From positions 1 through 29,486 of the IMG/VR virus record IMGVR_UViG_3300025133_000455: DNA of 29,486 nt; one strand, 5' to 3'. The number at the start of each line of letters is the position of its first letter. Position 1 is the first letter of the stretch. Positions 1-29,486 of this stretch are shown piece after piece. The translations under genes were made by a program, and so were the position numbers. The DNA is from a virus. The notes below the pieces were generated by a model that worked only from the letters and a program-made list of their open reading frames with translations, had not been told where the DNA came from and ran no database searches.

Positions 1-164
1 AAGACTAGCACACAATATTGGCTAATTTTTGTAGTTCAATACTCTCTGATTGGTTTGCCTATTATATATAGGTATAAGTCAAATATAGGAATAGCGGTTT
101 AACGCTGAATTTGGTATCATAAATCGATTATTATGATTTCTTGGTAGGAATGTAAGCTACTGTA
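1..164. other. Left edge, no confident gene
   Basis: No gene can be supported here. One + strand frame is open from the first base to a TAA at 100-102; its 33 codons are hydrophobic and could be the tail of a gene cut by the window edge, but an open stretch of this length is not rare in AT-rich DNA. The rest holds a short inverted repeat (116-137) and the region just beyond the stop of the minus-strand gene. Confidence 0.3.
116..137. repeat. Inverted repeat downstream of the minus-strand gene
   Basis: ATCATAA at 116-122 is repeated as its reverse complement TTATGAT at 131-137, and the 8-base centre contains a small AATCGATT palindrome. It lies about 30 bases past the stop of the minus-strand gene, where a terminator would be expected. 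No T-run follows on the minus strand, so a rho-independent terminator is not clear. It could instead be a protein binding site. Confidence 0.3.
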
Positions 165-311
165 TTATTTTTTAGTTTTTTCAACGGATTTCTTTTTTCT
201 AAGATCTGGCACTGGAGTTTTATCTTCAATCCAATTCTTAAAAATTTTTGTATAATTTTTTGTATATCGTGTTATATCTGTTACACGACTTCTATCTCCT
301 TTTACGCTCAT
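165..311 (-). CDS. Small basic phage protein (48 aa), minus strand
   Basis: This is the only credible minus-strand gene in the window. It starts MSVKGDRSRVTDITRY and ends in a lysine-rich tail; 18 of its 48 residues are Lys or Arg. The GDxxRxxD...Y..NY..IF pattern (residues 5-24) resembles a small uncharacterised protein that recurs in many phage genomes; this is recognition from memory, not a search. An AAAGGA ribosome site lies about 8 bases before the ATG. It is divergent from the genes starting at 506, and a perfect inverted repeat lies just upstream of its start, suggesting control by a DNA-binding protein. Function is unknown; the charge would suit nucleic-acid binding, but no domain is visible. 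Confidence 0.68.
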   Translation of the reverse strand: MSVKGDRSRVTDITRYTKNYTKIFKNWIEDKTPVPDLRKKKSVEKTKK

Positions 312-333
312 CACACATTCCTTTCTTTCTTTC

Positions 334-353
334 ACTATTACGTTAGTAATAGT
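334..353. promoter_or_regulatory. Perfect 8-4-8 inverted repeat, possible operator
   Basis: ACTATTAC and its exact reverse complement GTAATAGT flank the 4-base centre GTTA. The element sits 23-42 bases upstream of the ATG of the minus-strand gene, between its ribosome site and a TATAAAAT-like sequence read on the minus strand at about 360-368. This is where a repressor site would block that gene. It could also form a hairpin in the leader RNA. No repressor gene is recognised in the window. Confidence 0.45.
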
Positions 354-364
354 TTTCTTTATTT

Positions 365-399
365 TATATATATATATATTATATATATATTAATATTAA
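365..399. repeat. TA-repeat tract between divergent genes
   Basis: An almost pure alternating TA stretch ends in the palindrome TTAATATTAA (390-399). It lies between the minus-strand gene and the first + strand gene, so it probably contains -10-like sequence for the minus-strand promoter and is easily melted. Such tracts also occur at origins, but no iterons or replication gene lie nearby. Confidence 0.45.
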
Positions 400-470
400 C
401 CTTAGGACGTATTAACAATATAAGTCTTAAAGTAGGTTTTGTCAAGTATTATTTTAAAAAAAGATTTAAC

Positions 471-499
471 TTGTTTTGTATTTATTACTGTTTTATATT
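471..499 (+). promoter_or_regulatory. Promoter-like element before the first + gene
   Basis: TTGTTT at 471-476 and TATATT at 494-499 are 17 bases apart. The -10 hexamer and spacing match the two stronger promoters at 2539 and 5677, but the -35 box is weaker. A start site about 7 bases past the -10 would be at or next to the A of the ATG at 506, giving a transcript without a leader. Confidence 0.45.
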
Positions 500-505
500 C
501 AGGTA

Positions 506-712
506 ATGAAAAAAGCAAATAAAAAAGATGCTATGCTACATTGTGCTAATTGGAATGCTGGTAAATGTTTAGGAGCAATGATGTATAGGAAAGATGATAA
601 GTTGCGGATGGAGTTAGATAAGAAGAAAGCTGATAAGGATTGCATCGTAGATGAAGGATGTGATTATTTTGATAACATCGTAATACCTGGAATGGAGAAC
701 AATGGGAATTAA
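506..712 (+). CDS. Small four-cysteine protein (68 aa)
   Basis: The protein starts MKKANKKDAM and has four cysteines at residues 13, 21, 46 and 52, in the patterns C-x7-C and C-x5-C. The segments CANWNAGKC and CDYFDNIVIPG look like a small, widespread, uncharacterised phage family that probably binds a metal. I chose ATG 506 over an upstream TTG at 476 because that TTG lies inside the promoter-like element. No good ribosome site precedes 506: AGG sits only 2 bases away. The gene may therefore be translated from a leaderless transcript. It overlaps the next gene by 11 bases. Biochemical function is unknown. Confidence 0.75.
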   Translation: MKKANKKDAMLHCANWNAGKCLGAMMYRKDDKLRMELDKKKADKDCIVDEGCDYFDNIVIPGMENNGN

Positions 713-869
713 TACTAAGATTAAACCGAAGGACATAAAGTATTTGGAGAGGGCTATAGATAAGGTTAGGCGTAAAAAGAGACCTGTGCGAGCTGAGGTA
801 ATGCCTACCACAGTTCCAGCTTGGGGCTCAATGAGAAAAGAAGAAAGGGAAGAAGTATGCGAAGATTAG
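702..869 (+). CDS. Small basic hypothetical protein (55 aa)
   Basis: The frame starts MGINTKIKPKDIKYLERA and ends in a charged tail rich in Arg, Glu and Lys. GGAG at 694-697 is a well placed ribosome site. The start overlaps the end of the four-cysteine gene and its end overlaps the next gene by 13 bases, typical of a translationally coupled phage operon. The first half (residues 8-30) looks like a positively charged amphipathic helix, followed by a proline-containing stretch. I do not recognise a family. The chaining of starts and stops with both neighbours is the main evidence that it is real. Confidence 0.65.
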   Translation: MGINTKIKPKDIKYLERAIDKVRRKKRPVRAEVMPTTVPAWGSMRKEEREEVCED

Positions 870-1150
870 ATATAGGCGGTCACGAATATAAAGTAAAGAT
901 GATGGATGGTGAAAAGAATGCAAACGATGGTAAACTATTGTTTGGATTAAATAATCCTAGGACTTGTGAGATCTTTTTAGATGAGAAACTTGTTACGTCA
1001 AGAAGGAACGAAACTTTCTTGCACGAAGTAATTCACGTTATTCTTGTGAATACTGGTTGTGACCACGATGAAGGACTTATTGAAAGTCTTGCAAATGGTT
1101 TTCATCAATTAGGAGTAGGAGAATATCTATGGCGAAAAACAACGAAGTAG
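857..1150 (+). CDS. HExxH zinc metallopeptidase-like protein (97 aa)
   Basis: The protein carries a zinc-peptidase motif HEVIH at residues 56-60, preceded by the hydrophobic/turn segment TFL. A downstream acidic segment (HDEGLIESLANG, about 70-81) can supply the third zinc ligand, probably E76. This is the layout of small ImmA/IrrE-like or SprT-like phage metallopeptidases. The N-terminal half has short strands (HEYKVKMMD, CEIFLDEKL), as in that fold. ATG 857 was chosen because AAAGGGA lies 6 bases upstream; an earlier in-frame TTG at 821 lacks this. It overlaps the next gene by 22 bases. The substrate is unknown: it may process a host regulator or a phage protein, or may be a non-catalytic relative. 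Confidence 0.78.
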   Translation: MRRLDIGGHEYKVKMMDGEKNANDGKLLFGLNNPRTCEIFLDEKLVTSRRNETFLHEVIHVILVNTGCDHDEGLIESLANGFHQLGVGEYLWRKTTK

Positions 1151-1482
1151 TAAACGCAATTGAAAATATGCATCCTGTTATGATGAATAGGTTTAAAAAG
1201 ATTACCGACGAGCAATATGAGTTATTCTGTAGAAAGCAGTATGATTATGGTTGTGGCAATATAACGCTTGGTGGTGATTTGGATAACGATGAAGACAGGA
1301 TGTTTGCTTTGACTGCCCTTGTTATTAGAATGAATGATAAAGTAAATAGACTTAAGAATATAATTGTTAAGCATAAAGGAGACAATGCGGTAAAGGATGA
1401 AACATATATGGATGCCTTTAAGGATTTATCTGTATATGGTGTGATAGCACAACTTGTATCGGAGCGAGTATGGGGCAAGTAA
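1129..1482 (+). CDS. DUF1599/Nmad1-type protein (117 aa)
   Basis: Three blocks fit the DUF1599 family, also called nucleotide modification associated domain 1: KQYDYG at 36-41, RMNDKVNRLKNI at 67-78, and a helical ETYMDAFKDLSVYGVIAQL segment at 91-109. The name comes from its frequent association with genes for modified nucleotides in phages; its biochemical activity is not established. Length is normal for the family. GGAG motifs lie 9-18 bases upstream of the ATG, which overlaps the previous gene by 22 bases. No base-modifying enzyme is visible in the window, so the link to DNA modification here is only suggestive. Confidence 0.75.
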   Translation: MAKNNEVVNAIENMHPVMMNRFKKITDEQYELFCRKQYDYGCGNITLGGDLDNDEDRMFALTALVIRMNDKVNRLKNIIVKHKGDNAVKDETYMDAFKDLSVYGVIAQLVSERVWGK

Positions 1483-1583
1483 AATTCTTTCTTTACTACA
1501 TAGAGTCACTGTTCTTAAAGTTTGTTCTTAAGGTGAGTTTATTTTTAATTAACCGTGGAGGAAAGCGTAATGAAGTGGACTAA
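1470..1583 (+). CDS. Possible 37-aa membrane peptide
   Basis: The frame begins MGQVKFFLYYIESLFLKF and contains one hydrophobic segment (residues 5-28), followed by a charged tail. GGAG at 1461-1464 is 5 bases before the ATG. It overlaps the stop of the previous gene by 13 bases and the start of the exonuclease gene by 14, filling what would otherwise be a gap. No family is recognised. It may be a small membrane protein or a coupling peptide that brings ribosomes to the next start; chance cannot be excluded. Confidence 0.45.
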   Translation: MGQVKFFLYYIESLFLKFVLKVSLFLINRGGKRNEVD

Positions 1584-2535
1584 AGCTGAAATGAATATAA
1601 TAAGTCAGTACACTAGAACTATGAAAAGTGTTAAGGATATATGTTATGAGCTAGATGATGCTGGTTTTATGCGTACATATAAATCTGTAACACGTAAAAT
1701 AGAATCTATGGGTTGGACGAGACCGACCAATCTAACAGATCTTAGTGTACTCCCAAAGATATTATTGTTTGATATAGAGACAACACCTATGCCTGTATGG
1801 GTTTGGGACTTTGGAAAGCAATATGTTCCATATACTAATCTTGTTAGAGATGACGCTGGTGAGCAAAGATTTTGGTATGTGCTATCTTGGGCTGCTAAAT
1901 GGCTTTATGATGATAATACTATATCTGATGTGCTTACTCCAGAAGAAGCGGTTGGTAGAGATGACAAAAGAATATTAGAGTCTATATGGAAAATGCTTGA
2001 TGAAGCTGATATTGTTGTTGCTCACAATGGTGATCGATTTGATATAAGGAAACTAAATGCAAGATTTATACTTAATGGTATGAGTCCTCCATCTCCTTAC
2101 AAATCAATAGATACTTTAAAGATAGCAAGGAAAGAATTTGCTTTTAGTTCTAACAAGCAAGACTTCCTTACTAAAACATTTGGTGTATCTGAAAAGCTAA
2201 AGACTGAGTTTCAACTATGGATAGACTGTATGGATGGTAATAAAGAAAGATTAGCTGAAATGCTAAAGTACAATGAACGTGATGTTATAGGTTTAGAGCA
2301 AGTATATCTTAAACTTAGACCATACATTAAGAATCATCCTAATCTTGGAGTTCTTATGGATGATAACGTTTGTCCATCTTGTGGAAGTAAGAATCTAAAA
2401 CCATCTGATGCTACATACTTTACAAGCTCTAATGAGTTTCCTGTATTTAGATGTGGTGGATGTCATTCTCCTTTCATAAGAAGCAAGACAAGCCTTAGTA
2501 CTAATGCTACAGAATTAAGAGGCATTGCAAGCTAA
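1570..2535 (+). CDS. DnaQ-fold 3'-5' exonuclease with zinc ribbon
   Basis: The protein has three parts. Residues 1-50 look like a helix-turn-helix DNA-binding region. Residues 63-250 form an RNase H-like exonuclease core: DIETT with D68 and E70 (Exo I), AHNGDRFD with N153 and D158 (Exo II), and YNERD with Y234 and D238 (Exo III). Four cysteines at 268, 271, 295 and 298 then form a C-terminal zinc ribbon. All four expected acidic metal ligands are present, so it is likely an active DNA or RNA 3'-5' exonuclease. GGAGG at 1557-1561 sets the start at ATG 1570; a GTG 15 bases earlier is less well placed. It is the last gene before the packaging promoter. Its role may be in replication, repair or host DNA breakdown. 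Confidence 0.85.
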   Translation: MKWTKAEMNIISQYTRTMKSVKDICYELDDAGFMRTYKSVTRKIESMGWTRPTNLTDLSVLPKILLFDIETTPMPVWVWDFGKQYVPYTNLVRDDAGEQRFWYVLSWAAKWLYDDNTISDVLTPEEAVGRDDKRILESIWKMLDEADIVVAHNGDRFDIRKLNARFILNGMSPPSPYKSIDTLKIARKEFAFSSNKQDFLTKTFGVSEKLKTEFQLWIDCMDGNKERLAEMLKYNERDVIGLEQVYLKLRPYIKNHPNLGVLMDDNVCPSCGSKNLKPSDATYFTSSNEFPVFRCGGCHSPFIRSKTSLSTNATELRGIAS

Positions 2536-2538
2536 AGC

Positions 2539-2567
2539 TTGACAAAAGTGTATTTAAGGGTTATATT
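2539..2567 (+). promoter_or_regulatory. Strong sigma70-like promoter before small terminase
   Basis: A perfect TTGACA (2539-2544), a 17-base spacer and TATATT (2562-2567) lie between the exonuclease stop and the small terminase ATG at 2575. The element shares CTTGACAAA and TTATATTATA with the promoter at 5677. The expected start site, 7-8 bases past the -10, falls on or next to the A of ATG 2575. Confidence 0.8.
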
Positions 2568-2574
2568 ATAATAT

Positions 2575-3339
2575 ATGCTTGTTCGCAAAATAAAAAGTGT
2601 TGAGCACAGGATATATAATGATGAGAAGGAGTTTAACCAATACTGTCCCGATGAGAACTTAACTCGCAATTGGAGGGATGGCACTGAAGGTAGCTGGGTA
2701 ATGGCTGACGACGGACAAGTCTGTCAAGTTCTAAAGCGGGGTGAGCTTAGAGATAGTCAGTCTAAGGGCGTGTGTAATTACTACATTAGGACAGTTATTG
2801 GTTCTTTCATATGTAGGGACAATGTTATGATGGAGGGAGATATGCGAAAGAATATGTATTCCTTTGCTTCCGAGGATCTCTCTCCTTATCAACATAAGAT
2901 AAATAGAAAAAAGCCTACTAGAAGAGAATTTCTTTTTGCAAAGTATGTCGCTCAAGGTGATGGAATCGCTGAAGCGTTTATGAAGGCATATCCTACCAAT
3001 AACGAAAAATACGCAGACTACCAAGGAAAAATATTATTAAGCACTGAAAGGGTTAAAGGTTTGATTAGAGAAGAAGTAGATAAGGTTTTAAATGAAGCCG
3101 AGATTACTCCATTGTATTTACTTGAAAAGATGAAGTCGGTTGTTGATGATGATGGTTCTCAAGATAAAGATAAGATACAAGCTATTAAAACTCTTATGCA
3201 GATAAGTGGTATGATGGAAACAGAAAAAAGAACAGAGTCGTTAACATTATTTCAAGGATTTACAAAGGATCAATTAAATGCTATCCAAGGCGGAGATTCG
3301 AAAAAACTCATTGAGGCTTCGAGAGAAGTCGAAAAATAA
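2575..3339 (+). CDS. Probable terminase small subunit (254 aa)
   Basis: It probably binds the packaging site and hands DNA to the large subunit. Residues 1-90 form a beta-rich N-terminal part (GSWVMADDGQVCQVLKRG, then YYIRTVIGSF). Residues about 114-170 (KKPTRREFLFAKYVAQG... AFMKAYP...) have the helix-turn-helix character of phage small terminases, and the rest is helical with charged ends. Position just upstream of the large subunit supports the call. The ATG lies directly behind a strong promoter with no room for a ribosome site, so a leaderless mRNA is likely. A second in-frame ATG at 2842 (residue 90) has GGAGG 5 bases upstream and could give a 165-residue product holding only the DNA-binding part. 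The gene overlaps the next by 62 bases. Confidence 0.72.
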   Translation: MLVRKIKSVEHRIYNDEKEFNQYCPDENLTRNWRDGTEGSWVMADDGQVCQVLKRGELRDSQSKGVCNYYIRTVIGSFICRDNVMMEGDMRKNMYSFASEDLSPYQHKINRKKPTRREFLFAKYVAQGDGIAEAFMKAYPTNNEKYADYQGKILLSTERVKGLIREEVDKVLNEAEITPLYLLEKMKSVVDDDGSQDKDKIQAIKTLMQISGMMETEKRTESLTLFQGFTKDQLNAIQGGDSKKLIEASREVEK

Positions 3340-3502
3340 AGAATGTTTGATATGTGGTTTTCCTATGGAGGACTTCACATCAATTTGGTATAATATATCA
3401 GAGGATTTTTTCTCGGTAGAGTGTTGCGAATGTTTCTCATCTTATGATGAAAACTTTGAAATAAGAATGCCAGGATTAATCTTTAACTATGGAGAATCAT
3501 AA
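3278..3502 (+). CDS. Small zinc-ribbon-like protein (74 aa)
   Basis: Cysteines at residues 23, 26, 49 and 52 (CLIC and CCEC) form two C-x2-C knuckles, as in a zinc ribbon. The start overlaps the small terminase gene by 62 bases in another frame; AAAGGA lies about 8 bases upstream of ATG 3278. A later start at TTG 3311 would remove much of the overlap but has no ribosome site, so the first 11 residues are uncertain. It is the first of three cargo genes between the two terminase subunits. No family is recognised. It may bind DNA or act as an adaptor. Confidence 0.65.
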   Translation: MLSKAEIRKNSLRLREKSKNKECLICGFPMEDFTSIWYNISEDFFSVECCECFSSYDENFEIRMPGLIFNYGES

Positions 3503-3750
3503 TGAAAAAAGTAGAGTTCAATTTAACCTTTGAAGTTCACAATGGATTAGACGAAGAAGATTTTGAAATATTATTAAAAGATTATTTAATTAATGATGAA
3601 TCAATTAAAAGTTTCTCTAGTCACGTAATTGGGGACGTAAGCGATATAGATAATTTTTCTATAAACTCAGTAAGTTTAGTAAGAAAGAAAAAAAATAAAA
3701 AGAAAAAAATAAGTAACGGAGTTCCTGATAAAAACTGGGACGTGGTATAA
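3502..3750 (+). CDS. Hypothetical protein (82 aa)
   Basis: The first 60 residues are acidic with alternating strands and helices (KKVEFNLTFEVHNGL, then a DEEDFEILLKDYLI helix). Near the end a very basic run (about residues 63-70, almost all lysine) is followed by a short polar tail. The ATG shares its A with the previous stop, and GGAG lies about 9 bases upstream. The next gene starts directly after its stop, so it is part of a coupled operon. I recognise no family; the acidic domain plus lysine tail may make it a nucleic-acid or protein adaptor, but that is a guess. Confidence 0.62.
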   Translation: MKKVEFNLTFEVHNGLDEEDFEILLKDYLINDESIKSFSSHVIGDVSDIDNFSINSVSLVRKKKNKKKKISNGVPDKNWDVV

Positions 3751-4101
3751 GTGAAGTTAGCTGTATATGGAACGCTTAGGAATGGAGATAAGAATACAGG
3801 TAAGGTAAAAAACACATCACTTGTATATCCTGGTCATCAAAGATTTCCTGCTATGATACAAGATTACAAAGGTAAGGGAACTGTGGTTGAGGTACACGAT
3901 GTAACGAGTGAAGAGATAGCTCAGTATGATATGTACGAAGGTGTCAATATTGGATTGTATGACAGGGTTAAGGTTGATGTTGAAATGGATAGTGGAGATA
4001 AAGTTAAGGCTTGGGTGTATGTTGCTGGATCTCAACTATTAGAATTAGTAGACGTGTTTAAAGAAATTCCAAATGGAGATTGGTACGATAGAAAAGTTTA
4101 A
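3751..4101 (+). CDS. Gamma-glutamylcyclotransferase-like (AIG2/GGCT) protein
   Basis: The N-terminus has the family signature VYGTLRNG (residues 5-12), which forms the substrate pocket. DMYEGV follows at 60-65, with E63 in the position of the catalytic glutamate, and then the usual LYDRVKV and AWVYV strands. At 116 residues it is a typical single-domain member. Known members release pyroglutamate from gamma-glutamyl compounds; the substrate here cannot be read from sequence. GTG is the start because it directly follows the previous stop and the core begins at once. It overlaps the large terminase gene by 29 bases. Phage copies have been discussed in connection with modified DNA and peptide tags, but nothing here proves that. 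Confidence 0.82.
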   Translation: MKLAVYGTLRNGDKNTGKVKNTSLVYPGHQRFPAMIQDYKGKGTVVEVHDVTSEEIAQYDMYEGVNIGLYDRVKVDVEMDSGDKVKAWVYVAGSQLLELVDVFKEIPNGDWYDRKV

Positions 4102-5659
4102 TATAATACCTAATGACTTAAGTGAGAAAGAACGTGTTCTTAATATGGTATCTAAAGATTTAGTTGCCTTTGGACAACTGTTCTTACCAGAAGACTTTAT
4201 GAAATCAAAGCCAGCTCCGTTTCATCACGAAGTTGGTGATTTGTTTTTAAATGACACTATAAGAAGACTTTGTCTTGTTTTGCCTCGTGGTCACACTAAG
4301 TCGACTATGGCTAAAGCTGCTTTGTTACATAGGCTTTGTTTTAATCCGAAAGGAAAAAAAGAATTTGCTGCTTGGGTATCGGAAGAACAAGGTCAGGCTG
4401 TAGACCATTTAAAATATATTAAAAGTCATATAGAGTTTAACCCAGCTTTAAATTATTACTTTGGTGATATGGCTGGTAACAAATGGACTGAGAAAGAAAT
4501 TACTACGGCTAAAGGCGATAGAATTATAGCAAAGGGTACTAGCCAAAGACTTCGTGGTAGATCAGAACTTGGACTAAGATATACTAAAATTATTCTTGAT
4601 GACTTTGAATCTGAGTTAAATACTAAGACTCCAGAAAGACGTAAGGAAATTAAAGAATGGCTTATGTCTACAGTCTATCCAGCACTTGAAGAATCAAAAG
4701 GTAATGAAGGTTCTATATGGCTTATAGGAACTATTGTGCATTACGATTCTGCTTTGCAAGGAATATATGATGGTTACTTACAAGCACAAGAAAATAATGA
4801 AAAGTATACTTGGGAAATGGTGTTTCATAGAGTAATAGAGAATGATAAACCACTCTGGCCGTCTTATTTCTCAAAAGAAAAAATAGCTGGAATAAGAAAA
4901 GATTATGAGTATGTTGGGCAACTTCATAAGTTTGCTCAAGAGTATATGAATGATGCTCGTGATTTAGATAGTGCAAAATTTAAAATAGATAAGATTAATT
5001 ATTTCGATGGAGAATTTAAAGCTAGAAACAATCAAGCGTATATTGTTACAAAAGAAGATGCTATACCAGTTAATGTTTATATGGGTGTTGATTTGGCTTA
5101 TGAATCTTCAGCCCAGCACGACTACCAGGTTATTGTCGTTGCTGGTATTGATAGTGATAAAAATATTTATGTAATAGATATATTCAGAGATCATATTCCA
5201 TTGTATGATATGCCACGTAAAATATTTCAGTATGCAAAAGAGTATCAACCTATGCGAAGAGCAAACGTAGAACACGTTGGAGCACAAGGTATAATAAAAG
5301 ATGCTGTAAATGAATTATCTGGTAAGGATAGAAAGATGGCTCCAGGTATTGCAAGAGGTGTAAGACCTCCATCTGGAATTAAGAAAGAAGATAGATTAGA
5401 GTCTTTACTGTGTCCTATTGTTAATAGAGGAAAGTTATTCTTAAAAAAGAATCATAGTGATTTAGTTGATGAAATGTTTCATTTTCCAAAAGCAAAGAAT
5501 GATGACTTGCTTGACGGTCTTTGGTACTCTATTATAAATGCAAGAGCACCAATAAGTAGCAAGTTTGATGCTGATAATTTCGAAGAAGAAGTAAGTGAGA
5601 AGAGAGAATTCTTGGGAAAGAAAATACTAAGAAGTTGGGTGACAGGACAAAGATATTAA
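4073..5659 (+). CDS. terL: Terminase large subunit
   Basis: This is the ATP-driven DNA packaging motor and genome-cutting nuclease. The ATPase has a variant Walker A, PRGHTKST (71-78), without the usual second glycine but with the lysine and hydroxyl residues kept. Walker B is IILDD (173-177) and the coupling motif is LIGT (217-220). The C-terminal RNase H-like nuclease has D340 in MGVDLAY, E400 and the DDLLD cluster (477-481) as metal ligands. Length (528) is normal. The ATG overlaps the previous gene by 29 bases and has only a weak upstream purine stretch, so coupling is likely. A promoter and the portal gene follow. Metal-ligand assignments other than D340 and the DD pair are approximate. 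Confidence 0.95.
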   Translation: MEIGTIEKFNIIPNDLSEKERVLNMVSKDLVAFGQLFLPEDFMKSKPAPFHHEVGDLFLNDTIRRLCLVLPRGHTKSTMAKAALLHRLCFNPKGKKEFAAWVSEEQGQAVDHLKYIKSHIEFNPALNYYFGDMAGNKWTEKEITTAKGDRIIAKGTSQRLRGRSELGLRYTKIILDDFESELNTKTPERRKEIKEWLMSTVYPALEESKGNEGSIWLIGTIVHYDSALQGIYDGYLQAQENNEKYTWEMVFHRVIENDKPLWPSYFSKEKIAGIRKDYEYVGQLHKFAQEYMNDARDLDSAKFKIDKINYFDGEFKARNNQAYIVTKEDAIPVNVYMGVDLAYESSAQHDYQVIVVAGIDSDKNIYVIDIFRDHIPLYDMPRKIFQYAKEYQPMRRANVEHVGAQGIIKDAVNELSGKDRKMAPGIARGVRPPSGIKKEDRLESLLCPIVNRGKLFLKKNHSDLVDEMFHFPKAKNDDLLDGLWYSIINARAPISSKFDADNFEEEVSEKREFLGKKILRSWVTGQRY

Positions 5660-5676
5660 AATAAATAAAAAAAAAC

Positions 5677-5705
5677 TTGACAAACGTATGTTTTAGACTT
5701 ATATT
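5677..5705 (+). promoter_or_regulatory. Strong promoter before the head operon
   Basis: TTGACA (5677-5682), 17 bases, then TATATT (5700-5705), in the gap between large terminase and portal. It shares CTTGACAAA, the 17-base spacing and TTATATTATA with the promoter at 2539. The start site should be near 5712, leaving a leader of about 32 bases with its own ribosome site before the portal start. Confidence 0.82.
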
Positions 5706-5732
5706 ATATAGTATAGGTTAATTTATATATTC

Positions 5733-5747
5733 GGGGGATTTAATATT
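5733..5747 (+). promoter_or_regulatory. Ribosome site and probable ATT start codon of portal
   Basis: GGGGGA (5733-5738) is followed after 6 bases by ATT (5745-5747), which opens the portal frame (ITNEQDFAQIDEAQK...). The frame is closed upstream by TAG at 5709-5711 and contains no ATG, GTG or TTG before ATG 6090. ATT is thus the best-placed initiator; it is a rare start codon, known from bacterial infC, where it lowers expression. Confidence 0.6.
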
Positions 5748-7775
5748 ACAAACGAACAAGATTTTGCGCAAATAGATGAAGCGCAAAAGAATAAAGACTT
5801 ATGGAGAAGATGGCGCGATGCTCGCTCTGATTGGGATGATGAAGCTAGGGATGCTGTTGATTTTGTCCTAGGGAATCATTATACTGCAGAAGAGTCTGAT
5901 GCGTTAAACGCTGTTGGGCAGGGTGACTTTATTATAGATAGGGTCTATGCTGCTGTTGACAAGCTTAAGTCTTTACTCACCTCAAGAAATCCAAAGTTCT
6001 CTGCTGTTGGTAGAGAAGATTCTGATAACAAGATTGCGCAAGTATGGAAAACTATACTTGAGTACTGTTGGGATATATCAGATGGAGATATGGAATTTAA
6101 GCAAGTTGTCCACGACTATGCAATAACTGGTCTTGGATATTTTTATGTATATACAGATCCAGAGGCAGACTTTGGAAGAGGTGACGTAAAGTATACCCAC
6201 CTAAATCCTTTTAGAGTATATGTAGACCCAGCTGCTAGAAATAGATATTTCAGTGATGCGTCTGCTATAATACTATCTACTATATTAACTAAAGAGCAAG
6301 TTATATCTCTTTACCCACAGATAGAAGAATTTATTAAAGATATAGAAACTATGACTGACGAGGAAGATTATCCATCTTCTTCAAGAAAAAATTCATCAGA
6401 GTCTTTTACACCAGATGTTGTTAAAGATAAAGATAGTGGGTCTTACGAAAGATATAGAATACTAGAAAGATTTGAAAAAATAAAAGTTCCTTATTACAGA
6501 CTTTTCAATAAACAGAGTGGTGAAGAAAAAGTTGTTGACTTGGAAACTTTTCAAATAGTTTCTACGGAGAATGCTCATCTAATAGAATCGGGACTGGTTG
6601 AAGCTGTTGAGATTATGCAAACACGAGTCAAAGTGGTTGCTTCAATGGGACAGCATTTGCTATACGAACAAATCCTCAATACTGATATATACCCAATCAT
6701 ACCAGTCCCAAATATTTGGACTAACACTCCATATCCAAAATCAGATGTATCTAAAGTTAAAGACTCTCAAAGACTTATTAATAAGCTTTTTTCTTTAACG
6801 CTTAGTCACGCTCAAGCTTCTGCTGGTCTTAAGTTACTTGTACCAGAAGGAAGTGTAGATAATGTTGGTGACCTAGAAAGAGATTGGGCAAATCCTAATG
6901 CTGTATTAGAGTACAATCCTGAATTTGGTGAACCACATTTTCCTGCTCCTCAACCACTTGCTGGTGAGTTCTATCATTTAATAGATAGAGTAGAGCATTA
7001 TATAGATTTAAATTTTGGAATCCCAGAACTTATGCAGGGATTTAAAGAAAAAGCTCCAGATAGCGTACGTGGTACAGCTATGCTTTCAGAAATGGGAGAA
7101 AGCCGTGGACGTTCTAAGTTAAAAGACATAGAAGGAAGTCTTAATCAACTTGGAAAGTGTATTTACAATTATGCTAAAGGACATTACAAGTATCAAAAAA
7201 CATTTAGAATCGTACAACCAAACAATGATCTTACTGAATTTTCAGTAAACAATAGGTTGTATGATGACAAAACCAACGAACTGCAGACAATTGATAATGA
7301 TATATCATTAGGTCAGCACGATGTTAGAATAATATCAGGTTCAACTTTACCTTCAAATAAGATGGCGGAATATAATATGTATCTTGAAGCGTATAAGTTG
7401 GGATTGGTAGACGATGTCGAGGTCTTAAAGAAAACAGAGATCTATGACAAAGAAGGTGTATTGCAACGCAAAGGTATGATGTCTAAAATGCAGTCATACA
7501 TACAACAACTAGAGGGTCAAATAAAAGAACTCAGTGGTGATTTACAAACAGCTGACAGAGAAGCTGTCCACGCTAAGAAGCAAGTTATCACAGAGAAATT
7601 CAAAACCGACCTAAAAGAGATTAGCTCTGAGGCGAAATATAAAGAAAGAGTTAAGCTTGGAGAACTAGAAAAGGTGATTGATAAAGCAGATGTTCGTGCC
7701 GAAGCTGCGTTAGCTATACAAAAGGCGAATAAAGGGAGTTCCTCTAAAAAGGGGAGCGCACAGAATAAACAATAA
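5745..7775 (+). CDS. Portal protein, P22-like, rare ATT start
   Basis: The dodecameric portal forms the DNA channel at the head vertex and docks the terminase. If read from ATT 5745 it has 676 residues, the usual size for P22-like portals; from the first ATG (6090, residue 116) it would lose a well-formed N-terminus that includes a WRRWRDARSDWDDEARD helix. Family-like features are DRVYAAVDKLKSLLTSRNPK (about 67-86) and a conserved segment PELMQGFKEKAPDSVRGTA (427-445) near the channel helix. A charged coiled coil fills the last 100 residues. Its promoter is at 5677. Portal, scaffold and capsid follow in the normal order. Only the start codon is in doubt. Confidence 0.9.
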   Translation: MTNEQDFAQIDEAQKNKDLWRRWRDARSDWDDEARDAVDFVLGNHYTAEESDALNAVGQGDFIIDRVYAAVDKLKSLLTSRNPKFSAVGREDSDNKIAQVWKTILEYCWDISDGDMEFKQVVHDYAITGLGYFYVYTDPEADFGRGDVKYTHLNPFRVYVDPAARNRYFSDASAIILSTILTKEQVISLYPQIEEFIKDIETMTDEEDYPSSSRKNSSESFTPDVVKDKDSGSYERYRILERFEKIKVPYYRLFNKQSGEEKVVDLETFQIVSTENAHLIESGLVEAVEIMQTRVKVVASMGQHLLYEQILNTDIYPIIPVPNIWTNTPYPKSDVSKVKDSQRLINKLFSLTLSHAQASAGLKLLVPEGSVDNVGDLERDWANPNAVLEYNPEFGEPHFPAPQPLAGEFYHLIDRVEHYIDLNFGIPELMQGFKEKAPDSVRGTAMLSEMGESRGRSKLKDIEGSLNQLGKCIYNYAKGHYKYQKTFRIVQPNNDLTEFSVNNRLYDDKTNELQTIDNDISLGQHDVRIISGSTLPSNKMAEYNMYLEAYKLGLVDDVEVLKKTEIYDKEGVLQRKGMMSKMQSYIQQLEGQIKELSGDLQTADREAVHAKKQVITEKFKTDLKEISSEAKYKERVKLGELEKVIDKADVRAEAALAIQKANKGSSSKKGSAQNKQ

Positions 7776-7844
7776 TCAAAGGTCAAGCTTCTTCGAAGTA
7801 TCTAAGGGTGTTTCGAATTAAAGAAGAGATCTAAAGGAGGTTAT

Positions 7845-8708
7845 ATGGAAGATCAAGTGCAAGGCGATGTAGTTGAACAGAATGTTGGTAAAACAACAAG
7901 GGAAGGCTTGCAAGTCTCAATGCCAGATGTAGAATTGGCTTCAGAGATTCCAAGTGTTCAAGATGGCGTAATTGACGAAGGAAATAAAAGAGCACCTAAT
8001 TTAATAACTAAAGAAGGTGACGAGTCTGAAATTAACTATGCTACTGATTGGGAAAATGAAACTAAGAAGTTTCAATCTATGTATGATAAACAGAATTCTG
8101 ATTATCAGAAACTTCAAAGTGACTATGAAAAACTTCAGCCAATGTCTGAATTACAACAGGTTCTTGAATCAAGACCAGATGTAGTTGAGGCTATAAAAGA
8201 AAGGCTTGAAGGAAAAAGTTCTCAAGAAACTATACGCGAAACAGATGATAGCGACACAGTCGACGAATCATCTTTTGACCCGTGGGAAGCCTATTACAAA
8301 CCAGAGTCAGCTTCATTTAAAATGAGGACGGCTCAAGAAAAGGCTTTGGTAGATGAGGCAGTTGGAAAACATATGTCTGATCTTCAAGGTCAAGTAGCGT
8401 TGCAAAATTTACGCAACGAGTTGGCAACTAGTTATGATATGAAAGATGAAAAGGATATTAATGACTTTATAGATTTTGCTACTACGCCAAGAGATCAATT
8501 ACCAATTGATTTGTTAATTGATGTTTATCGTAAGCATTATAATAAAGGAGCTGATAACGTTTCTCCAAATATGGAAGCAGTTAAAGCAACTCAAAGTATT
8601 CCAAGAACAGCTGGGATTCTTCAAGGTGGCGAACCACCACAAAAGAATGAACAGGATTCAGCTTGGGATAGAATTTTGCAAGCAGGGCAAGCAGGGAGAA
8701 TTCCCTAA
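7845..8708 (+). CDS. Probable capsid scaffold protein (287 aa)
   Basis: Its place between portal and major capsid protein is that of scaffolds in P22-like and related phages. The protein is acidic and polar and probably largely helical, with a coiled-coil segment at about 70-105 (QSMYDKQNSDYQKLQSDYEK) and a helical C-terminal half; no catalytic motif is visible, so a protease-scaffold fusion is unlikely. The ribosome site AAAGGAGGTT just before the ATG is near perfect, as expected for a protein needed in many copies. The 69 bases between portal and this gene hold a CTTCGAAG palindrome and the ribosome site, but no clear terminator. Confidence 0.75.
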   Translation: MEDQVQGDVVEQNVGKTTREGLQVSMPDVELASEIPSVQDGVIDEGNKRAPNLITKEGDESEINYATDWENETKKFQSMYDKQNSDYQKLQSDYEKLQPMSELQQVLESRPDVVEAIKERLEGKSSQETIRETDDSDTVDESSFDPWEAYYKPESASFKMRTAQEKALVDEAVGKHMSDLQGQVALQNLRNELATSYDMKDEKDINDFIDFATTPRDQLPIDLLIDVYRKHYNKGADNVSPNMEAVKATQSIPRTAGILQGGEPPQKNEQDSAWDRILQAGQAGRIP

Positions 8709-8735
8709 TTAATATAATCAAATAGGAGGTAACAA

Positions 8736-10178
8736 ATGGCTGTTACACAAGGAATAAAATCCAGTTATGATATTACAGCTGCTGCCACTAGTGCTGGTAT
8801 AGGAACCGCTCCTGACCGTAGACGATTATACGATTTCTCGGATAGGGTTGCCGAATTGGCACCTGAGGAATCACCGTTTTTTGTATATCTTTCAAAGGTT
8901 GCAAAAGTTCCAACGGATGATCCTGTATTCCGATTTTTAGAAAATCGTTCAAAAATCGATTGGTCAACGAGAGACTTTTTACTAGCATCAGCTCCTGGCA
9001 CAGTAACCGCTGGAAGTTCTTACTCATTTACAGTTGACGCAGATAGCGCAACTGGTGGTAGTGCTTCAGGTGGAACCGCACCTAGCTTTTTAATTAAAGG
9101 TATGGTATTTTCAGTAGCTTCGCTTGGAAAAAATTCAAGTGCAGGTTATTCACAGGTTTTAGTTAGAATTGAAAGTGCTCCAGTAGTTGGTAGTTCTTCT
9201 ACTACATTTACAGGAAAAGTTATTGACTTTTCTTCTTTAACTAACTCAGGTGGTGCTATTAGTGGTGAAGATGCATTAGCAGATAACGATCTATGTCAAG
9301 TAATTGGTACTTCATTTCAAGAAGGCTCAGCATCTCCAGATGCCTGGTCTAGTGAAATTGAAGATAACTATGGCTATACACAGATCTTTAAAACGGCTTG
9401 TGAGATGTCAAACACAGCGATTGCAACACGCTATCGCGGATATGCAAACGAATGGGAACGCATTTGGGCGATGAAACTTCGTGAGCATAAAGTTGACATT
9501 GAAAGAGCTTTATTATTCGGTCAAAAAGCAAGAGTAAGTTCAATTCAATACACAGAGGGTGTGGTTGGACATATACTAAAAAATGGTGTTGCACAGATTG
9601 GTGATGCTGATCTTTCTTATACATCTGGACAACCTTATTTTAGAAGTGTTGCTGATTCCGAATTAACTTACGATAGATTGCTTTCTGATATGGAAGTAAT
9701 TTTTGATCCAGCACGTGGTGGTGCAAGCGAGAAACTAGTACTTGCAGGTCTTCCTGTAATTAGTTACTTTAACAAACTTGGAAAAGATTCATTCTTAAGT
9801 ACAAGTTTATCACACAATGCTAATGCTGCATTAAGTGGTGCTGCTACTACTACTAACCAATCTCCTCACCGTATGAATATGGAAGAGAGAGCTGGTGCAT
9901 TTGGTCATAAGGTATTTACAATTGAAACTGTTCACGGTACAATGCACTTAGTCAAAGAGCCATTGTTTAGAGGTATGACTTCTAACTTTATGGCTATGAT
10001 TGATATGAGTCAAATTGCATACCGTCCACTAGTTGGAAATGGTATTAATCGTGATACAGCAATAATGTCTAACATTCAAAACGCTGATGAGGACTTGAGA
10101 AAAGATATGATTCTAACCGAAGCAGGCTTAGAAATTACATTACCTGAATCTCACACACTCTACAACGTAGAATTTTAG
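8736..10178 (+). CDS. Major capsid protein, SU10/HK97-fold type
   Basis: The N-terminal segment LYDFSDRVAELAPEESPFFVYLSKVAK (residues 31-57) and the downstream YGYTQIFKTACEMSNTA (about 212-228) match the SU10-like capsid family, which has the HK97 fold. Between them a Ser/Thr/Gly-rich beta insertion (about 86-190) replaces a more compact loop and may form a surface domain. Later, WAMKLREHKVDIERALLFG is the long spine-helix region. AGGAGGT before ATG predicts strong expression. At 480 residues it is somewhat long for the family, mainly because of the insertion. Scaffold lies upstream and a decoration-like protein downstream. Confidence 0.88.
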   Translation: MAVTQGIKSSYDITAAATSAGIGTAPDRRRLYDFSDRVAELAPEESPFFVYLSKVAKVPTDDPVFRFLENRSKIDWSTRDFLLASAPGTVTAGSSYSFTVDADSATGGSASGGTAPSFLIKGMVFSVASLGKNSSAGYSQVLVRIESAPVVGSSSTTFTGKVIDFSSLTNSGGAISGEDALADNDLCQVIGTSFQEGSASPDAWSSEIEDNYGYTQIFKTACEMSNTAIATRYRGYANEWERIWAMKLREHKVDIERALLFGQKARVSSIQYTEGVVGHILKNGVAQIGDADLSYTSGQPYFRSVADSELTYDRLLSDMEVIFDPARGGASEKLVLAGLPVISYFNKLGKDSFLSTSLSHNANAALSGAATTTNQSPHRMNMEERAGAFGHKVFTIETVHGTMHLVKEPLFRGMTSNFMAMIDMSQIAYRPLVGNGINRDTAIMSNIQNADEDLRKDMILTEAGLEITLPESHTLYNVEF

Positions 10179-10189
10179 GAGGTTATAAT

Positions 10190-10675
10190 ATGTATACTGA
10201 TAAGATAAATAAAAATAGTGGTGCTTTTGAAACTGGCGAAAAAGCTTTTCAGAAGATTGATAATTCTGCAGCTTTAGCAAGAACGCTTAAAGCTTCAGAG
10301 TCTGGAACTCTTTTCGCAGTTGATATGTCTGCTGTAGACAACAATGTTACTTTAACATTACCAACAGCTTCAGATGCAGTCGCTGGTGTTAATTACGATT
10401 TCTGTTTTACAGTAAATTGTGATGATGACGCTGACTTCATTGTGACTACAGGTGCTAATGGAACTGATATCTACGGATATATTGTTGCAGGTGCAGCTAA
10501 TAGTACAGTTGATGATGTTGATGGTTTATCTAAAATAACTATTGACGGTTCTGTTTCTCAGGCTATTGAAGGTCTAAGAATGACTTTTATCTGTGACGGT
10601 GTTAATTGGCATTTATCTGGATATGTTCCAGTTGCCATTGGTACAACTGTTATAGTAGAAAGTGCTTCTGCTTAA
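10190..10675 (+). CDS. Probable capsid decoration or stabilising protein (161 aa)
   Basis: It starts 12 bases after the capsid gene behind AGGAGGT, so it should be made in similarly large amounts. After a 35-residue polar N-terminus the protein is almost all beta: GTLFAVDMSAVDNNVTLTLP, then a FIVTTGANGTDIYGYIVAG turn and a final MTFICDGVNWHLSGYV. This resembles small beta-sandwich proteins often found right after phage capsid genes that cap or stabilise the shell. Identification rests on position and fold style, not on a named family. A strong hairpin follows its stop. Confidence 0.62.
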   Translation: MYTDKINKNSGAFETGEKAFQKIDNSAALARTLKASESGTLFAVDMSAVDNNVTLTLPTASDAVAGVNYDFCFTVNCDDDADFIVTTGANGTDIYGYIVAGAANSTVDDVDGLSKITIDGSVSQAIEGLRMTFICDGVNWHLSGYVPVAIGTTVIVESASA

Positions 10676-10714
10676 TAATCCGAATAAATAAGGATTAACA
10701 GATTTGGATTCTGT

Positions 10715-10741
10715 GGGGCTATTCAAAAAAAGTTTAGCCCC
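10715..10741 (+). terminator. GC-rich hairpin after the capsid genes
   Basis: GGGGCTA (10715-10721) and TAGCCCC (10735-10741) form a 7-base stem with a 13-base A-rich loop; GGAT before it and ATCC after it can extend the pairing. It stands in the 101-base gap between the capsid/decoration pair and the next gene. No T-run follows, so it may be a weak terminator, an RNA-processing or an RNA-stabilising element that keeps capsid expression above that of downstream genes. Confidence 0.55.
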
Positions 10742-10776
10742 GAATATCCTAAAAATTTAAATTAAGGAAATAGAAA

Positions 10777-10986
10777 ATGGCAGATTACAACGCATCAAAT
10801 ACAGATGTTAAAGTATTTATTCACAATCCTAAACCAGGAACTAAAACACAAAGTGCTGGTGAGATTGCAAAAGATGTTTATGACCATATAGCAGGATTAG
10901 ACTCTACTAATAATAAAGTTATATCTATATCACATTGTGCATTAAAAGGTGATAAGATTTTAACTATGGTAGTATCTGGTGCGTAA
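10777..10986 (+). CDS. Hypothetical protein (69 aa)
   Basis: A small mixed alpha/beta protein: strand VKVFIHNP, a helix AGEIAKDVYDHIAGL, then strands KVISISHCAL and KILTMVVSG. AAGGAAA lies before the ATG. It is the first gene after the hairpin at 10715 and overlaps the zinc ribbon gene by 8 bases. I recognise no family. The position within the head operon suggests a small virion or assembly protein. Confidence 0.65.
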   Translation: MADYNASNTDVKVFIHNPKPGTKTQSAGEIAKDVYDHIAGLDSTNNKVISISHCALKGDKILTMVVSGA

Positions 10987-11197
10987 GCTTAAGTGTCAAC
11001 ATTGCGATAATCCAAATCCAGAAAATTGGTTTTTCTGCAGAGATTGTGGTAAAAGAGCATCAGCTCCAAAGTTTACTACTAATTCATTTGTTATAAGTGA
11101 AGCTGGTAAAAGAACTGATGTAGAATTTAATACTATTTCCTATGACGAAAGTATTAACAAGATGAATAAAGCCGATAAAAGATGGAAGGGATTTTAA
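10979..11197 (+). CDS. Zinc-ribbon protein (72 aa), GTG start
   Basis: Cysteines at 6, 9, 20 and 23 (KCQHC and FCRDC) form a clear N-terminal zinc ribbon; the other 45 residues are polar. GTG 10979 is the only start that keeps the first knuckle, and it overlaps the previous gene by 8 bases. A tiny basic protein begins directly after its stop. Zinc ribbons in structural operons are seen in other marine-type phages, but a role is not established; binding to DNA or to another virion protein are both possible. Confidence 0.72.
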   Translation: MRKLKCQHCDNPNPENWFFCRDCGKRASAPKFTTNSFVISEAGKRTDVEFNTISYDESINKMNKADKRWKGF

Positions 11198-11198
11198 T

Positions 11199-11303
11199 AT
11201 GCCTACAGTAAAGACTAAGTCTGGCAAGAAAAAAAAGTATCCATATACTAAAAAAGGTAAAGCTGCAGCTAAGAAAGCTAGTAAAAAAGCTAGGAGATAT
11301 TAA
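11199..11303 (+). CDS. Tiny very basic protein (34 aa)
   Basis: The sequence runs MPTVKTKSGKKKKYPYTK, then a Lys/Ala-rich tail ending in RRY. Half of the residues are Lys or Arg and none is acidic. AAGGG lies 8 bases before the ATG. Similar PYTKKGKAAAKKA-type peptides recur in phage structural operons, as I recall them, which supports a real gene. The composition suggests binding to DNA, perhaps as a packaged counter-ion protein, but this is inference. It lies between the zinc ribbon gene and the hendecad protein. Confidence 0.75.
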   Translation: MPTVKTKSGKKKKYPYTKKGKAAAKKASKKARRY

Positions 11304-11306
11304 TAA

Positions 11307-12425
11307 GTGGCAAATTTTGACGCACAAGTAATAGAATTAGTTGGTACTGCTTATAGCACCGACCAAGCTGCCTTAGATCAGTTTATAACTGAAGGAGCTA
11401 ATGAAGTTATTAATGCTATGCCTCGTTCTATAATGGAAAGAGTAGCTGAAGAAACTACTTTTACAAACACTGTATCTTCAGAAGGTCATAAAGTATTAGC
11501 TGTTTTAAAAAACGACGGTACGATAGATCAACCTTGTAGAAAAGTCCCAGCTTTTAAAAGAGGTAGGATTCAAGATTCTTCTGATATGGAATTTGCTAGT
11601 AGTTCAGATCCAGCTTATTATATACAAGATTCGCTGATAACATTATTTCCAACTGGGTCTGGTGGGAAGCTTGTATCTATGCCTACGTATAGCCAATCTT
11701 CTCCATTAGATGCTAGCGCTATTTCTACTATAACAAATTTTCCAAATGAGTATGAATATTTAGTTGTATTATATGCAGCAATTAAATCTCTTCAACAAGT
11801 TTTAAGTAGTATTGTATTAGCTGATGCTAGTATATCTTATTCAAATGCTTCTGTTGGTGATTCTGTAACCGCTGCTGTCGATGTTCCAACTTCAAGCGTA
11901 GCACCAAGTGATGCCGCTTATACATCTCCTACTGTGCAATCAGACGGTGGTAGTGTTGAATTAACAACAATAGTTCAATTGGATGCTGAAAATACAATAG
12001 ATGATTTTGATGGTAATGCTATAGAGTTTGACCAGTGGTGGTCAACCTTAGCTCATCTTATAGAAGACGAAGAAGATTCTGAGTTAGCACAACTTCAAAT
12101 ATCTAAAATAAGTGCATACGTAAATGCTTTCCAAGCAGAAGTTCAAGACGCTCAAGCAGCTATGCAGTCTTCAATTGCAAATGCGCAAAACGATGTTAAT
12201 GTAGCTATTCAAAAAATGCAGTTATCAACACAAGCATCAATACAGAAGATGCAACTGTCTACTAATGTAAATATTACAAATGCTGCTAAAACAATGGAAG
12301 CATTAATACAAGATTATTCTGCTTTAGTTACAGAAAAAACAAATGAATATACTTGGGCTATGGGTCAACAAGGAAAATTACAAGCTGATTACGATAAAGG
12401 TATTCAGATAATGAGGGGCGCATAA
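11307..12425 (+). CDS. Virion structural protein with hendecad coiled coil (372 aa)
   Basis: The N-terminal 120 residues, with a helix DQFITEGANEVINAMP (about 24-39) and later strands, resemble the start of head-completion or neck proteins. A middle region (about 120-240) includes the helix EYEYLVVLYAAIKSLQQVL. Residues 268-344 form seven 11-residue units, each beginning with Ile or Val, which is the period of a right-handed hendecad coiled coil; two units begin with the identical IQKMQLST. The C-terminus is polar. GTG start 11307 has AGGAG 11 bases before it. It probably forms an elongated, oligomeric part of the neck or tail; exact role is unknown. Confidence 0.7.
   Translation: MANFDAQVIELVGTAYSTDQAALDQFITEGANEVINAMPRSIMERVAEETTFTNTVSSEGHKVLAVLKNDGTIDQPCRKVPAFKRGRIQDSSDMEFASSSDPAYYIQDSLITLFPTGSGGKLVSMPTYSQSSPLDASAISTITNFPNEYEYLVVLYAAIKSLQQVLSSIVLADASISYSNASVGDSVTAAVDVPTSSVAPSDAAYTSPTVQSDGGSVELTTIVQLDAENTIDDFDGNAIEFDQWWSTLAHLIEDEEDSELAQLQISKISAYVNAFQAEVQDAQAAMQSSIANAQNDVNVAIQKMQLSTQASIQKMQLSTNVNITNAAKTMEALIQDYSALVTEKTNEYTWAMGQQGKLQADYDKGIQIMRGA
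12108..12338 (+). repeat. Seven 33-base hendecad units in a virion gene
   Basis: Seven consecutive 33-base units encode 11-residue repeats whose first residue is I, V, I, I, I, I, I. Units four and five (12207-12239, 12240-12272) encode the same first eight residues with several synonymous differences. The period is therefore kept at protein level and is not a recent DNA copy. Confidence 0.75.
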
Positions 12426-12640
12426 TGGCATTTGCTAAAGTAACTCTTAACACATCTCCAGCTTCTACGCTAGTAACTCTTAATACTTCTCCATCTTGGA
12501 CTGGTGTTGCTTTGCCAGCCACTACAAATTGGATTGCACCTGGAGCTGACACAAGAGCTTGGGATGTTATAGCAGTTAATTGGGAAGATGAAACAAGACA
12601 ATATAATCAATTTGGATATCTTGGAAAGGATTCTCACTAA
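12425..12640 (+). CDS. Hypothetical protein with internal repeat (71 aa)
   Basis: The N-terminus repeats VTLNTSP twice at 11-residue spacing, then a Trp/Pro-rich middle (WTGVALPATTNWIAPG) and a C-terminus with several aromatic residues. It shares single-base overlaps with both neighbours, so it is coupled within the neck operon. No family is recognised. It may be a small beta-rich virion protein. Confidence 0.62.
   Translation: MAFAKVTLNTSPASTLVTLNTSPSWTGVALPATTNWIAPGADTRAWDVIAVNWEDETRQYNQFGYLGKDSH
12440..12505 (+). repeat. 33-base tandem duplication within a small virion gene
   Basis: Codons for VTLNTSP at 12440-12460 recur at 12473-12493, exactly 33 bases later, with two silent differences (AAC/AAT and ACA/ACT). 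The rest of the second unit has diverged. This looks like an old in-frame duplication. Confidence 0.6.
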
Positions 12641-12963
12641 TGGCTGTACATAGTTTAACAGTTAAAAAAATTATATCAATAGTAAGACAAGTATTTCCAG
12701 ATGCTCCACAAGCTTATATTATAGAATTAATAAATGAAGCATTAGTTGAGGCTGGTAAATATAATAGTAAAATTGAATACGCAAAAACAACTACAGTTGC
12801 AGATCAGCAATGGTATACTTTAAAAGAGCAAGTTGCTGGCGCATCTAATTCTAACATAGAAGTGAATAAAGTTCATAGAGTAGATTTTATGGATTCTGCT
12901 GGAGACTATGTAAAGATACCTAGGTTGTTAAATAATGAAATACAAACAATGGACATAGATTAA
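12640..12963 (+). CDS. Neck/adaptor protein, N-terminal-type part (107 aa)
   Basis: A helical start (LTVKKIISIVRQVFPDAPQ, then YIIELINEALVEAG) precedes strands QQWYTLKEQV and VNKVHRVDFMDSAGDYVKIPRL. This arrangement is like the first half of head-tail connector or neck proteins of podoviruses, in which the KVxRVDFxD...YxxIPRL segment leads into a second domain. Here the frame ends at TAA after IQTMDID, and the second domain appears as the next gene. The ATG shares one base with the previous stop. Confidence 0.6.
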   Translation: MAVHSLTVKKIISIVRQVFPDAPQAYIIELINEALVEAGKYNSKIEYAKTTTVADQQWYTLKEQVAGASNSNIEVNKVHRVDFMDSAGDYVKIPRLLNNEIQTMDID

Positions 12964-13400
12964 TGGCTAGTACTTATAATAACCCAGAAGATTATATTGC
13001 TTGGTTTATAACTGGAGACCATCTTGCCATTGTTACCACAAAGGGTAACGATGCTAATACAGTCCACCAAAGAGAAGGTGACTACAAACCTATCGATGAA
13101 GCAGTAACAAATGGTGTTTTAATACACTACTCAGCTGAGCCAAATGCTGTTTCAGCATTAACAGATGTCCCAGATATTGACAATACAATGCATTCTTTTA
13201 TAACTGACTTTGTTAAATGTAAGTTATATATGGATAGAGCTGGTCAGCTTTCTATTTCAAATGCTAATGGTGCAGCAATTTCGATGAATCTTTCTACTCA
13301 GCACGAGAGGAAATGGAAAGAATGTTTAATTAAGTATGGAAGTAAGAAACGTGATAAAATTGGTGGCTCTAGAAGAATTATGCCACCAGACATAAGATAA
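12963..13400 (+). CDS. Neck/adaptor protein, C-terminal-type part (145 aa)
   Basis: The protein begins MASTYNNPEDYIAWFITGDHLAIVTTKG and continues through YKPIDEA, LIHYSAEP and a helical SFITDFVKCKLYMDRAG segment, ending in a basic tail. This order (beta hairpin, strand, then helices with a charged end) is like the second half of podovirus neck proteins. It starts in another frame than the preceding gene through a TAATG junction, so the pair may represent a split of one ancestral protein, held together by coupled translation. Confidence 0.6.
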   Translation: MASTYNNPEDYIAWFITGDHLAIVTTKGNDANTVHQREGDYKPIDEAVTNGVLIHYSAEPNAVSALTDVPDIDNTMHSFITDFVKCKLYMDRAGQLSISNANGAAISMNLSTQHERKWKECLIKYGSKKRDKIGGSRRIMPPDIR

Positions 13401-13447
13401 TTAATAGTCTGTAAAGACGGTGGTGGAGGGAAATAAAGGATTAAAAA

Positions 13448-14482
13448 ATGGCAGTGCCAAGTAAATATCAAGCAAAAGAAGTATTAAACAAAGTTTTAAA
13501 CTCAGGTGAGGACGCGTTAAACGTAGATATAGATAACGTAACACTGACCACTGAAGGTGGCGACGTAGCAATAGACGTTGCTTTAGATAAAGCTAACGAT
13601 AGTGTTACTATATATGCTAACACAGCAGCAGATGGTAGTGGTGATAGTACCGTTCCATTGGTTGACGCAGCTGGTAATTTACAAATAGATATTGTATCAT
13701 CTGCTTTACCTTCTGGTGGAGCAACGGCAGCAAATCAATCTACAATAATCGGTCACGTAGATGGAATCGAAACTTTAATAACATCTACTAATTCAAAGAT
13801 AGATACATTTGATGCTGTATTAGATAATATACTTACAAAGAATACTGAGATAGATGCAGTATTAGATACAATTAAAACTGATACACAAGAAATAGAAGAA
13901 GCAGTAGAAACTATAGAGGGCGCTGTTAGTGGTTCAGAGATGCAAGTTGATGTAGTTGCTTCTTTACCAGCTGGTAGTGCAGCTATCGGTAAGTTAGCAG
14001 CAAATAGCGGTGTGGATATTGGAGACGTAGATGTAACTAGTGTTGTACCAGGTACTGGTGCTACTAACCTTGGTAAAGCTATTCAAAGTGCTCAGGGAAG
14101 TACAGATACAGGTGTTGCAGCTTTAGCTGTAAGAAATGATGCTTTAGCTGACCTATCAGGAGCTGATGGTGACTACACTCCACTACAAGTCAATAAGACT
14201 GGAGCTTTAAACGTAACAGAAAACACAGGTTATCTTGGAGCAATATTTGAAGATGGAACTGATAATATAACAAGTAAAAAGGTTGTAGCAATTCAATTTT
14301 TAGAAGATACAACATTCACTACATTAACTCCTGAAGATTCTTCGTATATAGGAACGGCTAGTGGTAACGGAGATGCTATTGATACAAGTAATACATTTCC
14401 ACAAGGTATGACTATATTTGGAAGATGGACTGGATTTAGGCTAGCGAGTGGTACTATAGTTGCGTATCAAGGTGATTGGTAA
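13448..14482 (+). CDS. Fibre-like virion structural protein (344 aa)
   Basis: The sequence is low in complexity and rich in Asp, Ala, Thr, Ser and Gly. A basic start (about 1-17) is followed by a beta segment with DAAGNLQIDIVSSALPSGGA, a long Ile/Asp/Thr coiled coil (about 103-155) and an Ile/Val/Gly beta region. A compact end FGRWTGFRLASGTIVAYQG looks like a folded tip. This is common for phage fibres or other trimeric surface proteins near the neck and tail. No enzyme or lectin motif is visible. AGG lies upstream of the ATG. Confidence 0.6.
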   Translation: MAVPSKYQAKEVLNKVLNSGEDALNVDIDNVTLTTEGGDVAIDVALDKANDSVTIYANTAADGSGDSTVPLVDAAGNLQIDIVSSALPSGGATAANQSTIIGHVDGIETLITSTNSKIDTFDAVLDNILTKNTEIDAVLDTIKTDTQEIEEAVETIEGAVSGSEMQVDVVASLPAGSAAIGKLAANSGVDIGDVDVTSVVPGTGATNLGKAIQSAQGSTDTGVAALAVRNDALADLSGADGDYTPLQVNKTGALNVTENTGYLGAIFEDGTDNITSKKVVAIQFLEDTTFTTLTPEDSSYIGTASGNGDAIDTSNTFPQGMTIFGRWTGFRLASGTIVAYQGDW

Positions 14483-14613
14483 TGATTAGTTTAGGTTTAT
14501 CTATTCATTCGGTTGTAACTCAAGTAGCTCGTCTTGCAAGAGATATGTGGAACTCTACTAACCTTAATGACATATGGGAAAATGAACAAAGGAATTGGGA
14601 TGATATTATTTAA
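14482..14613 (+). CDS. Small hypothetical protein (43 aa)
   Basis: The frame starts MISLGLSIHSVVTQVARLA and ends in a tryptophan- and acid-rich tail (MWNSTNLNDIWENEQRNWDD). The ATG shares one base with the stop of the fibre-like gene, the typical TAATG coupling of this genome. An amphipathic N-terminal helix followed by a polar tail suggests a small virion or chaperone-type peptide, but no family is recognised. Its tail is followed 24 bases later by the next fibre gene. Confidence 0.62.
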   Translation: MISLGLSIHSVVTQVARLARDMWNSTNLNDIWENEQRNWDDII

Positions 14614-14637
14614 AATTTATAGATCGAGGAAAATATA

Positions 14638-16254
14638 ATGGCAACATTAGCAGGAAATACGATAGCGTCAACTTATCCGCTATTGTTAAAAATAGATTCA
14701 AGTGGTATTGATGGAACATTAAGAGCTGTAGAGGATGGTGACGGAACTGATTCAGCTCTATCAATAGCTACAGATAGTGTATTAGTAAAAGGAGATGGTG
14801 TAAAATTATATTTTTACGATGCTGATGGCGGTGAACATATATCAGCTGATGCTTCTGGAAATTTAACAATAGGAGCTGCTGTTGATATTATTTTAGCTGG
14901 AACAGCAGTAAATATAACTGCTGACACTATTGATTTATCAGATGCAACAAAAGATGTAACATTAAATGCAGCAGTAGATGCTCTAAACTTTGATTCTAAT
15001 ACGCTTTCAATAGATGCTTCAAATAATCGGATAGGAATTGGAACTGCGGCACCTACTGAAGCTCTAACAGTATCTTATGGTATTGGAACGGAGTCTACTC
15101 TTACTGGTGTTTTAGCCCTTGAAGGGACAGATACTTTAGGCTCAAATATGGTCTCTGGTTCTGGGCCATCATTAGATTTTAGAATACCTACAAACACAGG
15201 TGCAACTCATGTAGCTGCGAGAATTGGCTGTCCAAGAGAAGGTGGGGATGAAGATGCTAATGCTGGAACATTGTCATTTTATACTGCAAGCACTAAGAAT
15301 GCAACTGCTACAGAGAAAATGACCATTTTAAAGGGAGGCAATGTCGGAATTGGAACAACTGCACCATCAGTTGACTTGGTTGTTTCTAATGGTGGTGCTA
15401 ATGGAATAGAGTTAAATGCAGGAGCAAGTGCAAGCACGATTGGTGCTTTTAATAGAAGCACATCTTCTTATACAGACCTTACTCTTGAGACTGCTAAAGT
15501 AACTTTTGCTCCACAAGGCACTAATCCAGTAGTTATAGACCAAGGTGCAAATGACGGAGAAGCTCTTTCCTTAAAATCAAGCGATGTAGCTCACGGAGTT
15601 ACTGACAGAACAGAAACAGATACTTATGGTTATATAAGTAAAGCCGTGTCAGCTAGTGGGGGAGTGTTTCTTGGTGGATTAAGTGAAAGTGAGATAGGAA
15701 TAACTTTAGATGCCACAAGCACCGCTGATGTTACTGATAAAAATACATCTGCAAATGGAAATGTTCTTGTTCGTGCCAGAAAAAGGGATGGAACAGGAGA
15801 TGGTCAAGTTGGTTCAAACGCCAATCTTGTAGCAATCGAAAATTATGATACGACTCTTTTTCTATTTGATGCTGAAGGACAAATGCACGCAACAGTTGCA
15901 AGTACAACTTTCGATGCTTATAATGACGCTCAACTTGTTCGAGCTTATGACATTTCACATGGAAAAGGTGTGATTGAATCAAAGTTTGACCAATTCATTG
16001 ATTATAATCATGAAACACTTGCTAAACTAAAACTTGTCGGTAGGGAAAAAGATGGAACACCGAATCGCATGGTAAATGTAACTGGTATGCAACATCTTCA
16101 TAATGGCGCAATCTGGCAGCAATATACCGAAATGCAGAAGATGAAAGAGTTGATGTACGATACGATGGTTGAAATGCTTGGTAAAGAAAAAGCAGATAAT
16201 AAACTTAAAGACCATGATATTAAATTACTTGATAACAAAACTTTGCTAAACTAA
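14638..16254 (+). CDS. Tail fibre or spike with GIGTxxP repeats (538 aa)
   Basis: The first 130 residues are Asp/Ala/Thr-rich beta repeats (DADGGEHISADASGNLTIG). NRIGIGTAAP (about 130-139) and GNVGIGTTAP (about 234-243) mark units typical of phage fibres and spikes that often precede an S74 chaperone domain. A middle beta region is followed by a charged helical C-terminus (about 440-538) that includes FDQFIDYNHETLAKLKLVG and HLHNGAIWQQYTEMQKMK. I see no S74 SD...LK signature, so folding may rely on this unusual helical tail instead. It is the likely host-binding protein. AGG precedes the ATG. Confidence 0.7.
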   Translation: MATLAGNTIASTYPLLLKIDSSGIDGTLRAVEDGDGTDSALSIATDSVLVKGDGVKLYFYDADGGEHISADASGNLTIGAAVDIILAGTAVNITADTIDLSDATKDVTLNAAVDALNFDSNTLSIDASNNRIGIGTAAPTEALTVSYGIGTESTLTGVLALEGTDTLGSNMVSGSGPSLDFRIPTNTGATHVAARIGCPREGGDEDANAGTLSFYTASTKNATATEKMTILKGGNVGIGTTAPSVDLVVSNGGANGIELNAGASASTIGAFNRSTSSYTDLTLETAKVTFAPQGTNPVVIDQGANDGEALSLKSSDVAHGVTDRTETDTYGYISKAVSASGGVFLGGLSESEIGITLDATSTADVTDKNTSANGNVLVRARKRDGTGDGQVGSNANLVAIENYDTTLFLFDAEGQMHATVASTTFDAYNDAQLVRAYDISHGKGVIESKFDQFIDYNHETLAKLKLVGREKDGTPNRMVNVTGMQHLHNGAIWQQYTEMQKMKELMYDTMVEMLGKEKADNKLKDHDIKLLDNKTLLN

Positions 16255-16266
16255 TAGGAGAATATA

Positions 16267-16473
16267 ATGGCAAAAGAAATAACAATTAGTATGGCAGATT
16301 CGCAGTTTGAAACTCTGCAAGAAGCATACGCAAAAGATGATGATTCAGTCGAAAAAGCCGATGTTGATGTGACTTATGTAAAAACCAGATGGGTGAATTT
16401 TTTAAAAGCAAAAATTCGTAATTATGATGAAAAAGTTCAAGAAGTAACATATTCATCATTTGACCCGTCTTAA
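16267..16473 (+). CDS. Small acidic hypothetical protein (68 aa)
   Basis: The protein has a strand-helix start (EITISMADSQFETLQEAYAKDDD) and a second helical half (VKTRWVNFLKAKIRNYDEKVQ). There are no cysteines or membrane segment. AGGAG lies 7 bases before the ATG, 12 bases after the fibre gene. It might be a fibre assembly helper given the position, or the first gene of the lysis region. No family is recognised. Confidence 0.62.
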   Translation: MAKEITISMADSQFETLQEAYAKDDDSVEKADVDVTYVKTRWVNFLKAKIRNYDEKVQEVTYSSFDPS

Positions 16474-16477
16474 ATAA

Positions 16478-16786
16478 ATGGGTAAAGCATTTACTTGGTT
16501 TGTTGTTGGCATGATGTCTGCATTTGTTCTTGTAGAAATTTTTGATGGCAAACCTGCTAAAAAGGTTAATTATTACAGACACGACTATTATCGTGTAAGG
16601 TATATATATGAGCCTTATCCATTTACAAGAACATATAATCAGATAGATACTTTTAATAATCGCAGACCACATAATAATAGTGGTGGGTACAATAGAAGTA
16701 GTGGAGAAAATAGAACGAATACACAAACTCAAACATTTGACCATACACCACAACAAAGAACAGAATCGTGGGGTACTAAAAACTAA
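16478..16786 (+). CDS. N-terminally anchored polar protein (102 aa)
   Basis: Residues 5-22 (FTWFVVGMMSAFVLVEIF) form a membrane segment or uncleaved signal, followed by a Tyr/Arg-rich region (KVNYYRHDYYRVRYIYEPYP) and an Asn/Ser/Thr/Gln-rich tail of probable disorder. The topology would put a long polar domain outside the inner membrane. No strong ribosome site is visible before the ATG, which lies only 4 bases from the previous stop. It opens a run of small membrane proteins leading to the endolysin. Function is unknown. Confidence 0.58.
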   Translation: MGKAFTWFVVGMMSAFVLVEIFDGKPAKKVNYYRHDYYRVRYIYEPYPFTRTYNQIDTFNNRRPHNNSGGYNRSSGENRTNTQTQTFDHTPQQRTESWGTKN

Positions 16787-16935
16787 TGGCTTGGTTTTAT
16801 TTACATTGCACAGTCGCAGTAATAGTTTTAATAACAGATGCTCAAGGTACGTTTGAACCTTTTATGCATAAGTGGGAAAAGAAATTAGGGATACCAGTTC
16901 CTGAAAAAGTTGAAAAGGAAGAAATTGATGGCTAA
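16786..16935 (+). CDS. Small membrane or exported peptide (49 aa)
   Basis: MAWFYLHCTVAVIVLITDA gives a hydrophobic N-terminus that could be a signal peptide or anchor; the rest (FEPFMHKWEKKLGIPVPEK and an acidic end) is soluble. The ATG shares a base with the previous stop and the frame overlaps the next gene by 8 bases, so it fits the coupled operon. No family is recognised; its place suggests a lysis or envelope role. Confidence 0.58.
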   Translation: MAWFYLHCTVAVIVLITDAQGTFEPFMHKWEKKLGIPVPEKVEKEEIDG

Positions 16936-17278
16936 AGAATTAAGCGAAGAAAAGATATTAGGTTCAAAGTTTACCTTATCTTTGCAGACGATGATATTTC
17001 TTGGTTCAGGACTTGTCAGTCTAATTGGAATGTGGTATGCATTACAAGCAGACATACAAGAGGCTAAAGAATTACCTGTCCCTGTATCTTTATTTTCTCA
17101 AGAATATCCAAGTAAAGCAGAAGGTTATAACTGGAGTCCTAGTTATGAACAATATAAGCAACAAGTGGGTAATCTTCAAGAAACACAAGATGAGATTTAC
17201 GAAATGGTTGAAGAGTTACAAGAAGAGATTGAACAATTAAAGCAACAAGTTATTAATCTTAGGATTGCAGTACAATGA
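16928..17278 (+). CDS. Membrane-anchored coiled-coil protein (116 aa)
   Basis: A membrane segment at about 15-41 (FTLSLQTMIFLGSGLVSLIGMWYAL) is followed by a linker with FSQEYPSKAEGYNWSPSYEQY and a charged coiled coil (about 80-116: ETQDEIYEMVEELQEEIEQL). AAGGAAG sets the start at ATG 16928; an upstream in-frame TTG is less likely. The topology (one membrane pass plus periplasmic or cytoplasmic coil) resembles inner-membrane spanin subunits or holin partners, but no sequence family is recognised. It overlaps the thioredoxin-like gene by 4 bases. Confidence 0.6.
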   Translation: MAKELSEEKILGSKFTLSLQTMIFLGSGLVSLIGMWYALQADIQEAKELPVPVSLFSQEYPSKAEGYNWSPSYEQYKQQVGNLQETQDEIYEMVEELQEEIEQLKQQVINLRIAVQ

Positions 17279-17670
17279 GGTGGCTACTATTACTAACATT
17301 AGCCTTTGCTCAGCCTGCACAACAAGTCGTGAACGATGACAATTTTTACGGAGCAATCTATAAAGGAATGCATTTAGTAAGGTTTACTGCTGAATGGTCA
17401 GATGATAATAAGCAGAATTTTTATCAAGGTAAGTTTATTGTAGATGGAGATAGTGCTTATCATGGATGTATGATGATGATACTTCCATCAAAGAATGTTC
17501 CAGAAACAGTAAGAAAATTAAGATTAAGAAACTTTCCAAGTGTTGTTTTATTTAAAGATGGTAAGAAGAAAAAAGTTTGGAAAGCTGATTTTGATGGTAA
17601 GTTAGATTTAACAACAGAACAAGTACGAAAATCTATTGATTGGCATTCGGCAGTTTTGAAAGGGAAATAA
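17275..17670 (+). CDS. Exported thioredoxin-fold protein without CxxC
   Basis: Residues 1-15 (MRWLLLLTLAFAQPA) look like a cleaved signal peptide, so the protein acts outside the cytoplasm. The body follows a thioredoxin pattern: LVRFTAEW strand, SDDNKQNF in place of the usual CxxCK active-site helix, and NFPSVVLFKDGKK with the cis-proline and strands 4-5. The redox pair is absent, with only one cysteine (C65 in YHGCMMM), so it cannot be a normal oxidoreductase; it may bind or scaffold another protein. The ATG overlaps the previous stop (ATGA). Inside a lysis region, it may affect envelope proteins. Confidence 0.68.
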   Translation: MRWLLLLTLAFAQPAQQVVNDDNFYGAIYKGMHLVRFTAEWSDDNKQNFYQGKFIVDGDSAYHGCMMMILPSKNVPETVRKLRLRNFPSVVLFKDGKKKKVWKADFDGKLDLTTEQVRKSIDWHSAVLKGK

Positions 17671-17889
17671 TTGAAAAAAGATAGTATAGATAGGTTTTTA
17701 CAAACATTAATTAATCTAACTGGATTAGCTGGTATTGTTTATATAGTTATGATTATGTCTTCTTGTGATGACAATATTTATATAGCAAACTATAATAAAG
17801 ATTTTGAAGAAATAAATCAGAAAATATTTGAAGTTGATTCGCTATTAAGAACAATTAATATGGAAATAGATTCACTAAATGCCCAATAA
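17671..17889 (+). CDS. Possible small lipoprotein or anchored coil (72 aa), TTG start
   Basis: A hydrophobic stretch at 16-29 (NLTGLAGIVYIVMI) leads to MSSC, a lipobox-like site with C32; the residues after it are DDN, and an Asp in the second position usually favours inner-membrane retention. The rest is a short coiled coil (FEEINQKIFEVDSLLRTINMEIDSL). TTG directly follows the previous stop, with AAAGGGA just before it. It could be an outer- or inner-membrane spanin-like subunit. The lipobox is imperfect, so a simple membrane anchor is equally possible. Confidence 0.5.
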   Translation: MKKDSIDRFLQTLINLTGLAGIVYIVMIMSSCDDNIYIANYNKDFEEINQKIFEVDSLLRTINMEIDSLNAQ

Positions 17890-18160
17890 AACAAAAGGAA
17901 TTAGTGAAGATGCTCAAGTACATATTAGCGTAGCCTTTTTAATTAAGGCGATGTTAGCAGTAGGTGTTGTTACTGGAAGTTGGTATCAAGCACAAATGAA
18001 ATTTCAAGAAATAAGTATAAGATTAAATGATATTGAAGATAGAGTTACTGTATTGACTTCATCTGTTCAAGGGATGGAACAAGACCACTTAAACGAGTTG
18101 GAAGAAGAAGTCAAAGAGCAGAGAAGTCTATTACAGAAAATGGGAATAAAAAAACCGTAA
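17879..18160 (+). CDS. Membrane-anchored coiled-coil protein (93 aa)
   Basis: A polar start is followed by a membrane segment at 16-36 (HISVAFLIKAMLAVGVVTGSW), then a long charged coil (MKFQEISIRLNDIEDRVTVL... LNELEEEVKEQRSLLQKM). The start overlaps the previous gene by 11 bases. The layout is almost the same as that of the protein at 16928, though the sequences differ. It may be an inner-membrane spanin-type or holin-associated protein. Confidence 0.6.
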   Translation: MPNKTKGISEDAQVHISVAFLIKAMLAVGVVTGSWYQAQMKFQEISIRLNDIEDRVTVLTSSVQGMEQDHLNELEEEVKEQRSLLQKMGIKKP

Positions 18161-18174
18161 ACAAAGGAGTTAAA

Positions 18175-18402
18175 ATGGCTAAAACAGAAAAAGAACAGCC
18201 TGTACTTAAGATAGACGATAAAGAATACGATATTGAATCAATGAATAATGAACAAAAATCAATGATAAATCACATAGCTGATCTTGATAGAAAGTTACAA
18301 TCAAGTGAATTTAATTTGATTCAATTACGATTTGGAAGACAAGCATTTGTAGATGCTTTGAAAGCTTCTATTGATGAAAGCGACAGTAAAGAAGCAGAGT
18401 GA
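18175..18402 (+). CDS. DUF6447-like helical protein (75 aa)
   Basis: KIDDKEYDIESMNNEQKSMI (12-31) followed by a helical HIADLDRKLQSSEFNLIQL segment and FGRQAFVDALKASI (52-66) fits the pattern of a small family often seen in marine and other aquatic phages (DUF6447 as I recall it). Its function is unknown. It lacks a membrane segment, unlike its neighbours. AAAGGAG before the ATG is strong. It overlaps the next gene by 29 bases. Confidence 0.68.
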   Translation: MAKTEKEQPVLKIDDKEYDIESMNNEQKSMINHIADLDRKLQSSEFNLIQLRFGRQAFVDALKASIDESDSKEAE

Positions 18403-18550
18403 TATAATAGATAAAGCCATAGTCTCGGCTATGATGATTGAATCTATTATAATCGCTTTTAGTATTAGAGAAGATATGTTTTTAACTGTAGCTCTGGGAG
18501 CTTTAGTTATAATAGGATTAAGAGCAACCAAAAAGGTTTTAAATGATTGA
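18374..18550 (+). CDS. Small membrane protein, holin-like (58 aa)
   Basis: MKATVKKQSDIIDKAIVSAM begins an amphipathic segment, followed by hydrophobic residues 20-31 (MMIESIIIAFSI) and a second stretch at 35-49 (MFLTVALGALVIIGL), with a basic C-terminus. This could be one or two membrane passes. The frame overlaps both neighbours by 29 and 8 bases, filling a 140-base gap that would otherwise be empty. Size and topology suit a small holin or pinholin-like protein, but no family is recognised. An ATG at 18431 would make a shorter version of about 39 residues. Confidence 0.6.
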   Translation: MKATVKKQSDIIDKAIVSAMMIESIIIAFSIREDMFLTVALGALVIIGLRATKKVLND

Positions 18551-18857
18551 CTCTAAGGTTTTAAGTTTATATGCAGAATATGGTGCAATAGGTATTATAG
18601 TATTTTTATTCGTTATGATGATAATGAATTTAATTAAAAGCCAAAAATTGCAGAATGAAGACTTAGATTTAATTAGGCAGTCAATTATTAAAGCTGAGAC
18701 TAAGTCGGCTAATGTGGAAAGTATTGTTTTAAAGATGTTAGACAGATGGAATAAATCAGATGATACATCTGCAAGACATAGGGAAGATATTGTAAAAGAA
18801 TTGAATGACGTAACAGATGACTTATCATATTTAAAAGGTAGGATTAACGGAAAATGA
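18543..18857 (+). CDS. Membrane-anchored coiled-coil protein (104 aa)
   Basis: After a short polar start, residues 12-32 (YGAIGIIVFLFVMMIMNLIKS) form one membrane segment; the rest is a charged coil (LQNEDLDLIRQSIIKAETKS... EDIVKELNDVTDDLSYLKG). It starts inside the previous gene and its stop overlaps the next start as ATGA, so all three are coupled. Layout resembles holin-associated or XhlA-partner proteins. It is the third N-terminal-anchor plus coil protein in this region. Confidence 0.62.
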   Translation: MIDSKVLSLYAEYGAIGIIVFLFVMMIMNLIKSQKLQNEDLDLIRQSIIKAETKSANVESIVLKMLDRWNKSDDTSARHREDIVKELNDVTDDLSYLKGRINGK

Positions 18858-19108
18858 ATAAAGTTGATATAGAGAAATGGCGTTTAAACGTTGATAGTAG
18901 ACTTGAAGAATTAACTGTTATTAATGCCAAACAAAGTAGTGAGGTTAGTCATATTAAAGAAACCACTGACGAAATTAAAAGCTTGGTAAAAGAACAAAAT
19001 GGAAGAGTTCGAGTTTTAGAATCATCCGTATCTAAGATACAGGGTGTTGGCTCTATGTTTGTTGTTGTATTTGGCTCTTTAATAAGTTGGTTATTTAAAG
19101 GGGAATAG
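18854..19108 (+). CDS. XhlA-like haemolysin/holin partner (84 aa)
   Basis: A coiled coil fills residues 1-60 (EKWRLNVDSRLEELTVINAK, then a KETTDEIKSLVKEQNGRV heptad stretch), and a membrane segment ends the protein (GSMFVVVFGSLISWLFKGE, about 66-84). Coil first and anchor last is the topology of the XhlA haemolysin family, which works with holins and endolysins in Bacillus prophages. This is the reverse of the preceding coil proteins. The ATGA overlap with the previous gene suggests equal production. Confidence 0.65.
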   Translation: MNKVDIEKWRLNVDSRLEELTVINAKQSSEVSHIKETTDEIKSLVKEQNGRVRVLESSVSKIQGVGSMFVVVFGSLISWLFKGE

Positions 19109-19110
19109 TA

Positions 19111-19302
19111 ATGAGTGATATTATAAGTACGATTACAGGTAATTATGTAGGAATTATATCAGCAGTCGCAAGTATTGTTGGCGGCTTTGCTGTTATAGCT
19201 TCAATAACACCAAATAAAAGTGACGATAGAATTGTTCAGATTCTTTTAGATATTGTCAATTTCTTGGGTGCTAATTTTGGTAAAGCGTCAAATAATAAAT
19301 AA
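19111..19302 (+). CDS. Small membrane protein, holin candidate (63 aa)
   Basis: Residues 9-32 (TGNYVGIISAVASIVGGFAVIASI) are one membrane segment, followed by a conserved-looking soluble part NKSDDRIVQILLDIVNFLG and a basic end. GGGGAA before the ATG is a fair ribosome site. Similar proteins with an NKsDDxIVxxLLxIvNxLG tail are found next to phage endolysins. Its position two genes before the endolysin makes it a holin candidate. Confidence 0.62.
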   Translation: MSDIISTITGNYVGIISAVASIVGGFAVIASITPNKSDDRIVQILLDIVNFLGANFGKASNNK

Positions 19303-19316
19303 AAAAAAGGAAAGAA

Positions 19317-19469
19317 ATGTTAAAAATATTGGTAAAGAAATTAGTAAAAAAAGTTGGTATGGTTAACTTACTTTTATTAATTGGTGATACAGCTGTAAAA
19401 GCAACGAAGTCTAAAAAAGATGATAAGGTTTGGGCTGAAGTAAAGGTACTATTGGAGACTTTTTCATAA
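19317..19469 (+). CDS. Small basic membrane-associated protein (50 aa)
   Basis: MLKILVKKLVKKVGMVNLLL is an amphipathic, basic helix followed by a soluble DDKVWAEVKVLLETFS tail. AAGGAAAG is 5 bases before the ATG and the stop overlaps the endolysin start by one base. The helix could bind or disturb the membrane. It is directly coupled to the endolysin and may belong to lysis control. No family is recognised with certainty. Confidence 0.68.
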   Translation: MLKILVKKLVKKVGMVNLLLLIGDTAVKATKSKKDDKVWAEVKVLLETFS

Positions 19470-19861
19470 TGCCAAAGTTTAGCACAAAGAGCAGGTCTAA
19501 ATTACATACTTGTGATGAAAGATTAATTGGTTTGTTTAACGAAGTAGTTAAGCATTTTGATTGCACAATCATAGAAGGTCATCGTGGGAAGGAAAAGCAG
19601 AATGAAGCGTATAACAAAGGCAATAGTAAACTTAAGTTTCCTAACGGTAAACACAATAAAAGCCCTAGTATTGCTGTTGATGTGGCTCCCTATCCCATTG
19701 ATTGGAATGACCGTGATAGGTTCCATTATTTTAGTGGATTCGTTTTGGGCATTGCTTCGCAAATGGGGTTAAATATTCGCTGGGGCGGAGACTGGGATCA
19801 GGATACCCATACTAAAGATAATAAGTTTGATGATTTGGTACACTTTGAGATAAAGGAATAA
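19469..19861 (+). CDS. M15-family endolysin (peptidoglycan peptidase)
   Basis: The protein has the zinc site of the M15 family: H62 and D71 in the GKHNKSPSIAVDVAPYP segment (60-75), and DDLVHFE (121-127) with catalytic D122 and ligand H125. EGHRG (36-40) is the typical beta-strand turn before the active site. M15 phage enzymes cut L-Ala-D-Glu or related peptide bonds in the cell wall. At 130 residues it is a single catalytic domain without a cell-wall-binding part, common for Gram-negative hosts. No signal peptide is visible, so it needs a holin, probably from the run of small membrane genes just upstream. Confidence 0.9.
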   Translation: MPKFSTKSRSKLHTCDERLIGLFNEVVKHFDCTIIEGHRGKEKQNEAYNKGNSKLKFPNGKHNKSPSIAVDVAPYPIDWNDRDRFHYFSGFVLGIASQMGLNIRWGGDWDQDTHTKDNKFDDLVHFEIKE

Positions 19862-22308
19862 TGCCTAAACTTCTTAAAACATATAGTAATTTTACTGGAG
19901 GTCTTAATACTGTTGATAACGACAGGACTCTAAATGATAATGAACTTGCCAGTCTTAAAGATGCTGTGATAGACAGAAGAGGATTTATTGTTTCTTCTGG
20001 GAGATTTGCCGACAATACAAGCGATTATAGAGCACCAACTATTGACGCTTCTCAAGCTGGATATGGTTTATTTCAGTATAGATCTGATTACGACCAAGCT
20101 GGAAACAATGAGTCTATAGTAAGAACTTTATTGGCAGATGCTGATGATGGTGGACAAGTAGAGATTAGTGTTTACTCATCTGATACTAATACGTGGAGTG
20201 ATGCACAAATTAGTTTAGGTGCTGTTACGGGCAGTGGAAGTACTGACCAAGGTAGGGTTATATATCATATTGCTGGTGGAGATGTTAGGATTTGCGATAC
20301 AAACATAACTAATACAGGAACAGATGTAAAGAGATATGGGTATGTATCTGCTCAAGGAAGGTGGAAAGATTCTTCTGGTAGCGTTCAGACTCCAGGTAGC
20401 TACGCTGGAGCTCTTGGTTGGATAAGTAGTAAAGTTAATTTAGCAAAACCAGATAAAGGTTTAGTTGGGATAACTATTGGAGGAAATGAAGATACAGATG
20501 CAAGTTCCAGTAATGCGACAACATTAATTTCTGACTCATCGTCTTTCCCTGCCTCGATGGACACTGACCTTGATTCAGGAACTGGTTCTAGCGTAAATGA
20601 TTACTGGGGTGTTAATCGGACTAATGGTTTATTTGCTGCTATTACAGACAGTAGTAGCACGGCCGACACAACACTTACAACAGCGACTATAAGTGGCTCT
20701 GGAACTTGGCTTGGTAATAAAGTTTTTTCAATATATCCTCCAGCTGGAAGAGGACTTAATTTAAATGTAGTTGCTTCTAGTGGCGGATCTTGGGCTGCTG
20801 GAGATTATGAATTTGGAATAACTTTTGTATATGAAGGAAATCAAGAGTCTTTAATTTACCAATTAAAAGGTGATGCTGTTACTGTATCTGCTAATCAAAA
20901 ATTGACTTGCACTATTTTAGCTACGCAATATAAAGATCAAGGCAGTGGAGCAGTTGAATACGATAGAAGAATAACTGGAGGAAGAGTATATACTAGAATA
21001 TCTGGTAGTGATGATGCCTGGGTTTTATTTAGCGATGTGAGTTTTACGCTTGGAGCAAGACCAAGTCTTGAAGGTGGGTATACATATTGGACTGAAGAAT
21101 ACTCAGATGCTCCTTTTTTATATTCTTCTTTTGTTAGCAGTTCTTTAAATTTAGATACTTATGAATCTATAAATGGATTTAGTCCTGATTCCGCTTTTAT
21201 AGCTTTGCAGGGTGGTGAAAAATACAAAACTAGTGTTGTTACTAATAGAAGAGCTTTTATAGGAAATGTATATTATAGGGATTCTGAGAATAAAGTAGCT
21301 AGCAGGGGTGATACCATAAGATATAGCCAAGTAAATAAATTTGATACATTTCCAGAATTTAACTTTATAGATATAGGCGTTAATGATGGAGAAGAGTTTA
21401 TAAAGCTAGAAGCTTATGCTGATAGATTACTTGCTTTCAAAGAAAAAACTTTATACATTATTAATATAGGTGGTGGTTCTGATACACAATGGTTTTTAGA
21501 ATCAGAGCATAAAAATATGGGTGTTGGGTTTCACGCAGCTACTGTAAAAACAGATTTTGGAATAGCTTGGGTTAATAAAAATGGTTTATTTTTTTATGAT
21601 GGTAGTCAAATAAGAAATCTTCAAACTAAAATACACCAAACAGAAGATGCTGGAGAAATAAACTCTTGGAATAATTTTGTAAACAAAACATACATAGATA
21701 CTATGATTGGTTATGAGCCAAAAAGAAAACACTTAATTATTATTAGAAATGCTGGTTCTGCTCAATATGATGGAAATAGTGGTGATGCTTTTATATATTC
21801 TTTTGAGACTAATACTTTTTCATTTGTCGAAAATTTTGCTCCAGATGCAGTGAAAACTAATATGATAACAGATGCTTACAATAATTTATCGGTAGGTACT
21901 GCATTGGATGAAATAGAAACTTACAATGGCACTCCAGCTGCATCACTTAGCGGAGGTGGTTTTGGAATTACTTTAAAAAATGATGATTTTGGATTGCCTG
22001 GTGTTGTAAAAAAAGTTTATGGAATGACAATAGAATATTCAAGTAGCCATACAAGCGGTTCAACTAGTTTTAAATATTATCATACTGACTCTGCAGGAAC
22101 TAAGCAAGGGATAGCTAGTGCATTTACTCCTCCAGCTACAGCTGGTGATTTAGATGTATTTCAACAAGAGTTTAAAAACTCTGGAAACTTAGCCCCAATA
22201 TCGTCAAGTTCATTCCAACCTTATTTTAGCTGTCATAATTTAGATGGTATTCATAAGGTACATAGTGTCACAGTAGAATACAGACCAATAAGGAAAAGAA
22301 TTACATAA
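19861..22308 (+). CDS. Tail nozzle protein, T7 gp12/P22 gp10-like (815 aa)
   Basis: The start NFTGGLNTVDNDRTLNDNELASLKDAVIDRRG (residues 11-42) is typical of large beta-propeller nozzle proteins of podoviruses. The rest is almost all beta: a middle Ser/Thr-rich part (about 200-300) may be an insertion, followed by SLEGGYTYWTEEYSDAP, DTIRYSQVNKFDTFPE and ADRLLAFKEKTLYIINIGG, which resemble propeller blades in nozzle proteins. This protein closes the end of the short tail. The start is coupled to the endolysin stop (TAATG). It is the strongest evidence that the tail is short. Confidence 0.72.
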   Translation: MPKLLKTYSNFTGGLNTVDNDRTLNDNELASLKDAVIDRRGFIVSSGRFADNTSDYRAPTIDASQAGYGLFQYRSDYDQAGNNESIVRTLLADADDGGQVEISVYSSDTNTWSDAQISLGAVTGSGSTDQGRVIYHIAGGDVRICDTNITNTGTDVKRYGYVSAQGRWKDSSGSVQTPGSYAGALGWISSKVNLAKPDKGLVGITIGGNEDTDASSSNATTLISDSSSFPASMDTDLDSGTGSSVNDYWGVNRTNGLFAAITDSSSTADTTLTTATISGSGTWLGNKVFSIYPPAGRGLNLNVVASSGGSWAAGDYEFGITFVYEGNQESLIYQLKGDAVTVSANQKLTCTILATQYKDQGSGAVEYDRRITGGRVYTRISGSDDAWVLFSDVSFTLGARPSLEGGYTYWTEEYSDAPFLYSSFVSSSLNLDTYESINGFSPDSAFIALQGGEKYKTSVVTNRRAFIGNVYYRDSENKVASRGDTIRYSQVNKFDTFPEFNFIDIGVNDGEEFIKLEAYADRLLAFKEKTLYIINIGGGSDTQWFLESEHKNMGVGFHAATVKTDFGIAWVNKNGLFFYDGSQIRNLQTKIHQTEDAGEINSWNNFVNKTYIDTMIGYEPKRKHLIIIRNAGSAQYDGNSGDAFIYSFETNTFSFVENFAPDAVKTNMITDAYNNLSVGTALDEIETYNGTPAASLSGGGFGITLKNDDFGLPGVVKKVYGMTIEYSSSHTSGSTSFKYYHTDSAGTKQGIASAFTPPATAGDLDVFQQEFKNSGNLAPISSSSFQPYFSCHNLDGIHKVHSVTVEYRPIRKRIT

Positions 22309-22499
22309 TGTCTATTGATAGAGAGAAAAGATTTTTATACAACTCAAAAGGTGTAGATACAAAACTACAAGTAGGGTATCCACCTAAGACTTCTGGAAAT
22401 GACGGAGAACAAAGAGTTGTCAAAACACCAGATGGTAAGCTTAGACTTTATAGAAAAGAGCTTGGTGCTTGGTATTATTTAGAATTTACAAGGAGTTAA
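22308..22499 (+). CDS. Small tail-region protein (63 aa)
   Basis: Basic and beta-rich: KRFLYNSKGVDTKLQVGYPP, then GNDGEQRVVKTPDGKLRLYRK and a short WYYLEF end. It overlaps the nozzle stop by one base, and AGGAGT near its end acts as the ribosome site for the next gene. It is probably a small virion or tail-assembly protein. No family is recognised. Confidence 0.62.
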   Translation: MSIDREKRFLYNSKGVDTKLQVGYPPKTSGNDGEQRVVKTPDGKLRLYRKELGAWYYLEFTRS

Positions 22500-22500
22500 T

Positions 22501-23403
22501 ATGTCAAATTTTTTATCACAAGTAGCAGCTGCTAGAGCTGGCGGACAAGCAACTGGTGCAATGGCTGGTCTTCAAATAAGAAGAACAGGTCTTGGTGAGA
22601 TGCAAACTATTGAAGACGAGATAAGAACTATGGAAGAAAAGTTTGCTGCGGAAAAAGAGTCAGCAAGAAAAAGAGACAGTAGGCGTGGCAGAGGAAGGCT
22701 TGCTGGTCTTATACTAGGTGGAGGTTTAGCTGCTTTAACTGGCGGAACTTCTTTAGCAATTGGCTTAGGGGCTGGTTTAGGTAGTTTAGCTGGTCAAGAA
22801 ATAGGCTCTAGGTATTCTATAAGCCCAGGTAGCATATCAAAAAGAAAAAGAACTTTAGGTAGAATAAAAGCTGGTTTAGCTGCCAATGAGGGTTTATTTC
22901 ATCAAGGAAAAAGAAAAGATGTTGAGTTGCAAAGATCTAAGGTTAATCAGTTCTTAAGAGATGCTGATAGACAATTCAACGATAGGATTCTTGAAAGTTC
23001 TCTTAGCGATGCATTCTCAGCTTTTCAACTTTCTGGAGGAAAACTTACTGATATTTTTGGTAAAGAAGGAGCGAAAAATGTAGGTGCCAGTGCTATTAGC
23101 GCCGACTCTATGAAAAAATCGGTATTCGGTAAAAATCCAATTCTTCCTAAAGGAGCAGCTAAATCTAAATTTACTTTAGGTGGTTACGGGGCGACCCCTG
23201 GTAAGTTAGGTAAGTGGTCAGATGCAGCTAAATTATTTAAGGGTACTCCATTAGCACCTTTTATAGATCAAAGTATTAAAACAACTGCAATTCCAAATTA
23301 TTTAAAAGCTTTACCAGATTATTCCTTTGTTAATAAATTTGTTAAGCCAGAAAGTGTTAATAGTTACGATGATATTTTATCAGCTATAGGAGGTATAAGA
23401 TAA
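22501..23403 (+). CDS. Probable ejection protein with Gly-rich hydrophobic region (300 aa)
   Basis: A helical start (1-66) with MQTIEDEIRTMEEKFAAEK leads to a Gly/Leu-rich hydrophobic stretch at about 67-100 (GLILGGGLAALTGGTSLAIG), followed by a basic, polar part rich in Ser and Lys. Such proteins are packed inside the capsid of podoviruses and enter the cell envelope during infection. GGAG just before the ATG is a good ribosome site. Order after the nozzle and before larger proteins fits the T7/P22-like ejection set. Confidence 0.6.
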   Translation: MSNFLSQVAAARAGGQATGAMAGLQIRRTGLGEMQTIEDEIRTMEEKFAAEKESARKRDSRRGRGRLAGLILGGGLAALTGGTSLAIGLGAGLGSLAGQEIGSRYSISPGSISKRKRTLGRIKAGLAANEGLFHQGKRKDVELQRSKVNQFLRDADRQFNDRILESSLSDAFSAFQLSGGKLTDIFGKEGAKNVGASAISADSMKKSVFGKNPILPKGAAKSKFTLGGYGATPGKLGKWSDAAKLFKGTPLAPFIDQSIKTTAIPNYLKALPDYSFVNKFVKPESVNSYDDILSAIGGIR

Positions 23404-24032
23404 TGGATACTACATTGCAAGATTTAATTAAAAGAATGGGAGTAGATCCTGGGTTTTTCCAGGAAGGTGGATCAAAATTATTTGGTCAAACAATTGGTTT
23501 GGCTGGAAAAGGACTTGAAGGTTTTCAGAAGTTTGCTGATATATCAAAGTTTGACCCAGCAGCAATAGAAGAAATGCTAAAGTCTATTGGGCAATACGGT
23601 CAAAAACAAACTGGATACGTTCAAGAAAAATTTAAGTCTGGTCAGGGAACTTTAAGAGATATGCTTACTGATAGTATGCGTCAATTAAGAGAGGGATCTT
23701 CTGTTAGAGGTGGGCAATTTGGTGCTATGCAAAAAGCAATTGGTCAATCAAGACAGAAAGCTGGTACAGCTTTTGGTCAATTAGGTCAACAATTTCAGCA
23801 AGGAATGGACACTGTTGGTCAGCAAGTAGATGCAAGAACAGCACAAGTTCAAGGGTTACTTGGAGATTATATATCTAGACTAACTGGCCTTGGAAGTCAA
23901 TACTTATCTTTTGATCCTGGAACTGGCTCCCAAACTGGATACGAAGGATATACTCCTTCTACAACAGGAGACCCAGGTGGTATTGATACAACTGCTCCTA
24001 TTGCTGGAGATCCTAATCAAGCTTACGTATAA
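23403..24032 (+). CDS. Probable small ejection protein, Gln/Gly-rich (209 aa)
   Basis: A helical polar N-terminus is followed by a Gln/Gly-rich middle (about 60-160: IGQYGQKQTGYVQEKFKSG, then AIGQSRQKAGTAFGQLGQQ) in short repeated QxxG-like units, and a Pro/Thr/Gly tail. No enzyme motif is seen. It shares a base with the previous gene. Position and composition suggest an internal virion protein. Confidence 0.58.
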   Translation: MDTTLQDLIKRMGVDPGFFQEGGSKLFGQTIGLAGKGLEGFQKFADISKFDPAAIEEMLKSIGQYGQKQTGYVQEKFKSGQGTLRDMLTDSMRQLREGSSVRGGQFGAMQKAIGQSRQKAGTAFGQLGQQFQQGMDTVGQQVDARTAQVQGLLGDYISRLTGLGSQYLSFDPGTGSQTGYEGYTPSTTGDPGGIDTTAPIAGDPNQAYV

Positions 24033-24043
24033 AGGAAGATATT

Positions 24044-25789
24044 ATGGCAAACGGATTTAATTACGAATCACCATTGAATAGGTTACTTAGCGTTACCTTA
24101 CCTCAATTTATTTCTCAACAAACAGCTATGGCTAGAGATGAGAGAAATAGAATACGCCAAGAGGAAAGAGCTGACAAAAGATACCTTCAAGAATTTAATA
24201 GAAATGAAACTCGATATCAAGATGGATTAAGAAGACAAACTGAATTAGACAATAGAGACTTTGATTCTAATCTTATCAATCAAGGCTCTAGCATAACTAA
24301 TTTACAAAGTCAAAAAGATTACTATACTACACTTTTAAAGTCTGGCAATCTTAAATCTACCGCTGGGTATGACCTTAGTGAGGCTAGAGTTACAGCTCTT
24401 GGTTCTGGAATAGACCATGCAAATAAAAATGTAAAGATGCTTGGAGATATGGGGATAGAAGAATATTATGTTAATAGAGCTAAAGATTTCTATATGCAAG
24501 GTAATGACGTAGCTGCTTTCAATGTAATAGATACGCAATTAAAATATAAATTTAAAAACCCACAAATTTTAAAGCAAGCTCAATTATATATGAGTGATAT
24601 AGAATCTTATAATACTCAATTAGGAAAATTGATTGGATTAAACACTCCAGAAGTAAAAGCTGAAAGACAAAGAATTGAAGGTTTAAAAAATAAGACAACA
24701 AATCAATTTAGAAAGTTGTATGAACTTGCTATTCCGTTTGACCCTGAAGGAATTAGAACTGATTTTGCTATATCAATTCAAAAAGCAATTATAGATTCTG
24801 GTGCTGAAGTTGATGACAATGATTTTTCAAAGTATTTTGGCAATGATGGTAAATATTCTAATCAAGTTGACGCATTTGAGAATAAGTTTGTATATGGATC
24901 AAAAGCTGAATCTTTTTCCCAAGAAGAAGTACAAAAAGAAATAAGTAAAATTGTTTCACAAATAAAATCTGGAGAAAGCAAAGAACTTCCCACAGAAGAT
25001 ACTAAGTTTGAAGATTTAGTTCCAGGAGTGGGGACAATTGGAGGATTATATGTTGGATGGCAACTATCAAAAAAGCCAAGGGAGTATTTATCAAATAAAA
25101 TAGGTCAAGCCGCTAAGTATACAAAATGGGTAACTAAGCTTCCAAATGAAGATGTTGGTAAATTTTTAGAATTAGTATCAAAGAAAAGCCCTGGTCAAGT
25201 TGGAACTATGATGCCAAAAATTGAAAAATTAATATCTCGAATAGATGAAATTACCCTTGAGGGAGGAAGAGGATATAAGAAAAAAGTAGCAGAAAAAAAG
25301 AAAGAACTTGATAGTCAGATTAAAAAAGTTAAAAAGGTGCTTAAAAGCAAAGGTATTTCTTCTAAAATTAAAGATGCAGATCTTGAAAAATTAATAAGAA
25401 ATCCAAGCAAATGGTTTTTACCTAAAGTTAAAGCACAAATGATTTCAGCGAAGGGAGCTTCTGCAAAAATGGCTAGAGGCTGGGGTGCTTTTAGAATAGC
25501 ACAAGAAGCTGGAAAAGCATTAGGAGACCCAACCGAAGGTGTAGCTACTGGTATTACAGCTGGTGCTGCTGCTAAAGGTATTAAAACAATAGCTGATAAA
25601 AAAGGTAAAAAATGGGTTTACAATAAAGCTCTTAAGGTTTTCGGAAAGTCAGCAGCTAAAAGAATTGCTACTAGTGCTGCAGCTGGTTCATTATTTCCAG
25701 GGGTTGGTACAGCAGCGGGAACAATAGCTGGTACAGCGATAACAATCTACGATATATATAATGCTTTAACAGAAGACGAAGAAGAGTAA
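24044..25789 (+). CDS. Probable ejection protein (581 aa)
   Basis: A charged helical start (about 20-70: RDERNRIRQEERADKRYLQ) is followed by a mixed helical region, a hydrophobic segment at 322-338 (VPGVGTIGGLYVGWQLS), a lysine-rich coil (about 405-435) and a Gly/Ala-rich hydrophobic end at 550-572 (LFPGVGTAAGTIAGTAITIY). Two hydrophobic patches in a helical, basic protein are usual for proteins that insert into the host envelope during DNA delivery. AAGGAAG precedes the ATG. No lytic transglycosylase motif is visible. Confidence 0.6.
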   Translation: MANGFNYESPLNRLLSVTLPQFISQQTAMARDERNRIRQEERADKRYLQEFNRNETRYQDGLRRQTELDNRDFDSNLINQGSSITNLQSQKDYYTTLLKSGNLKSTAGYDLSEARVTALGSGIDHANKNVKMLGDMGIEEYYVNRAKDFYMQGNDVAAFNVIDTQLKYKFKNPQILKQAQLYMSDIESYNTQLGKLIGLNTPEVKAERQRIEGLKNKTTNQFRKLYELAIPFDPEGIRTDFAISIQKAIIDSGAEVDDNDFSKYFGNDGKYSNQVDAFENKFVYGSKAESFSQEEVQKEISKIVSQIKSGESKELPTEDTKFEDLVPGVGTIGGLYVGWQLSKKPREYLSNKIGQAAKYTKWVTKLPNEDVGKFLELVSKKSPGQVGTMMPKIEKLISRIDEITLEGGRGYKKKVAEKKKELDSQIKKVKKVLKSKGISSKIKDADLEKLIRNPSKWFLPKVKAQMISAKGASAKMARGWGAFRIAQEAGKALGDPTEGVATGITAGAAAKGIKTIADKKGKKWVYNKALKVFGKSAAKRIATSAAAGSLFPGVGTAAGTIAGTAITIYDIYNALTEDEEE

Positions 25790-25792
25790 TAT

Positions 25793-28700
25793 ATGCCTCA
25801 AGAAAAAGATTATAGTTTATATACAAGCCTTATTGATGACGATGATGAGATTGCGTCAATAAGAACGTTTGGTAGTGGGCAAGAACTACAAAGTGAAATA
25901 AGTAAAGGAAGAGATTTTTATAATCAATTAGCTTATCAGCCACAAAAAGCTGACTCATCAAGGCTTCTTAACTACATTCCAGACTTTATTAAAAAAGGAT
26001 ACAATGAATCAGTAACTGGTATGGCTCAACAGCTTGCTACTGGTGAAGCTCCATTTGATTTAGAAGATTACAATCCAGGGGTTCTTGCGGATATAGGTGC
26101 TGCTGTAACCAGTTTTTTTATGCCTGCAGATCTTCTTACTTTTGCTGCTGGCGGTGGTATAGGTGGACAAGCTGCTAAGAAAGCTGGTAAGCTAGCACTT
26201 AAACAAATGATGAGAGCTGGAGTTAAAAAAGAATTTGCTGAAGATGTATTGCAAAAAGGAGCTGCTACATTAGCTGGTAAAGCTGGTATATCTGCTGGTA
26301 CAGGTGCCGTTGCTCTTGGAGTTTATAGTGGCATAGCTGATGCAATGGCTCAAGAAATAGATACTAATGAAATAGATTTTGAAGAAGTTCTTAAGACAGC
26401 TGGAAAGAGTGCTATTGTAGGTGCTGTTACTGGAGGTATAGGTGGTAGAGCAGCATTTAAAGGTTCAAGTGAATCGGTAAGAGTAGCACAAGAAATAGCA
26501 GGATTTGGAATAACTGAACCATTAGTAGATTTAAGAGCTCCAACACCTCAAGATTTTCTTCACGCTGGTGGAATGGTTCTTGGTATACGTGGTGCTAATA
26601 TGGCACTTAAAGTACCAGGAAGAATCAAAAGAGGAGAGGGTATCTTCCAACCAGAACTAAAAATAAAAGACAAACCATCACCAGAGTTTGTTAAAGAGCA
26701 GGCAGAGCTTAGAGCAAAAAGAGAACAAAAAGAATTTATAGAAAGTGAGACTTGGACTTCTGAAAAATCTTTTAAAGATATAAAACCTGGAGAACAAGTT
26801 AAAATAGTTAAAGATAGGACTATTGAAAAAGGTGGAAAGACTTTAAGTGTATTCCAGTTAGAGAATCTTAAGACTGGTAAAAGTGGAATGGAAATTCAGA
26901 AGGGTGAATTTTTTAAACAGTTTGGTAGATCTCAAGACCCAATGTCTCCAGAAGCTTTACAAAAAAGAAGAGTTGGACAGGTAGCTGGTCTTCAAAGAAA
27001 GCTTACCACAGAAGAATTTGGACTTGATAATAAATTTTTATCAGAAAGAAAGAAACAAATTACTGGTAAGAAGAATATAAGCAGTAAGGATATGAGTGCT
27101 AGAGAATTATTTAAATATAGAAAGTCTCTACAATACGAAAAAGATTTAATACAATTAAAAAAAGAACTTCCAAACCAACTAATAGAGATTGAGCCTGGCA
27201 AGACTTTAGTTGAAAGAATTTTTCCAGCAAAGTTTGTTCAGCCAATGTTATCAGCTGAAGCAAGGCTTAAACTAGGTGAGAGTCAAACCCTTGGTCTTGA
27301 GATGATTCCAAGGGCTGATGCTAGAAGAGCAGAGATAGTCGGAACTTTTGTAGAAGAAGCTGTGTTTGCAAGTGGTCTTAGAAAATTTAAAAAACCTCAA
27401 GAAGTAGCCGATGCATTAGAAGGAAAAAAGAATGTAAGCAAAGAGGCTAAAGATATAGCTAAGAAAGTTAAGGTTGTTTTTGATAAAGCTTATAAGCTTG
27501 CTGAGAAAACAGGCATAGAAGTATCTGGATATATAGAACAATATTTTCCAAGAATGATGAGGAAGGATATACAAAAAATTATCTTTGATGACCTTATGCC
27601 ATTCATTGCAAAGAACGAAGCTTTTCTTCAGAATAAAATAACAAATAGAAAAGACTTGAATATGCTCAACAAGATAGTTGAAAGATCGGTTCAAGCTGGC
27701 GAGTTTAATAAAGTAACAACAAGAGCTTTAAATAAATTAGTTAAAGAAGGTAAGCTTAGTTATAAAGAGGCGATGGAAAATTTAAGAAGTGAAGTATTTA
27801 GTGAAATGTATTCTCCATTTGGTAACTTGGAAAAGAAAAGAAAGTTAAAACTTCCATCTGATTTCTATGAAAGAAATGCTAAGGAAGTTATAACAAGATA
27901 TCTTGATAAGTTTGGCAAAAGAATTTCTTCAGCTGAAGTGTTTGGAAAAAAAGGAGAAAAAGCAAAGTCTCTTCTTGAAGCGCTAAGATTAAAAGACCCT
28001 ACAGAATATAAAGTTATGAAAGAGTTGTATGGAAATTTCACAGGTCTTTCAAGTGTTGACCCTGCTAAAGCTATGTCACCTGCTGCTCGTAAACTTGCAG
28101 ATGCCGTTATGTCTTTTGAGTATGGTACTAAGATAGGACTTGGATTTGCTACTATTCCAAACGTAACACAGACTTTAATATCTACAGCTGTAGAGGCTGG
28201 CTATTGGAGAACTGTTAAGGGTGCTGTAAGATTATTAAGACCAGAGGTTAGAAAAAGAATTAGACAGTCTGGTGCTACACATCATAATGTTATGGATATA
28301 TTACTTGGTACTGATATGGGAGTTACCAACCCAAGAAGTATAAAGGAAGGTCTTAAGAAAATTGTAACTGAAAAAGGTATTAATAATAGGCTTGCAAATA
28401 CAGCTAACCTATTAACTACAGTGTCTGGTTTTAAAGGTATTAACTATATAAACCAATTACTTGCAGCTTCAACAGCAGAAGTATATGTTAAAGACTTAAG
28501 TAAAATATCTATGTCAAAGCCATCTAAGAGAACTGGGAAATATAAAGACGATACTCTTAGATATAGGTGGGCTACAAAAAATTTAAGTAGGCTTGGTATA
28601 ACAGATCCTTCTAAAAAGTTAACTAATGTAAATATAGAGAACGCTATGTATAGGTTTGCTAAAGAGAGTCAACTTCAAAAAGATATTCTTAAAGACCCTC

Positions 28701-29425
28701 TTGCATTTAATAATCCTAAATTAAGACCTTTATTTATATTTAAAAGATTTGGATACAGGCAAGCTAAGTATGCTAAAGATACACTTAGAAGAGAGATTCA
28801 ACAGGGCAATGTTCTTGTTCCATTAAGGATGGCGGCTGGTGGACTTATGGGTCTTGGATTTGTTAATGGAGCTAAAGACTTCTTGGTTAAATTCTTTAGT
28901 GGAGAAGATGTAGTAAGAGAAGATAGCGAAGGATTTTTTGATAGACTTATAGAGGCTTGGGGTGCTGTTGGTTCACTAGGTTTCTTTTCTGACTTACTAG
29001 ATTCAGAAGATGTATTGTCATCTCTTAAGTTTACATTGACACCAGTAGTACTTTCTGATCTTGACAAAGCATATGCTGGTATAGAGTCTTTACAAAATAA
29101 TATAGAAAAATATGGTGCTGAAAATTGGGAGACTTATCAAAGAAGTATTAAAGGATTTGCTGGTCTCTTTGGAACTAGCGTTAAGAAATATGCTGAAAGA
29201 TTTGAGACCCCAGGTCAAAAAGCAAAAGGTATATCCACAGAAAAAGGAAGATTTAGAAGTAAAATATTTGAGCACTATAAAGAAGGTAAGTATAAAAGCG
29301 CTGAAAAACTTTATATACAATGGAATGAAAAAAGAAAAAGTAATCCATTTACATTTGAGGATATCGGTTTCCCAGCTTATATAACCTGGTATGCAAGAAA
29401 AGAAAAAGAAAGATTAAATCCGTAA
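25793..29425 (+). CDS. Very large internal virion protein (1210 aa)
   Basis: The largest gene of the window follows two other probable ejection proteins, the usual place of the large internal virion protein of podoviruses (like T7 gp16 in position, not in clear sequence). Hydrophobic Gly/Ala-rich regions occupy about 95-120, 155-185 and 200-222; there is another near 1010-1035 (PLRMAAGGLMGLGFVNG). The centre is mostly helical and charged, with an ISGYIEQYFPRMMRKD-like YFPRMM element at about 583-588 that recalls large phage polyvalent proteins. I found no transglycosylase catalytic motif. The next gene starts in its stop codon. Confidence 0.62.
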   Translation: MPQEKDYSLYTSLIDDDDEIASIRTFGSGQELQSEISKGRDFYNQLAYQPQKADSSRLLNYIPDFIKKGYNESVTGMAQQLATGEAPFDLEDYNPGVLADIGAAVTSFFMPADLLTFAAGGGIGGQAAKKAGKLALKQMMRAGVKKEFAEDVLQKGAATLAGKAGISAGTGAVALGVYSGIADAMAQEIDTNEIDFEEVLKTAGKSAIVGAVTGGIGGRAAFKGSSESVRVAQEIAGFGITEPLVDLRAPTPQDFLHAGGMVLGIRGANMALKVPGRIKRGEGIFQPELKIKDKPSPEFVKEQAELRAKREQKEFIESETWTSEKSFKDIKPGEQVKIVKDRTIEKGGKTLSVFQLENLKTGKSGMEIQKGEFFKQFGRSQDPMSPEALQKRRVGQVAGLQRKLTTEEFGLDNKFLSERKKQITGKKNISSKDMSARELFKYRKSLQYEKDLIQLKKELPNQLIEIEPGKTLVERIFPAKFVQPMLSAEARLKLGESQTLGLEMIPRADARRAEIVGTFVEEAVFASGLRKFKKPQEVADALEGKKNVSKEAKDIAKKVKVVFDKAYKLAEKTGIEVSGYIEQYFPRMMRKDIQKIIFDDLMPFIAKNEAFLQNKITNRKDLNMLNKIVERSVQAGEFNKVTTRALNKLVKEGKLSYKEAMENLRSEVFSEMYSPFGNLEKKRKLKLPSDFYERNAKEVITRYLDKFGKRISSAEVFGKKGEKAKSLLEALRLKDPTEYKVMKELYGNFTGLSSVDPAKAMSPAARKLADAVMSFEYGTKIGLGFATIPNVTQTLISTAVEAGYWRTVKGAVRLLRPEVRKRIRQSGATHHNVMDILLGTDMGVTNPRSIKEGLKKIVTEKGINNRLANTANLLTTVSGFKGINYINQLLAASTAEVYVKDLSKISMSKPSKRTGKYKDDTLRYRWATKNLSRLGITDPSKKLTNVNIENAMYRFAKESQLQKDILKDPLAFNNPKLRPLFIFKRFGYRQAKYAKDTLRREIQQGNVLVPLRMAAGGLMGLGFVNGAKDFLVKFFSGEDVVREDSEGFFDRLIEAWGAVGSLGFFSDLLDSEDVLSSLKFTLTPVVLSDLDKAYAGIESLQNNIEKYGAENWETYQRSIKGFAGLFGTSVKKYAERFETPGQKAKGISTEKGRFRSKIFEHYKEGKYKSAEKLYIQWNEKRKSNPFTFEDIGFPAYITWYARKEKERLNP

Positions 29426-29486
29426 TGCCTCCACAAAATCAAACAATAGAAGACGTATATAAAAAGATGGAGCTTGATATGCTCTA
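29425..29486 (+). CDS. Truncated gene at the window end
   Basis: ATG 29425 shares its first base with the TAA of the large internal protein gene, as in other coupled pairs here. The visible 20 codons read MPPQNQTIEDVYKKMELDML and stay open to the end of the window. A short polar helix is visible. It may be another tail or ejection protein; nothing more can be said from this part. Confidence 0.55.
   Translation, partial: MPPQNQTIEDVYKKMELDML

Follow-up and report, generated by a model that had tools for sequence, protein, structure and literature searches.

Comparative evidence for AUU, AUC and AUA start codons in the portal gene of a group of uncultured marine phages

Introduction

To our knowledge, AUU start codons have been regarded as a peculiarity confined to one or two genes of bacteria. 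One gene with a start of this kind, infC, encodes IF3 and is feedback-controlled by its own product. As established for infC, AUU, AUC and AUA are starts that IF3 discriminates against (summarised in PMC9410913). In E. coli pcnB, which encodes poly(A) polymerase I, an inefficient AUU start limits protein output, according to the work of Binns and Masters (2002) as it is cited in PMC9410913.

Here we describe a phage portal gene that almost certainly starts at ATT and compare it with these systems. It shares with infC a start codon of the class that IF3 discriminates against, but infC responds to its own product, whereas the portal is no translation factor. With pcnB it would share an inefficient AUU start that limits output, as far as the cited account of pcnB goes. 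Unlike pcnB, which is a single chromosomal gene, it is a phage structural gene, and a large group of phages retains the trait, with AUU, AUC and AUA interchanging and an AUG sister clade that has short Shine–Dalgarno spacing. The gene belongs by profile to the P22-like portals (PF16510) and has their gene order of terminase, portal, (scaffold) and capsid; the distant cultured or isolate-level relatives that we compared (Thalassomonas phage BA3, Pseudomonas phage KPP25 and two Manatee Spring phages) differ in having an annotated ATG start. We found no earlier description of such starts in portal genes among the open-access papers searched.

The portal gene and its neighbours

The window, by which we mean the whole 29,486-base stretch of DNA that was analysed, encodes a run of head genes on one strand (Table 1). 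A sequence-only reading of this DNA had proposed that the portal frame is open from position 5712, has its first ATG at 6090 and contains no GTG or TTG before it, and these coordinates were borne out: an in-frame TAG at 5709–5711 is followed by an open frame from 5712 to 7775. The interval 5709–6092 singled out in that reading is the N-terminal part of a single gene. Its identification as a portal also held, by both Pfam and PHROG profiles. Translated from 5745, the protein matches PF16510 with 177 bits against a curated cut-off of 26.1, over residues 18–578 and profile positions 2–546 of 594. Because the match starts at residue 18, at profile position 2, nearly all of the 115 codons before the first ATG encode portal protein, in line with the earlier impression that they read as convincing protein. 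The gene lies between those for the terminase large subunit and the capsid, and a portal entry with 12 chains, PDB 8jov, is a sequence relative by profile match. The portal ring, by which DNA passes into the capsid, has 12 subunits in this family. No close cultured phage was found, the portal matches being about 22% identical, and a search of bacterial genomes for a relative that could name the host found none.

Table 1. Features of the window discussed in the text
Feature	Position	Strand	Evidence and remarks
Source window	29,486 bases		Uncultured virus record IMGVR_UViG_3300025133_000455, IMG/VR; 35% G+C
RNase H-superfamily exonuclease	1555–2535		PHROG 403 (DNA polymerase exonuclease subunit), E 7e-84; PF13482
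Terminase large subunit	4073–5659	+	PHROG 38, E 4e-77; upstream neighbour of portal; own start uncertain
Putative sigma-70-like promoter	5677–5705	+	TTGACA-N17-TATATT; 11/12 consensus matches
Shine–Dalgarno-like GGGGGA	5733–5738	+	Six bases before ATT; AAGGAG, GGGAGA or AGGAGA at the same place in relatives
Predicted initiation codon of portal, ATT	5745–5747	+	Column in 188 relatives; onset of coding signature; third-base conservation
Portal, P22-like, 676 aa	5745–7775	+	PF16510, E 7.4e-52; PHROG 156, E 4e-66
Probable scaffolding protein	7845–8708	+	Between portal and major capsid protein; ATG with AAGGAGGT
Major capsid protein (SU10_MCP)	8736–10178	+	PF17236, E 4e-27; ATG with Shine–Dalgarno AGGAGGT

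The open reading frame that follows the portal had no informative family match in Pfam and PHROG profile searches, and it is probably the scaffold, judging by its position. The start of the terminase gene upstream is itself uncertain. The codon corresponding to its ATG at 4073 is GCG in one clade (L039, L041, L044, L046, L053, L068, L072 and L098), a change that leaves the product of the overlapping upstream frame unaltered, and several terminases of this clade have no ATG, GTG or TTG for at least 35 codons after the stop. This gene may therefore be another with a non-AUG start, or may begin near Met 25.

Start codons in related phages

On its own, the absence of a canonical start over 115 codons would not settle the matter, as its chance probability, calculated from the gene's own triplet frequency, is about 0.03; the comparative evidence decides. 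Five scans of IMG/VR yielded some 310 loci in which this portal is present together with its start, and 188 of them remained after duplicates were removed. The same codon in related genomes was one of the checks that the sequence-only reading had called for, and it is ATT in 87, ATC in 40, ATA in 8, ATG in 50 and TTG in 3 of these distinct loci. Near-cognate starts (ATT, ATC or ATA, together ATH), with a Shine–Dalgarno (SD) run at working distance, thus account for 135 of 188. For 125 of the 134 distinct loci scored first, the codon lies exactly where the protein match predicts, so no choice of start was needed; two of the nine others were reassigned by hand to an ATC behind an SD. An ATG misread as ATT, the error that the same reading had wanted excluded, is refuted by independent contigs that carry the same ATT (L003–L011, 94–100% protein identity).

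In a phylogenetic tree of 72 portals from which the N-terminal residues had been left out, the five start codons require 11 changes, falling to 3 when ATT, ATC and ATA are pooled. The main clade (43 rows of the tree) has 27 ATT, 10 ATC, 5 ATA, 1 TTG and no ATG. Its third base has moved among T, C and A, with about eight changes among the three codons, none of them yielding ATG; ATH looks ancestral on this tree. A sister clade mostly has ATG, but seven members (L240, L245, L246, L251, L252, L310 and L318) carry ATC or ATT in its place. In most of these the start lies one codon further on, so that it moved by a codon together with the change of triplet; in L246 and L247, where two ATH codons stand side by side, either could be the start.

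The other genes of these phages behave differently. In scans that sought canonical codons near the expected start, the major capsid gene begins with ATG in all 124 relatives scored and the gene after the portal in 167 of 171, so near-cognate initiation is not general to these genomes.

Evidence for initiation at codon 5745

Translation of the portal almost certainly starts at ATT 5745, as judged from the pattern of substitution around it. Among 804 close pairs of loci, which are not mutually independent and for which we therefore give counts without a P value, substitutions downstream of the start fall at the three codon positions in the ratio 4,357/1,887/21,500, whereas those in the 15 bases upstream are flat (488/655/628). 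The first two bases of the start differ in none of these pairs. Of 357 pairs, 7 differ at the third base, against 375 of 2,059 comparisons for internal isoleucine codons in the same pairs, so that this base is about ten times more conserved at the start. ATA is the commonest internal isoleucine codon yet is rare at the start. An ordinary isoleucine codon would not show such conservation and codon use. In the protein alignment (A1), residue 1 is invariant and the next eleven residues are variable.

It is very improbable that translation begins elsewhere, either in a frameshifted upstream frame or at an internal ATG, GTG or TTG, and that the ATT is a plain isoleucine codon. Near-cognate starts are rare, and a gene caller would pick a later start. 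The upstream in-frame stops, however, are scattered 2–38 codons from the start, mostly 4–13, and substitutions there lack a codon pattern. Internal canonical codons occur at no conserved place, initiation at 6090 would remove conserved portal sequence, and the very same column is ATG or TTG in some relatives. A leader or other frame upstream was rejected as a candidate because there is no codon pattern upstream and the window has no canonical triplet between promoter and ATT; such triplets are present in the 40 bases upstream of the start in many relatives.

Just after the start, at 5762–5788, lies a perfect 8-bp inverted repeat, TTTTGCGC/GCGCAAAA. A hairpin formed by it was discarded as an aid to near-cognate initiation, since it shows no covariation and is absent from several ATH lineages. 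A phage tRNA that reads AUU as a start was likewise rejected, with no tRNA in the window and none above the cut-off in 30 related records.

Shine–Dalgarno spacing and promoter

GGGGGA followed after six bases by ATT had been proposed as the best initiation site, and the relatives agree, with an SD-like run upstream of the portal start in all 188 distinct loci. The aligned spacing is 3 in 50 of 50 ATG portals, compared with 6–9 in 133 of 135 ATH portals, as derived from pairing to a standard anti-SD, from which that of the host may differ. On this measure the spacing of the ATG portals would be abnormally short and that of the ATH portals normal. A combined score of SD and spacing, with a penalty of the RBS Calculator type, was −5.7 for ATH and +3.9 for ATG portals; by this model the poorer score would cancel much of the gain that AUG brings. 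The association between ATG and short spacing is seen in many sequences, but they represent two or three independent switches on the tree, too few to test it.

A strong promoter next to the gene was also part of the sequence-only reading, and a strong-looking one does lie just upstream, as a consensus match. Of the 188 distinct relatives, 175 show a promoter-like pattern, loosely defined, in the 110 nt before the portal, and some ATH lineages have no obvious promoter there. Near the left end of the window, a 40-base stretch on the minus strand (417–456) matches the region of the portal promoter, 5666–5705, at 83% identity and may be a further promoter of this kind.

Why a weak start might be kept

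We think it probable, on the basis of gene order and comparison among relatives, that the portal start is used because it is weak, initiation being kept low for dosage. The strong-looking promoter would drive a transcript starting some 33 bases ahead of the start codon and running through the portal, scaffold and major capsid genes. On this transcript the initiator tRNA is expected to read AUU 5745 as fMet, making residue 1. The portal would head a late unit under strong transcription, and the products of the genes behind it are required in far greater amounts; its poor start codon would keep this 12-copy protein scarce, whereas the capsid genes, which have an ATG and a strong SD, would be made in hundreds of copies. 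Selection would keep initiation weak either way, with U, C or A but not G as third base in the main clade and too close an SD in the AUG sister clade. The earlier suggestion that a weak start beside a strong promoter acts as a dosage device fits because the portal comes first after the promoter, ahead of the major capsid gene with its strong SD and ATG, and because the ATG sister clade has short SD spacing. The ordinary ATG portals of distant cultured phages, however, indicate that low dosage does not require a near-cognate start.

We regard as unlikely a different role, in which AUU serves as a sensor and not as a constant brake, and IF3 discrimination ties portal synthesis to host IF3 or translation state, as in infC; the onset of capsid assembly would then rise or fall with portal synthesis. 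That AUU, AUC and AUA are in the class of starts rejected by IF3 (PMC9410913), and that G is avoided as the third base within the main clade, would agree with such sensing. But an AUG sister clade with poor SD spacing would cut output without an IF3 codon check, so the property that the clades share looks like weakness and not IF3 sensing. Nor does anything point to a feedback loop encoded by the phage itself, as a search of 30 related records, many of which are fragments, found no IF3 gene (PF00707). The likeness to infC that the earlier reading had drawn thus extends to the start codon and not to the feedback: the product is a portal, and infC-like feedback of this gene is not indicated.

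About as improbable, in our view, is a neutral ancestral accident, whereby a weak start was fixed once and tolerated because few copies are needed, with AUG not selected against. This would suit the apparently ancestral ATH state and the few independent switches. It sits poorly with some eight changes among ATT, ATC and ATA that never produced ATG in the main clade, with a third base that varies about ten times less than that of internal isoleucine codons, and with the short SD spacing of every ATG gene.

Discussion

Taking the weak start as a dosage device, a broader but more tentative reading is that this widespread marine phage group may, over a long evolutionary time, have kept portal initiation weak by two interchangeable routes, either a near-cognate codon behind a normal SD or AUG behind an SD at a poor distance, and so may set capsid stoichiometry at initiation; the AUH form may add a dependence on host IF3.

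As gene callers as a rule do not accept AUU, AUC or AUA as starts, the portal is truncated or misplaced in metagenomic phages. Across a large uncultured marine phage group, these codons appear to be the rule for one structural gene. A natural AUG clade is available for comparison with the near-cognate portals, and the system lends itself to testing how phages fix the ratio of portal to capsid.
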